From assembly GCF_022808675.1 (NCBI RefSeq), contig NZ_JAKZKV010000001.1, positions 434,001-498,000 on the forward strand: 64,000 nucleotides of DNA. The letters run 5' to 3'. This document shows, piece by piece, positions 1-64,000 of this stretch (position 1 is the stretch's first letter; each line of letters opens with the position of its first letter). Under the pieces are notes generated by a model, which made no database searches, had not been told where the DNA came from, and saw only the letters and a program-made list of their open reading frames with translations. Position numbers and translations under genes: made by a program. Source of the DNA: Parabacteroides sp. FAFU027 (GTDB lineage Bacteria > Bacteroidota > Bacteroidia > Bacteroidales > UBA7332).

Positions 1-2
1 TG

Positions 3-161
3 GCCTTTATCGGATTCAAAATGTTGGTTGCCGATGCCGCATTCTTCAAAGCGATATTCGAAGAAAACCACTGGATCTCTTTCGCTGTAATTGTTACAAC
101 CATTTTCATTTCTATCATTGCCTCTATTGTCAAAAATAAGATTGAAGAGAAAAAAGGCTGA
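3..161 (+). CDS. TerC-family integral membrane protein, C-terminal fragment (cut by window start)
   Basis: Only the last 52 codons are visible, reading in frame from base 3 to a TGA at 159-161. The residues resemble the C-terminus of the complete TerC-family protein that follows: both have FIGxKML, then a short acidic or charged loop, then a final hydrophobic helix and a charged tail (here KNKIEEKKG). TerC-family proteins are polytopic membrane proteins linked to tellurite resistance and metal-ion (Mn) export. Two paralogues therefore lie in tandem, separated by about 460 bp of non-coding DNA. The identification rests on similarity to the neighbour; the N-terminal part with the conserved acidic residues lies outside the window. 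Confidence 0.75.
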   Translation, partial: AFIGFKMLVADAAFFKAIFEENHWISFAVIVTTIFISIIASIVKNKIEEKKG

Positions 162-192
162 AACACAATCTGGAAGCTACATATTTATTAGA

Positions 193-233
193 ATATCAAC
201 AAATGGACCTCATGTTGGTCCATTTGCTGATAT
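193..233. terminator. Strong hairpin downstream of the first terC paralogue
   Basis: A 10-bp perfect stem, CAAATGGACC paired with GGTCCATTTG around a 7-nt loop, is extended after one mismatch by ATATCA/TGATAT. It starts 32 bp after the terC stop. There is no T-run after it, so it is a likely but not classical terminator. The outer arm can also pair with TTGTTGATATT at 242-252. Confidence 0.45.
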
Positions 234-326
234 ATACCCAATTGTTGATATTACAGAGCCTCTTGATTTGCTCTTTAATGGCCTCTATTTTGTCTTTTCA
301 CCCCTGTAAATCTCACCATCATCTAT

Positions 327-536
327 ATATTTTGCTTCGGTGAAGCTTTAATTCGCATCAGAACTACTTTATTTTGCTTCGCGGTCTCTATAATTTGCGT
401 CTGAGCCGCTTTATGTTACCCCGAGGTTTCTTTATTTTGCGTTGGTGCTGCTATAATTTGCTCCGGAGTTGATTTATTTTACATTGGGGCGCCTTTAATT
501 GACTTTGGGGGAGCTTGAATTTGCATCGGGGCAAAT
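327..536. repeat. Degenerate tandem array, ten 21-bp units
   Basis: Ten consecutive 21-bp units can be aligned without gaps from 327 to 536. The shared pattern is roughly WTAWTTTGCnYCGGnGnnnCT: the AT-rich start, the TTTGC core and the terminal CT are kept while the middle varies. All reading frames examined through the array contain stops, so it is not a coding repeat. It fills most of the gap between the two terC paralogues. A 21-bp period is two turns of B-DNA, which would place each unit on the same helix face; that functional reading is inference. Confidence 0.8.
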
Positions 537-619
537 AGACTTGACAGACTCCCCAATCAAACCATCCCCCACCCCGTTTGTTTTAACCCTGAAACAAGAT
601 CCTCCCAACACCTTACGCC

Positions 620-1633
620 ATGAACTCAGAGCTCATATTCACCCTCTCTTTCTGGTTGATTTTTATCCTCGGTTTCACCATCGATTTCCGCATAACCGGT
701 AAAAAGCATTTTCATATCACATTCAAAAAGGCGGTGGGATGGACTCTGTTCTGGATTAGCTCTGCCCTGCTCTATTGCGCGTCAATCTACTTTTTCTATC
801 CGCAAAACCCGGGCAGCACCTACCCCACCGCCCAGCTCATGAGCCTGAAATTTATCTCCGGATACATCACCGAATATTCACTATCGGTGGACAATCTGTT
901 TGTCTTTATCCTTATCTTCTCCTCAATGCACGTAGCTGAAGACCGCCAGGTCAAGCTACTCAAGCTAGGCATCCTTATCTCTATCGCGCTGCGAATACTG
1001 TTTATCGTGGTAGGCATGGAGCTTGTAAACCGCTTCCACTGGATGTTCTATATTTTCGGAGGAATCCTGATTTATACCGCCGTGAAGATGCTTTATGAAA
1101 AGGAAGACAATACACCCAAAGACCCTGCTCACAACATCGTCTGCCGGATAGCTTCCAAAGTCGTCCCGGTAGATGTGCACACGCGACATTTCTTCTCCCG
1201 GAAGGATGGGCAGTTTCACTTAGGCTACCCCTTCCTGGCACTCTTAGTGATAGGCAGCACCGATGTCATGTTTGCCACCGATTCTATTCCGGCTATTATT
1301 GGGGTTATTCGCGAAGGTTCCGCCAACATCCTTACCCAAAGCCAGAATAATTTCCTGGCCATTTCTTCCAATGCCTTTGCCGTTATGGGACTTACCTGCC
1401 TTTTTTTCATGATAAAAAGCATTATCACCAAATTTCGCTATATAAAAACAGCAGTATTCTTTATCCTGTCTTTTATCGGGGTAAAAATGCTGCTATTTGA
1501 TTTCACACTCGTTGCTCAATGGATTGAAAAGCGACAGTGGTTTTCTTTTGTGGTGATCATCTCTACGTTAGTGATTGCGGTATTAGCATCGGTCTGGATA
1601 CCTCATAAAGGGAATGAGGGAATGAGGGAATGA
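620..1633 (+). CDS. TerC/Alx-family integral membrane protein
   Basis: This 337-aa protein has the TerC-family layout: hydrophobic helices throughout and the conserved segments EYSLSVDNLFVF (about residues 85-96) and GSTDVMFATDSIPA (about 213-226), which carry the acidic residues typical of the family. Family members sit in the inner membrane and are linked to tellurite resistance, pH response or manganese export; the substrate here cannot be read from sequence. It is the second of two tandem paralogues. The last codons (GNEGMRE) are encoded by an 8-bp microsatellite that runs across the stop codon, so the C-terminus is probably of recent origin and variable. The ATG at 620 was chosen because the first helix follows directly. 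Confidence 0.9.
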   Translation: MNSELIFTLSFWLIFILGFTIDFRITGKKHFHITFKKAVGWTLFWISSALLYCASIYFFYPQNPGSTYPTAQLMSLKFISGYITEYSLSVDNLFVFILIFSSMHVAEDRQVKLLKLGILISIALRILFIVVGMELVNRFHWMFYIFGGILIYTAVKMLYEKEDNTPKDPAHNIVCRIASKVVPVDVHTRHFFSRKDGQFHLGYPFLALLVIGSTDVMFATDSIPAIIGVIREGSANILTQSQNNFLAISSNAFAVMGLTCLFFMIKSIITKFRYIKTAVFFILSFIGVKMLLFDFTLVAQWIEKRQWFSFVVIISTLVIAVLASVWIPHKGNEGMRE

Positions 1634-1650
1634 GGGACTGAGGGGGTGAG
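1611..1650 (+). repeat. 8-bp microsatellite across the terC stop codon
   Basis: Five tandem copies of GGAATGAG or close variants (three exact, then GGACTGAG and GGGGTGAG). The TGA stop of the terC gene lies inside the third copy, so a gain or loss of a unit would change the reading frame and the C-terminus. Confidence 0.85.
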
Positions 1651-2053
1651 GGAAGGACGAAAATTGAAGGAATTTTGCCTGCTCAGAAAATTTATTTCTG
1701 GTATATTTCTTATTTCCACCCGAAACATTACAGAACCCCAAATAGAACCGAGGGTTTGTAGACATATGGACAATGCCACTCAGCATTAGGTGCAGCACAC
1801 CGTAATATGTAATTCGAAAAATGGGTTAGGTGAATATCCGGATACTCAAAGGTACAGATCACTGTGCTCTGTACCTTTGAATCTTGAGTTAAACACCTTT
1901 TCTATAACTTCACAGCCCCCGACTCATGGCTTAAATTGAGTTGTGTTATTATATCACCCTTTAACTCTTAAGGCAATCTCTGCGACAAATATTTTGACTA
2001 TTTTCGTGCCCTGACCATCAGGATGAACCTGCAACCCTTTGAACTGAAACGAA
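1634..2053. other. Intergenic region terC-apbE with a 13-bp perfect hairpin
   Basis: No convincing gene is seen in these 420 bp. The end of the 8-bp microsatellite is at its start. At 1846-1880 a perfect 13-bp stem (TCAAAGGTACAGA / TCTGTACCTTTGA) closes a 9-nt loop and is a candidate terminator for terC, although no T-run follows. No clear TAnnTTTG promoter was found for apbE. Confidence 0.6.
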
Positions 2054-3076
2054 ATGAATAAAAAAGCAATTATCATCACCACTTTGCTGGCCATTTTGAT
2101 AGTGGTTTTTCTTCTTAACAGAAAACAAACCACTGCACCTGTTCCTTATCAGTTTAACGAAGGCCCCATATTTGGAACAACCTATCACATCAAATACCAA
2201 TACGGGAAAGATGTGAAGCGCGAAATAGATTCTACGCTACAGATATTCAACAATTCGCTCTCGTCCTATAAACCCAACTCTATCATTTCCCGGATAAACA
2301 ATAACGATCCGGATGTCGTCCCCGATAAGTTCTTTCTGACCGCGTACAAGGAAGCCATGGTTGTAGCCGAAGCCACCGACGGTGCTTACGACCCCACCGT
2401 AGCCCCTCTGGTCAACCTCTGGGGATTTGGGTTTAAAAAGAACCAGGTAGTCACACAGCAAAAAATAGACAGTCTGAAGAAATTGATTGGATACAAGAAA
2501 GTCCGATTGGCGAACAACAGGATTGAGAAAGACGATCCCCGCATCACGCTGGATCTGGCCTCCCTCTCTGACGGTTATGCCAGCGATGTCATCGCAGCTC
2601 TTCTGGAGCAAAAGGGTGTCAGCAACTACATGGTGGAAATTGGCGGTGAAGTGATGCTCAAAGGGGTAAATGCGGAAGGCAAAGCCTGGTCCATTGGCAT
2701 AGACAAACCCATCGACAATCAGGCTCCAACAACGATTGACCTCGAAGCAAAAGTACAGATGACCCGGGGAGCAATCTCCACCAGCGGCAACTATCGTAAT
2801 TTCTATTACAAAGACGGAAAGAAATATGCGCATACCATTGACCCGAAAACCGGGTATCCCGTCCAGCACAACCTGCTTAGCGCTACCATCGTTGCCCCCA
2901 CCTGCATCGAAGCTGACGCCTACTCTACCGCTTGCATGGTGATCGGACTGGAAGAAAGCCTCGAACTGATCAGAAAACGCCCCCAATTAATAGGCTATTT
3001 TATCTATGCCGACAAAAACGGGAATATGCAGGTGAAATATACGAAAGGGTTTGAGAAGTTGCTTTCAACACACTGA
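2054..3076 (+). CDS. apbE: FAD:protein FMN transferase (ApbE family)
   Basis: The 340-aa protein covalently attaches FMN to threonine residues of target flavoproteins such as NqrB/NqrC or RnfG/RnfD, acting outside the cytoplasmic membrane. An N-terminal hydrophobic anchor (about residues 4-22, no lipobox cysteine) is followed by the ApbE domain: GTTYHIKYQY near residue 38, SSYKPNSIISRIN, YDPTVAPLVNLWGFG, the flavin-binding stretch DLASLSDGYASD (167-178), HTIDPKTGYP (260-269) and the Mg-binding EADAYSTA (286-293). The length matches the family. It stands alone; no Rnf or Nqr genes are in the window, so its target is encoded elsewhere. Confidence 0.93.
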   Translation: MNKKAIIITTLLAILIVVFLLNRKQTTAPVPYQFNEGPIFGTTYHIKYQYGKDVKREIDSTLQIFNNSLSSYKPNSIISRINNNDPDVVPDKFFLTAYKEAMVVAEATDGAYDPTVAPLVNLWGFGFKKNQVVTQQKIDSLKKLIGYKKVRLANNRIEKDDPRITLDLASLSDGYASDVIAALLEQKGVSNYMVEIGGEVMLKGVNAEGKAWSIGIDKPIDNQAPTTIDLEAKVQMTRGAISTSGNYRNFYYKDGKKYAHTIDPKTGYPVQHNLLSATIVAPTCIEADAYSTACMVIGLEESLELIRKRPQLIGYFIYADKNGNMQVKYTKGFEKLLSTH

Positions 3077-3097
3077 CCTTATATCTGCCGGTCAGTG
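3071..3097. terminator. Hairpin overlapping the apbE stop codon
   Basis: CACTGACC and GGTCAGTG form a perfect 8-bp stem around an 11-nt loop; the TGA stop of apbE is inside the 5' arm. No T-run follows, so termination is only probable. Confidence 0.4.
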
Positions 3098-3239
3098 ACC
3101 TCCCGGATAAAATAAAAACCACTATTTATCGTTGAATAATGGATGCGTTTATAATACCTTTAAAACATATCTCATTCAAATACAAGCACTTCAGACCAGA
3201 ATAAACAAAAAGGAGAGTTATTTAGCCAGATTATCCACA

Positions 3240-3267
3240 TTGTTCCGCTAAAATATCTTTATCTTTA
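3240..3267 (+). promoter_or_regulatory. Weak candidate promoter for the polysaccharide locus
   Basis: TTGT at 3240-3243 and two overlapping TATCTTTA boxes (3254-3261, 3260-3267) resemble the Bacteroidota -33/-7 pair, but the last base and the spacing (16 nt at best) are off consensus. It would give a leader of about 80 nt before the first gene of the locus. Confidence 0.25.
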
Positions 3268-3349
3268 CACCGGATTTGACTAAAAATCACGTTAACCCAG
3301 ACAGAGTTTAAACTGAAATTCTGTTTGATTTGTATCAAATATAAAGTTT

Positions 3350-4159
3350 ATGAACAAGATATCGTTGTTATCACTTACACTCTTTATTTTATTATTTACA
3401 TCCTGTACATCCTATAAGAAAGTCCCCTATCTCCAGGGAGCTGAATCTATACCCAAAGAAGAGTTGAATAAACTCAATAAGCAATACATCCAAAAAATTA
3501 TGCCCAGCGACCTGTTATCTATAACAGTGAACTCCACCACTCCTGAAGCCGCGATACCATTTAATTTACCATTAATTCCTACATCCCGGTTAGAAAACAG
3601 TGCCGGTGGAATCAACCAAACAATGGGTATGCAAACCTACCTGGTGGACCAGGAAGGAAATATAGACTTCCCTATTTTGGGGCGCTTAAATATTGGAGGC
3701 ATGAGCAAACAAGAGGTACAAGACCTGATCAAATCAAAAATCTACCCCAAATACATTAAGGAAGAACCGATTATTACCGTACGATTCACTAATTATAAGG
3801 TATCCTTATTAGGGGAAATATCCAGACCTGGGACCTATGGTGTTGCTAACGAAAAAATCAATATACTGGAGGCATTGGCATTGGGTGGGGATATGACCAT
3901 ATACGGACGTCGAGACAACGTATTGCTGATGCGTGAAAACCTCTCCGGTGAAAAAGAAATTATCCGACTTGACCTGACCGATAAGAATCTGGTATTGTCC
4001 CCTTACTTTTTCTTACACCAGAATGACATTATATACATCCAACCCAATAAATCAAGGGCTCGTGGAGCGGATATCGGATCAGCCGAGACATTGACTATCT
4101 CGATTGTGGGTACTTTGATTTCACTGACCAGCTTGCTGGTTACCGTATTAGTTAAATAA
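3350..4159 (+). CDS. Polysaccharide export outer membrane lipoprotein (Wza/BexD-like)
   Basis: This 269-aa protein is predicted to form the outer membrane export channel for capsule or exopolysaccharide. A lipoprotein signal ends in LFTSC with the lipidated cysteine at residue 19. A poly-export domain follows (SDLLSITVNSTTPEAA, then QEGNIDFPILGRLNIGG around 100-116), then an SLBB-type region (VSLLGEISRPGTYGV). The C-terminus has a hydrophobic helix (about 248-268), as in short Bacteroidota Wza homologues. It opens the locus and is followed after 101 bp by the Wzc-like kinase, the usual pairing for Wzy-dependent export. Confidence 0.9.
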   Translation: MNKISLLSLTLFILLFTSCTSYKKVPYLQGAESIPKEELNKLNKQYIQKIMPSDLLSITVNSTTPEAAIPFNLPLIPTSRLENSAGGINQTMGMQTYLVDQEGNIDFPILGRLNIGGMSKQEVQDLIKSKIYPKYIKEEPIITVRFTNYKVSLLGEISRPGTYGVANEKINILEALALGGDMTIYGRRDNVLLMRENLSGEKEIIRLDLTDKNLVLSPYFFLHQNDIIYIQPNKSRARGADIGSAETLTISIVGTLISLTSLLVTVLVK

Positions 4160-4260
4160 TATTGCACAAGAAACATCATGACAAAGAGAGTAAGTGTCAG
4201 CAAAGAAACATCCTCTTTCGACTGATGATCCAAGACTCACGACACACTACTTAAACAAAG

Positions 4261-6600
4261 ATGGAATTACATTACCCAAGAGAAATAAAAGAGCAAGAAG
4301 AAGATAGCAATTTAAGCATCCACGATATCATACACCACATTGGCAGATATTGGAAATGGTTTGCTGTTTCTGTGTTGATTTGCCTGGCGGCAGGTGTTTT
4401 CTATGCTATGAAACAGACTCCAACCTTTAATGTCTATGCCTCCATCCTGATTAAAAGTAAAGAAGACTCTAATCCTATGCAAAACCAGATGGATGTACTT
4501 GACAACTCCAGCCTATTGGGAATGAAAGACAATGTACTTGATGAGATTGAGGTAATCAACAGCAAGTTATTACTCACAAAGGTGGTAAACCAACTGAAGT
4601 TGCATACTACATATTTCAGGAATAAAGGGCTGAAAGAGCTCGAACTTTATCAAAATAGTCCTATTTGCGTATCTATGCTCCCCGAAAATCAGGACACACT
4701 GGCGGCTCCGGTTATTATGAATATAAAATGTAACAACGGGAAAATATCAGTAGAAGGGCAGATGAAAAAGGGAACCTTTAGTTCTGTAAAGTTTGAAAAA
4801 ACATTTACATCCCTGCCTGCCGCAATATCCACCCCTATGGGTATAATCCGCCTTACAGCCAGCAAACAACTGTCAGAAGGCAACTATAAAGTAACATTAC
4901 TAAGTCCGTTTACAGCTGCCTCCGCATTACAAAACAGCCTGTCCGTAGAGCTTAAAAACAAGAAAGCCAATGTTATTACGCTTTCTGCCACGACAAAAGA
5001 TATAAGGAAAGGACAAGACATTATTGCCTCACTGATCCACTTCTATAATGAAGCCTCCATTGAAGAAAAAAACAAAACCGCCTACAATTCCATTAAGTTC
5101 ATCAACGAGCGCCTGGGACTGATTACCGGTGAACTCACCGATGTTGAAAAGCAGGTAGAAAACTACAAACAGGCGAATAAGCTAACCGATATCCAGCAAG
5201 AGTCAAAGCTCTATATTGAGCAAACGGGAGACTACGACAAACTACGCTTAGACAACGAGACACAACTCAATCTGGTGCAATTTGTGGATCAATACATCCG
5301 AAAAGAAGAAAACAAATTTGGAATTGTCCCCAATATCGGGCTCAAAGACGAGGCTCTGTTGAATGTCCTCAATGAGTACAACAAAATACTCTTCCAACGG
5401 GAACGCTTGATACGTACCACAGCAGCTGACAACCCGGTAATCGTGGATCTTGACAGACAAATCCGCTCCATGCGTACTGCTATTTTCGCCAGCATCGAAA
5501 GTTCGCGCAAAGGACTATTGATAGCAAAGCAAAATCTGGAACAACAGGGTTCAACGGTCTCTTCACGTATAAAATCTGTCCCTCGTCAGGAACGTGAATT
5601 CCTGGAAATCAAACGACAGCAGGAAATTAAGGCCGCCCTCTATACCTACCTGTTGCAAAAACGGGAAGAGAACAGTTTAACTCTCGCGATTTCTGTACCG
5701 GCAGCACGAATTATTGAGTCGCCCATTCCGGATGACAAACCCGCCTCCAAAGGTGCTTCATTTTTCCTTGTAATTGCATTGATTGCAGGGTTGATACTCC
5801 CGGTTTTTGTCATTATCCCGAAAGAGATCCTCAATGTACGACTCTCTGAGAAATCACAGCTGGAACGCATGACCGATGTTACGATACTTGGAGAACTACC
5901 CGATTACAATGGCAATGATACCATTGTCGTTCGACCAGGTAATCGTGAACCCATTGCCGAAATGTACCGACTAATGCGTACTAATCTTCAGTTTATCCTT
6001 AACGATAAACACAAGAAGGTCATTAATATTACCTCTACCGAACCGGGAGAAGGCAAATCTACCTTCTCTATCAATATGGCGATGACCCTGGCCCTGACCG
6101 GTAAAAAGGTGATTATGGTAGGATTGGATATACGAAAACCGTCTCTTGCGAGCTATATCAATATGACAGACGAACATGGAATTACATCCTATCTATCCGG
6201 GCATCATACCAACCTGGAGAAGTTGGTCAAAAAAACCCATTTGCATGAAAATCTATTCATTCTCCCGGCAGGAACCGTACCTCCCAATCCCAATGAATTG
6301 CTGCTCAGAGAGTCGTTGGATGACCTGTTTGCCATTTTGCGTAAAGATTTTGATTATATTGTAGTAGATACAGCTCCTGTTGGCCTGGTTTCTGACACCT
6401 TCCTGCTTGATCGTATTGCAGATGCTACACTTTATATATTCCGACTAAATTATTCACACAAGAATAACATCAAGATAATCAATGACATTGCAAAGAATAA
6501 GAAGCTGAAGAATATGTATATTGCCCTGAAAGGTTGCAACCTGAAATCAAACCCTTATGGATATGGAAAAGGTAAGAATGGGTATTATGGAAATAAGTAG
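4261..6600 (+). CDS. Polysaccharide co-polymerase / tyrosine autokinase (Wzc-like)
   Basis: The 779-aa inner membrane protein controls chain length and export of the polysaccharide. The layout is: short cytosolic N-terminus, first membrane helix (about 33-50), long periplasmic Wzz/GNVR coiled-coil region, second helix (about 499-520), then a cytosolic BY-kinase domain. The kinase has Walker A EPGEGKST (594-601), Walker A' GLDIRKP (621-627) and Walker B VVDTAP (701-706). The C-terminus is a tyrosine cluster (NPYGYGKGKNGYYGNK) that is the expected autophosphorylation site. All catalytic motifs are intact. A fused kinase of this kind is usual in Bacteroidota. A dephosphorylating partner phosphatase is not in the window. 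Confidence 0.93.
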   Translation: MELHYPREIKEQEEDSNLSIHDIIHHIGRYWKWFAVSVLICLAAGVFYAMKQTPTFNVYASILIKSKEDSNPMQNQMDVLDNSSLLGMKDNVLDEIEVINSKLLLTKVVNQLKLHTTYFRNKGLKELELYQNSPICVSMLPENQDTLAAPVIMNIKCNNGKISVEGQMKKGTFSSVKFEKTFTSLPAAISTPMGIIRLTASKQLSEGNYKVTLLSPFTAASALQNSLSVELKNKKANVITLSATTKDIRKGQDIIASLIHFYNEASIEEKNKTAYNSIKFINERLGLITGELTDVEKQVENYKQANKLTDIQQESKLYIEQTGDYDKLRLDNETQLNLVQFVDQYIRKEENKFGIVPNIGLKDEALLNVLNEYNKILFQRERLIRTTAADNPVIVDLDRQIRSMRTAIFASIESSRKGLLIAKQNLEQQGSTVSSRIKSVPRQEREFLEIKRQQEIKAALYTYLLQKREENSLTLAISVPAARIIESPIPDDKPASKGASFFLVIALIAGLILPVFVIIPKEILNVRLSEKSQLERMTDVTILGELPDYNGNDTIVVRPGNREPIAEMYRLMRTNLQFILNDKHKKVINITSTEPGEGKSTFSINMAMTLALTGKKVIMVGLDIRKPSLASYINMTDEHGITSYLSGHHTNLEKLVKKTHLHENLFILPAGTVPPNPNELLLRESLDDLFAILRKDFDYIVVDTAPVGLVSDTFLLDRIADATLYIFRLNYSHKNNIKIINDIAKNKKLKNMYIALKGCNLKSNPYGYGKGKNGYYGNK

Positions 6601-6693
6601 CTCTGCACTTATATATCCAATCTAACCGGACGTCAATACAAACCTCTCAACTACTTTATAGTACAATAAAAACAAATTCAAAAGAATTCAAAC

Positions 6694-8199
6694 TTGAAAA
6701 ATCATAAAGTAAAACTAAATGTTATAAGCTCAGCAAGTCAGGTTATTATAATTGGGCTTGTGTACTTTTTTTTATACAAGTACTTATTAACTCAACTAAA
6801 TATAGAATTGCTTGGCGTATGGTCTGTAGTACTGGCAACTTCATCATTAGCCAACCTTGCAAACTTCGGCATATCAAGCTCTGTAGTTCGATATGTAGCG
6901 CTATATAGCACGGAAAACGATGTTGAAAAGATCAAAAAACTCGTGTTTACATCTGGGCTTTTTTTACTGGGGTTGTTTACCTTTCTTTCAGCGGTTATCT
7001 ACCCTTTTGCTGGGTTTATATTAAAATTGGCAATAAATGAAAAACACATAAATATTGCATTATCTATTTTACCATATTCTCTAATTTGCCTGATAACCAA
7101 TGCTGTTGCAGGTGTTTTCTCTTCTGTTTTAGATGGGCTTCAAAAAAACTATATACGCAGTTTGGTTTTTTCAGCTTCAGCATTATTCCTTCTTGGAACA
7201 ACAATTTTATTAACACCTCGATTTGGACTAAAAGGTGTTGCAATGGCCCAGGTAGCACAATCAATTTTCAGCTTGATTGGCTGTTTATTACTTGTTATAC
7301 GGACAATTAAATACAATCCATTTAAATGGAACTGGAACAAACCGATATTCAAAGAGATCTTCTCTTATGGCATGAAGTTTCAGGTCATATCGCTATTCAG
7401 TATGTTTAATGAACCTGTAACAAAAGCTCTATTAGCTAAGTTCGGTGGACTTGCATTTACCGGATATTACGAAATGGCAAACCGCTTAATTATGCAAGTC
7501 AGGGGAGTCATAGTTAATGCAAATCAAAGTCTGATCCCTGTTTTAATAAACAAAGGGAAAGAAAATCATGATCATTGGTTAGCTTTTTACAAAAAGACCT
7601 TCTATTCTGTTTTTATGATTGCTCTATTTATTATAGGCTCTGTCTATTTAGGTAGTAATGTATTCTCTATTATCTGGATTGGACACGATGAAAAAGCATT
7701 CAGCAATATTGTAACAATACTCTCGTTTAGCATCTTTATCAACTTGTTATGTAGTCCAGCATATTTCTCTGTACTAGCAGACGGCAATCTGAACATATTG
7801 ATTAAATCACAATTCTGGATTGCTGCAATCAACCTAGTACTCGGCATTAGTTTCGGTTTATTTTATAACGGATACGGAATTGTAATTGCGGGTTTCCTTT
7901 CCATCTTATTTGGCACAGTATATTTAACAATCAATTTTCATAAGAGTAAAAACACAAGTCTGAATTACATAATATCTGGAACAAATATAAAACTATTCAC
8001 CTTAATGTCGTGTATAATATTCACTGCAAAACATTTCATCAACGGGCAACTGTTTACACTTCAAATCCAAATAGGTTTAGTCTGCCTTACCTTGTTCATA
8101 TACACTTTAGTTTTTTTCTATAGTTATATACTGAATCGCCTACCTCAAAATATTGTTAACGCAATACCTGTATTTAAATCTAAGAAAAATGCCATTTGA
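6694..8199 (+). CDS. wzx: Polysaccharide flippase (Wzx-like, MATE/MOP superfamily)
   Basis: The 501-aa protein is hydrophobic throughout and has the pattern of polysaccharide transporters that flip undecaprenyl-linked repeat units across the inner membrane. The start is a TTG at 6694, chosen because the first helix begins directly (KLNVISSASQVIIIGLVYFF) and no ATG occurs before it is complete. The GC content drops sharply compared with the kinase gene upstream, marking the start of the variable, AT-rich part of the locus. Its 3' end overlaps the next gene by 11 bp, indicating one transcript. Confidence 0.85.
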   Translation: MKNHKVKLNVISSASQVIIIGLVYFFLYKYLLTQLNIELLGVWSVVLATSSLANLANFGISSSVVRYVALYSTENDVEKIKKLVFTSGLFLLGLFTFLSAVIYPFAGFILKLAINEKHINIALSILPYSLICLITNAVAGVFSSVLDGLQKNYIRSLVFSASALFLLGTTILLTPRFGLKGVAMAQVAQSIFSLIGCLLLVIRTIKYNPFKWNWNKPIFKEIFSYGMKFQVISLFSMFNEPVTKALLAKFGGLAFTGYYEMANRLIMQVRGVIVNANQSLIPVLINKGKENHDHWLAFYKKTFYSVFMIALFIIGSVYLGSNVFSIIWIGHDEKAFSNIVTILSFSIFINLLCSPAYFSVLADGNLNILIKSQFWIAAINLVLGISFGLFYNGYGIVIAGFLSILFGTVYLTINFHKSKNTSLNYIISGTNIKLFTLMSCIIFTAKHFINGQLFTLQIQIGLVCLTLFIYTLVFFYSYILNRLPQNIVNAIPVFKSKKNAI

Positions 8200-8869
8200 C
8201 AGAAGCTATTTACAGAATCCTATTTGGGAGTATTTTAAATGGTTATTTACTAAAGTGAGATATCAGAAGAAATACAAACATCTAAGAATTGGATACAAAA
8301 CCAAACTTTCGAATGTAAAGTTTGGAGAATATAATTGGACAACTAAAAATGTAATTATTGAGAATTCAACAATTGGAGACTTTTCCTATGTATCAGACAA
8401 TTGTGTAATTTTAGAAAGTGTAATAGGAAAGTTTTGCTCAATCGGCCCCAACGTCAGAACAGCACCTGGTAAACATCCAACAAAAACTATTGTTAGTACG
8501 CATCCTGCAATTTATTCTAGGCCTCATTATTGTTTAAAAAATTTCTCAAAAACAGACCATCATAAACCATATCGTAAAGTTATGATTGGAAATGATGTAT
8601 GGATAGCTGCAAATGTAATAATTGCTGATGGCGTTAAAATTGGAGATGGTGCAATTATAGCAGCAAATTCAGTAGTAACAAAAGATATTGAACCTTATTC
8701 TATCGTGGGAGGTACGCCTGCTAAATTTATTAGAAATCGATTTGAGCCTAAAGAGATTGAATTTCTACTTAAATTTGAATGGTGGAATAAAGATCATTTA
8801 TGGATAGAAGAAAACGTTGATTACTTAATTGACATAAAAAAATTCATGTCATTATCTCAGTACAAATGA
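8189..8869 (+). CDS. Left-handed beta-helix (hexapeptide) acyltransferase
   Basis: At 226 aa it matches xenobiotic/CatB-type O-acetyltransferases that use acetyl-CoA. Hexapeptide repeats (ENSTIGDFSYVSDNCVILES, then IGNDVWIAANVIIADGVKIG) build a beta-helix; STHPAIYSRPHY holds the probable catalytic histidine (about residue 105), and GGTPAKFI is the usual closing motif. The ATG at 8189 is preferred to an upstream TTG at 8153 because it gives a normal start and a short overlap with the flippase gene. It probably decorates a sugar of the repeat unit. It overlaps the next gene by ATGA. Confidence 0.85.
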   Translation: MPFDRSYLQNPIWEYFKWLFTKVRYQKKYKHLRIGYKTKLSNVKFGEYNWTTKNVIIENSTIGDFSYVSDNCVILESVIGKFCSIGPNVRTAPGKHPTKTIVSTHPAIYSRPHYCLKNFSKTDHHKPYRKVMIGNDVWIAANVIIADGVKIGDGAIIAANSVVTKDIEPYSIVGGTPAKFIRNRFEPKEIEFLLKFEWWNKDHLWIEENVDYLIDIKKFMSLSQYK

Positions 8870-9507
8870 AAGATAAAATAAATCACCTGATAGATTTCAT
8901 ACATCGCAAAATAGATAGCATCTTTTATTTTGCAACCATTTACCCCATTTACAAAATTCGATTTCGAGAAATTGGATACAAAACAAGGATTATGAGCCCT
9001 CTCCTAATTACCCCTTCTTTTATAAGAATCAAGAACAAAGTATCTGTAAGAAATGGAGCGCGAATTGAAGGAGTCTCAGTTTATTTAACAAAAACTTATT
9101 CACCTGACATTTTAATAGAAGACAATGTTACGATTGAACAAAACTCACATATAACCTGTGCAAATAAAATAACCATATCAAAAAACACTGCAATTGCAGC
9201 CAACGTGACAATTACTGACATTGACCACCCATATATAGACATCAACACACCTCCTGAAAAACAGGAATTAAACGTTGGATTTGTTTTTATAGGCGAAGAC
9301 TGTAAAATATATAACAATTCTGTCATTTTACCAAATGCTCAAATAGGGAAACATACAATAATTGCTGCGAATAGCGTCGTATTAGGAAAAATATACCCTG
9401 CATATTGTGTTCTAGCTGGCATTCCAGCAAGAATAATTAAACGATATAGCTTTGAAACAAATAGTTGGAAAAAGACAGACTCACAAGGAAATTTTTTAGA
9501 AGTATGA
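8866..9507 (+). CDS. Hexapeptide-repeat acyltransferase (second, maltose/serine-acetyltransferase type)
   Basis: The 213-aa protein is another beta-helix acyltransferase with ITDIDHPYIDINTPPEKQ, the loop with an active-site histidine typical of WcaF/LacA-like enzymes, and the end motif AGIPARIIKRY. The N-terminus (about 50 residues) is hydrophobic and basic, suggesting loose membrane association. The start codon overlaps the stop of the previous gene (ATGA) and the 3' end overlaps the epimerase gene the same way, so translation is probably coupled along the three genes. The acceptor sugar is unknown. Confidence 0.83.
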   Translation: MKDKINHLIDFIHRKIDSIFYFATIYPIYKIRFREIGYKTRIMSPLLITPSFIRIKNKVSVRNGARIEGVSVYLTKTYSPDILIEDNVTIEQNSHITCANKITISKNTAIAANVTITDIDHPYIDINTPPEKQELNVGFVFIGEDCKIYNNSVILPNAQIGKHTIIAANSVVLGKIYPAYCVLAGIPARIIKRYSFETNSWKKTDSQGNFLEV

Positions 9508-10640
9508 AAAATGTATTAATCACTGGTGGAGCCGGATTTATTGGCTCAAATATAGCACTAAAACTTATTGCTAAAGGTTATAACGTTACAATTCTGGATA
9601 GTCTATCACCACAGATACACGGAGAAAACCCCGAAATTGATTCACCATTATATTTAACAATAAAGGGGAAAGTGAATTTTATCAAGGGAACTGTAACATC
9701 AAGAACTGACTGGCAGTCCGCCCTGGAAAACCAGGACGCAGTTATACACTTAGCCGCAGAGACAGGAACAGGACAATCAATGTACGAAATACAACGTTAT
9801 GTAGATATAAATATCGGAGGAACCGCTATCTTATTGGATTTATTGGCCAATACAACTCATAATGTAAAAAAAGTCATTGTAGCTTCATCCCGTGCAATTT
9901 ACGGTGAAGGCAAGTACAATTGCCCTAAACACGGCATTGTATATCCGACAGAAAGACTTGACAAAGAAATGGCACAAGGAGACTTCGCCTGTAAATGTCC
10001 ATCATGTCATCAAACAGTTGAATTATTACCGACAACTGAAGATAGCAAAATTCATCCAACTTCTGTATATGGCATAACTAAACAAAATCAGGAACAAATG
10101 GTATTAACTGTCTGCAAATCCCTTGGAATAGCTGCTGTTGGCTACAGATACCAGAATGTATATGGACCCGGACAATCATTATCAAATCCATACACAGGAA
10201 TTCTTTCCATATTTTCTACCCGTATTAAAAACGGTAATCCGATAAACATTTTTGAAGATGGCAAAGAAACCCGTGATTTTGTATATATTGAAGATGTAGC
10301 TGACGCCACTATGCTTGGATTGGAAAAAGATGAAGCCAACGGTCAGGTTTACAACGTCGGCACCGGTGTTTCAACGGATGTAATTACCGTAGCTCAAACC
10401 CTGAGTAAGAATTACGGTATTAGTGTCCCAATGACTATATCTGGAAATTATAGATTAGGAGACATTCGCCATAATTTTGCAGACATTTCCAAGGCACAAA
10501 GAGAACTCGGCTTCGCTCCCAAGTGGAGCTTTGAAAGAGGAATCGCGGCATTTACGGAGTGGGTAACCGAGCAAACAATTCCAGCGGATAAATATGAGGA
10601 CTCGATTGAAGAAATGAAAAAGAAAGGACTTTACAAATGA
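9504..10640 (+). CDS. NAD-dependent nucleotide-sugar epimerase (dTDP-rhamnose 4-epimerase-like) with a cysteine cluster
   Basis: This 378-aa extended SDR enzyme has the Rossmann motif GGAGFIG (8-14) and catalytic YxxxK (Y189, K193). The segments SLSPQIHG, QSMYEIQRYV and LSNPYTGILSIFS resemble the subgroup annotated as dTDP-L-rhamnose 4-epimerase, so a deoxyhexose product is likely but not proven. An insertion before the active site carries C140, C163, C165 and C168, which could bind a metal. The ATG at 9504 overlaps the upstream stop; an upstream TTG at 9465 would extend into the previous gene and is not favoured. It should supply a sugar nucleotide to the glycosyltransferases that follow. 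Confidence 0.85.
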   Translation: MKNVLITGGAGFIGSNIALKLIAKGYNVTILDSLSPQIHGENPEIDSPLYLTIKGKVNFIKGTVTSRTDWQSALENQDAVIHLAAETGTGQSMYEIQRYVDINIGGTAILLDLLANTTHNVKKVIVASSRAIYGEGKYNCPKHGIVYPTERLDKEMAQGDFACKCPSCHQTVELLPTTEDSKIHPTSVYGITKQNQEQMVLTVCKSLGIAAVGYRYQNVYGPGQSLSNPYTGILSIFSTRIKNGNPINIFEDGKETRDFVYIEDVADATMLGLEKDEANGQVYNVGTGVSTDVITVAQTLSKNYGISVPMTISGNYRLGDIRHNFADISKAQRELGFAPKWSFERGIAAFTEWVTEQTIPADKYEDSIEEMKKKGLYK

Positions 10641-11527
10641 GTAAAAAAATTGGAATTGTTACTGTTTTATACAACAGTCAGTCTGTTTTAGATGAATTCT
10701 TTGAGACGCTAGAGAGGCAACTCTACAGAGACTTTATATTGTACGTAGTTGACAATAAATCTCCGGATAATTCCCTGAATTTAAGTAAAGATCTTTCACA
10801 AAAGACAACATTTAAAACCGTGATTATAGAAAACGACTATAATTACGGGGTTGCTAAAGGAAATAATATCGGCATAAAAGCAGCTTTAAAAGATGACTGT
10901 GATTACATCCTTTTGTCCAATAACGACATTCGTCTCGAAGACGATACGATTTCGAACCTAATGCTTTCAGTTGTTAAGGAAAATGCACTATTAGCGGTTC
11001 CAAAAATATACTATTATGGGAGCAATAAAATATGGTGTGCGGGAGGTGAGTTTACCAAACGTTCAGGAATGACACGCCATTATCACGTAAGAGAAGAAGA
11101 TTTGGGGCAATGTGATACACAAAAAATTGTTGCCTATTCTCCAACTTGTTTTATAGTTATAGCTAAAGAGGTATTCAATAAGATTGGAATAATGGATGAG
11201 GAATACTTTGTATATTTTGATGATACCGATTTTATGTATCGAGCATACAAAGCTAAAATACCTTTGCATTATTTCCCAAATTCTAAATTATATCACAAAG
11301 AAAGCGTATCAACAGGATACAAAAGTCCATTTTCCATTTACTATCATACTCGAAATATACTTTTATTCAACAGTAAATTCCGATCAAAAACATATTTATA
11401 TTACATGATAGTGAGGATGTTTGTGTTTTTAACAGTAAAGTTGCCTTTTTCAGCGAATAAAAACACGCTGAAATCAGGCTATAAAGGTCTATACGATGGA
11501 ATTAAACTATGCTTCAGAAAATATTAA
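10637..11527 (+). CDS. Glycosyltransferase family 2 (rhamnosyltransferase-like)
   Basis: The 296-aa GT-A protein begins IGIVTVLYNSQSVLDEFF, keeps VDNKSPDNS and the metal-binding region LLSNNDIRL, and near its end has YFVYFDDTDFMYRAYK, a combination common in rhamnosyltransferases and related family 2 enzymes. The start overlaps the epimerase stop (ATGA). With the epimerase upstream making a probable deoxyhexose nucleotide, transfer of that sugar is a reasonable guess. There are short hydrophobic stretches at the C-terminus but no clear membrane helix. Confidence 0.88.
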   Translation: MSKKIGIVTVLYNSQSVLDEFFETLERQLYRDFILYVVDNKSPDNSLNLSKDLSQKTTFKTVIIENDYNYGVAKGNNIGIKAALKDDCDYILLSNNDIRLEDDTISNLMLSVVKENALLAVPKIYYYGSNKIWCAGGEFTKRSGMTRHYHVREEDLGQCDTQKIVAYSPTCFIVIAKEVFNKIGIMDEEYFVYFDDTDFMYRAYKAKIPLHYFPNSKLYHKESVSTGYKSPFSIYYHTRNILLFNSKFRSKTYLYYMIVRMFVFLTVKLPFSANKNTLKSGYKGLYDGIKLCFRKY

Positions 11528-11530
11528 TCA

Positions 11531-12637
11531 ATGAAGGTAGCGATAATAACAGGAGCTGTCCCGCCCGCGAAATGCGGTGTCGGAGACTACACAGATGTGC
11601 TGATTTCAAATCTCATCAATGCAGGTATCAAAATAGATGTAATTACAGATATCAAATATGGTGAGAATAATAAAGGTTATGTTCTACACAATGTAATAAA
11701 GCACTGGTATGGAATTTCATTTTTCATCACTGTTCTCCGGGTTTTAAAAGAGATCAATTGCGATATTGTTCATATACAATATCCGACAATTAGCTACAAA
11801 GGTTTTATTGAAATCAATCTTTTACCCATTTTATTAAGGATAAAAGGATATAAGGTTGTATATACACTTCACGAGTATAGCCAGAGACCTCTGATGTCAA
11901 GGATACGACGTTGGCCGAGCGTTAAAGCCTCACATAAAGTGATCGTTGTAGAAGACACTTTTAAGATCGATTTAGAACGTCTTCGACTAATAACATCTCG
12001 AGAAAAAACCGAGGTTATTTATATTGGTTCAAACATACCGAAGTCAAATGCCGCAGAAGGAGACCTATTAAGACTTAGAAGCCAGTTATTTGGCAACTAC
12101 AACGGTTTAATAGCTTCATATTTCGGTTTTGTAAATTCAAACAAGGAATTAGTCACAACTATTGAAACAATGCATACTCTAAACAAAGAGCATCGTTTAT
12201 TCTTTAAACTGCTAATTATTGGAGAACTAACCCCATCTGATGCTTATCAAAACGAAATACTTAAACGAATACACGAGTATAAGTTAGAGAATGAAATCAA
12301 AACCGTCAAGTATCTACCCAAAGAGGAAGTCGGAAAACATATTGCTTGTTCTGATTTTGCAATTGCTCTTTTTAGCAACGGAGTTTCGATTAGAAATGGA
12401 AGTTTTTTGGCACTATACCAAGAAGGAATTAAAGTCATTACCACAAAACCAAAAAATCATTATCCTATCAAGTTAAACAACGCTATCTTTTTAAACAGCA
12501 ATTCTGTTTCAGAATTAAAATCAGCATTGCAACAATTACAAACATTAAATCTAAATAAGAACCTCGGAGATATTATCAACTGGGATAATATAGCTCAAGA
12601 ACATATTAGAATTTACAATTCAGTTTACCGTCTTTGA
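11531..12637 (+). CDS. Glycosyltransferase, GT-B fold (family 4-like)
   Basis: The 368-aa protein starts with ITGAVPPAKCGVGDYTDVL, the glycine-rich N-terminal motif of GT4-like enzymes, followed by DIVHIQYPTISYKG and VVYTLHEYS. The C-terminal half has a Rossmann-like region (IGELTPSDAYQNEI, YLPKEEVGKHIACSDFAIAL) but the usual EGFG/E-x7-E motif is weak, replaced by NGVSIRNGSFLALYQEG. Only 3 bp separate it from the previous glycosyltransferase. The sugar transferred is unknown. Confidence 0.82.
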   Translation: MKVAIITGAVPPAKCGVGDYTDVLISNLINAGIKIDVITDIKYGENNKGYVLHNVIKHWYGISFFITVLRVLKEINCDIVHIQYPTISYKGFIEINLLPILLRIKGYKVVYTLHEYSQRPLMSRIRRWPSVKASHKVIVVEDTFKIDLERLRLITSREKTEVIYIGSNIPKSNAAEGDLLRLRSQLFGNYNGLIASYFGFVNSNKELVTTIETMHTLNKEHRLFFKLLIIGELTPSDAYQNEILKRIHEYKLENEIKTVKYLPKEEVGKHIACSDFAIALFSNGVSIRNGSFLALYQEGIKVITTKPKNHYPIKLNNAIFLNSNSVSELKSALQQLQTLNLNKNLGDIINWDNIAQEHIRIYNSVYRL

Positions 12638-12968
12638 GATATTCATTTCCGCCTCACTAAAGAATGATACTAAGACTTACACCTATTAGATTTAAATATA
12701 GAAATTTATTTGTCAGATTCAAAACGAATTATGGCGCTAATCCTTCTGTATATTGTAATATCTAAAACTTACAACTCATATCCAAAGGCCTCGGTGAATA
12801 AAACCTCAAAAGACTATTGTTTTTATGTTTGAATATAAACCCGCAATAAAAGTAACAGCACCAACTTGTGAATAAACTAGAGCAACATGTGATATACGCG
12901 TTGAGCTTGCTATAAGAAAGCATACAGACATCGAACTCATATTGCATAATGCCAAAATAAAAGACTAC
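12638..12968. other. AT-rich intergenic region before wzy
   Basis: These 331 bp hold no convincing gene, no TAnnTTTG promoter and no clear terminator. The open frame can be extended upstream through a TTG at 12942, nine codons before the chosen ATG. Confidence 0.5.
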
Positions 12969-14204
12969 ATGAGAGAAGCTTTTTTTTACATATACTTACT
13001 ATTTCAGTTCAATTTCCTTGGATTGATGTATGATGATAGCCAATCATATAATTTGGTTCGTCTATTGGGTGGCATTACAATCATTGCATTGATTTTGAAC
13101 GTAAATAAGATTAAGCTTAAAGGCAAATTTACCTGGATCATTCTTTTCCTTATGTTATATGTATTACTAGAGATTCTAATATCATCAATATTATATAGCA
13201 CCTCAATTCATGTGATGTTCGCCTTTTCTTTAGGATTCGCTACTTGCTTGGCTTATTTTTTATTTAACAATGTAGAGCATGAGCGTTTAACACGACGTTT
13301 ATGCTGGTTCTCTACTATAACTATTACGATCCTGACCTCACTCTATTTAATATTCATCTTTACAGGGGCTGAGCCATTAATTAAATTTAGCGAAATACCA
13401 TTACGCATGGGTGTGCAAAGAATTTATGTTGGCGCATATCTTTTCCCATACTGCTTCATTTTGGCGCTATCAAAAATTATTAGATATTCAAACCTTAAGC
13501 AACGAATCCCTCCTCTATATATAATAACGTTGGCACTTACGTTATTTGACTTATTCTTTTTCATAATGACAAGAGCGTATCTTGTTATTCTTTTATTTGT
13601 AGCATTTGTAATGATCCTCGTTTTTTTAAAATGGAAACCCAAAATCTATCTTTTTATCACGATAGCTTTTTTCATTCTTATTATTGGTATTAATAACATA
13701 GGAATCCTCAAGGCCTATATTGAATTCTCTCAAGATGCAGACAGCGACACTATGAGCATAAGATATGCCGCTATGAATTATTATTTCAATCAAACAATTA
13801 ATGGAAATTTCATTACCGGTTTAGGATTCATCAAACCTGACAGCTATGCACTTAGGACATTATTAAATGGGCCTCATGAAGAATTTTATCGTGAAGATGT
13901 GGGGATCTGGGGTTTTTTTAATACATTTGGACTTATCGGCTTATTATGGTTTATATCATATATACTAAGAGCGACTCAAATTGTAATGATCAAATTCAAG
14001 GCAAAAACAATTTATAACAACCCCGAGTTTTTTGGTATATTATTATTCTTTATCTTAGCTCAGTTCTCAACAATAAATATAATTGATTACGGAGGTATTG
14101 GTGCATTACCTATTATATCACTTTTATTAAATAGCAACATCAAGAAAGGTCCAAACCTAAAACAACTTATAATAGCAAAGCAAAATGCAAGCACCAAAAT
14201 TTGA
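12969..14204 (+). CDS. wzy: O-antigen/capsule polymerase (Wzy-like)
   Basis: At 411 aa this is an inner membrane protein with about ten to twelve hydrophobic helices and one larger loop near residues 250-320 (SQDADSDTMSIRYAAMNYYF ... GLGFIKPD ... GPHEEFYREDVGIWGFF). That pattern, together with position between glycosyltransferases and low sequence conservation, fits a Wzy polymerase that joins repeat units in the periplasm. The ATG at 12969 was chosen over a TTG at 12942. The 3' end overlaps the next gene by 20 bp. Confidence 0.78.
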   Translation: MREAFFYIYLLFQFNFLGLMYDDSQSYNLVRLLGGITIIALILNVNKIKLKGKFTWIILFLMLYVLLEILISSILYSTSIHVMFAFSLGFATCLAYFLFNNVEHERLTRRLCWFSTITITILTSLYLIFIFTGAEPLIKFSEIPLRMGVQRIYVGAYLFPYCFILALSKIIRYSNLKQRIPPLYIITLALTLFDLFFFIMTRAYLVILLFVAFVMILVFLKWKPKIYLFITIAFFILIIGINNIGILKAYIEFSQDADSDTMSIRYAAMNYYFNQTINGNFITGLGFIKPDSYALRTLLNGPHEEFYREDVGIWGFFNTFGLIGLLWFISYILRATQIVMIKFKAKTIYNNPEFFGILLFFILAQFSTINIIDYGGIGALPIISLLLNSNIKKGPNLKQLIIAKQNASTKI

Positions 14205-15135
14205 TCTTATTATCCCTATTGTAAGGAAGGATCTCTCTCTAATATTAGACAATCTCAAACTATTAAACCACAACATAAAAGCACAAAATATTATTTTCAT
14301 TGGAGAAGAAGACTTGACTGAATTATTTACTGGGATTCCAAATGTAAAATTCATATGTGAGAATAATATGATCGAAGGTCTGACCAAAAAAGAAATTGAA
14401 AATATTAAAACCTCAATAACTGGAGATGCAAAAAGATCCGGATGGTATTTTCAGCAATTCTTAAAAATGGGATATTCCTGTATTTGTGAGAATGAATATT
14501 ACTTAGTTTGGGACAGCGATACAATCCCTCTAAAAGAAATAGATTTTTTCTCAAGCGCAGCCAAACCCTATCTATCTTTTAGGGAATATGCCAAATATGA
14601 TGAATGCTATAGCAAAACAATTGAACACCTAATACAGGATAATCCAATAAAGAAAGATTCCTCAAAATCATTTATAACAGAACATATGCTTATCAATGCT
14701 TCCATTATGAGAAAATTAATAAGCGACATTGAAGCTAATATTTCATTGGCCGGGAATAAGTTTTATGAAAAGATAATGCATGCAGTAGATCCAAAATACA
14801 TTAACCTATCGGGGTTCAGTGAATTTGAAACATACGCAGCATATATCCTTAAAAACTTTTCAAATGAATATTCTCTTAGACACTGGAACAATCTTCGATG
14901 TGGAAAAGTGTTTATTGGAAATAAACCTACCAAAGAACAATTAAGTTGGATTTCAACCTCTTTTAGTACTGTATCAATAGAAAAGTACGATTCACATTGG
15001 ATTATCTTCAAGGTATTCAACCAACTTAAACTTGATAAGCTTTTAAGTTTTCATTATGTATATATTACGTGTATCCCCATTATTTCAGTTCTATATTCAT
15101 TAAGATTAACTTTAAGAGCATTTATAAAAAGGTAA
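14185..15135 (+). CDS. DUF6492-like putative glycosyltransferase
   Basis: The 316-aa protein starts FDLIIPIVRKDLSLILDNL and contains VWDSDTIPLKEIDFF, an acidic DxD-like motif in a GT-A-like context, and KRSGWYFQQFLKMGYS. This arrangement is characteristic of DUF6492 proteins found in polysaccharide loci. A C-terminal hydrophobic stretch (about residues 290-312) may anchor it to the membrane. It overlaps the polymerase gene by 20 bp. The transferase role is inferred from motif and context. Confidence 0.7.
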   Translation: MQAPKFDLIIPIVRKDLSLILDNLKLLNHNIKAQNIIFIGEEDLTELFTGIPNVKFICENNMIEGLTKKEIENIKTSITGDAKRSGWYFQQFLKMGYSCICENEYYLVWDSDTIPLKEIDFFSSAAKPYLSFREYAKYDECYSKTIEHLIQDNPIKKDSSKSFITEHMLINASIMRKLISDIEANISLAGNKFYEKIMHAVDPKYINLSGFSEFETYAAYILKNFSNEYSLRHWNNLRCGKVFIGNKPTKEQLSWISTSFSTVSIEKYDSHWIIFKVFNQLKLDKLLSFHYVYITCIPIISVLYSLRLTLRAFIKR

Positions 15136-15430
15136 AGCTTTTTCCACTCAAAAAATTATTACCTATGATAACCAAATTGCGTGTGATAGATTATCTTTCA
15201 ATATCCAATCACTCTAAAACGACTTATTAGAGTCAAAGTAGGGAAATTATTACAACAAATCCGCATACCAACCGTTATTTACTGTTGGGTCTAAAGTATT
15301 ATATAAAAACATAACGTATTTATCACCCATTCTCTGTATTTCGGCACAAAAGGTCCATCTTTAGAAAGATTACCTAAGAACGAAAAATACAAGTGGTATA
15401 TATACAAAAGCATTTTTTAAAGACAAAACA
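15136..15430. other. Intergenic region with a small hairpin
   Basis: No gene is seen in these 295 bp. ACTCTAA (15211-15217) and TTAGAGT (15227-15233) form a 7-bp stem that may end the transcript of the preceding genes. Confidence 0.4.
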
Positions 15431-16189
15431 ATGAAAGTATCCATCATTACTACTTGTTACAATCGAGCATATACCATTAAGGATGCAATAGAAAGTGTCT
15501 TAAACCAAGATTATCCCTTAATTGAATATATAATAGTAGATGGAGCATCTACTGACGAAACCATGGAGATCGTCCATCAATACAGTAACAGGATCACTAA
15601 GATTGTATCAGAACAAGACAGAGGAATGTACGAGGCAATCAACAAAGGGATTAGAATGGCCACTGGTGATATCATAGGACTGATGCATTCGGATGATGTG
15701 TTTTATAATAATCAAGTCATCTCCAGTATTGTTGCAGCCTTTAAAAGATATAATCCAGATATGATTTATGGAAATGGGATTTTTGTTGACGCCAAAAATC
15801 ATAATCGCACTGTCAGAAACTGGATCAGTGGAAAAAAACGACACAAACGTTTTAAGCTAGGATGGCTCCCTTTGCATACTACCACTTATTTTAAAAGTGA
15901 AGTGTTAAAGAAATATGGCCTTTACAATGAAACATATCAAATCGCAGCTGATACTGAATTTCTAACACGATACATGTATAAATACAAAATAAAAACACAC
16001 TATTTAAATCAATATATTGTTAAAATGAAAATAGGAGGTGCCAGTACTGATTTAAAAAAAGCAATAATTAAATGGAGCGAAGACATACGTGTATATAGAC
16101 GATACAACCTAAATCCATATATCGCCTTACCTGCTAAAATACTACTTAAAACGCCTCAACTAATTACCAGAAAGAGACTTACAGAATAA
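15431..16189 (+). CDS. Glycosyltransferase family 2 (WcaA-like)
   Basis: The 252-aa GT-A enzyme begins VSIITTCYNRAYTIKDAI, followed by ESVLNQDYP, IIVDGASTDET and the metal-binding MHSDDVFYN, then WLPLHTTTYFKSEV and a downstream IAADTEFLTRYMY. All features of a family 2 transferase are present and intact. It is separated from its neighbours by about 300 bp on each side, so it may have its own promoter. Sugar specificity is not evident. Confidence 0.9.
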   Translation: MKVSIITTCYNRAYTIKDAIESVLNQDYPLIEYIIVDGASTDETMEIVHQYSNRITKIVSEQDRGMYEAINKGIRMATGDIIGLMHSDDVFYNNQVISSIVAAFKRYNPDMIYGNGIFVDAKNHNRTVRNWISGKKRHKRFKLGWLPLHTTTYFKSEVLKKYGLYNETYQIAADTEFLTRYMYKYKIKTHYLNQYIVKMKIGGASTDLKKAIIKWSEDIRVYRRYNLNPYIALPAKILLKTPQLITRKRLTE

Positions 16190-16531
16190 CAAATATTGGG
16201 TATAGAAAAACCAATATAATACAATTACCATATTGCAACACCCAACACTCTCGTCTTTCTAACTGAATATTTGAACTAAAACACATAAAAAGCACTCCAA
16301 ATACACAGTTTTATATCGTATAACTTAGTGACTATATTGACACGCAATAGAACAGAAACACCCCATCTATACTTAAAACAAAGACTTCGGCGAATGAACA
16401 AATAATCGGCATGCCCCATACACTTATCAACAATAAAAAAAAGCAGAAATCGAGACAACAGAAAACCACAAGTCACAAATACGACATTTGAAGTGTTATA
16501 CGCTGCCTGAATATCAAACAATTTAATACCA
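16190..16531. other. AT-rich intergenic region
   Basis: These 342 bp separate the last glycosyltransferase from the small lipoprotein gene. No gene, promoter match or stable hairpin was recognised; a minus-strand open frame here has no supporting signal. Confidence 0.45.
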
Positions 16532-16915
16532 ATGAAACGAATACTCTGGCTTTTCTTGCCCATCATATATATAGCCTGTTCCAATGAATTTGAAGATCAA
16601 TTAAGAGGACAATGGCAATTGCAAAGCATAGTTATGAACGGAAAAGATTCTCTGCCGGAAATACCGTCATACTACTGTTTTCAAAACAGCGTATTTCAGA
16701 TTAAAGACAAAAGCGGAATGGCTTTTGGCAGGTATTATAAAAAAGATGATTCTCTATGTATTATCTTTGAAGACAGTCTACAAGCAGAGGCGCTTCTTAA
16801 CATGAAATACACCGATTGGAAGTCTGCCTACAGATCCTTCTATATTTCAGAACAAACCCCAAAGCACATATCCCTTAAAGACAAAAACAAAACTCTTAAT
16901 TTCAGGTACTATTAA
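16532..16915 (+). CDS. Small lipoprotein, lipocalin-like
   Basis: The 127-aa protein has a lipoprotein signal with the lipobox IYIACS (cysteine at about residue 16), so it is expected at the outer membrane or periplasmic face. The mature part contains QLRGQWQLQSIVMNGKDS and alternating hydrophobic strands, similar to the lipocalin-like domains common in Bacteroidota. It lies between a glycosyltransferase and wzi. A function in surface polysaccharide assembly is suggested only by position. Confidence 0.7.
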   Translation: MKRILWLFLPIIYIACSNEFEDQLRGQWQLQSIVMNGKDSLPEIPSYYCFQNSVFQIKDKSGMAFGRYYKKDDSLCIIFEDSLQAEALLNMKYTDWKSAYRSFYISEQTPKHISLKDKNKTLNFRYY

Positions 16916-17090
16916 TTTCGGACAACTATAATAACTTGTTTACATTTGCACAAATGTAAACAGGTTAAATAAAAGCGAATAGGCTCCTTTGAGTTTTGCA
17001 ACAAAAGTAATCTTTGGTTTCACGTTTAGAATCTATTTAGATATAACTTAAACAGACCTCAAAACATATAAGCAAGAATACTAAAAAACA

Positions 17091-18521
17091 ATGATAAATA
17101 GTCCCAAGATACAGAAAGCCTCACTGATATTAAGCGTGTGTATTAATATCTCCCTACAGTTTGGATTTGCTCAAGCACAGATACATACACAAATAGAGAG
17201 TGAATGCAATTCGAGCAACGGACAAAGTCCATTTTGGTTTACAAACAACAGACAAGGCATTTCTACTCTAAAAAATGAAAATGACTATTTAAAGGCTGGT
17301 TTATTTCGTGAAATGAACGATACCAGCAAATTTGATTACCAACTTGGACTAGATATTGTAGAGGCTCAAAACTATCCATCTAGCTTTTTCATACAACAAC
17401 TCTATGGTGACATTCGGTATAAAAAATTTATATTTTCCCTCGGAAGTAAAGAACGGTGGGGAATACTAAAAAACCCTGAGCTAAGTAGCGGGGGATTATC
17501 ATGGTCAGGAAATGCAAGGCCTATCCCTCAAGCCCGACTGGAAACAAATGGGTACCTAAGCTATCCATGGCTGTTAAACAATCAGTTAAAAGTAAATGCT
17601 GCATTATCATATGGTATCTTTTCGGACTATCAGTTTATTAAAAGAACTGCAGGAAGTAGTATAAACAATGTATTTTATCATAATAAGACACTGATTCTTC
17701 AATATGATATCCCACAAACACAATGGAGCACATCTATTGGTTTAGAATCACATTCACAATTCGGAGGATACCGAAAAGATCTAAAACAATTCCTCTTAAT
17801 AACTATCCAAGCACAGGGAGACAGCAAAAGCTCAAAAGAAGATAAGCTTTATATGATTGGGAGCTCCCGTGGTAGTTGGCACATAATGCCGACCTATCAT
17901 ACTAATAACTACAATTTAAGTGTTTATCTAGAAAACTTTTTTGAAGATTTCTCTGGAATGGCAAAACAAAATAGACTAGATGGAATTTGGGGCTTGGAAT
18001 ATAAACGGACTGATAAAAAACAAGGAATAAGCGGAATAGTTTTAGAGTATCTACAAACTACTGATCAAAGTGGTCCTGTCAATTGGGTTATTCATGACCA
18101 CCCCGGGACACAATTGCTTGCTGAATCACCCAAAGGGAATGATGGTTATTACAAAAGTGAATTCAATGGCATATGGGCTCATTGGGGAATGATTAATGGA
18201 AATCCATTACTTACATCTTCTATTTATAACAATTACTCAACTGTGGTATTCAATAATAGAGTTAAGGCTTTTCATTTTGGAATATCCGCATTATTCAATA
18301 AAGAGTGGAGTACAAAAATTATCTCCACATACACAAGAGGGTGGGGAACTTATGATAAACCATTCAATGATATCACAAATGATTACATGTCATTGGTAGA
18401 ACTACATTACACACCGTTAAAACTCAAAAACTGGAGGCTTACGATAGCCGGAGCTTTAGACAGAGGAGACTTATACGGAAACAATACCGGAATCAGCTTA
18501 AAATTAAGATACCGACGATAA
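17091..18521 (+). CDS. wzi: Capsule assembly Wzi family outer membrane protein
   Basis: The 476-aa protein has a signal peptide (cleavage probably after FAQA, about residue 29) followed by a beta-barrel rich in alternating aromatic strands. SPFWFTNNRQG, QLYGDIRYKKF, GSKERWGI and ELSSGGLSWSGNARPIPQAR match the Wzi family, in which the protein helps attach or arrange capsule on the outer membrane. It ends in an aromatic-basic strand (LKLRYRR) typical of outer membrane barrels. Its presence supports the view that this locus makes a capsule or other surface polysaccharide. Confidence 0.88.
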   Translation: MINSPKIQKASLILSVCINISLQFGFAQAQIHTQIESECNSSNGQSPFWFTNNRQGISTLKNENDYLKAGLFREMNDTSKFDYQLGLDIVEAQNYPSSFFIQQLYGDIRYKKFIFSLGSKERWGILKNPELSSGGLSWSGNARPIPQARLETNGYLSYPWLLNNQLKVNAALSYGIFSDYQFIKRTAGSSINNVFYHNKTLILQYDIPQTQWSTSIGLESHSQFGGYRKDLKQFLLITIQAQGDSKSSKEDKLYMIGSSRGSWHIMPTYHTNNYNLSVYLENFFEDFSGMAKQNRLDGIWGLEYKRTDKKQGISGIVLEYLQTTDQSGPVNWVIHDHPGTQLLAESPKGNDGYYKSEFNGIWAHWGMINGNPLLTSSIYNNYSTVVFNNRVKAFHFGISALFNKEWSTKIISTYTRGWGTYDKPFNDITNDYMSLVELHYTPLKLKNWRLTIAGALDRGDLYGNNTGISLKLRYRR

Positions 18522-18639
18522 AGTTTTATAGTCAAACAACAACAGAACAAAAACCATCTGTATTTTATAATGAAAGGTCAACGATCAACGTTACAAGCAA
18601 CAAAGTCCCTACATTATATAACAAATAAACAAAGCTCCC

Positions 18640-19644
18640 ATGGGTCCCATTTACAAGTTACTAAAATACAGCAAGATAATAAAAAGCCATAGAGTTAAGA
18701 GTTTCGGTATATACTTGTTATACCTTTTACGGAGACGCTATCTGGCAATTTTTTTTGATCCGGTATTAAATTGCAACTTACGTTGTCAAATGTGTTACTT
18801 TAGTGATAGTGAGAAAAGAAAAAAAATGCAGGGCATCTTTCCCAAAGATAATCTAATAAAATTGTCTGATGCACTGTTTCATCGTGCATTAAAGCTCCAG
18901 ATTGGATGTGGTGCAGAACCATCGCTCTACAAACACAACCAGGAAATTATACTTCTCGCCAAAGAAAAAGGCATTCCGTTTATATCGATGACTTCGAATG
19001 GCAACTTACTGGATAAGAAAACCGTTAAGACATTTATTGAATCAGGCCTGAATGAATTAACACTTTCATTACACGGTGTAAAAAAAGAAACCTATGAGCA
19101 CCTTATGACAAATGCCTCTTATGACAGATTTCTATCCATACTAGAAGCTGTCAGAGAGTTAAAAGAAGATTACCCTAACTTCCAATTGCGCATCAATTAT
19201 ACTATTAACAATTCCAATATCGATGAATTAGCCCTTTTCTTTGACAAGTTTGGCCACATTCCAATTAATGTTATTCAACTGAGACCTATACAGAAAATGG
19301 GAGAAACAGCCTATGCCGATTTTTCCATAGAGGGTATTATTCAGAAATACGATCAGACTATTGGAAAAGTAATCAATGAGTGCCATAAACGCAATATCAC
19401 ATGTATTGCCCCGACTTTACAGTTATTACAAAAGGACAATAATAATGACAGCATGTTGGTAGAATCTACCTACTGCTATATTTCGCCAAACTATATCTGG
19501 AGAAATGATTTTGATTATCTAAATGAAACCTTCGAACAATATTCATCTCGAACTCAAATGAACAAATTGCTTTGGAATGAGATTTTCCGCAAGAAATCGG
19601 ATTACATTTCAAACAAAAGGAATCTGAACTATACTGTAAACTGA
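18640..19644 (+). CDS. Radical SAM protein in the polysaccharide locus
   Basis: The 334-aa protein has the [4Fe-4S]-binding CxxxCxxC motif CNLRCQMC (C45, C49, C52), followed by GCGAEPSLYKHN and the TSNGNLLD and LSLHGVKKETYEHLM stretches of the radical SAM barrel. A cysteine-poor C-terminus argues against a full SPASM domain. The N-terminal 40 residues are basic and hydrophobic. The substrate is unknown; in polysaccharide loci such enzymes may modify sugars or act on an associated molecule. It stands between wzi and the broken manC gene. Confidence 0.8.
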   Translation: MGPIYKLLKYSKIIKSHRVKSFGIYLLYLLRRRYLAIFFDPVLNCNLRCQMCYFSDSEKRKKMQGIFPKDNLIKLSDALFHRALKLQIGCGAEPSLYKHNQEIILLAKEKGIPFISMTSNGNLLDKKTVKTFIESGLNELTLSLHGVKKETYEHLMTNASYDRFLSILEAVRELKEDYPNFQLRINYTINNSNIDELALFFDKFGHIPINVIQLRPIQKMGETAYADFSIEGIIQKYDQTIGKVINECHKRNITCIAPTLQLLQKDNNNDSMLVESTYCYISPNYIWRNDFDYLNETFEQYSSRTQMNKLLWNEIFRKKSDYISNKRNLNYTVN

Positions 19645-19786
19645 TTTCCGAATGATATAAAGTCATTATATGACACTCATTAAAGAAAACTATTCGGAGA
19701 CAACAATGTATGAGCCTAAAAATAAACACAGGCATTTTCAAAAAACAATAAATCACACAACACACTATTAGCTAACACATATTTAT

Positions 19787-20870
19787 ATGGAAAATAAATC
19801 AACTATTTCAATAAACAACAACTATCTGATCATCATGGCCGGAGGAGTCGGCAGTCGCTTCTGGCCAATGAGTACCAGCGATTGCCCCAAGCAGTTTCTG
19901 GATGTTTTAAACATCGGGCGTACTTTATACAGCAAACCGCCGACAGGTTTGAAGGAATAGTGCCCAAAGAGAATATCATGGTGGTCACCTCTCAGAAATA
20001 CAAACTGCTGGTTCGTGAGCAACTGCCCTTTTTAACTGATAATCAAATCTTGTTGGAGCCCTGTATGAGGAATACTGCCCCATGTATAGCATACGGCGTA
20101 TGGAAAATAATCAAGCGCAATAAGCTGGCGAATATCATAGTTGCCCCGAGTGACCACCTGATCACCCGTGAAGAGGATTTTAAGAACGTTATAAACGAAG
20201 GAATCCGTTTTATCGCATCGACCGAGTCACTCTTAACACTGGGTATGAAAGCGCACAAAGCAGAAACCGGCTATGGTTATATCCAAGCTTCCCTTCAAAG
20301 CGCTATTGAAGGTTACACTCAACTCTATCCGGTGAACCGCTTTGCCGAAAAGCCAAATAAAGCTACCGCAGAGCAATATCTTTTGGATAGAGACTACTTC
20401 TGGAACTCAGGAATCTTTCTGTGGTCTGCACGCAACATCGAAAAAGCGATTCGCTCCTACCTACCAGAAGTTGCCGAAATCTTTGATAAGGGTACTAACC
20501 TTTTCGATACAGCAAGCGAGCAGGAGTTTATCAATGAAGAATTCCCCAAATGCACCAATATATCGGTCGATTATGGAATTCTGGAAAAAGCCGATAATAT
20601 TTATGTAAAAACAGCGGACTTTGGATGGTCTGACTTAGGCACCTGGGGTTCTCTTCACGAGCAATCTGATAAGATAGGTGAAGGAAATGTTGTTATGGGG
20701 AAATTCGCACATTCGAGACACAAGACTCCATCATACGCATCTTCAGCGATAAAAAAGTAGTAGTCCAGGGCCTGAACAACTACATCGTAGTAGATACCGG
20801 CGAAGCCTTACTGATTTGCAATAAAGACGAAGAACAACGCATAAAGGAATTTCAGGCAGAATTTCTTTGA
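19787..20870 (+). pseudogene. manC: Mannose-1-phosphate guanylyltransferase with two -1 frameshifts
   Basis: Three consecutive reading frames together encode one GMP-type guanylyltransferase of about 361 aa, which would make GDP-mannose from GTP and mannose-1-phosphate. The first part (19787 to about 19926) has the nucleotide-binding MAGGVGSRFWPMS and PKQFLD. A one-base loss near 19924-19929 shifts the frame. The middle part runs IQQTADRFEG through NRFAEKP and FGWSDLGTWGSLHE. A second one-base loss near 20708-20716 shifts again, and the end reads FETQDSIIRIF to a TGA at 20868. Each shift needs only one missing base, so recent inactivation or sequencing/assembly error are both possible. Confidence 0.85.
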
Positions 20871-21317
20871 ATTCATACCTGATTTGAATTCAATCAATGG
20901 TTATAGAGAAAGGGTTGCTTTACGGACCTTTCTTCCTTTGTATGAAAATATTGTATACTAATATACGTGACTACTTAAAGCGACAATTAATTACAACTTC
21001 AGTTTTTCATCCACACATGAAAAATCAACAAAATCTAAACACAAACACCTCTTTCTGGTCTGTTTTTTAGTCTCATTTACTCTTCGCCACAACCAACCAA
21101 TATAATTCCACACAACATTATTTATCTATCTTTAGAGTTCCAAGATCCACTTGCACATCCCCAAATCAAATTACCCTAATTAACGATATTTCATTCTTAT
21201 TCAGAGACAAACACACCCCAGACATCTTCAAAGATTGATTTTTCTTCCCTTAAACTATCGGATAGTGAAGTAAAATAGCGTAAATTTGCGAGCATTATCA
21301 AACCAAAAACGACTTTT
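20871..21317. other. Intergenic region between polysaccharide locus and kor operon
   Basis: No gene is seen in these 447 bp. AGAAAGG (20907-20913) and CCTTTCT (20927-20933) form a 7-bp stem soon after manC that may be a weak terminator. The 3' end holds the -7 box of the kor operon at 21281-21288. Confidence 0.5.
21281..21288 (+). promoter_or_regulatory. -7 box of the kor operon
   Basis: TAAATTTG matches the Bacteroidota -7 consensus TAnnTTTG exactly, 30 bp before the korD start. No good -33 TTTG is seen at the expected distance. Confidence 0.45.
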
Positions 21318-21545
21318 ATGGCTAAAGTAAAAGGGACTGTCGTAATCAATACGGAGCGATGTAAAGGATGCAACCTGTGTGTGGTAGCCTGCCCTTGCAA
21401 TGTATTGGATCTGCAACCCAAAGAGGTAAACAACAGAGGATATCACTACGCCTACATGGATAAACCCGATGCATGCATCGGCTGTGCAGCCTGTGGCTAT
21501 GTATGTCCGGACGGATGTATTACCGTTTACAAAACTAAGTTATAA
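21318..21545 (+). CDS. korD: 2-oxoacid:ferredoxin oxidoreductase, ferredoxin-like delta subunit
   Basis: The 75-aa protein has two complete [4Fe-4S] motifs, CKGCNLCVVACPC and CIGCAACGYVCPD, and acts as the electron-transfer subunit of the 2-oxoglutarate (or related 2-oxoacid):ferredoxin oxidoreductase. It starts a four-gene set delta-alpha-beta-gamma, the usual order in Bacteroidota. The ATG is the first in frame and lies 30 bp after a -7 box. Confidence 0.9.
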   Translation: MAKVKGTVVINTERCKGCNLCVVACPCNVLDLQPKEVNNRGYHYAYMDKPDACIGCAACGYVCPDGCITVYKTKL

Positions 21546-21617
21546 GGAAATTTGTTTATACCTGAGCGCTTCCGGCGAACGGAGGCAAAATCGTAAAAAC
21601 AAACATCAAAAAAAACA

Positions 21618-22694
21618 ATGAAGGAAGAAATAAAACTGATGAAAGGTAACGAAGCAATCGCCCACGCCGCAGTACGCTACGGTGCGGATGGATACTTTGG
21701 TTACCCGATTACCCCTCAGTCAGAGATACTGGAAACACTGATGGAGCTTCACCCCTGGACATCGACCGGTATGGTTGTATTGCAGGCAGAAAGTGAAGTA
21801 GCCGCTATCAATATGGTATATGGCGGTGCGGGTTGTGGAAAGAAAGTAATGACCTCCTCTTCGAGCCCGGGCGTGAGCCTCAAACAAGAAGGAATCTCAT
21901 ATATCGCAGGAGCTGAATTGCCTTGCCTTATCGTAAATGTCATGCGCGGCGGCCCGGGACTGGGTACTATCCAACCGAGTCAGGCAGACTATTTCCAGAC
22001 GGTAAAAGGCGGAGGTCATGGCGACTATAAACTAATCACCTTGGCTCCTGCATCTGTTCAGGAGATGGCAGATCACGTGGGTTTAGGATTCGAACTGGCA
22101 TTCAAATACAATACACCGGCCATGATACTGGCTGACGGTATCATTGGCCAAATGATGGAAAAAGTAAAACTCCCCCCCCAACATCCAAGGCTCACCGAAG
22201 AGGAAATTGAAAAAAACACACCATGGGCTACTTTAGGAAAACCTAAAGGGGGCAAACAACGCGTAATCACTTCTCTGGAGCTCGACCCGGCAGAGATGGA
22301 AAGACGTAACCTGAAATTCCAGGCCAAATTTCGTGAAATTGAGGCTAAAGAGGTGCGCTACGAAGAAATTTCCTGTAAAGATGCTGAATACCTGATCGTT
22401 GCATTTGGCTCTAGCGCCCGCATCTGCCTGAAAGCTGTAGAGTTGGCTCGCGAAGAGGGCATCAAAGTCGGACTGCTGCGTCCGATTACCTTATGGCCTT
22501 TCCCTACTGATGCCATTAATTCCTACGCAGATAAAGTAAAAGGCATGCTCACTGTCGAACTAAATGCTGGACAAATGGTAGAAGACGTTCGTCTTGCTGT
22601 AAATGGTAAAATCAAGGTTGAACACTTTGGCCGTTTAGGCGGGATTGTTCCTACTCCGGATGAAGTTCTGGAGGCATTGAAGAAAATGATTTGA
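21618..22694 (+). CDS. korA: 2-oxoacid:ferredoxin oxidoreductase, alpha subunit
   Basis: The 358-aa alpha subunit carries the pyrimidine-binding domain of the thiamine diphosphate enzyme: MKGNEAIAHAAVRYG and YFGYPITPQSEIL at the N-terminus, and a transketolase C-terminal-like domain at about 245-358. It lacks a fused gamma domain, which is encoded separately downstream. The substrate is taken to be 2-oxoglutarate because the set is delta-alpha-beta-gamma; a branched-chain 2-oxoacid (VorB-type) substrate cannot be ruled out. Confidence 0.9.
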   Translation: MKEEIKLMKGNEAIAHAAVRYGADGYFGYPITPQSEILETLMELHPWTSTGMVVLQAESEVAAINMVYGGAGCGKKVMTSSSSPGVSLKQEGISYIAGAELPCLIVNVMRGGPGLGTIQPSQADYFQTVKGGGHGDYKLITLAPASVQEMADHVGLGFELAFKYNTPAMILADGIIGQMMEKVKLPPQHPRLTEEEIEKNTPWATLGKPKGGKQRVITSLELDPAEMERRNLKFQAKFREIEAKEVRYEEISCKDAEYLIVAFGSSARICLKAVELAREEGIKVGLLRPITLWPFPTDAINSYADKVKGMLTVELNAGQMVEDVRLAVNGKIKVEHFGRLGGIVPTPDEVLEALKKMI

Positions 22695-22829
22695 AAATGA
22701 AAGAATGAAAAGATTAATGACTGAAGAACCAAGATTTTGAGACAACTCCAGAAATCTTTATTTGTTGTTTATCGTCTATCTTCTTTTATCTTTTATCTAA
22801 ATCAACACTCCCAATAATTAAAACAAATT

Positions 22830-23591
22830 ATGGCAACTGATATAATGATTAATCCAGAGAATCTGGTGTACGCCAAACCCAGATTGCTCAACGACAACCA
22901 TATGCACTACTGCCCCGGCTGTAGTCACGGGGTTGTACATAAACTCCTTGCCGAAGTAATCGAAGAGATGGGACTCGAAAACGAAACCATCGGGATTGCC
23001 CCTGTAGGTTGCGCCGTCTTCATCTACAACTACATCGACATCGACTGGCAGGAAGCTGCCCACGGACGTGCCCCTGCACTGGCAACTGCTATTAAGCGCC
23101 TCAATCCAAAGAAAATGGTATTTACCTACCAGGGGGACGGAGACCTTGCGGCTATCGGTACTGCTGAAACCATTCATGCCTGCAACCGTGGAGAAAACAT
23201 CGCTATCATTTCGATCAACAACGGTATCTACGGTATGACAGGTGGCCAGATGGCGCCAACAACCCTGCAAGGCATGAAATCATCGACCTGTCCCGACGGA
23301 CGCGAGATTGAGCTGGCCGGCTATCCGCTGAAAATTGCAGAGATGGTCGCTTTGCTTGACGGCGTTTGTTATGTTACCCGCCAGAGTGTGCATACGGTTG
23401 GTTCTGTCAAAAAGGCAAAAAAAGCAATCCGCAAAGCATTTGAAAATTCGATGCAAAATAAAGGCACCTCAATGGTAGAGATTGTTTCCACCTGTAGCTC
23501 AGGTTGGAAAATGACTCCCGACGAATCAAACAAGTGGATGGAGCAAAACATGTTCCCCCACTACCCTCTCGGTGACCTCAAAGACATTTAA
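22830..23591 (+). CDS. korB: 2-oxoacid:ferredoxin oxidoreductase, beta subunit
   Basis: The 253-aa beta subunit binds thiamine diphosphate: YCPGCSHGVVHKLL near residue 28, then TYQGDGDLAAIGTAE with the GDG motif and NNGIYGMTGGQMAPTT. It continues the kor operon; 135 bp separate it from korA, with no promoter or terminator seen in the gap. Length and motifs match the family. Confidence 0.92.
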   Translation: MATDIMINPENLVYAKPRLLNDNHMHYCPGCSHGVVHKLLAEVIEEMGLENETIGIAPVGCAVFIYNYIDIDWQEAAHGRAPALATAIKRLNPKKMVFTYQGDGDLAAIGTAETIHACNRGENIAIISINNGIYGMTGGQMAPTTLQGMKSSTCPDGREIELAGYPLKIAEMVALLDGVCYVTRQSVHTVGSVKKAKKAIRKAFENSMQNKGTSMVEIVSTCSSGWKMTPDESNKWMEQNMFPHYPLGDLKDI

Positions 23592-23680
23592 TTAACCCAA
23601 CAGTTCAATAAGCGCGAAGATGCAATTGAGAGAAACCTTTATTGCTCCTTCGCGTTTCAACACAAAAGATACTACACAAT

Positions 23681-24238
23681 ATGACGGAAGAATTAATCAT
23701 TGCCGGTTTTGGCGGACAAGGTGTACTCTCTATGGGTAAAATCCTCGCCTATTCCGGCCTGATGGAAGGAAAAGAAGTCAGCTGGATGCCATCGTACGGC
23801 CCTGAACAACGAGGTGGAACCGCCAACGTAACAGTTATTGTTAGTGATAAAAGAATAAGTTCTCCGGTATTGAACACCTTCGATACAGCCATTATTCTCA
23901 ATCAACCTTCAATGGATAAATTCGAAGCAATGGTAAAACCGGGCGGCATCCTGATCTACGACAGCTACGGCATTCATAAGCCGCCAACACGCAAAGATAT
24001 CTACGTTTATAGAATTGACGCCATGGATGCGGCTTCAGAAATTGATAAACGGGGATTCAACATGATTGTACTCGGTGGATTCCTTAAACTTCGCCCCATA
24101 GTCTCTCTGAAGAGTGTATTGGAAGGATTGAAAAAATCTCTGCCCGAACGCCACCATAAATTGTTGCCAATGAATGAAAAAGCCATTCAGGTAGGCATCG
24201 AGCTAATTCAGCTAATTTCGGAACCAACCACGAAATAA
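23681..24238 (+). CDS. korC: 2-oxoacid:ferredoxin oxidoreductase, gamma subunit
   Basis: The 185-aa gamma subunit starts MTEELIIAGFGGQGVLSMG, the glycine-rich start typical of this domain, and contains SWMPSYGPEQRGGTANVTV. The ATG at 23681 was chosen over a TTG at 23642 that would add 13 unconserved residues. It is the last gene of the set and is followed by a strong hairpin terminator. Confidence 0.9.
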   Translation: MTEELIIAGFGGQGVLSMGKILAYSGLMEGKEVSWMPSYGPEQRGGTANVTVIVSDKRISSPVLNTFDTAIILNQPSMDKFEAMVKPGGILIYDSYGIHKPPTRKDIYVYRIDAMDAASEIDKRGFNMIVLGGFLKLRPIVSLKSVLEGLKKSLPERHHKLLPMNEKAIQVGIELIQLISEPTTK

Positions 24239-24255
24239 GACTATATTTTCACAAT

Positions 24256-24312
24256 AAGCCACTAAATCCGAACGCTTTTCAGCAAACGGTCATTGGTGGC
24301 TTTCTGTTTTTA
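24256..24312 (+). terminator. Terminator of the kor operon
   Basis: AAGCCACTAA pairs with TTGGTGGCTT (one G-T pair), closing a large loop that holds a further CCG/CGG pairing, and is followed by TTCTGTTTTTA. Confidence 0.6.
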
Positions 24313-24407
24313 TTTATCTGCAAATAAAAAGCAAGGTATCGCAGCCTGCCAGCATATAAAATTCAAACTTTAAGGCCATTTTTAGGTGCTAACAGAGCTT
24401 TATTTTG

Positions 24408-24415
24408 TACTTTTG
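24408..24415 (+). promoter_or_regulatory. -7 box of purH
   Basis: TACTTTTG matches TAnnTTTG, 26 bp before the purH start codon. A TTTA at 24381-24384 lies a little too far upstream to be a normal -33 element. Confidence 0.45.
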
Positions 24416-24441
24416 CGCAAATTCTATAAATCAAGCAATTT

Positions 24442-25965
24442 ATGTCGGAAAACAAGAAGATTAAAACGGCTTTAGTTTCTGTTTATCACAAAGATGGATT
24501 GGACGAAATCATCACTAGGTTACACAACGACGGGGTAAAATTTATCTCTACCGGAGGAACTCAGGAATTCATTGAGTCACTGGGCTTTCCCTGTGAAGCG
24601 GTGGAAGATTTGACTGGTTATCCTTCTATTTTGGGCGGTCGCGTAAAAACGTTGCACCCAAAAGTATTCGGAGGTATCCTTTGTCGTCGCCAACTGGCAG
24701 GTGACCTGCAACAAATCGAGCAATACGAAATCCCTGAAATTGACCTCGTAATCGTTGACCTCTATCCATTTGAAGAGACTGTAGCTTCCGGCGCTGAAGA
24801 TCAGGCTATTATTGAAAAAATTGATATTGGCGGCATCTCATTGATTCGTGCTGCTGCTAAAAACCATAAAGACGTTGTTATCATTGCGTCTAAAGCTCAA
24901 TATACTCCATTCCTGGAACTGCTTCAGGAAAAAGGATCAGCAACTTCACTCGAAGACCGTCGCTGGTTTGCCAAAGAAGCATTCGCTGTTTCTTCTGGTT
25001 ACGACTCAGCCATCTTCAACTACTTCGACGAAAACGAAGGCAGCTACTTCCGTAGCACTGTGGACAGCGCTAAAGTGCTTCGTTACGGAGAAAATCCTCA
25101 CCAAAAAGGTCTTTTCTACGGCAAATTCGAAGAGATGTTCGAACAGCTTCAGGGAAAAGAGATTTCATACAACAATCTGCTTGACATTGACGCAGCGGTT
25201 ACTTTGATCAGCGAATTCAGCGACCTGACTTTCGCTATACTGAAACACAACAACGCTTGCGGTCTGGCTTCACGTCCGGTAATGCTGGATGCATGGAAAG
25301 ACGCATTGGCTGGTGACCCGGTTTCAGCATTCGGAGGTATCCTTGTTACCAACGGTGTTGTGGACAAAGCTACTGCTGAGGAAATCAACAAACTTTTCTT
25401 CGAAGTAATCATTGCTCCGGATTACGACATGGATGCATTGGAGATCCTGACTTCTAAGAAAAACCGTATCATCCTGGTTCAGAAACAACCGGTAAGTGGA
25501 GGTAAAATGTTCCGCTCCCTGTTGAATGGCGTGTTGGTACAGGATAAAGACACCAAAGTTGAAACAGCAGAAGAACTGAAAGTTGTAACAAACAAAGCAG
25601 TTAACGCTGAAGAAATCGAAGATCTGCTGTTTGCCAACAAAATCGTAAAAAACAGCAAATCGAACGCTATCGTATTGGCTAAAAACAAACAGCTTATCGC
25701 CAGCGGTGTAGGTCAGACTTCACGTGTGGACGCTTTACGCCACGCTATCGAGAAAGCCGGCTCATTCGAATTTGACCTGAGCGGTTCAGTTATGGCTTCC
25801 GATGCATTCTTCCCATTCGCTGACTGCGTAGAGATTGCAAACAAAGCAGGAGTTACTGCTGTAATCCAACCGGGTGGTTCGGTAAGAGACCAGGATTCTG
25901 TTGACTATTGTAATGCTAACGGCATGGCAATGGTGACAACTGGGTTCCGTCACTTCAAACACTAA
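24442..25965 (+). CDS. purH: Bifunctional AICAR formyltransferase / IMP cyclohydrolase
   Basis: The 507-aa enzyme carries out the last two steps of IMP synthesis. The N-terminal cyclohydrolase (MGS-like) domain begins KKIKTALVSVYHKDGL and has KFISTGGTQEFIES and GRVKTLHPKVFGGIL. The C-terminal formyltransferase domain has LRYGENPHQKGLFYG, LKHNNACGLA and SDAFFPFADCVE. Length and motifs match the family; nothing is missing. It has its own -7 box and is not visibly linked to other purine genes. Confidence 0.97.
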   Translation: MSENKKIKTALVSVYHKDGLDEIITRLHNDGVKFISTGGTQEFIESLGFPCEAVEDLTGYPSILGGRVKTLHPKVFGGILCRRQLAGDLQQIEQYEIPEIDLVIVDLYPFEETVASGAEDQAIIEKIDIGGISLIRAAAKNHKDVVIIASKAQYTPFLELLQEKGSATSLEDRRWFAKEAFAVSSGYDSAIFNYFDENEGSYFRSTVDSAKVLRYGENPHQKGLFYGKFEEMFEQLQGKEISYNNLLDIDAAVTLISEFSDLTFAILKHNNACGLASRPVMLDAWKDALAGDPVSAFGGILVTNGVVDKATAEEINKLFFEVIIAPDYDMDALEILTSKKNRIILVQKQPVSGGKMFRSLLNGVLVQDKDTKVETAEELKVVTNKAVNAEEIEDLLFANKIVKNSKSNAIVLAKNKQLIASGVGQTSRVDALRHAIEKAGSFEFDLSGSVMASDAFFPFADCVEIANKAGVTAVIQPGGSVRDQDSVDYCNANGMAMVTTGFRHFKH

Positions 25966-26100
25966 TAGGAAATTTGGGGATGTGAAAATCAGAGGATGTA
26001 AAAATGCAATTTTCATTTCCTCTCTCCCTCACCCCCTCAAACCATTCTTTGCGACAAAATTTATAACGTACTACGTAACACGTATAACTACAAATAACAC

Positions 26101-27120
26101 ATGGGATTATTTTCTTTAACTCATGAAATAGCCATGGACCTCGGTACCGCAAATACTATCATTATTCATAATGGTAATATTGTGGTGGACGAGCCTTCGG
26201 TTGTAGCACTTGACCGCCGCACCGACAAACTGCTGGCCGTTGGAGAACAGGCTCGTCAGATGCATGGTAAAACTCACGAAAATATCCGTACCATCCGTCC
26301 TCTCCGTGATGGAGTAATCGCAGACTTCTACGCCTGCGAGCAGATGATGCGCGGTATGATCAAAATGGCAATGCCTAAAAACAGCTGGTTCTCTTCATCA
26401 CTTCGCATGGTAATCAGTATTCCTTCAGGTAGTACTGAGGTGGAAATCCGTGCTGTACGTGACTCTGCAGAACACGCAGGAGGCCGCGATGTATATTTGA
26501 TCTACGAACCTATGGCTGCTGCTATCGGTATCGGCCTGGACGTAGAAGCTCCGGAAGGTAACATGGTGGTGGACATCGGTGGTGGTTCTACCGAAATTGC
26601 CGTTATCTCATTGGGTGGTATCGTTTCAAATAAATCAATCCGTATTGCCGGTGATGATTTGACAGCCGATATCCAGGAATATATGCGTCGCCAACACAAT
26701 ATCCGTGTGGGTGAACGTACTGCAGAGTTGATTAAAATCAATGCAGGTTCAGCTCTGACCGAGCTGGAGAATCCACCGGAAGATTATATCGTACGCGGTC
26801 CTAACCAAATGACTGCTCTTCCAATGGAAGTCCCGGTATCTTATCAGGAAATTGCTCATTGTATCGAAAAGTCGATCTCTAAAATTGAAACGGCTGTGTT
26901 GGCAGCTCTTGAGCAAACTCCTCCCGAACTTTATGCCGATATTGTCAAAAATGGTATATGGTTAGCTGGTGGTGGCGCATTGCTGAGAGGGTTGGACAAA
27001 CGTTTGACCGACAAGATCAACATCAAGTTTCACATTGCCGACGAGCCTCTTCTAGCCGTTGCTAAAGGAACCGGCGTTGCACTTAAGAATATCGATAAAT
27101 TCTCTTTCTTAATTCGTTAA
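26101..27120 (+). CDS. mreB: Rod shape-determining actin-like protein MreB
   Basis: The 339-aa bacterial actin forms filaments under the inner membrane and directs lateral wall synthesis. The N-terminus LFSLTHEIAMDLGTANTII holds the phosphate 1 loop; VVDIGGGSTEIAVISLGG is the phosphate 2 loop and GIWLAGGGALLRGLD the adenosine motif. It heads the shape cluster mreB-mreC-mreD-mrdA-rodA, but a 305-bp gap containing a long hairpin lies between it and mreC, so mreB may often be transcribed separately. Confidence 0.97.
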   Translation: MGLFSLTHEIAMDLGTANTIIIHNGNIVVDEPSVVALDRRTDKLLAVGEQARQMHGKTHENIRTIRPLRDGVIADFYACEQMMRGMIKMAMPKNSWFSSSLRMVISIPSGSTEVEIRAVRDSAEHAGGRDVYLIYEPMAAAIGIGLDVEAPEGNMVVDIGGGSTEIAVISLGGIVSNKSIRIAGDDLTADIQEYMRRQHNIRVGERTAELIKINAGSALTELENPPEDYIVRGPNQMTALPMEVPVSYQEIAHCIEKSISKIETAVLAALEQTPPELYADIVKNGIWLAGGGALLRGLDKRLTDKINIKFHIADEPLLAVAKGTGVALKNIDKFSFLIR

Positions 27121-27134
27121 GAAATTCAATAAGT

Positions 27135-27201
27135 ATGTCTCAAAAGTTTGTTCTGACTTTAAATCATCATGAAATTAGAGTCCGGCAAACTTATGAGACA
27201 T
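27135..27201. terminator. Long imperfect hairpin after mreB
   Basis: ATGTCTCAAAAGTTTG (27135-27150) pairs with CAAACTTATGAGACAT (27186-27201) with one mismatch. Inside it, GACTTTAA pairs with TTAGAGTC around a loop containing ATCATCAT. No T-run follows. It may end mreB transcription or be a small palindromic insertion. Confidence 0.5.
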
Positions 27202-27425
27202 CTTGTATTTAAATAGTCTGACCACTGAGTACTTTAGAGAACACAAAGAGAACCACAGAGAAAATAATTTCACTTTATGGTCTTCTTTGTAAAGTAAGAA
27301 ACTGTGTGAATGCCTATTACACAAAATACATAGCAATATTTTTAGTTCAAATATCAATCAACGGTGGCCATAAGCGCCCACTCTGTTCACTCTGTGATAT
27401 TAATTAATCACGGAAAAAAGAGAAT
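27202..27425. other. Remainder of the mreB-mreC gap with degenerate CACAGAG-like repeats
   Basis: The gap holds loosely repeated words such as AACACAAAGAG and AACCACAGAG, then CACTCTGTTCACTCTGTG, related to the CACAGAG-rich stretch at 61232-61282. No gene is seen. Confidence 0.5.
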
Positions 27426-28271
27426 ATGCGAAATCTGATTCAATTTCTGGTCAAACACAGTAACTGGATAGTGCTGCTTATTTACACTATTCTTGGGTTT
27501 GTCCTGCTCTTCAATTTCAACATTTACCACCGCAGTGTCTATCTGGGCTCCGGAAATAAACTGGCAGGAGATGTTTATGCTGTTTCGAGCAGCGTAACCG
27601 GCTATTTCAATCTCAAACAAACCAATGGCGAGTTATTGGAACAAAATAGCCGTCTCGAAATGGAGGTATTGCAACTGAAGGACCAACTCAAAATCATCAA
27701 CGCAGGCAAATTGAGTAACGATTCAGTCCACAACAGGCTGTTTCAACGTTTTGGATTTATTACCGCACAAGTCATCAATAACAGTGTGAATCATACTCAG
27801 AACTATATCACGTTAAATAGAGGCGAACTTGATGGTATCAAAACAGAGATGGGAGTTGTAGACCAGAATGGCGTGATCGGAAAAGTGGTCGATGTATCAG
27901 ACCATTATGCTGTAGTGATCTCTCTTTTGAATCCAAAACTCAAGCTGAGTGCAAAAATCCAGCGAACACAGTATTTCGGTTCCGTCAACTGGGATGGCGC
28001 AAATCCGGAATATGCACAGCTGCTTGAACTTCCAAGCCACGTTGAATACAAGAAAGGCGACACCCTTGTAACCAGTGGGTTCTCCGGAACTTTCCCCGAA
28101 GGCATCATGATTGGAACCATTGAGACCAACAAGCCTAAAAACAGTGGAGAAATGCGCCCTATCAGAATAAAACTGAGCACAAGATTCAGTCGATTAAGTA
28201 ACGTGCGCGTGATAACGAATAAGCTTATTAACGAACAACAGGAACTGGAAAACAAAGTCCAACAGCTATGA
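27426..28271 (+). CDS. mreC: Rod shape-determining protein MreC
   Basis: The 281-aa protein has a short cytosolic N-terminus, a single membrane helix (about 14-34, WIVLLIYTILGFVLLFNF), a coiled coil (LLEQNSRLEMEVLQLKDQL) and a periplasmic beta-barrel domain containing GVVDQNGVIGKVVDVSDHYA and GDTLVTSGFSGTFPEGIMIG. It links MreB to the wall enzymes. It overlaps mreD by ATGA, indicating coupled translation. Confidence 0.95.
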   Translation: MRNLIQFLVKHSNWIVLLIYTILGFVLLFNFNIYHRSVYLGSGNKLAGDVYAVSSSVTGYFNLKQTNGELLEQNSRLEMEVLQLKDQLKIINAGKLSNDSVHNRLFQRFGFITAQVINNSVNHTQNYITLNRGELDGIKTEMGVVDQNGVIGKVVDVSDHYAVVISLLNPKLKLSAKIQRTQYFGSVNWDGANPEYAQLLELPSHVEYKKGDTLVTSGFSGTFPEGIMIGTIETNKPKNSGEMRPIRIKLSTRFSRLSNVRVITNKLINEQQELENKVQQL

Positions 28272-28774
28272 TAAGTACAATCCTGAGATATACATTTTCA
28301 TTTCTGGCACTTATTCTTGTGCAAGTAATGATTCTGAACAATTTCCAGATACTAGGATTGGCAACAGCCTATCTTTATATCTATTTCATAATTACATTAC
28401 CTGCAAATACAAAGAGAAGCCTTGTCTATACGCTCGGATTTATAATGGGCCTTTTAGTGGATATCTTTTGCAACACACCGGGTATGCATACTCTTGCGGT
28501 ACTTTTCACAGCAGCCCTGCGCCAACCGGTACTGGTTCTTTACTTTAACCGTGAGGAGCTGGAATCAAGCATCCCCAATGCCCGTTATCTGGGTATGTGG
28601 CGTTTTATACGATATGCCGTGACACTTGTTATCATTCACCATGTTTTTCTTTTCCTGATTGAGGCTTTTGCGCTCTTCAATCCAATAATGATGCTTGAAA
28701 AAATCGGTGCATGTACATTGTTTACGACTTTGCTCATATTTGTTGTCGAAAATATTAAAACCTCCAGACAGTGA
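28268..28774 (+). CDS. mreD: Rod shape-determining protein MreD
   Basis: The 168-aa inner membrane protein has five or so hydrophobic segments and FIMGLLVDIFCNTPGMHTLA, a region typical of MreD. It overlaps mreC and the following mrdA by 4 bp each. MreD is poorly conserved in general, so the name rests on hydrophobicity, length and the mreC-mreD-mrdA order. Confidence 0.9.
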   Translation: MISTILRYTFSFLALILVQVMILNNFQILGLATAYLYIYFIITLPANTKRSLVYTLGFIMGLLVDIFCNTPGMHTLAVLFTAALRQPVLVLYFNREELESSIPNARYLGMWRFIRYAVTLVIIHHVFLFLIEAFALFNPIMMLEKIGACTLFTTLLIFVVENIKTSRQ

Positions 28775-30699
28775 ATGTAAATCACGATTTTGACAACAGA
28801 CGTTATTTCATTGCCGGTGCCGCGGTTTTTGTTGCATTGATATTTATAGCCCGACTCATCTTTCTACAAATTATCAGTAACGATTACAAAAAGTACGCTG
28901 ATAGTAACGCCTTTCTAAAAAAAACAATATATCCGTCACGAGGCCTTCTTTACGACCGGAACGGCAAACTGCTTGTATTCAACAAACCAACCTACGATAT
29001 TATGGTGGTTCTGAGAGAAGTGCAGGATTTCGACACCATAGATTTCTGTCGCACCATCGGATATACGAAAAAACAATTCCTACAGCGCGTCGAAGATATA
29101 AAAGACCGGAAAAAGAATCCGGGATATTCGGCCTATACTCCACAGCTCTTTATGACTCAACTCACAATGGAGGAATATGGAGCGCTTCAGGAGAAGCTTT
29201 ACAAATTTCCGGGATTCTTCATTCAGAACCGTTCTGTCAGAGAGTACACCGCACCTATGGCCGCCCACCTGTTTGGTAGCATGGCTGAGGTGAACGAAAG
29301 AGATTTAGAGAACGATCCTTACTACGTCCAGGGGGATTATACAGGACGTTCTGGCGTGGAAAAGTTCTATGAAAACCAACTCCGGGGAACCAAAGGATTC
29401 GAAATTCTCTTAAGAGATGCTTACGGACGTCTGAAAGGGAAATACGAAGATGGTAAATATGACCAGGCACCCAAAGCCGGCCGCAACCTGAAACTGACCG
29501 TTGACGCCGACCTGCAGCAATACGGAGAAATGTTGATGTCAGGCAAACTGGGTAGTATTGTCGCTATCGAACCTACCACCGGAGAAGTATTGGCCATAGT
29601 CTCTGCACCCAACTTCGACCCTGCGCTTATGAACGGTAAACAGAGAGGAAAAAACTATGCAGCTCTGGAACGGGATGCCAATAAACCGTTGTTTAACCGT
29701 CCGCTGATGGCAGCATACCCTCCCGGATCGACATTCAAGACGACTCAGGGGTTGATGTACCAACAGGAAGGAATCATAAGTAGCCACACCATGTTTCCCT
29801 GTAACCGTGGTTTTGCTTATGGCTCGCACAAACTGGCCTGTCACGCCCACCCTTCACCGCTTGATCTGCCACACGCCATTGGAAACTCCTGTAACGCCTA
29901 TTTCTGTTACGGTCTGAGAAATATGCTACACAACCGGAGGAAATATCCCAATATCCAGGAAGCGTTCACCGTATGGAAAGATCACATGGTAAAAATGGGA
30001 TTTGGTTATAAACTGGGGATTGACCTGCCCAGCGAAAAACGGGGTATGATTCCGAACAGTAAATTCTATAATAAGATTTACGGAAAAAAAGGTTGGCGCG
30101 CCGAGACCATCATCTCAATCTCCATCGGACAGGGAGAGGTACTAGCTACCCCTTTACAAATATGTAACCTGGCTGCCTCCATTGCCAACAGTGGATATTA
30201 CGTAACACCTCACGTGGTTAAACAAATCCAGGATACAGTTCTGGAAGCTCAATACCGGACGAAGCATTTCACCGGCATCAATCCGGCCTTCTATGGGCCT
30301 ATCCGTGAAGGGATGGCATTTGCAGTGCAAGGCGGTACTGCCAGGGTTGCCAATTTACCGGGCATAGAAATCTGCGGTAAAACCGGTACAGCACAAAACC
30401 CTCATGGAGAAGACCACTCCATTTTCATGGCATTTGCCCCTAAAGATCATCCGAAAATAGCCATTGCCGTATATGTTGAGAATGCGGGGTTCGGTGCTGA
30501 CTTTGCAGCGCCAATCGGATCTCTGTTGATTGAAAAATACCTGAAGAAAGAAATTGCGCCAAACCGGATTGGATTACAAGAAAGACTTAAAAACACTATA
30601 ATTTCTGTACGTGGGATCAAGAAGTATAAATCTGTGGAAAGAACTGGACTGGTGGACAGTACTCATGTATCTGCTGCTCGTACTGGGCGGGTGGATTAG
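28771..30699 (+). CDS. mrdA: Penicillin-binding protein 2, elongasome transpeptidase
   Basis: The 642-aa class B PBP cross-links peptidoglycan during cell elongation. An N-terminal membrane helix (about 9-31) precedes the PBP dimerisation domain (YPSRGLLYDRNGKLLVFN) and the transpeptidase domain with STFK (S320), SCN (S373-N375) and KTGTAQN (K537). The start is a GTG that overlaps the mreD stop as GTGA. The last 89 bp overlap the start of rodA in another frame; the C-terminal tail (KSVERTGLVDSTHVSAARTG) is not conserved-looking and is partly dictated by that overlap. Confidence 0.95.
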   Translation: MNVNHDFDNRRYFIAGAAVFVALIFIARLIFLQIISNDYKKYADSNAFLKKTIYPSRGLLYDRNGKLLVFNKPTYDIMVVLREVQDFDTIDFCRTIGYTKKQFLQRVEDIKDRKKNPGYSAYTPQLFMTQLTMEEYGALQEKLYKFPGFFIQNRSVREYTAPMAAHLFGSMAEVNERDLENDPYYVQGDYTGRSGVEKFYENQLRGTKGFEILLRDAYGRLKGKYEDGKYDQAPKAGRNLKLTVDADLQQYGEMLMSGKLGSIVAIEPTTGEVLAIVSAPNFDPALMNGKQRGKNYAALERDANKPLFNRPLMAAYPPGSTFKTTQGLMYQQEGIISSHTMFPCNRGFAYGSHKLACHAHPSPLDLPHAIGNSCNAYFCYGLRNMLHNRRKYPNIQEAFTVWKDHMVKMGFGYKLGIDLPSEKRGMIPNSKFYNKIYGKKGWRAETIISISIGQGEVLATPLQICNLAASIANSGYYVTPHVVKQIQDTVLEAQYRTKHFTGINPAFYGPIREGMAFAVQGGTARVANLPGIEICGKTGTAQNPHGEDHSIFMAFAPKDHPKIAIAVYVENAGFGADFAAPIGSLLIEKYLKKEIAPNRIGLQERLKNTIISVRGIKKYKSVERTGLVDSTHVSAARTGRVD

Positions 30700-32065
30700 T
30701 ATTTACGCCTCAACATACGATTTTGATCATGCCAGTATCTTCGATTTTAATGAGCGCTCCGGAAAACAGTTGTTATGGATAGCACTCTCAATGGTAATTG
30801 CATTTGTCATACTAATGCTCGAAAGCGATCTTTATGAACGTTTTGCCTACCCGATGTATGCCGGGATGATATTACTGCTGATTGCCACAATCTTCTTAGC
30901 GACTGATGTAAAAGGCTCCGGATCATGGCTTAAACTGGGGGGCGGGGTCAATATACAACCGGCTGAGTTCGGTAAATTTGTAACGGCTCTGGCTCTCGCC
31001 AAACTCTTTGACCAATACCAGTTCAGGCTCAACTCATTGGAAAGTTACATACGCGTAGGCCTGCTGATCGGGCTTCCCTTTATTATTATCGTAGCCCAGC
31101 GCGAGACCGGAACAGCATTGGTATATACTGCTTTCCTGATTATGCTTTACCGGGAGGGAATGAGCGGATTGATTCTTTTCGGAGGCTTTGTGATTGTTGC
31201 CCTATTCATTATGGTAATGAAATTTGAAGGTGTCGTAAACAGAATTACGCCGATGGATACTTTGCTGGTTTACCTGTTAATATTGGGAATGATCTGGACT
31301 TATCTGGTTTTATACGCAAAGAAAACATTAACAGCGCAATACGTTTTGTTGGCCTCTGTCGTAACCTTCCTTTTGGCCGGTATTATTTCGTTCTTCGGAG
31401 TCGGCATAAATTTTGCGTGGATAGCAATTGCATTGGTCGCAGGATCTATAATATACATGCTTGTACTGATCATAAAAGATCATGCCAGAGAATACATCCC
31501 TGTTATTTTAATGTCTGTTGGTGCAATTCTTTTTTCATTCTCGGTAAACTATGTGTTCAACGATGTACTGGAGCCCCACCAGCAGGTACGTATCAGAGTT
31601 GCTCTCGGACTTGAAGATGACCCACGCGGAGTAGGATACAACGTAAATCAATCGAAAATAGCCATCGGATCAGGAGGTCTTATCGGAAAAGGATTTCTCA
31701 ACGGAACACAAACAAAACTGAAATACGTGCCCGAGCAAGATACGGACTTTATATACTGCACAATCGGAGAAGAAGAGGGATTTGCCGGTTCTGCGTTTGT
31801 TGTCATTATGTTTCTGATTCTGATTCTGCGGATAATCTATTTAGCAGAACGGCAGCGAACAATCTTCGCCCGCGTGTACGGGTATTGCGTAGCAGGAATT
31901 ATTCTCTTTCACCTGTTGATTAACGTCGGGATGGTACTTGGCATAACACCTGTAATTGGTATTCCCCTACCCTTCTTTAGCTATGGAGGATCTTCCCTTT
32001 GGGGCTTTTCCATATTACTCTTTATCTTCCTTCGACTTGATGTTGCCAGGTTGGAAAGATTATAA
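30611..32065 (+). CDS. rodA: Peptidoglycan glycosyltransferase RodA (SEDS family)
   Basis: The 484-aa polytopic membrane protein polymerises glycan strands with PBP2. KELDWWTVLMYLLLVLGGW is the typical first helix; KGSGSWLKLGGGVNIQPAEF, PEQDTDFIYCTIGEE and IPLPFFSYGGSSL are SEDS motifs. It is about 100 residues longer than the enterobacterial protein owing to extra helices in the middle (about 215-300), common in Bacteroidota. A GTG at 30611 is used because the first helix starts only 13 codons later; this gives an 89-bp overlap with mrdA. The next ATG (30665) would cut into the first helix. Confidence 0.93.
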   Translation: MGSRSINLWKELDWWTVLMYLLLVLGGWISIYASTYDFDHASIFDFNERSGKQLLWIALSMVIAFVILMLESDLYERFAYPMYAGMILLLIATIFLATDVKGSGSWLKLGGGVNIQPAEFGKFVTALALAKLFDQYQFRLNSLESYIRVGLLIGLPFIIIVAQRETGTALVYTAFLIMLYREGMSGLILFGGFVIVALFIMVMKFEGVVNRITPMDTLLVYLLILGMIWTYLVLYAKKTLTAQYVLLASVVTFLLAGIISFFGVGINFAWIAIALVAGSIIYMLVLIIKDHAREYIPVILMSVGAILFSFSVNYVFNDVLEPHQQVRIRVALGLEDDPRGVGYNVNQSKIAIGSGGLIGKGFLNGTQTKLKYVPEQDTDFIYCTIGEEEGFAGSAFVVIMFLILILRIIYLAERQRTIFARVYGYCVAGIILFHLLINVGMVLGITPVIGIPLPFFSYGGSSLWGFSILLFIFLRLDVARLERL

Positions 32066-32085
32066 CCCGGTAGTTTCAGTGATAT

Positions 32086-32129
32086 AAAAAAGGCAGTCTC
32101 AAATCATCATATGGAGACTGCCTTTTTTT
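32086..32129. terminator. Bidirectional terminator between rodA and the oxidoreductase gene
   Basis: A perfect stem, AAAAAAGGCAGTCTC and GAGACTGCCTTTTTT, around a 13-nt loop containing ATCATCAT. The A-run and T-run let it serve both converging genes. Confidence 0.9.
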
Positions 32130-32145
32130 ATTGAGATAAGACAAC

Positions 32146-32739
32146 TTAAAACCACAAAGAATGGGTTGTGCCCACCAATTCACAAACTTTTGAGAGCATC
32201 TCTTCCCTCCGTTGTTCATCGGAAGCAGTAACAGCACCGAAGTAAAGGTGTTTTTCTACCTCCATGCCGCAGAACTCGAAAATACCATGGTCAATAGTCT
32301 GATTCATTGAATAAATCATACCATTGCCTTTGTAAATATCTTCGGCTGTCCCCATTGTATTGATTATGTTTACCTTCTTGGAAGACAACAAACCATTCAC
32401 ACCATCAGTACAGGATCCGTATGCAAATCCATAACTGAAAACCCTGTCGATATAACCCTTCATAAGAGCAGGCATGCCCGTCCACCAGATCGGGTAAATA
32501 AACGTAATGACATCAGCCCACCGGATATGGTTTTGCTCCTCTCTGACATCAGGTAATGCAGATCCATTTTTCATCGCAATGACATCACCGTTAGTCAACA
32601 CAGGATCAAAATCAAGAGCATATAAATCCCTTACTCTTACTTCAGCATTTACGCTTTCGAGCTCAATAACCAACCGGTCAAGAATAGCGTTACAGAAACT
32701 TCTCTTACCGGGATGACAAAAGACTACCAGGTGTTTCAT
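32146..32739 (-). CDS. Flavodoxin-fold NAD(P)H oxidoreductase
   Basis: The 197-aa protein belongs to the NQO1/KefF/MdaB-like group: KHLVVFCHPGKRSFCNAIL at the N-terminus is the phosphate-binding strand-loop, DLYALDFDPVL follows, and ADVITFIYPIWWTGMPALMK with GYIDRVFSYGFAY is the FMN-site signature. It probably reduces quinones or other small acceptors with NAD(P)H. It converges on rodA and shares its terminator. Exact substrate is unknown. Confidence 0.88.
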   Translation of the reverse strand: MKHLVVFCHPGKRSFCNAILDRLVIELESVNAEVRVRDLYALDFDPVLTNGDVIAMKNGSALPDVREEQNHIRWADVITFIYPIWWTGMPALMKGYIDRVFSYGFAYGSCTDGVNGLLSSKKVNIINTMGTAEDIYKGNGMIYSMNQTIDHGIFEFCGMEVEKHLYFGAVTASDEQRREEMLSKVCELVGTTHSLWF

Positions 32740-32865
32740 TGTAAAAGATGCTTTAGATGATTACTATATTACATATTTATCATATTCATAATAGTTATAC
32801 AAAGGGGCAATGATTAAACAAGAATAGATTCCCTATAGTTCTTGATTTTCAATTGTTTTATACCA

Positions 32866-32897
32866 AAAAAGCGCGTACTTAACAGCACGCGCTTTAG
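32866..32897 (-). terminator. Terminator of dnaB
   Basis: AAAGCGCGT and ACGCGCTTT form a perfect 9-bp stem around a 10-nt loop. On the minus strand a T-run follows (A-run on the plus strand), placing a good intrinsic terminator 38 bp after the dnaB stop. Confidence 0.8.
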
Positions 32898-32934
32898 ATT
32901 TTATCTACTTTTACTTTTCTTCAATATTGTAGCG

Positions 32935-34491
32935 TCAGAAAGGCATCACATCATCTTGTTGATTCAAAAAGCTTGCTTCGCCCACAGGAGGTATCGGAGG
33001 ATAATCTCCCATTGGAGCATCGGGGATTCCACTGTTCATTTTTGAGCCATAAGTGTTGCCCACAAAATCCGGCATCGGTACACGATCGTCTTCCTGATTC
33101 ATAAACTTGGCAAACTCTCCGCGAAAACGCAGCCTTGCATCCCCTACCGGACCGTTACGGTGCTTGGCTATGATGATTTCGGCCATACCAATCAAGCTAT
33201 TTCCCTGTTCGTCCTCCATGATTTTATAGTATTCCGGACGGTGGATAAAGCACACCATATCGGCATCCTGCTCAATCGCACCTGATTCACGAAGGTCGGA
33301 AAGCTGAGGACGCTTAGCTTCGGCTCCGGTACCTGTCCGCGACTCCACGCTTCGGTTAAGCTGAGACAGTGCAATCACCGGTATATTCAACTCCTTGGCC
33401 AAACCTTTAAGCGAACGGGAAATGATACTTACCTCCTGCTCACGGCTGCCGTAACTCATTCCACTCGCATTCATCAGCTGAAGGTAGTCAATGATAACAC
33501 ACTTTACGCCATGTTCACGTACCAGTCGGCGGGCCTTTGTCCGAAGCTCAAACACAGACAAACTTGGGGTATCATCGACAAATATCGGGGCATCATTGAG
33601 GTCTTTGATTTTATAGAAAAGCTGCTCCCATTCGTGGTCTGAGAATTTACCGTTCTTGATTTTTTCAGCCGGGAGCTCGCAGACATTGGAAATCAAACGG
33701 TTTACCAGCTGCACGTTCGACATCTCAAGGGAGAAAACGGCTACCGGAGCTCCATTATCCACTGCCATATTTTTGGCCATAGAAAGGACAAATGCAGTCT
33801 TACCCATCGCAGGACGTGCCGCTATAATCACGAGGTCAGACTTCTGCCAGCCTGAAGTCATCTTATCCAGTTTGTGAAAGCCGGTGGGAATACCACTCAG
33901 ACCGTCTTCACGCTTAGCCGCCTGCTGAATATTTTCAAGCGCCTCTTTGATTACGGGATTAATCTGGACAACGTCTTTCTTAACGTTGCGCTGCGAAATT
34001 TCAAACAGCTTACCTTCGGCTTCCTGCATCAAATCATCAACGTCCATCGACTCATCAAATGCCTTTCCCTGAACCTCGGAAGTAAACGAAATCAGCTCCC
34101 TCGCGAGATACTTCTGAGCAATAATGCGGGCGTGGTAATCGACGTGAGCTGCTGAAAGAACTTTTGTAGTCAGTTGAGTGATGTAGAATGGCCCTCCAAC
34201 CTCTTCCAACTCTCCTTTTTTACGGAGTTGTTCGGTCACGGTGAGCATATCCACCGGACGCTGGGCTACTGCCAAATCAACAATAGCTGTATATATCTGA
34301 CGGTGAATATTATCATAGAAACACTCCGGCTTCAGGATATCGCTCACCATCGAATAAGCATCTTTTTCGAGCAACAAAGCGCCCAATACAGCCTCTTCCA
34401 ATTCTCTTGCCTGAGGTTGTAAACGGCCAAGTCCGGGCATTTGAGCTGCCTGTTCCTTTGGACTTCGTCTGTTTCGTTTAGGTTCAATCAT
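32935..34491 (-). CDS. dnaB: Replicative DNA helicase DnaB
   Basis: The 518-aa hexameric helicase unwinds DNA at the replication fork. The N-terminal DnaB domain (about 25-130: LEEAVLGALLLEKDA, TKVLSAAHVDYHARII) is followed by a RecA-like ATPase with Walker A ARPAMGKT (225-232), VFSLEMS and CVIIDYLQLM, then LSDLRESGAIEQDADMVCF. No intein interrupts the ATPase. The basic N-terminus (PKRNRRSPKEQ) and the loose C-terminal tail are extensions of the kind seen in Bacteroidota. Confidence 0.97.
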   Translation of the reverse strand: MIEPKRNRRSPKEQAAQMPGLGRLQPQARELEEAVLGALLLEKDAYSMVSDILKPECFYDNIHRQIYTAIVDLAVAQRPVDMLTVTEQLRKKGELEEVGGPFYITQLTTKVLSAAHVDYHARIIAQKYLARELISFTSEVQGKAFDESMDVDDLMQEAEGKLFEISQRNVKKDVVQINPVIKEALENIQQAAKREDGLSGIPTGFHKLDKMTSGWQKSDLVIIAARPAMGKTAFVLSMAKNMAVDNGAPVAVFSLEMSNVQLVNRLISNVCELPAEKIKNGKFSDHEWEQLFYKIKDLNDAPIFVDDTPSLSVFELRTKARRLVREHGVKCVIIDYLQLMNASGMSYGSREQEVSIISRSLKGLAKELNIPVIALSQLNRSVESRTGTGAEAKRPQLSDLRESGAIEQDADMVCFIHRPEYYKIMEDEQGNSLIGMAEIIIAKHRNGPVGDARLRFRGEFAKFMNQEDDRVPMPDFVGNTYGSKMNSGIPDAPMGDYPPIPPVGEASFLNQQDDVMPF

Positions 34492-34513
34492 ATTTGTTCC
34501 GTTTTTGGACTTG

Positions 34514-34521
34514 CAAAAATA
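34514..34521 (-). promoter_or_regulatory. -7 box of dnaB
   Basis: On the minus strand the sequence reads TATTTTTG, matching TAnnTTTG, about 22 bp before the dnaB ATG. The -33 element is not evident. Confidence 0.4.
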
Positions 34522-34629
34522 GCGTACATTTTCGGTATGGACTACATTCCGAGGAATACTTTATAATATGTTTCAGAATCATCATTCATTAAATCCGGAT
34601 TAGCTGGGAGAAGTAATGAAGGTGCTTTA

Positions 34630-34661
34630 TTTGTTTCTCAATGCGAGTTTTCGTACTTTTG
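34630..34661 (+). promoter_or_regulatory. Full consensus promoter of the Porin_10 gene
   Basis: TTTG at 34630-34633 and TACTTTTG at 34654-34661, separated by 20 bp, match the Bacteroidota sigma-A promoter (TTTG, about 19-20 bp, TAnnTTTG). The expected start site lies near 34665, only about five bases before the ATG at 34670, so the mRNA would have almost no leader. Confidence 0.75.
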
Positions 34662-34669
34662 CCCTGCTT

Positions 34670-36625
34670 ATGAAAAAACTATACTTCATATTGATTTCCG
34701 GTCTTTTGAGCATTTCAGTATTTGCCCAGAACAGATCAAAAGAAACTAGCAGTAGTACGCATCAGACGTTGCCGCCCATGTCCATTTACTCATGGAAAGT
34801 AACACCGAAACTCGGCACTGAATATCGCGTCAATGTAGATACCGTTCCACTTGACTTTCAGGAATCCAGCACCGGAGAAGGTTATCGTTCTCCCCGCGGC
34901 TATCTGGGCAATCTCGGTTCTCCCTCCTATTCCAGGATATTCTTCTATCAAAATGATATTCCCCGGTTCATTTTTGCAAGAGCTTATGAGCCTCTTTTGC
35001 TATCTCCTGAAAATGCGTCTTTCTTCAACACAACAATTCCGTTGATGAATATCTCCTATCTGTCAGGGGGATCCAAGGCATTTGCAGAAGATCATTTTAA
35101 AGTTCTGTTTACAGCAAATCATGGAAAACGCCTTAACGTCGGAGGAACTTTTGAGCAATACAGACCCAATGGATTTTATAATGACCAATCGGTTAAACAT
35201 GACAATTACTCTTTCTTCGGCAGCTATAGTTCCGATAAATATGTGCTTCAGGCCTATTTGGGGAATAACAACCTGTCCCAACAGGAAAACGGGGGAATAA
35301 CTGAAGACAAATATATCACCGATCCCACATCGATAACCTCCGGATCTGGAGTATTGACCACAAATAGTATTCCTACAAAGTTAGATAAAACCTGGAACCG
35401 CCTCAATCACGGGACTTTCTTTCTGACGCATCGTTATAATCTCGGATTTTACAAGAAAGAGCAGAAAGATACTGTAGAAACCGAACGATTTATCCCAGTC
35501 ACCAGCTTTATTCACACGTTGGAATACAATAAGTTCTTCCGCAGATACATTGCAAAGTCATCAGATACTGCTTTTTACAGCAATACCTATATGAAGAACG
35601 GATACTCCGGCACAAACGATTCCACGAATTACACCTCATTCCGGAATACTTTCGCTGTTTCGTTACTGGAAGGCTTCAACAAATATGCGCTCTTTGGACT
35701 AACAGCATATATCCAGAATGAAATCCGTCAATACCGGATTCAAAGACCGGTAGCTGATTCTTCGTATTATGACAAACGGACCGAGCAATCGACATTCCTG
35801 GGAGCTGAACTCAGTCGCCGTAACGGCAAAACAATCAACTACAACGCGAATGCCGAAATCGGAGTATTAGGCGCTGACCTTGGTCAAATGACACTCTCGG
35901 GACAACTTTTCACCAATGTAAATATTTTAGGGAAAACAGTTCAGTTTATTGCTAACGGATACATCAAGAATGTCACTCCGGCCTATTATCTGAACCACTA
36001 TTTCTCAAACCACTTCAAATGGGACCAATCCCTTCAGGATGAGCGCCGTGTACGCATGGAAGGTGAACTCGCTCTTCCCGAAGAACATTTTTCTCTGAAA
36101 GGTGGAGTGGAAAATCTGCAAAATCATATCTATTTTAATAGCCAGGCACTACCTCAACAGGAGGGAAATAACATCCAGGTGTTATCGGGCTGCCTGAGCA
36201 AGGATTTCCAATGGGGGAAACTACACCTCGACAACGAGATCTACGGACAGTTATCTTCAAATCAGAAGATTATTCCTCTACCGGCTTTGTCACTTTATCA
36301 TAACCTTTACCTGAAGACAAAGATTGCTGGAGTATTGACTCTACAAACCGGATTTGATGTCCGATATTTCTCGGAATATTATGCTCCGGATTATTGCCCG
36401 GCTTTAAGTCAGTTTATTTTGCAATCAGACAAAGACAAGGTATTAATCGGAGGTTATCCCCTGATAAATGCTTATGCCAACCTGCAACTGAAGCGTACCC
36501 GGTTCTTTATCAATTACTACCATGCAAATGAGGGGATGACAGGAACCAATTATTTCTCAACACCGCATTATCCAATCAATCCAAGGGTAATGAAGATTGG
36601 TATTTCGTGGAATTTCAACAACTAA
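34670..36625 (+). CDS. Putative outer membrane porin (Porin_10 family)
   Basis: The protein of 651 aa begins with a clear signal peptide (MKKLYFILISGLLSISVFAQ). The mature part has VDTVPLDFQ, RGYLGNLGSPSYSRIFF and FARAYEPLLLSPEN near the N-terminus, the conserved start of the Porin_10 family of Bacteroidota, then a long series of amphipathic beta strands ending in KIGISWNF. The ATG at 34670 is chosen because the signal peptide starts there and the promoter lies just upstream; an ATG at 34616 would place the promoter inside the coding region. A gene for a periplasmic solute-binding protein follows after 15 bp. Confidence 0.88.
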   Translation: MKKLYFILISGLLSISVFAQNRSKETSSSTHQTLPPMSIYSWKVTPKLGTEYRVNVDTVPLDFQESSTGEGYRSPRGYLGNLGSPSYSRIFFYQNDIPRFIFARAYEPLLLSPENASFFNTTIPLMNISYLSGGSKAFAEDHFKVLFTANHGKRLNVGGTFEQYRPNGFYNDQSVKHDNYSFFGSYSSDKYVLQAYLGNNNLSQQENGGITEDKYITDPTSITSGSGVLTTNSIPTKLDKTWNRLNHGTFFLTHRYNLGFYKKEQKDTVETERFIPVTSFIHTLEYNKFFRRYIAKSSDTAFYSNTYMKNGYSGTNDSTNYTSFRNTFAVSLLEGFNKYALFGLTAYIQNEIRQYRIQRPVADSSYYDKRTEQSTFLGAELSRRNGKTINYNANAEIGVLGADLGQMTLSGQLFTNVNILGKTVQFIANGYIKNVTPAYYLNHYFSNHFKWDQSLQDERRVRMEGELALPEEHFSLKGGVENLQNHIYFNSQALPQQEGNNIQVLSGCLSKDFQWGKLHLDNEIYGQLSSNQKIIPLPALSLYHNLYLKTKIAGVLTLQTGFDVRYFSEYYAPDYCPALSQFILQSDKDKVLIGGYPLINAYANLQLKRTRFFINYYHANEGMTGTNYFSTPHYPINPRVMKIGISWNFNN

Positions 36626-36640
36626 AAAAGATTTCCTTAA

Positions 36641-37489
36641 ATGGCTACAAGATTGAAAATTCTGAAAGTTTCGAAGACCAGTCTCGTCCTGCTTACCATT
36701 AGCGTTTTGGTTATTTCTTTCTTGTTCTGGAAGTTCTATACAAAAGGCGAAGGTCAAAAAAGAGATTTTGCAGAAATCAAAAAGTCTGGAGTCATCCGTA
36801 TAGCCACTGAATACAACTCGGTAGGTTATTTTGTTTCTGGCGATTCCATTAAAGGATTTGAATACGAACTTGCATTACTCTTGGGAAAACGCTTCGGAAT
36901 AAAAGTGGAGGTAATCCCGCAAATGAATTTTGAGGAGAGCATGAAAGGACTCAATGAAAAATCAATTGACATTGTAGCCCGACCAATCACCATTACCACC
37001 CAACTTCGCAACCAGTATCGTTTCACCCAACCCATCCTGCTCAATAAACAGGTACTGGTACAACGTAAACCGGATTTCGGTAAAACATCAGTATTTATAC
37101 GAAATCAGATAGAACTGGCAAAGAAAACATTATACGTCCATAAGAACTCCCCCGTTTTGTTACGCATCCGTAATCTTTCAAACGAAATCGGAGACACCAT
37201 TTACACAAAAGAAGATGAGAAATATGGCGATGAACAACTCATTGCGATGGTTTCGGGCGGAGAGATTGATTATGCCGTTTGTGACGAATCTATCGCCAGA
37301 CAGCTTCAGTCGAAATACCCCGGTCTGGACTTTGACACTGATATCAGCTTTACGCAGCTTCAGGCTTGGATGGTTCGTAAAGAAAGCAAAGTCCTGCTGG
37401 ACAGCCTGAATGTGTGGCTGAAAGAATTAAAGAAATCGGAGGAATACAACACGATCCACAAAAAGTATTTTGGAACTGGAAAGAAATAG
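36641..37489 (+). CDS. Membrane-anchored periplasmic solute-binding protein (SBP_bac_3-like)
   Basis: The 282-aa protein has an N-terminal membrane helix (about 13-32) followed by a family 3 solute-binding fold: SGVIRIATEYNSVGYFVSGD, GFEYELALLLGKRFGIKVEV and KSIDIVARPITIT. This is the substrate-binding part of MltF-type proteins but without a lytic transglycosylase domain. No ABC transporter permease or ATPase is adjacent. It is probably cotranscribed with the porin gene 15 bp upstream; a role as a periplasmic sensor or binding protein is inferred. Confidence 0.8.
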   Translation: MATRLKILKVSKTSLVLLTISVLVISFLFWKFYTKGEGQKRDFAEIKKSGVIRIATEYNSVGYFVSGDSIKGFEYELALLLGKRFGIKVEVIPQMNFEESMKGLNEKSIDIVARPITITTQLRNQYRFTQPILLNKQVLVQRKPDFGKTSVFIRNQIELAKKTLYVHKNSPVLLRIRNLSNEIGDTIYTKEDEKYGDEQLIAMVSGGEIDYAVCDESIARQLQSKYPGLDFDTDISFTQLQAWMVRKESKVLLDSLNVWLKELKKSEEYNTIHKKYFGTGKK

Positions 37490-37510
37490 AGTATCGAATT
37501 GCCAAATAAC

Positions 37511-37554
37511 AAAATCTCCTGCAATAAAATTCATCATTGCAGGAGATTTTTATT
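37511..37554. terminator. Bidirectional terminator
   Basis: AAAATCTCCTGCAAT and ATTGCAGGAGATTTT form a perfect 15-bp stem with a 10-nt loop and T-runs on both strands. It separates the converging solute-binding protein and phosphoglucosamine mutase genes. Confidence 0.9.
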
Positions 37555-37571
37555 TTAGTAGAAAGGCGGAA

Positions 37572-38960
37572 TTACTTCGCCAGTTCCTTAATCACCGACA
37601 TAATATCTGCGGCAAGAGCTCCAGCCAATTCCATAGTAGATGCCTCTGCATAGATCCGCACAATAGGCTCTGTATTTGATTTGCGCAGGTGAACCCATTT
37701 CTCAGGGAAGTCGATTTTCACTCCGTCAATAGTATTGACATCGTATTGCGCGTATTTGTTTTTCACCTCTTCCAGAATAGCATCCACATTGATTTCCGGA
37801 GTCAGTTCTACTTTTTGTTTAGCTATGAAGTAGGGAGGATATCCTGCACGCATTGCACTTACAGTTTTGCCCGTTTTTGCCAAATGAGTCAGGAACAATG
37901 CAATACCCACCAACGCGTCGCGACCGTAATGGCTGGCCGGATAGATTACGCCACCATTACCTTCACCACCGATTACCGCGCCAATAGCCTTCATCTTTTC
38001 AACCACATTCACCTCTCCTACCGCTGCAGCCTGATATTCCTGGCCATAACCGCGGGTTACATCGCGAAGAGCACGGGTAGAACTTAGATTAGAAACGGTA
38101 TTACCCGGAGTTTTAGAAAGTACGTAATCAGCAACAGCAACGAGTGTGTACTCTTCACCGAACATCTCTCCGTTTTCACAGATAATTGCCAGACGATCCA
38201 CATCAGGGTCAACCACAAAACCAACATCGGCTTTACCCTGCTTCATTACAGACGAAATCTCAGTCAAATGTTCAGGCAGTGGTTCAGGATTGTGAGGGAA
38301 TTGTCCGTTAGGTTCGCAGTAAAGTTTCTCAACCTGTTTTACGCCCAAAGCTTCAAGCAGTTCCGGAATCGCAACGCCACCTACTGAATTTACGCAGTCA
38401 ATTGCCACGCGGAATTTAGCATTGCGGATAGCTTCTACATCTACCAAATCAAGTGCTAAAACGCTTTCAATGTGTTTTTGGGTATAGGAAAAGTCTTCGG
38501 TAACTTTCCCCAAATCATCCACCTGAGCGAATGAGAAAGATTCGTCTTCAGCAATTTTCAGAATAGTCTGACCCTCCGCTGCATTGAGGAATTCGCCTTT
38601 ATAGTTAAGCAATTTCAGTGCATTCCACTGTTTAGGATTGTGGCTTGCTGTGAGGATAATACCACCGCAGGCTTTGGCCATGGTTACGGCAAGTTCGGTG
38701 GTCGGAGTGGTAGCCAGTCCGATGTTCAACACATCAAAACCCATACCCGATAACGTACCTACCACGATTTGATTAACCATCTCACCGGAGATACGGGCGT
38801 CACGACCGACTACAATCGTTTTACTTTCGCCCTTATAGCTACCTTTAATGAAAGTTGCATACGCTGCGGTAAACTTCACGATATCAAGGGGATTAAGCCC
38901 TTCACCCGGCACTCCGCCGATAGTTCCGCGAATACCTGAAATTGATTTGATAAGTGTCAT
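37572..38960 (-). CDS. glmM: Phosphoglucosamine mutase (alpha-D-phosphohexomutase family)
   Basis: The 462-aa enzyme probably converts glucosamine-6-phosphate to glucosamine-1-phosphate for peptidoglycan and lipopolysaccharide. It starts TLIKSISGIRGTIGG, has the phosphoserine loop TASHNP (serine 106), the metal site DPDVDRL (251-257), the sugar loop GEGNGGVIYP and the phosphate loop RKSNTEPIVRIY. All four active-site regions are intact. The family also includes phosphomannomutases, so the sugar specificity is the uncertain part. Confidence 0.85.
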   Translation of the reverse strand: MTLIKSISGIRGTIGGVPGEGLNPLDIVKFTAAYATFIKGSYKGESKTIVVGRDARISGEMVNQIVVGTLSGMGFDVLNIGLATTPTTELAVTMAKACGGIILTASHNPKQWNALKLLNYKGEFLNAAEGQTILKIAEDESFSFAQVDDLGKVTEDFSYTQKHIESVLALDLVDVEAIRNAKFRVAIDCVNSVGGVAIPELLEALGVKQVEKLYCEPNGQFPHNPEPLPEHLTEISSVMKQGKADVGFVVDPDVDRLAIICENGEMFGEEYTLVAVADYVLSKTPGNTVSNLSSTRALRDVTRGYGQEYQAAAVGEVNVVEKMKAIGAVIGGEGNGGVIYPASHYGRDALVGIALFLTHLAKTGKTVSAMRAGYPPYFIAKQKVELTPEINVDAILEEVKNKYAQYDVNTIDGVKIDFPEKWVHLRKSNTEPIVRIYAEASTMELAGALAADIMSVIKELAK

Positions 38961-38985
38961 CTTAGTTTGTGTTTGAATTAGACGG

Positions 38986-38993
38986 CAAAATTA
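38986..38993 (-). promoter_or_regulatory. -7 box of the phosphoglucosamine mutase gene
   Basis: The minus strand reads TAATTTTG, matching TAnnTTTG, 25 bp before the ATG. No well-spaced -33 TTTG was found. Confidence 0.4.
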
Positions 38994-39007
38994 TAAATTT
39001 CCACAAC

Positions 39008-39042
39008 AAAAAAGGCATAAGCGGGATGCTTATGCCTTTTTT
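39008..39042 (-). terminator. Terminator of the DUF4827 gene
   Basis: AAAAAAGGCATAAGC and GCTTATGCCTTTTTT make a perfect 15-bp stem around GGGAT, 15 bp after the stop of the minus-strand lipoprotein gene. Confidence 0.9.
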
Positions 39043-39057
39043 CTGTGATTACAATTA

Positions 39058-39633
39058 TCAATAAAACTGATAAGTATAGTACGGATAATAAATTGTCTCC
39101 ACTTTGGACTGTAAATCGGTATAACTGATTTTAGCCGGGATAATGATTTTAATTTTCGCACCGTTACCCAGAAACTCCAGAGGTTTCTGAATCGCCTCGC
39201 AGGTAGCATTTACATTCAACCCGCCTACGCTTTTATTTACAAAGTAAGTGGTAGAACTACCGTAATAATACTTAAGAGGCTGGTCGTTTTGATTATTTGA
39301 ATACACGGTAGTATCAGCATTAGTCAGTATTCTTCCGAACTTAAAGCGGGAAAGAATCTCACGACTGTTTTTAGCAGCCATATCCGTCGTATCCCCTCTG
39401 CTGATAATGGCAATATAGGCCCCATTATCCATTTTCATAAACTTTTTAGTCTTTGGATTATACAGGGTGTCTTTATTAAAAGGAATAATTTGATACCCGC
39501 TATCGGCCAATAACTGAGCGATATTATCTTTCTCTTCCTGCAATAGTTCCGCATAGGTTTTCGAACTGCTACAAGAGGTAATTACAGTAGCCAGAATCAA
39601 TATAAAGCTAAAAAACAATAAGAATTTTCTCAT
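39058..39633 (-). CDS. DUF4827 family lipoprotein
   Basis: The 191-aa protein has a lipoprotein signal with the lipobox VITSCSSS (cysteine at about residue 21), so it is exported and lipidated. The mature part (SSKTYAELLQEEKDNIAQLL, GYQIIPFNKD, FKFGRILTNADT) resembles DUF4827 proteins of Bacteroidota, whose fold recalls FKBP-type peptidyl-prolyl isomerases. The function is not known. It has its own promoter and terminator. Confidence 0.78.
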   Translation of the reverse strand: MRKFLLFFSFILILATVITSCSSSKTYAELLQEEKDNIAQLLADSGYQIIPFNKDTLYNPKTKKFMKMDNGAYIAIISRGDTTDMAAKNSREILSRFKFGRILTNADTTVYSNNQNDQPLKYYYGSSTTYFVNKSVGGLNVNATCEAIQKPLEFLGNGAKIKIIIPAKISYTDLQSKVETIYYPYYTYQFY

Positions 39634-39652
39634 ATCATTGTATTTGGTGCGC

Positions 39653-39682
39653 CAAAGTTAGAGAAAGAAGTCAAGACGCAAA
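39653..39682 (-). promoter_or_regulatory. Promoter of the DUF4827 gene
   Basis: On the minus strand TTTG (39682-39679) and TAACTTTG (39660-39653) are 18 bp apart, close to the Bacteroidota consensus. The expected start site leaves a leader of about 15 nt. Confidence 0.55.
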
Positions 39683-39751
39683 CCTTAAAAACGTTAAATT
39701 CAATCTCCGGTTGTTGTTGAATCAGTCAACGGTCGATTCCTCAACTGAAAA

Positions 39752-40783
39752 TCACTGCGGAACGGCTGTTGCCACGTACCGGGGTATCACTTTTTCGAAC
39801 AATGCAACAGCCTCGTTGATGGTACCGTAAAATTCGCCCCCGGCTGCGTTGGTATGCCCGCCACCACTAAAGTAGTCGCTGGCGATACGATTGACCGCAA
39901 AGCTACCCTTGCTACGGAACGAAATCTTGATCTTCTGGTCATCTTCCCGGAAAAAGACCGAACAACGGATACCGCTAATCGACAGCGGCATGTTTACGAA
40001 ACCTTCGGTATCTCCCGATTGGTGGTTGAAGCGTTTCAGCTCCTCTTTTGAAAGGGTAATTACCGCCGTTTGATATTCGGGATAAATGCGGAGTTTTTCA
40101 GAAAGGGCAAATCCCATCAGCTTCATACGGTCAACTGAATTAGTGTGAAAGATTTTCTGGTAAACCAAATCCTTCTTCACCCCTTTATTAATCAATGCAG
40201 CTATGATCGTATAAATTTCGGGGCTTTCGGAGTTATAGGTAAATGCACCGGTATCGGTCATCATAGCCACATAAATGGCTTCAGCGCAGGCGTGATTGAT
40301 CAGTTCAAATTCGCCCATGCGGCAGATCAGACGGAATACCAGTTCCCCGGTAGAGCAGATTTGCGGATAGGAAATGGTCACATCACAGAAATCCTCCGGA
40401 TAAGGGTGGTGGTCAACCATTACTTTCCTGGCTTTTGATTTGACCAACGCCGGCTCGATGCAATCTGCACGTTTGCGGGCATTGAAGTCAAGACAGAACA
40501 CCAGGTCAGCATCAGCCATCAGCTCTTCGGCAAACTCCGGATATTTTTCATAGACCACAATATCTTTCGCGCCATCCATCCATTTCAGGAACTGGGGCAT
40601 ATCATTGGGAATAATCACCGAAACCTGCTTATCCAGTTCATTCAGGAAATGAAAAAGGCCCAGCGTAGAGCCAATAGCATCTCCATCGGGTGATAAGTGG
40701 GTCAGGATAACTATCTTATCGTTCTTCTCGATCAGCTTTCTGACCTGTTGAATCTTCTCTTCGGCGATTACTTTTGAAATCAT
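39752..40783 (-). CDS. DHH/DHHA1 phosphoesterase, NrnA-like
   Basis: The 343-aa protein has the DHH-family motifs LTHLSPDGDAIGS (28-39), VFCLDFN, MVDHHPYP and, in the DHHA1 domain, GGGHTNAAGG near residue 310. This is the layout of NrnA-type oligoribonucleases that degrade nano-RNA and 3'-phosphoadenosine 5'-phosphate, or GdpP-like cyclic dinucleotide phosphodiesterases lacking sensor domains. All metal ligands seem intact. It is a single-gene unit with its own -7 box. Confidence 0.88.
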   Translation of the reverse strand: MISKVIAEEKIQQVRKLIEKNDKIVILTHLSPDGDAIGSTLGLFHFLNELDKQVSVIIPNDMPQFLKWMDGAKDIVVYEKYPEFAEELMADADLVFCLDFNARKRADCIEPALVKSKARKVMVDHHPYPEDFCDVTISYPQICSTGELVFRLICRMGEFELINHACAEAIYVAMMTDTGAFTYNSESPEIYTIIAALINKGVKKDLVYQKIFHTNSVDRMKLMGFALSEKLRIYPEYQTAVITLSKEELKRFNHQSGDTEGFVNMPLSISGIRCSVFFREDDQKIKISFRSKGSFAVNRIASDYFSGGGHTNAAGGEFYGTINEAVALFEKVIPRYVATAVPQ

Positions 40784-40809
40784 ATTTTCTTTAAATAATT
40801 TACAGGGAG

Positions 40810-40817
40810 CAAAAGTA
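40810..40817 (-). promoter_or_regulatory. -7 box of the NrnA-like gene
   Basis: The minus strand reads TACTTTTG (matches TAnnTTTG), 26 bp before the ATG. Confidence 0.45.
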
Positions 40818-40922
40818 CAAAATAATCAGCGACCCGAGAACAGCAAAACTGCAATTACCCGGCTCCGTAGGGCTTAATAAGTCAAAAAAGGTGATGATTT
40901 CTCCAATCACATATCTTTTGCC

Positions 40923-40930
40923 TAACTTTG
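40923..40930 (+). promoter_or_regulatory. -7 box of the EamA transporter gene
   Basis: TAACTTTG matches TAnnTTTG, about 52 bp before the ATG; a TTTC at 40898-40901 is 21 bp upstream and may be a weak -33 element. Confidence 0.45.
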
Positions 40931-40982
40931 CGTCCCGGATCTCTATTTATATCAATTCCACATAAAACCACTTTAAATAAGC

Positions 40983-41852
40983 ATGCAAACTATAAATACA
41001 CATCACCGCTGGAAACATTATCTGCTCCTTCTGGCCGGCATCCTCTGCATCTCCTGGTCGGCTATTTTGGTTAAGCTGGCCGGCATCAGCGGTTTGTCAT
41101 CAGGTTTCTACCGGATGTTTATCGGTACGCTGGGCGTCATTCCCTTCTGGCTCTACTACAGGAAACCGATTACCGACTGGCGCGGAGTGCGCGTCGCAAT
41201 GCTTTGCGGCACCTTTTTCGCCATTGACATCGCACTCTGGAACAGCTCGATTATGCTTTCCAAAGCGGCCATTTCTACACTACTGGCTAATCTGGCGCCG
41301 GTGTGGGTGGGTGTCGGAGCCATTTTAATTTTAAAAGAAAAGCCCGGACGCATCTTCTGGACAGGCACCGCCATCTCACTGCTGGGCGTTAGCATTATCA
41401 TCGGCATCGACCAGATTGCGTCCTCAAAGCTCAATCTGGGCAATACGCTCGCCATCATCGCCAGCATGTTTTACGGAGCCTACCTGCTGATTGCCCGCAA
41501 AGGCCGCGTCAATCTTGATACGATTTCGTTCACCACCATTTCGATGGCGAGCAGTTCGGTGGTGCTGGGACTGATTTGTCTCTTCTCCTCTACTCCGCTT
41601 TGGGGATTTTCCACTCAAACGTGGCTTTCACTGGCAGCCCTGGGATTGGTGCCACAACTACTCGGCTGGCTGGCCATTAATTACGCCCTCGGCCATATCA
41701 AACAGACAGTAGCATCGGTAAGTCTGCTTAGCCAATCGGTCTTTACGGCTCTATTTTCAGTACCGATACTGGGGGAATATCTTACTGTAAGGGAAATTGG
41801 CGGTGCGGCAGTCGTACTTTCCGGCATTTATCTGGTTAATCGTAAGAAATAA
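40983..41852 (+). CDS. EamA family (DMT superfamily) transporter
   Basis: The 289-aa protein has ten hydrophobic helices arranged as two EamA repeats. The first begins LAGILCISWSAILVKLAGIS and ends in LLGVSIIIGID; the second starts LNLGNTLAIIASMFYGAYL and ends SVFTALFSVPILGEYLTVRE, the usual closing motif. Such carriers export or import metabolites; the substrate cannot be told. It stands alone between a divergent DHH gene and glgB. Confidence 0.88.
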   Translation: MQTINTHHRWKHYLLLLAGILCISWSAILVKLAGISGLSSGFYRMFIGTLGVIPFWLYYRKPITDWRGVRVAMLCGTFFAIDIALWNSSIMLSKAAISTLLANLAPVWVGVGAILILKEKPGRIFWTGTAISLLGVSIIIGIDQIASSKLNLGNTLAIIASMFYGAYLLIARKGRVNLDTISFTTISMASSSVVLGLICLFSSTPLWGFSTQTWLSLAALGLVPQLLGWLAINYALGHIKQTVASVSLLSQSVFTALFSVPILGEYLTVREIGGAAVVLSGIYLVNRKK

Positions 41853-41948
41853 CCCGGTGATTGTTTACTAAAACGTCATTTTCAGGATAAAAATCAATCA
41901 AAAGAACGACTCTTCTAATCCAAATCTATCTTAGGTAAAATATTTGCT

Positions 41949-41956
41949 TAATTTTG
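41949..41956 (+). promoter_or_regulatory. -7 box of glgB
   Basis: TAATTTTG matches TAnnTTTG and lies about 90 bp before the chosen glgB start, inside an open frame that could be read from a TTG at 41944. Its position argues that this upstream extension is not translated. Confidence 0.45.
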
Positions 41957-42045
41957 TGATGCTGTTTTGTGCCTTTCAGGGCCGGAACAGCATCTCTTAT
42001 TTTCTGCATTGTCATAACACACCTCTACTGATAAAACTTATTCAA

Positions 42046-44058
42046 ATGGAATTACTTAAACTAATCCAGAATGACCCCTGGCTGGAGCCTTTTACCGAAG
42101 CCATTACAGGCCGTCATGAAAACTACAAAAACAAAGCGTTGCAACTGACCGGCAATGGGACAATGTCACTGTCCGAATTTGCCTCAGGTCACCACTGGTT
42201 CGGTCTTCACCGCACGAATGACGGTTGGGTTTTGCGTGAATGGGCGCCCAATGCCACGGACATCTATATCGTCGGCGACTTCAACGGCTGGCAGGAACTC
42301 GAAGAATACCGTCTGCACCGTATCGACCACGGAGGCTGGGAGATCCACCTACCGGCCGACCTACTCCATCACGAAGACATTTACAAACTGCGCGTCCATT
42401 GGGACGGTGGTTGCGGTGAACGCATCCCGGCGTGGGCCAACCGCGTGATTCAGGATGAGCAAACGCACATCTTCAGCGCACAGGTGTGGTGTCCGGAGCA
42501 GCCTTACCAATTTTCGATTGACCAATTTACCCCCAATACCGATCCGTTGTTGATTTACGAATGCCACATCGGCATGGCGCAGCAAGAGGATAAGGTGGGA
42601 ACCTATAACGAATTCCACGAAAATGTCCTTCCCCGTGTAGCCAAAGCCGGCTACAATTGCATCCAGATCATGGCCATCCAGGAGCATCCTTACTACGGAT
42701 CGTTTGGCTACCACGTGTCGAGCTTCTTTGCCGCTTCTTCCCGCTTCGGTACGCCTGACGAGCTGAAAGCGTTGATCGACGAAGCGCACCGCCTGGGCAT
42801 CGCGGTGATTATGGATATCGTCCATTCTCACGCCGTGAAAAATGAGGTAGAAGGTCTCGGTCGTTTCGATGGTTCGTATGACCAGTACTTCTACGGCGAC
42901 CACAAGCGCGAGCATCCGGCGTGGGATTCGCTTTGTTTCGATTACGGCAAAAACGAGGTGGTGCACTTCCTCCTCTCCAACTGCAAATACTGGCTGGAAG
43001 AATATAAGTTCGACGGCTATCGCTTCGACGGTGTGACCTCGATGCTCTACTACTCGCACGGACTGGGCGAATCGTTTGGCGGCTACGGCGACTACTACAA
43101 CGGTCATCAAGACGACAACGCCATCTGCTACCTCACGCTTGCAAACAAACTGATACACGAAGTAAACCCGAATGCCATCACCATCGCCGAAGAGGTGAGC
43201 GGTATGCCGGGACTGGCTGCGAAAGTGGAAGACGGCGGCATCGGATTCGACTACCGCATGGCGATGGGTATCCCCGACTACTGGATCAAGATGATCAAGG
43301 AGAAAAAGGACGAGGACTGGCATCCGTCCTCCATCTGGTGGGAGCTGACCAACCGCCGCGCCGATGAAAAGACCATCAGCTATGCCGAGAGCCACGACCA
43401 GGCGCTTGTGGGCGACAAGACCATCATCTTCCGCCTGATCGATGCCGAGATGTACTGGCACATGTCGAAGGTGGTGCACACCACGCTGACGGTGGACCGC
43501 GGCATCGCGCTGCACAAGCTGATCCGCCTCGTGACGGCCTCGACCATCAACGGCGGCTACCTCAACTTTATGGGAAATGAGTTTGGCCACCCCGAGTGGA
43601 TCGACTTCCCCCGCGAGGGTAACGGCTGGTCGTGCAAACATGCTCGCCGCCAGTGGAACCTGCTCGATGACCACCTGCTCAAATACCACTACCTCGGCGA
43701 CTTTGACCGTGCAATGATCGAGACGCTCAAGGCGAAAAAAGATTTCCAAAAGACCGAGATCCTGAAGGTGTGGGACAACGACGGCGACCTGGTACTGGCT
43801 TACCGCCGCGAGGAGTTGCTATTTGTCTTCAACTTCCACCCGAGCAAATCCTTCACAGATTACGGATTCCTCGTGCCGGAGGGCAAATACGAGATCGTGC
43901 TCAACTCCGACTCGCACGCTTTCGGCGGTTTCAACCGTGTGGACAGTTCCGTACCGTACTTCACCCAATATGACCCGCTCTACCAACCGGAAGGCAAGGG
44001 TTGGCTGAAATTGTATCTGCCTACGAGGACGGCGGTGGTGCTGAAGAAGGTGGATTGA
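42046..44058 (+). CDS. glgB: 1,4-alpha-glucan branching enzyme (GH13)
   Basis: The 670-aa enzyme makes alpha-1,6 branches in glycogen. An N-terminal CBM48-like domain (WVLREWAPNATDIYIVGDFN) precedes the GH13 barrel with DIVHSH, GYRFDGVTSM (nucleophile D328), ITIAEEVSG (acid/base E382 or E383) and ESHDQ (D451), then a C-terminal beta domain. The domain order resembles eukaryote-type branching enzymes found in Bacteroidota rather than the enterobacterial form. The ATG at 42046 is used because a promoter box lies just upstream. The 3' half is clearly richer in GC at third positions than its neighbours. No other glycogen gene is in the window. Confidence 0.93.
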   Translation: MELLKLIQNDPWLEPFTEAITGRHENYKNKALQLTGNGTMSLSEFASGHHWFGLHRTNDGWVLREWAPNATDIYIVGDFNGWQELEEYRLHRIDHGGWEIHLPADLLHHEDIYKLRVHWDGGCGERIPAWANRVIQDEQTHIFSAQVWCPEQPYQFSIDQFTPNTDPLLIYECHIGMAQQEDKVGTYNEFHENVLPRVAKAGYNCIQIMAIQEHPYYGSFGYHVSSFFAASSRFGTPDELKALIDEAHRLGIAVIMDIVHSHAVKNEVEGLGRFDGSYDQYFYGDHKREHPAWDSLCFDYGKNEVVHFLLSNCKYWLEEYKFDGYRFDGVTSMLYYSHGLGESFGGYGDYYNGHQDDNAICYLTLANKLIHEVNPNAITIAEEVSGMPGLAAKVEDGGIGFDYRMAMGIPDYWIKMIKEKKDEDWHPSSIWWELTNRRADEKTISYAESHDQALVGDKTIIFRLIDAEMYWHMSKVVHTTLTVDRGIALHKLIRLVTASTINGGYLNFMGNEFGHPEWIDFPREGNGWSCKHARRQWNLLDDHLLKYHYLGDFDRAMIETLKAKKDFQKTEILKVWDNDGDLVLAYRREELLFVFNFHPSKSFTDYGFLVPEGKYEIVLNSDSHAFGGFNRVDSSVPYFTQYDPLYQPEGKGWLKLYLPTRTAVVLKKVD

Positions 44059-44089
44059 TTTTTATCTAAATAGTAAATCTGTATATATC

Positions 44090-44119
44090 GTAGAGACGCG
44101 CCATGAGGTGCGTCTCTAC
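44090..44119. repeat. GTAGAGACGC palindrome after glgB
   Basis: GTAGAGACGC pairs perfectly with GCGTCTCTAC around a 10-nt loop. Related sequences occur at 55226-55250, 55529-55553 and 59007-59038, so this is a dispersed REP-like palindrome. Here it could also act as the glgB terminator. Confidence 0.7.
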
Positions 44120-44351
44120 CCGTTTCTGAACCTACCCCTCCATTTATCCACAAATACAATAGAAATCGCCCCCTTGACCTAATCCATCAATAAAGAAATA
44201 AGTCGGCAGGTTATCCGATTGGGATCAGAATAAATTGCATGATTAACAAATCGAATCCAAATTATGCAATTCAATTATTTACAGGCAAAAACACGTGAAC
44301 ATCCGAAACATCCGTTGCGTTTATCATAGAAATCTCTTTAAATAGAATATT

Positions 44352-45083
44352 ATGGAACAAGTACAATTTTCTATGCCACGCATTGGCGATCCGGCGCCTG
44401 CATTCGAAGCACGCTCTACAGAAGGAAAAATCAAATTTCCGGAAGATTTTAAGGGGAAATGGGTAATCCTATTCAGCCATCCTGCCGATTTCACCCCGGT
44501 GTGCACCTCTGAATTTGTCGTGATTGCTTCGCAACTGAAAGATTTTGAAGAATTGAATTGCAAACTGATCGGACTCTCGGTGGACGGACTCTTCAGCCAC
44601 ATCGCCTGGCTGCGTACCATCAAGGAGAAGATCCACTACAAAGGCATTACCGAAACCGACTTTTCCTTCCCGCTGATCGAGGATGTGACCATGGCTGTTG
44701 CACAAAAATACGGCATGATGCAACCGGGCGAGAGTGACACCAAAACCGTCCGTGCGGTATTCATCATCGACCCCAACAGCAAGATCCGGACAATCGTCTA
44801 TTACCCTATGTCTGTCGGACGGAATATAGACGAAATCAAACGGGTACTGATCGCCCTCCAGGCCACGGATGCTCTGGGCATAGGCGCTCCGGCCAACTGG
44901 CAACCGGGCGACGATATGATCATGGCTCCGGCCGAATCCTGTGAAATTGCAGAGGTGAATATGGAATCTATCGACAAGGATTCATCGGCGAAATGCTTCG
45001 ACTGGTTCTTCTGCACCAAAGCCATTTCCAAAGAGTTTATCATGAAAACGATAAAAGAGTGGCATAAGATTGCCTACAAATAA
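44352..45083 (+). CDS. Peroxiredoxin, 1-Cys (Prx6-type)
   Basis: The 243-aa thiol peroxidase has HPADFTPVCTSEF with peroxidatic cysteine C51, DFSFPLIEDVTMAVAQKYG and RAVFIIDPNSKIRTIVYYP, followed by a long C-terminal domain as in Prx6-type enzymes (about 220-245 aa) rather than the shorter AhpC. Further cysteines occur near residues 197, 216 and 222, so a resolving cysteine may exist. It detoxifies hydrogen peroxide or organic peroxides in the cytosol. Its terminator is shared with the converging tRNA gene. Confidence 0.92.
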   Translation: MEQVQFSMPRIGDPAPAFEARSTEGKIKFPEDFKGKWVILFSHPADFTPVCTSEFVVIASQLKDFEELNCKLIGLSVDGLFSHIAWLRTIKEKIHYKGITETDFSFPLIEDVTMAVAQKYGMMQPGESDTKTVRAVFIIDPNSKIRTIVYYPMSVGRNIDEIKRVLIALQATDALGIGAPANWQPGDDMIMAPAESCEIAEVNMESIDKDSSAKCFDWFFCTKAISKEFIMKTIKEWHKIAYK

Positions 45084-45094
45084 CGACATAACGA

Positions 45095-45130
45095 AAAGAG
45101 CACTTACCGGATTCCGATAAGTGCTCTTTG
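45095..45130. terminator. Bidirectional terminator between peroxiredoxin and tRNA genes
   Basis: AAAGAGCACTTA and TAAGTGCTCTTT form a 12-bp stem around an 11-nt loop. It serves the peroxiredoxin gene on the plus strand and the first tRNA on the minus strand. Confidence 0.85.
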
Positions 45131-45134
45131 TTTG

Positions 45135-45208
45135 TAGCGCGACCCAGGATTGAACTGGGGACCTCATGATTATGAATCATGCGCTCTAACCAGCTGAGCT
45201 ATCGCGCC
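45135..45208 (-). tRNA. tRNA-Met(CAT), copy 1
   Basis: A 74-nt cloverleaf reads on the minus strand: acceptor GGCGCGA paired with TCGCGCT (closing G-T pair), D-arm GCTC/GAGC, anticodon stem CATGA/TCATG with loop TTCATAA (anticodon CAT), T-arm CCCAG/CTGGG with TTCAATC, discriminator A; CCA is not encoded. The first acceptor pair is not the C-A mismatch of initiator tRNA, so this is an elongator Met tRNA or, less likely, the tRNA-Ile whose CAT is modified by TilS. Confidence 0.92.
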
Positions 45209-45247
45209 ATCAATTCTTTTACAACTGAGAAATATTTAGTGAGAATT

Positions 45248-45284
45248 AAAAAGCACTTACAAGATTGATGGTAAGTGCTTTTTT
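45248..45284 (-). terminator. Terminator after tRNA copy 2
   Basis: AAAAAGCACTTAC and GTAAGTGCTTTTT pair perfectly around a 10-nt loop, 3 bp beyond the second tRNA. The stem shares the word GCACTTA with the terminator after the first tRNA, pointing to duplication of a tRNA-terminator unit. Confidence 0.85.
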
Positions 45285-45287
45285 GAG

Positions 45288-45361
45288 TAGCGCGACCCAG
45301 GATTGAACTGGGGACCTCATGATTATGAATCATGCGCTCTAACCAGCTGAGCTATCGCGCC
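45288..45361 (-). tRNA. tRNA-Met(CAT), copy 2
   Basis: Identical over all 74 nt to the tRNA at 45135-45208 and 153 bp from it. On the minus strand this is the promoter-proximal copy: a TACCTTTG box lies 18 bp upstream. A terminator sits between the two copies, so the distal copy depends on read-through or an unseen promoter. Confidence 0.92.
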
Positions 45362-45378
45362 TTTTCTCAATTGCGATG

Positions 45379-45409
45379 CAAAGGTACTACTTTTTCCTTT
45401 CCCTGCAAG
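45379..45409 (-). promoter_or_regulatory. Promoter of the tRNA pair
   Basis: On the minus strand CTTG (45409-45406) and TACCTTTG (45386-45379) are separated by 19 bp, close to the Bacteroidota consensus, with a start site expected about 15 nt before the tRNA. Confidence 0.55.
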
Positions 45410-45526
45410 GGGTTCAGACAAACGAACTTAAAAAAATGCCGGACAAAAAAGCCATTGTGTTGTTTCTCAACAGATTTATAGATCAAAAAAAAGTTTGAAT
45501 ATCCGGCTTTTTTCAAAGCAAACAAG

Positions 45527-48073
45527 CTACTCCTCTATCGGATTCGCCTTGTACATATCGTTCCACCAACGCGAATCGCTGCGCAGATATTTGTCAAACC
45601 AGGCCAGAATCGTCTTTTGCCAATCGTAACGCTTCTGCATATCGAGCACATGGTGGTTCTCCCCTTCCACACGGATAAACTCGACCGGCTTACCCAACAC
45701 CTTCAATGCAGTGTACATCCGGATACTCTCACTCATCGGAACATTCGTATCAGCAGTCCCGTGCAACAGCAAAAGCGGAGTATTTATCTTATTAGCATTA
45801 AAAAGCGGGCTGTGATCTACGTAAAGCTCCCGGTTATTCCACGGATAACTTTTGGCAGCGGCCAATCCGCTATAGGTGTAGCCCCAATACCCCTCGCCCC
45901 AGTAGCTCGAAATATCACTGATACCGGCATGGGAAATGGCAGCGGCAAACAGATCCGTTTTCGTCTGCAAATACATCGTCATAAAACCGCCGTAAGAAGC
46001 CCCGATGCAACCGATGTGAGTAGAATCGACATAAGTGTGCTGGCGGCAGAAAAGTTTCGTACCCAGAATAATTTCATCCGCCGTCTTTTCGCCCCAGGCA
46101 TTGACGTGGCGGGCCGAAAACTCCTGTCCAAACCCGATGGCTCCGGAGGGCTGCAAAGTATATACGACGTACCCCATCGAAGCATACAGGCTCAGGGGAT
46201 AGCGACTCTCGAAAGATCGGTCGGTAGGGGTTGTACCGCCATAATAGAAGACAATCAGCGGGTATTTCTTAGCAGCGTCAAAGGCAGGAGGCAGATAGCA
46301 ACGGCCTTTGATCAAAGTACTGTCAGCTGACTTGAAGTTCCAATCCTCCACCTTGCCATAAGCGATATCTTTCAGGCGTTCTGCCGATGGGTCAGCGACC
46401 AGTTTCTCCCGTTGTGACTTCAGGTCATAGGAATAAACCAATCCGGGCTTTTGCAAGGTTTGTCCATAATATAATAGTGTTGAGCCATGATTCGCCAGAT
46501 CAACTCCCGTAATCACATCCGGAGTCAGCGGTAGTTTACGGAAAGCATTCCGCTGCGGATTGTAAGCATAGAGACGAACGTAATCCTCATCCACCACCTT
46601 CAGGTAAATCTGTCCGTCCGTCTTGCTCCAGGCCAAAGAAGATACCGAGGGGGAAAACGATTTGGTCAACGGGGTAATCTTTTTAGTTGCCACATCCATC
46701 ATGTACATCTGGATATCACTCATATTCGAGATTTGTCCCGGAGCAATGTTTAGTCCGATGCCGTCAAAAGATTCGGCCGCACCGGTAATAGCGATTTGTT
46801 TTCCATCAGGGGAATAGGTGGCTGAAGTGGCAAATTTATCATTATGCCACAGAGTATCAAGCTTCATGCTATCCAGCTTCAACTGATAGAGCGAACTTGC
46901 AGTGAAAGGACGTTCGGTAACCACATCCCTCTCCTCCTTAAAGAGAATGGCTTTTCCATCAAAACGAATATCCTGCAATGAGACATTCGCCTTGCCGTAA
47001 GTCAATCGCTGCATTACACCCGATGCAATGTCATACAGGCTCAGGTAACTGCGCTTGCGCCAGTCGGCCTGACGATCCTCGGGGGAAAGCAAACGCTTGA
47101 GGCTACCGTTATCATCGGTCGAAGCATATTCGTAACCGGTGTAAATGAGAAAGCGCTCATCCGGTCCCCAGGTGAAGTCCCCATCCGGCAGGTGATCGGT
47201 CAGCACACGATCTTCCAGTGTCACGGGATCCAAGATATGCAGTTCGCGCCCGTTCAACCCTTTGGTGGCATAGTACAACTTATTCGAAAGCGGCATCCAA
47301 CCGACTCCCTTTGCATTATTATCGTCCGTAAGCAGGCATTTTCCCGAACCAATCTCAACCACCTGGGTCGTACCGATCTTCGTTGCATCTTTCAGCGTCG
47401 TCACATATCTGACCAGAGCCAACTTCCCATTCGGAGAAACAGCCACAGAGGCCGGTCGTTTTCCTACCAGATAATCTAAAATGTACAGGTTACGGTGAGG
47501 ATCAGTCGTTACGGTAAATAGTGTACTCTTATCATTTTTGGAGCATGACACCTCCGCCTGCACAGCAGGAATCATTTTATCTTTGGAATCCATAAAGACT
47601 TTGACCAAAACCTCATAGCGGTGCGGTTCGGCCTTGATGGAAACCACCTCGGGCATGGCATGGATGAGGCTATCCTCTACGGTCTGCTTCTCCCCTCCCA
47701 GTTCGCCATCCACATACACTTCGAAGCGACAGGTAGATTGCACCGTGATTTTCATCGAAGCAAAGCGGTCAGACGTCACGTAAAACTTCAGCAAGGTCAT
47801 GGTGCGACCGTAATTGGGCTGCACCAAGCGAAACACATTGCTGGTATCGCACAGCACCGGTTGGAAATCGCTCTCCTTCGCCGGTAGAAATGTCGTCTTC
47901 AGCAACGATTTTGCCTTAAACTTCTCCCCTTTTGCATTGACCGAATCACACAATACGGGGGAAACCACCTTCACAGGGCCATAGACCAGGTATTTATTGA
48001 CGGGAAAAATACGTTGCGCCATCGCGGGCAACATCATCGTGCCCAGCAGCACGCACAGGAATATCTTCTTCAT
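45527..48073 (-). CDS. S9 family peptidase (prolyl oligopeptidase / DPP IV-like)
   Basis: The 848-aa protein has a signal peptide (MKKIFLCVLLGTMMLPAMAQ) and acts in the periplasm or outside. A beta-propeller region with TolB-like repeats (PNGKLALVRYV, WGPDERFLIYTGYEY, YSPDGKQIAITGAAE) precedes the alpha/beta hydrolase domain with catalytic serine in GASYGGF (S693), aspartate in HGTADTNVP and histidine in GENHH. An unusual N-terminal 200 residues come before the propeller. It probably removes dipeptides or cuts after proline. It lies 6 bp after the nitroreductase gene and is probably cotranscribed with it. Confidence 0.9.
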   Translation of the reverse strand: MKKIFLCVLLGTMMLPAMAQRIFPVNKYLVYGPVKVVSPVLCDSVNAKGEKFKAKSLLKTTFLPAKESDFQPVLCDTSNVFRLVQPNYGRTMTLLKFYVTSDRFASMKITVQSTCRFEVYVDGELGGEKQTVEDSLIHAMPEVVSIKAEPHRYEVLVKVFMDSKDKMIPAVQAEVSCSKNDKSTLFTVTTDPHRNLYILDYLVGKRPASVAVSPNGKLALVRYVTTLKDATKIGTTQVVEIGSGKCLLTDDNNAKGVGWMPLSNKLYYATKGLNGRELHILDPVTLEDRVLTDHLPDGDFTWGPDERFLIYTGYEYASTDDNGSLKRLLSPEDRQADWRKRSYLSLYDIASGVMQRLTYGKANVSLQDIRFDGKAILFKEERDVVTERPFTASSLYQLKLDSMKLDTLWHNDKFATSATYSPDGKQIAITGAAESFDGIGLNIAPGQISNMSDIQMYMMDVATKKITPLTKSFSPSVSSLAWSKTDGQIYLKVVDEDYVRLYAYNPQRNAFRKLPLTPDVITGVDLANHGSTLLYYGQTLQKPGLVYSYDLKSQREKLVADPSAERLKDIAYGKVEDWNFKSADSTLIKGRCYLPPAFDAAKKYPLIVFYYGGTTPTDRSFESRYPLSLYASMGYVVYTLQPSGAIGFGQEFSARHVNAWGEKTADEIILGTKLFCRQHTYVDSTHIGCIGASYGGFMTMYLQTKTDLFAAAISHAGISDISSYWGEGYWGYTYSGLAAAKSYPWNNRELYVDHSPLFNANKINTPLLLLHGTADTNVPMSESIRMYTALKVLGKPVEFIRVEGENHHVLDMQKRYDWQKTILAWFDKYLRSDSRWWNDMYKANPIEE

Positions 48074-48079
48074 ATTGAT

Positions 48080-48676
48080 CTATTTATTGCCAATTGATTT
48101 AAGAACCAGTTCGCCCAGAGAACGTTTCGGCACATGATGATGCTGATTCTCATCGCGCCAGTACTGCACTTTGCCCTCCTGCATCTCCTCAAGCACCACC
48201 GTTTCTACCGGTTTGCCCAGCGCCAATACATAGAGAATCTCATACTGATCATCAATAGCCAGCAGCTCAGCCACCTTACGGCGATTAACCGCACCGATAA
48301 TGCAGCCGCCAAGCCCTTGCTCCACGGCCCCCAACAGGATGGTTTGTATCGCCAGGCCATCATCGCAGAATATATTTTCACACAAAGTTGTATCGCGGGT
48401 AATGACAATGTAGGCCGAAGGGCGTTCACCTTCCACCGGTCCGGGCCACTCTTTGAGATAACCGGCCCATGCCAGACAGGGAAAGATTTGGCTATTCACC
48501 TCCGCATCATTGACCAATACGTACCGGAGCGGTTGCATATTGCGGGCGGATGGCGCCAGGCGAGCCAGGTCTATTAATTCAACTAAAGTATGCTGGGAAA
48601 TAAAATGGGATTGGTCAAACCGGCGATAACTGCGATTATGCAGCAGAAGTTCTTTGAGCGTCATGTTTTCCTTCAT
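48080..48676 (-). CDS. Nitroreductase family protein
   Basis: The 198-aa FMN enzyme has TLKELLLHNRSYRRFDQS at the N-terminus, LARLAPSARNMQPLRYVLV (FMN binding) and DGLAIQTILLGAVEQGLGG, followed by ILYVLALGKPVETV. It is expected to reduce nitro or quinone compounds with NAD(P)H; the natural substrate is unknown. Translation could start at the first Met or at the Met five residues later. A -7 box lies just upstream, and the S9 peptidase gene follows directly. Confidence 0.88.
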   Translation of the reverse strand: MKENMTLKELLLHNRSYRRFDQSHFISQHTLVELIDLARLAPSARNMQPLRYVLVNDAEVNSQIFPCLAWAGYLKEWPGPVEGERPSAYIVITRDTTLCENIFCDDGLAIQTILLGAVEQGLGGCIIGAVNRRKVAELLAIDDQYEILYVLALGKPVETVVLEEMQEGKVQYWRDENQHHHVPKRSLGELVLKSIGNK

Positions 48677-48692
48677 TTAAAGATGAGTGCTG

Positions 48693-48700
48693 CAAATGTA
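48693..48700 (-). promoter_or_regulatory. -7 box of the nitroreductase-peptidase operon
   Basis: The minus strand reads TACATTTG, matching TAnnTTTG, 16 bp before the ATG. No -33 element at normal spacing was found. Confidence 0.4.
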
Positions 48701-48768
48701 GGAAAATTCACCGTGCGGAAAGGGATTGACACAAAGGGAATAAACAGGGACCGGTATAAAAAAGAAAA

Positions 48769-48843
48769 GGTTGTCATCACGACAACCTCAACCCTTAATT
48801 AACCTTTAAATCTAATACCATGAAAAACACAGTGCAAATATAG
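48769..48843 (+). other. Hairpin plus abandoned gene start
   Basis: AGGTTGTC/GACAACCT (48769-48789, 5-nt loop) is followed by a leader and an ATG at 48820 that opens a frame of only seven codons (MKNTVQI, stop at 48841-48843). The leader-plus-MKN start resembles the beginning of an exported protein gene, but nothing follows, so this may be the remnant of a lost gene. Confidence 0.3.
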
Positions 48844-48917
48844 CAGGTTTTGTGTTATAAAACATACCATGTCGGCATATTTCTTTTGTCGGTTACGTTT
48901 ATTTAACACCTACACCC

Positions 48918-49141
48918 CTCACTGGATTGAAATCCGGTGCTATAATATCGGTCATGCCTGCGGAATTATATATTGTATAAGTAGCATCAGTACAATCCAT
49001 CTTATTACATTATACTTTAGTGTAATAAGAAAACAAGAACGCAAGTGATAAAACATAAAATCGTACCCACGGCATCATACAACAACAAAACACGTAGGTG
49101 AGAACGATATGGTAACACAGGGTTTTAGACTGGAGTAGTTA
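48918..49141. repeat. Split REP-like palindrome with an internal insertion
   Basis: The left arm (about 48920-48963) holds GGATTGAAATCC and TATCGGTCATGCCTGCGG; the right arm (about 49085-49141) holds ACGTAGGTGAGAACGATATG. These correspond to the two arms of the compact palindrome at 54340-54449, but here about 120 bp lie between them, including a 9-bp hairpin CTTATTACA/TGTAATAAG (49001-49029). Confidence 0.6.
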
Positions 49142-49189
49142 GCAATATTCCGATGTCCGGAGAAAAAAAACCGCGCCAAGGGAGCAATT

Positions 49190-49431
49190 GTCACCCGCCA
49201 AGTAATGATATGTCACCTGCTAAGTGGTCAATTGTCACCCGACAAGTAATGATATAACACCTGCCAAGTGGTCAATTGTCACCCGACAAGTAATGATATG
49301 TCACCCGACAAGTGGTCAATTGTCACCCGACAAGTAATGATATGTCACCCGCCAAGTAGTCAATTGTCACCCGACAAGTAATGATATGTAACCCAACAAG
49401 TGGTCAATTGTCACCCGACAAGTAATGATAT
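49190..49431. repeat. Tandem array of eleven 22-bp units with two alternating types
   Basis: Units share GTCACCCGACAAGT and then end alternately in AATGATAT (type A) or GGTCAATT (type B), giving a 44-bp super-period: A-B-A-B-A-B-A-B-A-B-A. Five of the six A units are identical except for one base or less; B units are more varied. Both ends fade into degenerate sequence. The period is not a multiple of three and stops occur in frame, so it is not coding. No cas gene or unique spacers are present, so it is not a CRISPR array. Confidence 0.9.
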
Positions 49432-49744
49432 ATCAAATGTACAATCTCCCTCTCATCGTCTTCAAATTAATAAACCACAACTTATATATAAATATCCAAT
49501 GACCCAATCCAACATCACATTAACAACATCAAAACCCGAATATATCAACACTTACCCTATCATTTACATCACAAACAGTCATAGTATTTTACATTTACAA
49601 GAAGCCAAGCTGTTAATTTGACAGTAAACAAGCCTGTTCACCTCCATTTTATCCTTAATTTATTGATATTATCTCATCTACAATCCCATTTAATACCAAA
49701 ATGCTACCTATTGATTATTTTATCAATTTTTAACCCTACATTGC
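49432..49744. other. AT-rich region between the 22-bp array and the next promoter
   Basis: These 313 bp contain only short open frames with no recognisable start signals or motifs. No repeat or hairpin stands out. Confidence 0.4.
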
Positions 49745-49775
49745 TTTGATTTCAAACTGCAATCCTTTAGATTTG
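49745..49775 (+). promoter_or_regulatory. Full consensus promoter of the carboxypeptidase-regulatory-like protein gene
   Basis: TTTG at 49745-49748 and TAGATTTG at 49768-49775 are 19 bp apart, an exact match to the Bacteroidota consensus. The predicted leader is about 80 nt long. Confidence 0.75.
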
Positions 49776-49859
49776 CAAAACATCACTAAACAATCTCACA
49801 AAACCCTTTATGGAACACCAAAACCTCCTGGGGTATTAACACTCAAAACAGACTTTATT

Positions 49860-50768
49860 ATGAACAACAAAAAGCTAGCAAAATTCAAGATGCTTCGCAA
49901 CTTGATTATCTTCTTTCATGAAAACAGTGCTATAATAGAAAAACTGCCAAACTTCAATGAATTTCTGGCCGATCTGGAGAGTGCGGTTGCCCTAATCACA
50001 GAGAACGATGAAGAAAAAGGGAAAGTCCCTAAAGTAACCGAACAGAAAACAATCCTGCATGACGCATTGATTACCATCACGGTCGATCACGCCAACAAAC
50101 TGCATGCACTGGCCCGGTTCCTCAAAGATCAGGGTCTGATGTCAGACTCTAAGATCTATCAAACAGACCTCAGCGCCATCAGCGCTCTGGAGTTGGTGAA
50201 AAGATCAAACAACCTCCATGGACTGATCAATAACAACCTGTCCCAGTCAGCTCCTTACCTGCTGACCGAAGAGTCACAAACTAAATTGAGAACGGCCATT
50301 GATGCCTTCAACGGCTCTATACCGCAATCCCGCCAGGCGCAACTCAAAACCAAAGAGTGCTCCATGCTGGAAGATCAGGGCTTCGAACTGGCTGAAAATA
50401 CCCTCGAAGAGATGGATGCACTGGCTGAGATCATCCGCCTCTCCGATCCTATCTTCTACAGCAAATACAAAAACGCCCGCAAAACCATCGAGATCACCTA
50501 CAGCACCCTGAAAGCACAGGGTACAATAACAGACCTCGCTACCGGAAAACCTATCCCCGGCGCCATCCTGACCTTCCGCCTGCAAGGCTCCACCGATGTG
50601 GTGCTGGAAAAAGAGACGGCGGCCAAAGGTGGTTTTATGATCAAGTCGCTCGACGATGCCATCTACGAGGTGACCATCGAAAAGATTGGCTTCAAAACTC
50701 AAACCATCACCGTCACCATCAGCTGGGATGAACCATGTAATCTGGATGTGAAGATGGAGAGGGTGTGA
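49860..50768 (+). CDS. Uncharacterised helical protein with C-terminal carboxypeptidase-regulatory-like domain
   Basis: The 302-aa protein has no signal peptide. Residues 1-215 are predicted mostly helical (FKMLRNLIIFFHENSAIIEK, LADLESAVALITENDEEKG, EEMDALAEIIRLSD). The last 85 residues form a beta-sandwich of the carboxypeptidase-D regulatory type: GTITDLATGKPIPGAILTFR, GGFMIKSLDDAIYEVTIEK, GFKTQTITVTI. Such domains are usually exported, so their presence in an apparently cytosolic protein is odd. The ATG at 49860 was chosen because a consensus promoter overlaps the alternative TTG at 49746. No function is known; there is no operon partner. Confidence 0.75.
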   Translation: MNNKKLAKFKMLRNLIIFFHENSAIIEKLPNFNEFLADLESAVALITENDEEKGKVPKVTEQKTILHDALITITVDHANKLHALARFLKDQGLMSDSKIYQTDLSAISALELVKRSNNLHGLINNNLSQSAPYLLTEESQTKLRTAIDAFNGSIPQSRQAQLKTKECSMLEDQGFELAENTLEEMDALAEIIRLSDPIFYSKYKNARKTIEITYSTLKAQGTITDLATGKPIPGAILTFRLQGSTDVVLEKETAAKGGFMIKSLDDAIYEVTIEKIGFKTQTITVTISWDEPCNLDVKMERV

Positions 50769-50799
50769 AAAGCTCACTGATCATAATCGAATAATCATG

Positions 50800-50821
50800 G
50801 CGCAGGGTTGAAACCCTGCGC
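50800..50821. repeat. GCGCAGGGTT palindrome
   Basis: GCGCAGGGTT and AACCCTGCGC form a perfect 10-bp stem with a 2-nt centre, followed by CTAGCATATAGGGCATGC. The GGnTTnAAACC pattern with a following TATnGG-CATGC stretch matches the 48920 and 54340 palindromes, so it seems a member of the same dispersed family. The remaining gap to 51136 holds no gene. Confidence 0.65.
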
Positions 50822-51136
50822 TAGCATATAGGGCATGCATCCTCTGGCGCGATCAATAGCATAATTCATGCATAAAACAAAGACAACAACAAACTGTAGT
50901 GAATAAAGAAAAAAAAACAATAAGCTAAACATAGAACTCACCGAATTCTTTTAAAACTACCAGCAGTTTAAACTTCTAACATGAATACGCTGCTCTGACC
51001 CTGAACCACAAGGAGATTACACTCAACATTGTGCCGATATTTTTACACTTAACCCTAAAAACGGCACTCTAATATAGACTTAAACATTAGCAACAATCGT
51101 AAATGATCAAATGCTAAACACTAAAATAGATATAAC

Positions 51137-53281
51137 ATGCAAAGCAAAAACAACCTAGCTTTAATAGCAACCTTATACAACAACCACAGTGCTAATCTAT
51201 ACAGTGACATCTACTTCCCAATCATCAATTTTGGCATCGCAACAATCTCTAAAAACCAATTTGATCCTGAGAAGTATTATGATATTGAATTTTTGCAGTC
51301 CGCAATTGACCAAGATTTTGGTATTAAAATCCCACTCATCGTTTTAAAACAAGCATTAAAGGCTCTAGTTTCACAACAAAAAGACATTACACTGAAGCTT
51401 TTTGAAAATGGGGAGAAGTTTCAGATAATAAAAAAGTGGGATGTATATATTGACACATCCATTGACGAACGATTATCTTTAGTAATGAATAATTTCAATG
51501 AATTAGATGAATCATTCCGAATATTTATAGGGAAAAATAAAATATCCACAGATAAATCTTTTCTTGAATTCTTTTCAGAGAACACAAATGATATCTTTAA
51601 ATACTTAGACCACTTAGAAGCTATACCTTCGATTAACGAGAATTATTACCACATTGCAAATTTTCTAATTGAGATCAAAGACACCAATAAACACCTATTT
51701 AATCTTGCAAATAACACATTCTGGGCTTCCGTAATTTCAGCTTTTTTAAAAAGAGAAGTAGACTTAAATATAAAACCAGAGAAGACTATTTATTATTACC
51801 TTGACTCTTCTTTGGTTATGGCAATACTTGATCTTGACAGCGAAATTAATGCTGTTTATGGTGCAGAACTTCTGAGTGTAATTCTTGCTGCTGGACATAT
51901 TCCGTGTGTACATCCATTAACAATTAAAGAAATTGATGGTATATTACAATCTGTTGAAAGATCAGGCCCAAATCATGGCTCTGCTATTGAAAATGCATAC
52001 TACAGAAGACAATTAAACCCTGTTGAAATTCTAAAGATTAGGAATTCGCTTCATAAACTTCTTAGTGGCATTAAAATTCAGGTAATTGAAAACACCTCCT
52101 CTACTGCGCTAGACGAAATATGCAATAGATATAAAAATAAACAAGCAGTAAATTCACTAAAACAAACCAGAGGGTATTCAAATGGAAGCATAAGAGACAT
52201 CCATGACATTTTTATGTGTGATTTCATTATTAAAAAAAGAGGGGATGTACATGAGATTGAAAAAATCAATTCTTCTTTCGTTTCCCTAAATTCAGACTTG
52301 ATTGCATTTATAAAACGAGAGTACAATGAAAAGTTTTCACCAATAATACATCCATCAAATATCATTTCTGATTTATGGCTACATGATCCTAAATGCACAT
52401 TAATTAAAGAAAATGGATTGACAGAGATGATGACTAGATGCATTGCTTTGAACAACACTGACGTTAGAAGAAAGCTAAGACAATTGGCGAAATACATCGA
52501 AACGGACAACCTTTCAGAAAATGATTATGTTTCAGTATATAATTCTCTTATAAATCGCTCTCAAAAAGTCTTAAAGAAATTTGCCAGTATTGAGGATAAT
52601 AATAAGATCGAAAGTGATCAGTCTCGTTCTATTGTTGCAGAGATAATCCAAGTCTCCAAAATTGAAGAGGAAGATCGAATAAAGCATATTAAATCTATTC
52701 ATGATCAAAATGCTGCAATAGTAAATCAGAACAAGATTTTAATAGCAGAAATTGAATCTTTCAAAAAAACAATTGCAGATAAAATTGAAAGTCAAAATAT
52801 TGTAGAACAACAGAACACTAACAAAGAAGCTGAAATTGTAAAGTTAAAACAAGAACAAAAGCGATTATTGCAGCTAACCAATAGGTCTAAAGAAATTGAT
52901 TCAACAATCAACTCATTAGAAAGAAAAAAAGAAAGTAGCATATCAATGATAAAATATTGGATTCTTTTATTTACTGAAATTGGAGCTATTAGCTTGTTCC
53001 TTTTTTCAATGATACTATACGTAATAAAAACAGATAATTTACAGAAAGATTATGTTGCTATATTTTCAACTTTGCCTGGCATTGTAAGCCTTGGAGCCTT
53101 TTCAATTTCAATACTATTGTTCATTCTAAAATTTAGAGATTCCACAATACTATCATTTAAAATAAAATACCAATCAATCAAGGAAGAGCAAATAAAATAT
53201 TGGCTATCAAACAATCCAAATTATTCAGAATTAATAGAAGAAAGAAAGAATATTGATTCAAAAATCAAATCATATGAGTAA
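51137..53281 (+). CDS. PIN-like nuclease domain protein with coiled coil and two C-terminal membrane helices
   Basis: This 714-aa protein is not one I can name. After an N-terminal helical region (1-215), a PIN-like domain is suggested by four spaced acidic residues: D223 in YYLDSSLVMAIL, E265 in IKEIDGIL, D357 (or D354) in IRDIHDIF and D387 in SLNSDLI. A long coiled coil (about 500-600) follows, then two hydrophobic helices (about 606-632 and 642-668) and a charged cytosolic tail. The predicted topology places the nuclease in the cytosol, tethered to the inner membrane. The gene is AT-rich, stands alone and is surrounded by repeats, which suggests acquisition by transfer. An antiphage or abortive-infection role is only a hypothesis. 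Confidence 0.65.
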   Translation: MQSKNNLALIATLYNNHSANLYSDIYFPIINFGIATISKNQFDPEKYYDIEFLQSAIDQDFGIKIPLIVLKQALKALVSQQKDITLKLFENGEKFQIIKKWDVYIDTSIDERLSLVMNNFNELDESFRIFIGKNKISTDKSFLEFFSENTNDIFKYLDHLEAIPSINENYYHIANFLIEIKDTNKHLFNLANNTFWASVISAFLKREVDLNIKPEKTIYYYLDSSLVMAILDLDSEINAVYGAELLSVILAAGHIPCVHPLTIKEIDGILQSVERSGPNHGSAIENAYYRRQLNPVEILKIRNSLHKLLSGIKIQVIENTSSTALDEICNRYKNKQAVNSLKQTRGYSNGSIRDIHDIFMCDFIIKKRGDVHEIEKINSSFVSLNSDLIAFIKREYNEKFSPIIHPSNIISDLWLHDPKCTLIKENGLTEMMTRCIALNNTDVRRKLRQLAKYIETDNLSENDYVSVYNSLINRSQKVLKKFASIEDNNKIESDQSRSIVAEIIQVSKIEEEDRIKHIKSIHDQNAAIVNQNKILIAEIESFKKTIADKIESQNIVEQQNTNKEAEIVKLKQEQKRLLQLTNRSKEIDSTINSLERKKESSISMIKYWILLFTEIGAISLFLFSMILYVIKTDNLQKDYVAIFSTLPGIVSLGAFSISILLFILKFRDSTILSFKIKYQSIKEEQIKYWLSNNPNYSELIEERKNIDSKIKSYE

Positions 53282-53311
53282 ACTTATCAGTTGTATCTCC
53301 GTTCCTCCGTT

Positions 53312-53373
53312 CTCCGTAGCCTGCCAATAAAATCGACAAACAAAAAAGGACGGTAGGCCGTTTGGCGACAGGC
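53312..53373. repeat. Dispersed repeat, copy 1 of 2
   Basis: CTCCGTAGCCTGC, an A-rich spacer, then GGTAGGCCGTTTGGCGACAGGC. A close copy is at 58833-58891. GCCTG and CAGGC at the two ends can pair. Confidence 0.7.
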
Positions 53374-53411
53374 CCCTACCTCGCGCAAGTATAAATAATA
53401 TGCAGTCTGTA

Positions 53412-53582
53412 CCTAGCGCAAGTCTTGAGCGCAGCGGGGACTTGTGCTGGAAACCAGAGCAGTCTGCGACTGTAATAAGAAGAAAGAACAAGTCCATTTA
53501 GAAGTCATTCAGTTTGAAAACTGAAAACATTTGGAGTCCAAGTCTCCGCTGCACTCAAGACATGAACCAGATGCCGAGTACA
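53412..53582 (+). repeat. 172-bp structured element, copy A (diverged)
   Basis: It begins CCTAGCGCAAGTCTTGAGCG and ends GATGCCGAGTACAA. It has the same parts as copies B to D, 171 bp long, with several substitutions (for example AGAAGTCA for AGATGTCA and GCACTC for GCGCTC), and is the most diverged full copy. Confidence 0.9.
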
Positions 53583-53644
53583 ACATTGTAACCTTAGAGA
53601 TAGCAGGAAATAAAACATTATCAAGTAAATAACAAACCATTATT

Positions 53645-54289
53645 ATGAAGAAAATATCAGCCGTTATCATCAGTATGATTATCTGTGGAAACCTACCAGC
53701 ACAAAAAGTTGCAAATGGAGGATATAACAGTTATGAAGAATACAAAAACAATAAGCCAACTTATGCAGATTCCTTTATCGTAAAAAAACGGACAACCGGA
53801 GACATCAAAGCATGGGGAGGTAATGACTTTAAGGTAGAGTACCTAAGCGAGAGCGTCACCAAGAAAATGATAAAAAAGGAAATTTGGGGAATTAGCAAAA
53901 ATGACACATTGTATTTGAATGCAGAACCACTATCGGGACTCTACTGGTATGCCAGAGTTGAAATTGTTGGCAAGTATTGTTTTGTACGTCCAGCATTTCC
54001 CATCAATGGAAAACTTCAGAAACAATATGGATTAAATGATCCTCAGTTCGGGTATATGTTCGGGGCTTTGGGAGGAGCACTGCAAGCTATGCAGACAGCC
54101 GTAAAAAGGATTCCTGTAATATATTGCCCTGAAACCGGAAATAAAATGTTGTTGTGCGAAACTAATCTGGCCAAACTTATGGAGAATAATACCGGGCTTT
54201 TAGCTGAATTCAATGCTGAAACCGACAAAAAAAATGAAGAGGTATTATTGAAGTATCTGAAAAAGCTCAATGATGTTGACAAAAGATAG
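53645..54289 (+). CDS. Small secreted protein, DUF6563-like
   Basis: The 214-aa protein has a signal peptide (MKKISAVIISMIICGNLPAQ). The mature region has NGGYNSYEEYKNNKPTYAD and later GLYWYARVEIVGKYCFVRPA and YCPETGNKMLLCETN, features that recall a Bacteroidota family of small exported proteins (DUF6563). The assignment is from memory of the start motif and should be treated as tentative. It lies alone between repeat copies. Confidence 0.6.
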   Translation: MKKISAVIISMIICGNLPAQKVANGGYNSYEEYKNNKPTYADSFIVKKRTTGDIKAWGGNDFKVEYLSESVTKKMIKKEIWGISKNDTLYLNAEPLSGLYWYARVEIVGKYCFVRPAFPINGKLQKQYGLNDPQFGYMFGALGGALQAMQTAVKRIPVIYCPETGNKMLLCETNLAKLMENNTGLLAEFNAETDKKNEEVLLKYLKKLNDVDKR

Positions 54290-54339
54290 CCCCGGTTGGA
54301 CAACTGGTTCTGCCTTCGCCCTCTCTAATAACAATACAT

Positions 54340-54449
54340 CACAGGATTAAAAACCCGTGTGCTACCATATCGGTCATGCCTACGGCATTGTACACAACAA
54401 AATGTCGTAGGTGTGACCGATATTGTAGCGACGAACTTTAGTCCGGAGA
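54340..54449. repeat. Compact REP-like palindrome (TATCGGTCATGCC family)
   Basis: TATCGGTCATGCCTACGGCATT (54368-54389) pairs with 54401-54422 around an 11-nt loop; the three non-Watson-Crick positions are all G-T compatible in the folded strand. Flanks GTGCTACCATA and TGTAGCGAC extend the pairing. Arms also match those of the split copy near 48920 and 49085. Confidence 0.75.
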
Positions 54450-54490
54450 TAACCAACCCCAACAATTACAAATACAAAACATTAAGCACG

Positions 54491-54931
54491 ATGGAAAGAA
54501 AAAAACAAGCCGCAATCAGCTGTTTTCAGAATGGATTTAATTGCAGCCAGGCTGTTCTAAGTACCTTTAGCGAAGAATTAGGCTTGACTACAGAAACAGC
54601 ATTAAAAATATCGACATGCTTTGGTGGTGGAATGCGAAATGGAGAAGTCTGTGGTGCTATCACTGGTGGATTGATGGTGATCGGCCTCAAATACGGTCAT
54701 TCGAAACAAGGGGATGACACAACCAAAACCAGAGCCTATCAACTAACCCGTGAATTTACACAACAATTCAAGGAAAAGCACGGCACTCTTCTATGCCGGC
54801 AATTACTGGGTTATGATCTATCCGATCCGGAACAGCTTGCAATCATCAAAGAAAAGCAACTGTTTGATACCATTTGCCCGAGAATTATTGAAGATGTAGT
54901 CGAAATGGTGGAAAAGGTTGGAAGAGAATAA
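54491..54931 (+). CDS. C_GCAxxG_C_C family protein
   Basis: The 146-aa protein has the family pattern: NCSQAVLSTFSEELGL, STCFGGGMRNGEVCGAITGG, then a later LLCRQLLGYD and DTICPRIIED. The spaced cysteines suggest redox activity or metal binding; the family has no established biochemical role. The ATG at 54491 was chosen because the open frame upstream (to 54359) runs through a palindromic repeat. Not part of an operon. Confidence 0.85.
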   Translation: MERKKQAAISCFQNGFNCSQAVLSTFSEELGLTTETALKISTCFGGGMRNGEVCGAITGGLMVIGLKYGHSKQGDDTTKTRAYQLTREFTQQFKEKHGTLLCRQLLGYDLSDPEQLAIIKEKQLFDTICPRIIEDVVEMVEKVGRE

Positions 54932-54984
54932 CGTAATAAACAACGATAAAAATGCTACTGAACATCAATATAGAGAAATCCGTA

Positions 54985-55156
54985 CCTAGCGCAAGTCTTG
55001 AGCGCAGCGGGGACTTGTGCTGGAAACCAGAGCAGTCTGAGACTGTAACAAGAAGAAAGGACAAGTCCATTTAGATGTCATTCAGTTTGAAAACTGAAAA
55101 CATTTGGAGTCCAAATCTCCGCTGCGCTCAAGACTTGAACTAGATGCCGAGTGCAA
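54985..55156 (+). repeat. 172-bp structured element, copy B
   Basis: Long arms CAAGTCTTGAGCGCAGCGGG... (54992-55017) and its near reverse complement (55112-55137) enclose 94 nt with inner hairpins: CAGTC-TGA-GACTG, TCAGTTT-GA-AAACTGA and the self-complementary GGACAAGTCC. The copy starts the first 303-bp tandem unit; copy C begins exactly 303 bp later. Confidence 0.92.
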
Positions 55157-55287
55157 GATATAGTCCTAGATAAAGTAACGATAATCTACCTGATAACAGC
55201 TATACAGAATATCAGTCAACCCAATGGTAGAGATGCGATTCATCGCGTCCCCTTTCTCGCGCAAATATAAATAATATGCACTCTGTG
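55157..55287 (+). repeat. Spacer of the 303-bp tandem unit
   Basis: This 131-bp spacer (GATATAGTCCTAGATAAAG...) is repeated almost exactly at 55460-55590. It contains GGTAGAGATGCGATTCATCG (55226 on), a copy of the GTAGAGACGC palindrome, and a partial GCGCAAATATAAATAATATG stretch also found before copy A. No gene is present. Confidence 0.85.
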
Positions 55288-55459
55288 CCTAGCGCAAGTC
55301 TTGAGCGCAGCGGGGACTTGTGCTGGAAACCAGAGCAGTCTGCGACTGTAACAAGAAGAAAGGACAAGTCCATTTAGATGTCATTCAGTTTGAAAACTGA
55401 AAACATTTGGAGTCCAAGTCTCCGCTGCGCTCAAGACTCGAACTAGATGCCGAGTGCAA
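55288..55459 (+). repeat. 172-bp structured element, copy C
   Basis: Nearly identical to copy B and to copy D; its stem-2 hairpin is CAGTC-TGC-GACTG. With the following spacer it forms the second 303-bp unit. Such high identity points to recent tandem duplication. Confidence 0.92.
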
Positions 55460-55590
55460 GATATAGTCCTAGATAAAGTAACGATAATCTACCTGATAAC
55501 AGCTATACGGAATATCAGTCAACCTAATGGTAGAGATGCGATTCATCGCGTCCCCTTTCTCGCGCAAATATAAATAATATGCACTCTGTG

Positions 55591-55762
55591 CCTAGCGCAA
55601 GTCTTGAGCGCAGCGGGGACTTGTGCTGGAAACCAGAGCAGTCTGCGACTGTGATAAGAAGAAAGGACAAGTCCATTTAGATGTCATTCAGTTTGAAAAC
55701 TGAAAACATTTGGAGTCCAAGTCTCCGCTGCGCTCAAGACTTTAACTAGATGCCGAGTGCAA
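55591..55762 (+). repeat. 172-bp structured element, copy D, upstream of the transposase
   Basis: Third tandem copy, ending 95 bp before the start of the RAYT gene. After it the sequence no longer follows the 303-bp unit, so the transposase lies directly beside the repeat. Confidence 0.92.
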
Positions 55763-55857
55763 TTTAGCAACCTAAGAGCAAACACAGTATCAGACTAAAA
55801 TAAAGGAATCACATAAATCAAAAAGCAGGTATTAAATTAGGACAATAAGCAAAGACT

Positions 55858-56409
55858 ATGAGCCGAAAATATAAGTTTCGAAACCCAGAAGCGGTTTATT
55901 TTGTAAGCTTTACAACAATAAACTGGATAGATGTCTTTACCCGAAGTGAATATAAACATATCATCGTAGATAGCCTTAATCATTGCATTGAGAAAAAAGG
56001 ATTAATCGTTTACGCATGGGTGATTATGAGCAATCATGTGCATTTGGTGATCGAAAGCAAAGGAATGGCCTTAGATGACATTCTACGCGACATGAAGAAA
56101 TTCACTGCCTCTGAGATAATAAAAGCCATCTCTAATAATCTGCAGGAAAGTAGGAAGGAGTGGATGCTTTGGATGTTTGAACGTGCGGGTAAAAAGAACC
56201 CGAACAATACAAGATACCAATTCTGGCAGCAACATAATCAACCAATAGAATTAACCAGGCACGCTTTTGGTATTGATGCAGCGATAGACTATATCCATGA
56301 GAATCCGGTGAAAGCGGGTTTTGTTGACCGGGCCGAAAATTACCCATTCAGCAGTGCGGTTGACTTTGTAGGAAGAAAAGGATTGGTGAATATCGTTCCT
56401 TGCTGGTGA
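55858..56409 (+). CDS. REP-associated tyrosine transposase (Y1_Tnp / HUH family)
   Basis: The 183-aa protein has the IS200-like fold: KYKFRNPEAVYFVSFTTINW at the N-terminus, the metal-binding HUH motif in MSNHVHLVIE (H60, H62), and the probable nucleophile Y145 in AIDYIHENPVKAGFV. These are RAYT hallmarks. RAYTs cut and rejoin single-stranded REP hairpins and are thought to spread REP sequences. The element half-copy 6 bp after the stop and the three full copies upstream are its likely substrates. All catalytic residues are present, so it could be active. Confidence 0.92.
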   Translation: MSRKYKFRNPEAVYFVSFTTINWIDVFTRSEYKHIIVDSLNHCIEKKGLIVYAWVIMSNHVHLVIESKGMALDDILRDMKKFTASEIIKAISNNLQESRKEWMLWMFERAGKKNPNNTRYQFWQQHNQPIELTRHAFGIDAAIDYIHENPVKAGFVDRAENYPFSSAVDFVGRKGLVNIVPCW

Positions 56410-56415
56410 AATAGA

Positions 56416-56490
56416 TCAGTTTGAAAACTGAAACAGTTTTGAGTCCAAGTCACCGCTGCGCTCAAGACTTGAACTAGCTACTGAGTGCAA
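56416..56490 (+). repeat. 172-bp structured element, half copy E
   Basis: It matches the second half of copies B to D, from CAGTTTGAAAACTGA to GAGTGCAA, with several substitutions. It starts 6 bp after the RAYT stop codon. Confidence 0.85.
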
Positions 56491-56595
56491 AATATGGACT
56501 TAGAAGAAATGGAGACAAACTTTAATCAGTCGAATCAGAACAAAGTAGTAAACTGATCATTATTTGCACCTACCCAACAACAGAGACAAGAAAAT

Positions 56596-57327
56596 ATGAG
56601 AAAAGCACTATTTGTCATTTTAGTTTTAATCGTTTGTTTTCAATCCAATCTCAGAGCACAAAACAGATGGGATAAAAAAGATGGTGATAATTCAGAATAT
56701 AAGACAACACTGGATACCCTATTAATTGCAACCGAAATAGGTGACACATTAAAATATACACAAGCTGAATTTAATGAGATCGTAGACAAACACCCCGAGT
56801 TTTTTCAGGAATTCGCGGATTCACCAGACCAGTTATATTTCAACAACAATAACAAAGAAGAATTTGGATCTGAAGTAGGACAAGATGGCTACTATGCATT
56901 ATATGCTTATTTTCTTAAACAAAAGAATGGTATTGACAAATATGCTCAGGAACGAAAGAAACTTATAGAGATATACTCAGACATCAATTCACTGTTTGGG
57001 CATTTGCAGTACGGGGGAACTTACTTTGGACATCAAAGAATAAGAATCCTGGGGTACGCTGAATATTCCGTTTATCTTCTTCCTAAAGATAAAAGAGAGA
57101 TCGAAAAGACTTATGATCTAACGAAGCAAAAAAAGCTGTACATCAGATCACTTCGACAACTAATAAAAGATGAAAGTAAAATCGATTTTGAAACTATAGG
57201 AAAAGGTAAAAAGGAAAGAACGATACAACAAAACAGAATCGTTGACAACCTGAACAGATTAATTACAGATCTATTTTATTTGCGAAGGGCACAAGAATTT
57301 CACTATTGCCATTACGAATATTATTAA
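56596..57327 (+). CDS. Hypothetical secreted protein
   Basis: A 243-aa protein with a signal peptide (MRKALFVILVLIVCFQSNLRAQ). The mature part is charged and mostly helical: TQAEFNEIVDKHPEFFQEFA, GQDGYYALYAYFLKQKNGID, then a region with GGTYFGHQRIRILGYAEYSV and a long basic helix. I do not recognise a family. It is AT-rich like other genes of this region and has no operon partner. Confidence 0.7.
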   Translation: MRKALFVILVLIVCFQSNLRAQNRWDKKDGDNSEYKTTLDTLLIATEIGDTLKYTQAEFNEIVDKHPEFFQEFADSPDQLYFNNNNKEEFGSEVGQDGYYALYAYFLKQKNGIDKYAQERKKLIEIYSDINSLFGHLQYGGTYFGHQRIRILGYAEYSVYLLPKDKREIEKTYDLTKQKKLYIRSLRQLIKDESKIDFETIGKGKKERTIQQNRIVDNLNRLITDLFYLRRAQEFHYCHYEYY

Positions 57328-57613
57328 TACAGCCATCCCTTTATCGCGCGAGTTTGAAAGGCAACTTCTGGCGCAAGTTTAGCGATAGAAGAGTTCGAGA
57401 ATGTAAAATCTAAAATTGAACACATTGTGTCTGGATTCACAAGCGGGTAGAAGTTGTAAATAGTAATTTTGTTACCGCCTCCATTTGAATATACGTCGAT
57501 TGAGATTCGCGATATACGGAAGCGTAGGCAGGAATATTGAACTTTAAATAAATTGAAAAAGAATACAGCAAACAAGAGTTGTTTCTCTTACTAATTATTC
57601 CATTTCTAAAACC
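57328..57613. other. Intergenic region with a degenerate structured-element fragment
   Basis: GCGCGAGTTTGAAAGG and GGCGCAAGTTTAGCGATAG (57347-57391) resemble the stem-1 part of the structured elements but the rest is missing. No gene is seen. Confidence 0.5.
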
Positions 57614-58756
57614 ATGAAAAACAATCGAACAATCTCGCAATGGGGATGCTATTTCCTTGTATTATCAATGTTTATGATCACAGGGTGTGCCAAAGATGAA
57701 ATACCAGAAGTCAAAAAAACAACCACACCAACACCGACCCCTGCCGATACCATAGTCCCACTAAAAACCCTTTTTGGGAAAATGTTTCCCATCGGGGCAG
57801 CAGTAGCATCTAATCAAGTGCTTTCGAGTGCTATCCAATACAACACTTTAAGAAAACACTTTTCAAGTATTACTCCCGAAAACTGCATGAAGCCCGATGC
57901 CATAGAACGGGTAAAAGGAGTGTTTACATGGGCCGAAGCCGATCGCATTGTAGCCTTTGCTCAAGCCAACAACATGAAGGTCAGAGGACATTGTCTCACA
58001 TGGCATTCGCAGACTCCCGACTGGATGTTCTATGATGAGAATGGAGCTCTGCTATCAAAAGAAGTAGCTTTAAAACAACTGAAAGAGTACATTACCGCCG
58101 TTGTGTCGCGATACAAAGGAAAGATATATGCCTGGGATGTAGTGAATGAGGCTTTGTCGGACTGGACTCCAGATGCCAACGATATGTATCGTAAAGATTC
58201 TCCCTGGTATAAGATTTGCGGAGATGCTTCGTATATCGACTCTGCATTTGTATATGCCCACCGTGCAGACCCCAATGCCAAGTTATTCTACAACGATTAC
58301 AACGAGATCTACGGTTGGAAAAGAAATAAGATATACAATTTGGTAAAAGGACTCAAGGATAGGGGTATTCCGATACACGGGTTGGGGATGCAGGCGCACT
58401 GGAATGTGGGTTTCAGCGAAAACGACATCAGAACAACGCTGGATCTGTACAAAACATTGGGCGTCGATTTGCAATTGACCGAACTGGATTTATCTGTTTA
58501 TAAATCGGATACCGATGCCTCATCGACAGTCTATACTACTGCCTTTTCGGAGAGTCAGGAACTTGCTTACCCCAAACTGTTTAAGATAATAGCAGATTAT
58601 AAAAGCTATATTACCGGGGTAACATTCTGGGGTGTAGCCGATGATTATACATGGCTCGATAAGTCCGACAGAAAAGCTTTTCCATTTCTGTTGAATACAA
58701 ACCATCAACCCAAAAAAGCTTATGGAGCTGTACAGAAAATGATTAAAGCGTTATAA
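57614..58756 (+). CDS. Endo-1,4-beta-xylanase, GH10, lipoprotein
   Basis: The 380-aa enzyme cuts the beta-1,4-xylan backbone. A lipoprotein signal ends in MITGCAKD (cysteine 25), followed by a short Thr/Pro-rich linker and a GH10 barrel: ITPENCMKPD, GHCLTWHSQTPDW, acid/base in WDVVNEAL (E179), nucleophile in LTELDLS (E290), GVTFWGVADDYTWL. The domain is complete and compact, without a carbohydrate-binding module. Surface exposure on the outer membrane is likely. No SusC/SusD or other polysaccharide-utilisation genes are near, so it is an isolated enzyme. Confidence 0.93.
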   Translation: MKNNRTISQWGCYFLVLSMFMITGCAKDEIPEVKKTTTPTPTPADTIVPLKTLFGKMFPIGAAVASNQVLSSAIQYNTLRKHFSSITPENCMKPDAIERVKGVFTWAEADRIVAFAQANNMKVRGHCLTWHSQTPDWMFYDENGALLSKEVALKQLKEYITAVVSRYKGKIYAWDVVNEALSDWTPDANDMYRKDSPWYKICGDASYIDSAFVYAHRADPNAKLFYNDYNEIYGWKRNKIYNLVKGLKDRGIPIHGLGMQAHWNVGFSENDIRTTLDLYKTLGVDLQLTELDLSVYKSDTDASSTVYTTAFSESQELAYPKLFKIIADYKSYITGVTFWGVADDYTWLDKSDRKAFPFLLNTNHQPKKAYGAVQKMIKAL

Positions 58757-58832
58757 TTAAACCGGTTGGTTAACAGATTGGAGCAGATTAGAAGTTTCCC
58801 CGTTGAGAGACAGGCTCCGCCTTCACCCAGTG

Positions 58833-58891
58833 CTCCGTAGCCTGCAAAAAACAACAAACACAAAAGAACGGTAGGCCGTTGGGCGACAGGC
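58833..58891. repeat. Dispersed repeat, copy 2 of 2
   Basis: CTCCGTAGCCTGC then GGTAGGCCGTTGGGCGACAGGC, nearly the same as 53312-53373. Confidence 0.7.
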
Positions 58892-58943
58892 TCTGTCTTC
58901 GTCCTCTTTAATAACAAGCGTCCCCGCTTGTATAACAAACCCC

Positions 58944-58980
58944 AGATAAGCGATAGCATCCCAAAAGCTATCGCTTATCT
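58944..58980. terminator. 14-bp perfect hairpin
   Basis: AGATAAGCGATAGC and GCTATCGCTTATCT pair perfectly around a 9-nt loop. It contains GCGATAGC, a word also found in the structured elements next to it. It may end transcription from the xylanase gene. Confidence 0.55.
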
Positions 58981-59006
58981 TACATAAAGAGGTAATATAT
59001 TGGTCT

Positions 59007-59038
59007 ATCCAGACGCGATAAATCGCGGTCTCTACCAA
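59007..59038. repeat. GTAGAGACGC-type palindrome, degenerate
   Basis: CCAGACGCGATAAATCGCGG followed by TCTCTACC is a related form of the palindromes at 44090, 55226 and 55529. Confidence 0.55.
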
Positions 59039-59061
59039 GCATTACAGAAAGTCCCCCACTG

Positions 59062-59268
59062 GCGTGAGTTTAGCGATAGCGTCCCCGATAGAGATCGGGA
59101 CCGTGACCAAAACCAAGACAGCTTGTAGCTGTAATAAATAAAGCAGAAAGCCGACAACATAAGGTCGATTTTCTGCTTTATTGATTCAAATCCAGAATTC
59201 TCCGAATTCTAAAACAGCTACAAGCTGTTTAGGTTTCCAGCACGAGTTCGCTATCGCTAAACTCGCGC
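59062..59268. repeat. 207-bp nested inverted repeat with structured-element arms
   Basis: The outer arms GCGTGAGTTTAGCGATAGCG (59062-59081) and 59249-59268 are reverse complements with one mismatch; the inner arms ACAGCTTGTAGCTGT (59118-59132) and ACAGCTACAAGCTGT (59214-59228) match perfectly. The right arm read on the minus strand (59271 down to 59214) is a complete version of the structured-element module found in copies A to D. Confidence 0.85.
59136..59183. terminator. Central hairpin of the nested palindrome
   Basis: AATAAAGCAGAAA...GAC pairs with GTC...TTTTCTGCTTTATT around AACATAAG. It is a likely terminator for the converging xylanase and ABC-F genes. Confidence 0.7.
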
Positions 59269-59282
59269 TAAAGGAAGACAAC

Positions 59283-61172
59283 CTACGCCATCTCACTCAA
59301 TTCCAACCAGCGCATAGACTTCTCGTCAATCAAATCGATCAACTCACTGATGCGGGCAGACTTTGTCAAAAGATCATCGGTTGAAAGCATTCCGCTACTC
59401 ATCTCCTGCTCCAGTTGCGCTTTCTCAGATTCCAGTTGTGGAATCTCCGCTTCCAGTTGCTCAAACTCCCGCCTCTCCTTATAGGAAAGCTTCTTCTTAC
59501 TATCATCAACCGGACGGGCAGGTTTATTGGATGCAGCCGGTTTATCCTCTTTCTTCGCTTTCTCAGCCTGAAGCTGCTTCTCCTCTTTATCCTTCAGCTC
59601 CTTCCATTCGCGATAATCGGTATAGTTACCGGGGAAATCTTTCAGCTTCGCATTCCCTTCGAAGACCATCAGGTGATCCACCACCTTATCCATAAAGTAA
59701 CGGTCGTGCGATACCACAATCACACACCCTTTGAAGCTTGAGAGATACTCCTCCAAAACATTCAACGTTACGATATCCAGGTCATTGGTCGGCTCATCCA
59801 GTACGAGGAAGTTCGGGTTACGCATCAAAACGGTACAGAGATAAAGGCGACGCTTCTCTCCCCCACTCAGCTTATAGACGAAATTATGCTGGGTCTCCGG
59901 CGCAAAGAGGAAGTGTTGCAGGAACTGGGAAGCAGTCAGCTTGTTGTTATTGCCCAGATCGATCACCTCGGCCACCTCACGCACCACGTCAATCACCTTC
60001 ATCTGCTCGTCAAACTTCAGGCCGTCCTGACTGTAGTAGCCGAATTTTACGGTCTCACCAATATCAATCTTTCCGATATCAGGAGCCACATCGCCCATCA
60101 GCATCTTGATGAAGGTCGATTTACCCGTACCGTTATTTCCCACGATACCCATTTTCTCATAGCGGGCAAAGACATAGTTGAAGTCTTCCACAATCTTCAG
60201 ATCGCCGAAGCTCTTGTAAAGATGTTCAATTTCGAATATTTTACTGCCGATGTATGAGGCTTTCACATCAAGTTTCACATCACCGGCGGCACGTTGTTGC
60301 TTGGCCTTCTTCTCCAGGTCGTAAAAAGCATCGATACGGGATTTCGCTTTCGTGGCGCGGGCCTGCGGTTGACGGCGCATCCACTCCAGCTCTTTGCGGA
60401 GAAGGTTGTTGGCGCGGTCGATTTCTGCATTTTGCGACATGACACGTTCTTCGCGTTTCTCCAGATAGTAGGAATAATTCCCCTTATAGGTGTAAAGTTG
60501 TCCGCGGTCCATCTCGATAATCTCGTTGCACACACGGTCAAGGAAATAACGGTCGTGTGTCACCATCAGCAGGCTGAGGCGTGAACGGTTAAGATAACCC
60601 TCCAGCCACTCGGTCATTTCGAGGTCAAGGTGGTTGGTCGGCTCATCGAGGATAATCAATTCCGGTTCGGAAATCAGCACGTTTGCCAAAGCCACCCGTT
60701 TCAACTGACCACCGGAGAGCTGCTCTACCTTCTGATCAAAGTTGCGAATCTTCAGTTCGGAGAGGATTTGTTTCGCTTTCTGCTCGTAATCCCACGCTTT
60801 GAGGTGGTCCATGCGGTGCAGAATATCCTCCAGATTGGAGTGATCGCCCGTCGCCATAGCATTCTCATACTCGGCAATCAGCTTCACGGTTTCGCTTTCT
60901 GAATGGAAACAGGCTTCCAATACTGTCAAGCCGGCAGGATATTGCGGATCCTGCGCCAGGTAACCGACCTTCAGGTCACGACGATAGACGACAGAACCGC
61001 TGTCGTAATCCTCTTTGCCGGCCAGGATGTTGAGCAACGTAGTCTTACCCGTTCCATTCGGAGCGATCAGACCGATACGTTCTCCCTCGGCAATCCCGAA
61101 ACTTATATTTTCAAATAATATCTGACTGCCAAACGATTTGGTCAGTCCATCCACTTGCAGGTAACTTATCAT
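59283..61172 (-). CDS. ABC-F family ATPase (Uup-like)
   Basis: The 629-aa cytosolic protein has two ABC ATPase domains and no membrane segment. Domain 1: Walker A APNGTGKTT (about 37-45), signature LSGGQLKRVALAN, ILDEPTNHLDLE. Domain 2: GNNGTGKST, LSGGEKRRLYL, VLDEPTNDLDI. The linker contains ARATKAKSRIDAF. A C-terminal charged coiled coil (about 530-629) of the Uup type is present, so it probably acts on ribosomes or branched DNA rather than transport. It stands alone on the minus strand. Confidence 0.92.
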   Translation of the reverse strand: MISYLQVDGLTKSFGSQILFENISFGIAEGERIGLIAPNGTGKTTLLNILAGKEDYDSGSVVYRRDLKVGYLAQDPQYPAGLTVLEACFHSESETVKLIAEYENAMATGDHSNLEDILHRMDHLKAWDYEQKAKQILSELKIRNFDQKVEQLSGGQLKRVALANVLISEPELIILDEPTNHLDLEMTEWLEGYLNRSRLSLLMVTHDRYFLDRVCNEIIEMDRGQLYTYKGNYSYYLEKREERVMSQNAEIDRANNLLRKELEWMRRQPQARATKAKSRIDAFYDLEKKAKQQRAAGDVKLDVKASYIGSKIFEIEHLYKSFGDLKIVEDFNYVFARYEKMGIVGNNGTGKSTFIKMLMGDVAPDIGKIDIGETVKFGYYSQDGLKFDEQMKVIDVVREVAEVIDLGNNNKLTASQFLQHFLFAPETQHNFVYKLSGGEKRRLYLCTVLMRNPNFLVLDEPTNDLDIVTLNVLEEYLSSFKGCVIVVSHDRYFMDKVVDHLMVFEGNAKLKDFPGNYTDYREWKELKDKEEKQLQAEKAKKEDKPAASNKPARPVDDSKKKLSYKERREFEQLEAEIPQLESEKAQLEQEMSSGMLSTDDLLTKSARISELIDLIDEKSMRWLELSEMA

Positions 61173-61705
61173 TGGGTTTGTTTATTTCAAATGCTTATGG
61201 TGGAAAATTCCACGCTATTTATATGTAAAGAGAAGTTTGTATCACAGAGTTCCACAGAGAAATGCACAGAGAGCCACAGAGATTCTGGAATCTTTGCTAT
61301 GAAACACTACATTCAACGCGTCAAGCGGCCTGAAGCCGCTGATCGCTGGCGCCCCCACACCGGGCAGCGGCTCCAAGCCGCTTGCCGGGTTGAATAAAAT
61401 CCAGGCACTAGGAGCGAAAATCACAGTACCAACTATCCGTTTGCAACACTCATTATATCAGAATGTCCATTCAAAACACCCTCATCATATAAAAGAGGTG
61501 CAAAATTAGCAAAGAAGATTGGATAGTCGTGTGTCTGATTGAATTTTACCTGTTTGAAAGAGGCAAAGATGCCATACGACTTCGTTTCCATCACTGAAAA
61601 AACAGATTCACGAAGTTTTAGCAGAAACATCAAGTCTCAAAAGGGCACAAAAAAAGCCTCACTAAAGTAAGGCTTTGATTGTAATGTAATGATATATAAT
61701 ATAGA
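61173..61705. other. Intergenic region with CACAGAG repeats and GC-rich hairpins
   Basis: At 61232-61282 a short run of CACAGAG-like words occurs four times. At 61324-61340 AGCGGC/GCCGCT and at 61366-61382 AGCGGCT/AGCCGCT form two neighbouring hairpins, a pattern of a REP-like pair. No gene was recognised; the 3' part contains the terminator of the cold-shock gene. Confidence 0.55.
61649..61676 (-). terminator. Terminator of the cold-shock gene
   Basis: Read on the minus strand, AAAGCCTTAC and GTGAGGCTTT pair (one G-T) around TTTA and are followed by a run of T. Confidence 0.8.
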
Positions 61706-61897
61706 CTATACTCGTTTAACATTTACTGCATTTAATCCTTTTTTTCCTTCCTGAAGGTCAAAAGTCACTTCGTCATCTTCCTGGATGTCATCTTGCAATC
61801 CTGATACGTGTACGAAATACTCATTCGAAGAATTACCATCTTTGATAAAACCGAAACCTTTTGACTCATTGAAAAATTTTACTGTACCTTTATTCAT
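61706..61897 (-). CDS. Cold-shock domain protein (CspA family)
   Basis: The 63-aa OB-fold protein binds single-stranded RNA or DNA. MNKGTVKFFNESKGFGFI includes RNP1 (KGFGFI), and YFVHVSGLQ is RNP2, with V replacing the more usual second aromatic in FVHxS. Length and acidic middle (QDDIQEDDEVTF) fit the family. It is a single-gene unit with its own terminator. Confidence 0.92.
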   Translation of the reverse strand: MNKGTVKFFNESKGFGFIKDGNSSNEYFVHVSGLQDDIQEDDEVTFDLQEGKKGLNAVNVKRV

Positions 61898-62242
61898 TGG
61901 TTCTTAATTAATTTGGCGCAAGTTACGCATAACTTTCCACCTGCTTGCTGATTTTCAGTATTTTATTATTTATTACAGTATTACCACTCTGTTCACGAAT
62001 ATACTTTTCCAGTGCTAAAATGCAAAAAGGCAACTCACAACACAATTATTCCTTCCAATATCTTCAACTAATAAAGGAACCGCAACCTCTGAAAACAGGC
62101 TATATTTCCCTACGAATAGGACAGGTTTTCTTAAACAAACCCAAAGCAATCTATTTCGTCCGGTTTACCCGATACCGCACGGTTACGGGTATGAGCAAAT
62201 TATATTATCTTTGCGATTCAAATTTTGTAAAAGACTAAGACA
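61898..62242. other. Intergenic region between divergent csp and rlmD genes
   Basis: These 345 bp carry the csp leader on one side and the rlmD promoter on the other. An open frame at 61945-62238 has no supporting signal and ends inside the rlmD promoter region, so no gene is called. Confidence 0.5.
62206..62213 (+). promoter_or_regulatory. -7 box of the rRNA methyltransferase gene
   Basis: TATCTTTG matches TAnnTTTG, about 30 bp before the start codon; GTTA at 62182-62185 is at -33 spacing but is a poor match. Confidence 0.45.
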
Positions 62243-63655
62243 TTGGCACGTAAACACAAACCTCTTCCCCTGTTAGAGAATATCACCATCACAGATGTTG
62301 CCGCTGAAGGCAAGGCTATCGCCAAAGTGGATGACCTGGTTATTTTTGTACCCTATGTAGCTCCCGGCGATGTAGTTAACCTGCAACTGACCCGCAAAAA
62401 GAATAAATATGCCGAGGCTAAACCGGTGCATTTCCATAAACTTTCGGAGAAAAGAAGCGAACCGTTCTGCGAACACTTCGGTGTGTGCGGTGGCTGTAAA
62501 TGGCAGCACCTGCCCTATGAGGAACAGTTGAAATTCAAACACAAACAGGTATTTGATAACCTCACCCGCATCGGCAAGGTAGAACTTCCGGAGTTTTTCC
62601 CGATTCTCGGTTCTGAGAAGACCCGTGATTACCGTAACAAAATGGAATTCACCTTCTCCAACAAGCGATGGCTAACAGATGAAGAGCGCCTGTCCGATAC
62701 GAAATTTGACAACATGAACGCGCTGGGATTCCACATTCCGGGGATGTTTGACAAGGTACTCGACATCAACAAATGCTGGTTGCAGGACGGCGTCTCCAAC
62801 CGCATTCGCCTGGAAGTGAAAAAGTATTGCCTGGATAACGATATTACCTTCTTTGACCTTCGCAACAAGGGCGGCATGATGCGAAATATCATTATCCGCA
62901 CCAGCACGACCGGTGAAGTAATGGTGATCGTCGTCTTCTATGAGGATGACGTTGAAGTTCGTAACGCTTTGTTACAAAATATTGCAGATAAGTTCCCTGA
63001 GATCACCTCTTTGCAATATGTTGTTAATCAGAAGGCAAACGACACAATTTCCGACCAGGAAGTGATTGTATTTAAAGGAAGTGATTGTATATTTGAAGCA
63101 ATGGAGGACCTGAAATTCAAAATCAGTCCGAAATCGTTCTATCAGACCAACTCGGAGCAGGCCTATAACCTGTACAGCATTGCACGTAACTTTGCCGGAC
63201 TGACAGGAAACGAACTGGTTTACGACCTTTATACCGGAACCGGAACCATTGCCAACTTCGTGGCTCACCAGAGCAAACAGGTCATCGGTATCGAATACGT
63301 GCCCGATGCTATCGAAGATGCTAAAATCAATGCCAAACTGAATAACCTGGATAATACACTCTTCTTTGCCGGAGATATGAAAGATATCCTCAACGAAGAC
63401 TTTATCCACCAATATGGCCGCCCCGATGTGATCATCACCGACCCACCCCGTGCCGGAATGCACGATGATGTTGTGAAGACCATCCTGTTTGCGGCGCCTA
63501 AACGCATTGTGTATGTTAGCTGTAACCCTGCTACGCAGGCACGCGACCTGAGCCTGCTGGACGAAGCATACCGTGTGGTGAAAGTACAGCCGGTAGATAT
63601 GTTCCCGCATACACATCATGTGGAGAACGTAGTATTATTAGAGAAAAGATCATAA
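62243..63655 (+). CDS. rlmD: 23S rRNA (uracil-C5)-methyltransferase, RlmD/RumA family
   Basis: The 470-aa enzyme methylates uracil in 23S rRNA with SAM. A TRAM domain (about 10-60) is followed by the [4Fe-4S] cysteines C76, C82, C85 (CEHFGVCGGC) and C178, then the methyltransferase fold with QTNSEQAYNLY, YDLYTGTGTIANFVA, TDPPRAGMH and catalytic cysteine in YVSCNPATQARDL. The start is a TTG at 62243, which gives the expected TRAM N-terminus (ARKHKPLPLLENI) and lies just after a -7 box. The exact target base is not certain: Bacteroidota homologues may act on U747 or U1939. Confidence 0.88.
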   Translation: MARKHKPLPLLENITITDVAAEGKAIAKVDDLVIFVPYVAPGDVVNLQLTRKKNKYAEAKPVHFHKLSEKRSEPFCEHFGVCGGCKWQHLPYEEQLKFKHKQVFDNLTRIGKVELPEFFPILGSEKTRDYRNKMEFTFSNKRWLTDEERLSDTKFDNMNALGFHIPGMFDKVLDINKCWLQDGVSNRIRLEVKKYCLDNDITFFDLRNKGGMMRNIIIRTSTTGEVMVIVVFYEDDVEVRNALLQNIADKFPEITSLQYVVNQKANDTISDQEVIVFKGSDCIFEAMEDLKFKISPKSFYQTNSEQAYNLYSIARNFAGLTGNELVYDLYTGTGTIANFVAHQSKQVIGIEYVPDAIEDAKINAKLNNLDNTLFFAGDMKDILNEDFIHQYGRPDVIITDPPRAGMHDDVVKTILFAAPKRIVYVSCNPATQARDLSLLDEAYRVVKVQPVDMFPHTHHVENVVLLEKRS

Positions 63656-63667
63656 CCCATTCATATC

Positions 63668-64000
63668 ATGAGAAAACTGTTATTCGGAAGCATACTTATT
63701 ATTGTCTCTTTTTGCTTTGGCATAAAGGTGCAAGCCAGTCGGATCAACGATCTTGGCGCTCCCGACAGTATTCTTTACCAACTGAATGATCTGAATAAAA
63801 CCTATAAAACCGTTTACCAATACAAGGTAAACGGTTTTACTGCCACTACTTCACAGTTTGACGATAATGCTTTCAAATGGATTCCACTCAAACAAAATAT
63901 TCTGCAAACTACAAACGGAGTAGAGACACTTATCGAAAAGAACTTCAATGCTGCTGCCGATAGCTTTATCAGTTTTCAAAAGTTTGAAACCAAAACCGAT
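63668..64000 (+). CDS. Secreted protein of unknown function, N-terminal part (cut by window end)
   Basis: The frame opens with an ATG at 63668, 12 bp after the rlmD stop, and stays open for 111 codons to the end of the window. A signal peptide is clear (MRKLLFGSILIIVSFCFGIK, cleavage near VQAS). The mature part shows no motif that I recognise. It is probably cotranscribed with rlmD. A perfect 14-bp inverted repeat lies inside the coding region (63805-63839). Confidence 0.7.
   Translation, partial: MRKLLFGSILIIVSFCFGIKVQASRINDLGAPDSILYQLNDLNKTYKTVYQYKVNGFTATTSQFDDNAFKWIPLKQNILQTTNGVETLIEKNFNAAADSFISFQKFETKTD
63805..63839 (+). terminator. Perfect hairpin inside the coding region
   Basis: TAAAACCGTTTACC and GGTAAACGGTTTTA pair over 14 bp around AATACAA, about 46 codons into the last gene. 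Shape and flanking A/T runs resemble an intrinsic terminator; it could end the rlmD transcript early or act as an attenuator. Confidence 0.5.

Follow-up and report, generated by a model that had tools for sequence, protein, structure and literature searches.

Judging from sequence comparison, copies of a 172-bp repeat in the genome of Parabacteroides sp. FAFU027 (G000) and the REP-associated tyrosine transposase (RAYT) gene among them probably form a REPtron of a Bacteroidota type, in which non-autonomous REPIN-like elements are paired with a cognate RAYT. The cluster lies in a 64-kb window (the whole stretch of 64,000 nucleotides that was analysed). Systems of the REPIN/RAYT kind are already known; the new observations are the hairpins with a CT foot and a wobble at the fourth pair, the fixed direction of the elements 3' of genes, and their punctuation of gene arrays.

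Layout of the cluster

The cluster contains, as the earlier note described, four full copies, A (53412-53583), B (54985-55156), C (55288-55459) and D (55591-55762), and one right-half copy, E (56416-56490), all on the + strand. B, C and D follow one another in a register of 303/303 bp, as had been noted, and their two 131-bp spacers (55157-55287 and 55460-55590, both +) differ at 2 sites. The first spacer consists of the outer arms of the neighbouring elements and ~70 nt of unique sequence. The RAYT gene (RAYT1; 55858-56409, +) stands between D and E, and E begins 7 nt past its stop codon. Genes for a DUF6563 protein (53645-54289, +) and a C_GCAxxG_C_C redox-type protein (54491-54931, +) also lie between elements and are co-oriented.

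Other repeats occur in and near the cluster. Between A and B there is a palindromic repeat (arms 54361-54389 and 54401-54429) of a separate dispersed family, which matches several places in G002, the genome of a sister species, and one in G001. Fragments of the repeat family associated with another RAYT, RAYT3, lie at 57337-57387 and 59215-59277 (left outer part and right end). Elsewhere in the window, an apparent GDP-mannose pyrophosphorylase-type gene is split in two ORFs (19787-20760), and at 45135-45361 and 48757-48830 there is a pair of equally scoring tRNA genes separated by 80 bp, together with the sRNA FopS, of a Bacteroidetes paralogous sRNA family.

Anatomy and folding of the element

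The anatomy of the element was taken from an alignment of 16-19 copies from G000 and G002 (the latter 89% complete, in 830 contigs). The 172-bp repeat is real, but conservation runs ~35-40 bp further out on each side, in outer arms that contain ...CCCTCTTTCGCGCAAGTATAA... on the left and ...GTGCAAGATATTAGACTTGGAAGAA on the right, and with these arms the unit measures about 240 bp. The arms are conserved around A (~53372-53608), and the left one is absent from B. The unit is made up of a left end (LE) and a right end (RE), each with one REP of ~34 nt, in opposite orientation. The earlier note took it to be much bigger than a classical REP, whereas the unit is a REPIN-like pair of inverted REPs with inner hairpins. 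LE-only and RE-only copies also exist, E being an example of the latter. The REP consensus is CCTAG[CG/TT]CAAGTCTGAGCGCAGCGGGGACTTG[TGC/GAC]..., and a short CAG...CTG hairpin lies on its inner side. In place of the canonical GT[AG]G foot there is CCT, and the stem starts AGCGC or AGTTC, which sets the element apart from canonical GTAG REPs. None of the Rfam families match the elements.

Folded as single-stranded DNA, copy C reaches -44.3 kcal/mol, against -23.0 +/- 3.0 kcal/mol for dinucleotide shuffles (z -7.0). The structure of local hairpins is consistent with the alignment, since 94% of its pair cells are standard, compared with 26-43% when it is slid, and there is modest covariation, with both sides changed at 3 pairs. 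A long LE-RE cruciform or duplex was rejected as the selected structure, its covariation being no greater than in shuffles.

The two ends differ in the strand on which they fold better, which is the top strand for LE (16/16 copies) and the bottom strand for RE (14/16 copies, the remaining two tying at zero). This is because the wobble at the fourth pair (G.T or T.G) becomes an A.C mismatch on the opposite strand. In copy C, the LE hairpin (55291-55324, +) has a CT foot, the stem AGCGCAAGTC/GACTTGTGCT and a G.T wobble at the fourth pair, and is stable on the top strand; the RE hairpin (55411-55444, -) has a CT foot, the stem AGTTC.../...GGACT and a T.G wobble at the fourth pair, and folds better on the bottom strand. 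The element thus resembles a REPIN in having two inverted REPs that each form a hairpin, and also in that its copies are dispersed and mostly intergenic, with 1 copy overlapping an ORF of at least 75 aa.

Two smaller features were seen in right-end REPs. A small nested palindrome (about TCCCGATAGNNATCGGGA) is inserted at one and the same place in both families (L065 5678-5746, L123 2577-2672, L126 1-192 and L063 7674-7912). There are also two deletion derivatives (L201 ~1467; L122 5000-5250), both with breakpoints just past CTAGTTCAAG in the 5' arm.

The RAYT protein

The gene between D and E was correctly taken to be an intact RAYT. The 183-aa product, RAYT1, scores 95 bits against a cut-off of 80 for NCBIfam REP_Tyr_transpos, and carries the HUH motif NHVH (H60/H62), WQ, and YIHENP with the nucleophile Y145. 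Y145 and both histidines are invariant in 14 and in 35 homologues, and the homologues are nearly all from Bacteroidota. The predicted structure (pLDDT 91) has as its nearest fold 4ER8 (E 5.6e-8, TM 0.72 on the target), an E. coli-type TnpAREP complexed with a REP hairpin. The protein therefore has the HUH motif, single catalytic tyrosine and fold of a RAYT/TnpAREP. By motif, host and flanks (NHVH, WQ and non-GTAG flanking structures) it is of the Bacteroidota subclass 2.6 type, YIHENP departing by one residue.

Besides RAYT1, the genome holds relatives at 80 and 73% identity, two at 46-48% and one that is broken. The three RAYT paralogues share 73-80% amino acid identity, with dN of 0.11-0.17 and saturated dS.

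Dispersal and linkage to RAYT genes

The genome-wide copy count places family 1, the 172-bp element, at about 17 places in G000, so it is dispersed and a simple local duplication is ruled out. This copy number is low for a REP family. G002 has about as many, with 22 matches, and the family is absent from 58 other genomes of the order. RAYT2 (C5) has an LE 8 nt upstream and an RE about 8 nt downstream, both ends being family-1. RAYT3 (C1:399 kb) has the LE-RAYT-RE layout too, with its own family 3, whose REP is CT[AG]GCGC...GTG and which is dispersed as well. Two places, G000:C7:69137-70556 and G000:C1:723933-725352, have family-3 matches with equal scores and spacing, and represent a recent duplication or an assembly duplicate.

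The earlier note had linked the element to the transposase, and here G002 is ambiguous. Despite its 22 matches, this genome (89% complete, 830 contigs) has no detectable RAYT of the RAYT1 clade; however, two of its loci resemble RAYT loss. At the counterpart of the RAYT3 locus the RAYT is absent and the shared flanks are joined via one element of the same family, and at that of RAYT2 the RAYT is absent with one flank and a hybrid-looking element left. From their sequences, both look like RAYT loss via element-element recombination.

A hairpin rule at Bacteroidota RAYT loci

The flanks of RAYT genes were compared at 75 named Bacteroidota loci with a RAYT of the RAYT1 type, from which a hairpin rule was derived. 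At 43 of the 75, the inverted flanks exceed the maximum of 150 mismatched controls. The hairpin CT[ACG][CG]CGC...GTG is found upstream on the + strand at 37 loci and on the - strand at 4, and downstream on the + strand at 3 and on the - strand at 38; in controls it appears in 2/132 far windows and in 0 shuffles. Including the CT foot and the fourth-pair wobble, the counts are 21/20 loci in the right view versus 2/1 in the wrong view. The density of REPs within 300 nt of the RAYT is 16-fold that of the remaining 3-kb flanks.

The rule for Bacteroidota RAYTs is therefore a 5'-CT, a stem NSCGC...GTG and a wobble at the fourth pair, with both hairpins pointing at the gene. It was defined and counted on one and the same 75 loci, its tests being the strand, far-window and shuffle contrasts, and roughly half to two thirds of them conform to it; some relatives have other stems. 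The main text of the published survey gives the flanking structures of Bacteroidota subclass 2.6 only as atypical and without GT[AG]G (PMC6006769). The hairpin rule is so far undescribed.

Gene position, arrays and differences between sister species

The elements sit 3' of genes in a fixed orientation. In codirectional intergenic regions, 24/25 of the genome's own copies are LE-first relative to transcription (convergent gene pairs, being uninformative for orientation, were excluded), a bias of about 1.5e-6 (two-sided, computed by hand) in which array copies are not fully independent. No own copies were found in divergent intergenic regions.

At some loci the elements punctuate arrays of genes. 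At L118 (G002:C6) they alternate with single co-oriented genes over three one-gene intervals, and the same one-gene/element alternation is seen in G000 at L063 4174-9171, where the inspected junctions all carry an element or a remnant. The genes in these arrays are typical accessory ones (DUF4304, FRG, TonB_C, Fer4, DUF6563). Over L118 3250-6918 gene and element recur four times; the orthologous place in G000 is without them and has another gene and a family-3 element. The wider region L063 2833-14878 (G000:C1:398.8-410.9 kb) holds about a dozen single genes in one orientation, and almost all of their junctions carry a REPIN or remnant; its G002 counterpart is without RAYT3 and five of the genes, and has other genes.

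Where G000 and G002 can be compared, single genes between or beside elements differ while the flanks are 81-98% identical, and homology stops at or near elements. Proximity to an element predicts the loss of homology only weakly: against a target set that is incomplete, the value is 0.41 up to 300 bp and 0.62-0.68 farther out. Neither clean empty sites nor target duplications were found among eight G000 flanks compared with G002 and seven G002 flanks compared with G000, a set with almost no orthologous pair; for most copies the two sisters do not share homologous flanks. The sole orthologous pair, L121/L201, differs in its genes and by a lost REP hairpin, and does not amount to a clean empty site. 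Homologous recombination between direct elements explains the inspected differences between the two genomes; site-specific exchange by the RAYT would map similarly.

Origin of the 303-bp tandem

The near-identity of the tandem copies had been read as a sign of recent activity. At the diagnostic sites, however, copy C has the D state at the three on the left and the B state at the two in the middle and all on the right; the two exceptional sites are single-copy changes, one in B and one in C. Because C is a D/B chimera, the B-C-D tandem is attributed to an unequal crossover in which two directly repeated elements, 303 bp apart, took part. This reading was preferred to an origin of the tandem by transposition, on which the pattern has no bearing either way, and recent activity at this locus is not supported by these sequences.

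Proposed mechanism and alternatives

It has been shown that the E. coli TnpAREP cuts at a CT beside the REP and requires irregularities in the stem (PMC8266576). In the preferred reading, the 172-bp unit is a non-autonomous REPIN-like element whose two inverted REPs, LE and RE, have an inner hairpin apiece. The RAYT next to it is a single-strand HUH/Y1 endonuclease, and its substrate is most likely each REP in folded, single-stranded form. The enzyme would tell the right strand from the wrong one by the fourth-pair wobble, which is G.T/T.G in the REP strand and an A.C mismatch in its complement. It would cut at or near the CT foot, and would have spread the LE-RE pair between genes. The 303-bp tandem is put down to unequal homologous recombination between two direct copies, and similar element-element recombination seems to be how the sister species lost RAYTs and genes.

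Other readings of the same elements were considered. LE-RAYT-RE could be an IS200-like insertion sequence, autonomous and about 715 bp long, of which the 172-bp element would be an internally deleted MITE. The close LE and RE on either side of RAYT2, the similar layout at RAYT3 and the make-up of the 172-bp unit as LE plus RE would fit this, but at RAYT1 the flanking repeats are one full element and an RE, and not an LE/RE pair. The three RAYT proteins are also 20-27% apart, and identical multicopy LE-RAYT-RE units were not found. In IS608 both ends fold on one strand, unlike here, where the inverted-repeat ends are each read on a different strand, and we regard an IS200-like origin as rather unlikely. 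Another possibility is that the elements now act at gene ends solely as RNA or termination signals, selected and copied by ordinary recombination with the RAYT as a bystander. Such a role would suit their site 3' of genes in one orientation, the higher stability of the LE hairpin on the coding strand, and the retention of elements in G002 without a detectable RAYT. It would not lead one to expect REP polarity to invert across the RAYT at dozens of loci, nor two unlinked families to follow the same rule, each with its own RAYT, and is improbable.

The arrays suggest a further alternative, that the elements are recombination sites of cassette arrays at which a gene with its 3' element is excised and inserted site-specifically by the RAYT or another recombinase, like IntI/attC. 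We consider this improbable, as also its integron-like, HUH-run form, in which 3'-tagged genes are gained and lost at REPINs through single-strand cutting by the RAYT. The one-directional gene-element-gene alternation at L118 and L063 4174-9171, the LE-first copies with none in divergent regions, the accessory nature of the genes and the single-gene differences between similar flanks, whose homology gives out at or close to elements, are all what cassettes would give. However, no cassette was observed at two places, none of the array genes of one species being found elsewhere in the other, and the integron integrase TIGR02249 stays below cut-off in G000, G001 and G002, with only partial tyrosine-recombinase matches. 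Homologous recombination between direct repeats can account for the inspected cases, the C chimera included, element distance predicts homology loss weakly, and REPs elsewhere likewise lie downstream of genes (PMC3733652). Site-specific exchange of gene cassettes at the elements is unlikely. A 556-aa open frame at G000:C1:229323-230123, with a homologue in G001, has split partial integron-integrase matches below cut-off.

Comparison with known systems

The preferred reading, a REPtron of a Bacteroidota type, has its closest parallels in the REPIN/BIME and RAYT systems of E. coli and Pseudomonas, which share the inverted REP pair, the strand-asymmetric stem, the dispersed intergenic copies clustered round an HUH/Y1 RAYT, and the fold nearest 4ER8. 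The strand asymmetry of the LE and RE stems resembles that of the E. coli REP/iREP (PMC8266576). In contrast, the foot here is CT rather than GT[AG]G, a fourth-pair wobble takes the place of the AA/GC bulge of the E. coli REP, the inner hairpins and outer arms of LE differ from those of RE, the copy number is low and the elements keep a fixed orientation 3' of genes.

Within the RAYTs, the protein is most like TnpAY1 subclass 2.6, or Bertels group 5, as its main-text description has it (Quentin et al., 2018, PMC6006769): from Bacteroidota, about 180 aa, with NH[LIV]H and WQ, without GT[AG]G, and with structured flanks that have copies elsewhere in the genome. That text calls the structures atypical and weak, whereas here they are given a consensus, a rule for the strand and an anatomy with two ends; the tyrosine motif is YIHENP here and YIH[QN]NP as published there (PMC6006769). 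In TIRtrons, too, inverted repeats bracket a RAYT-like gene; these repeats have no relation to GTAG REPs, and some form repeat families (Di Nocera et al., 2013, PMC3733652). Their motif is GGGGWSAS (PMC3733652), and they differ from the present elements, in which every inverted repeat is a REP hairpin with an inner hairpin. Integron gene cassettes (attC) likewise form arrays whose content varies, with a structured repeat downstream of single genes that share one orientation, but here there is no IntI-type integrase over cut-off and no sign yet of site-specific exchange, and the nearby enzyme is an HUH transposase.

Significance

RAYTs are widespread, yet the target of the Bacteroidota subclass has been described only as "atypical structures". 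The CT/fourth-pair wobble rule provides an explicit prediction of substrate and strand for this subclass. Should further strains show the same polarity 3' of genes and the same link to variable single-gene arrays, REPINs would give structure to arrays of accessory genes and be more than intergenic debris.
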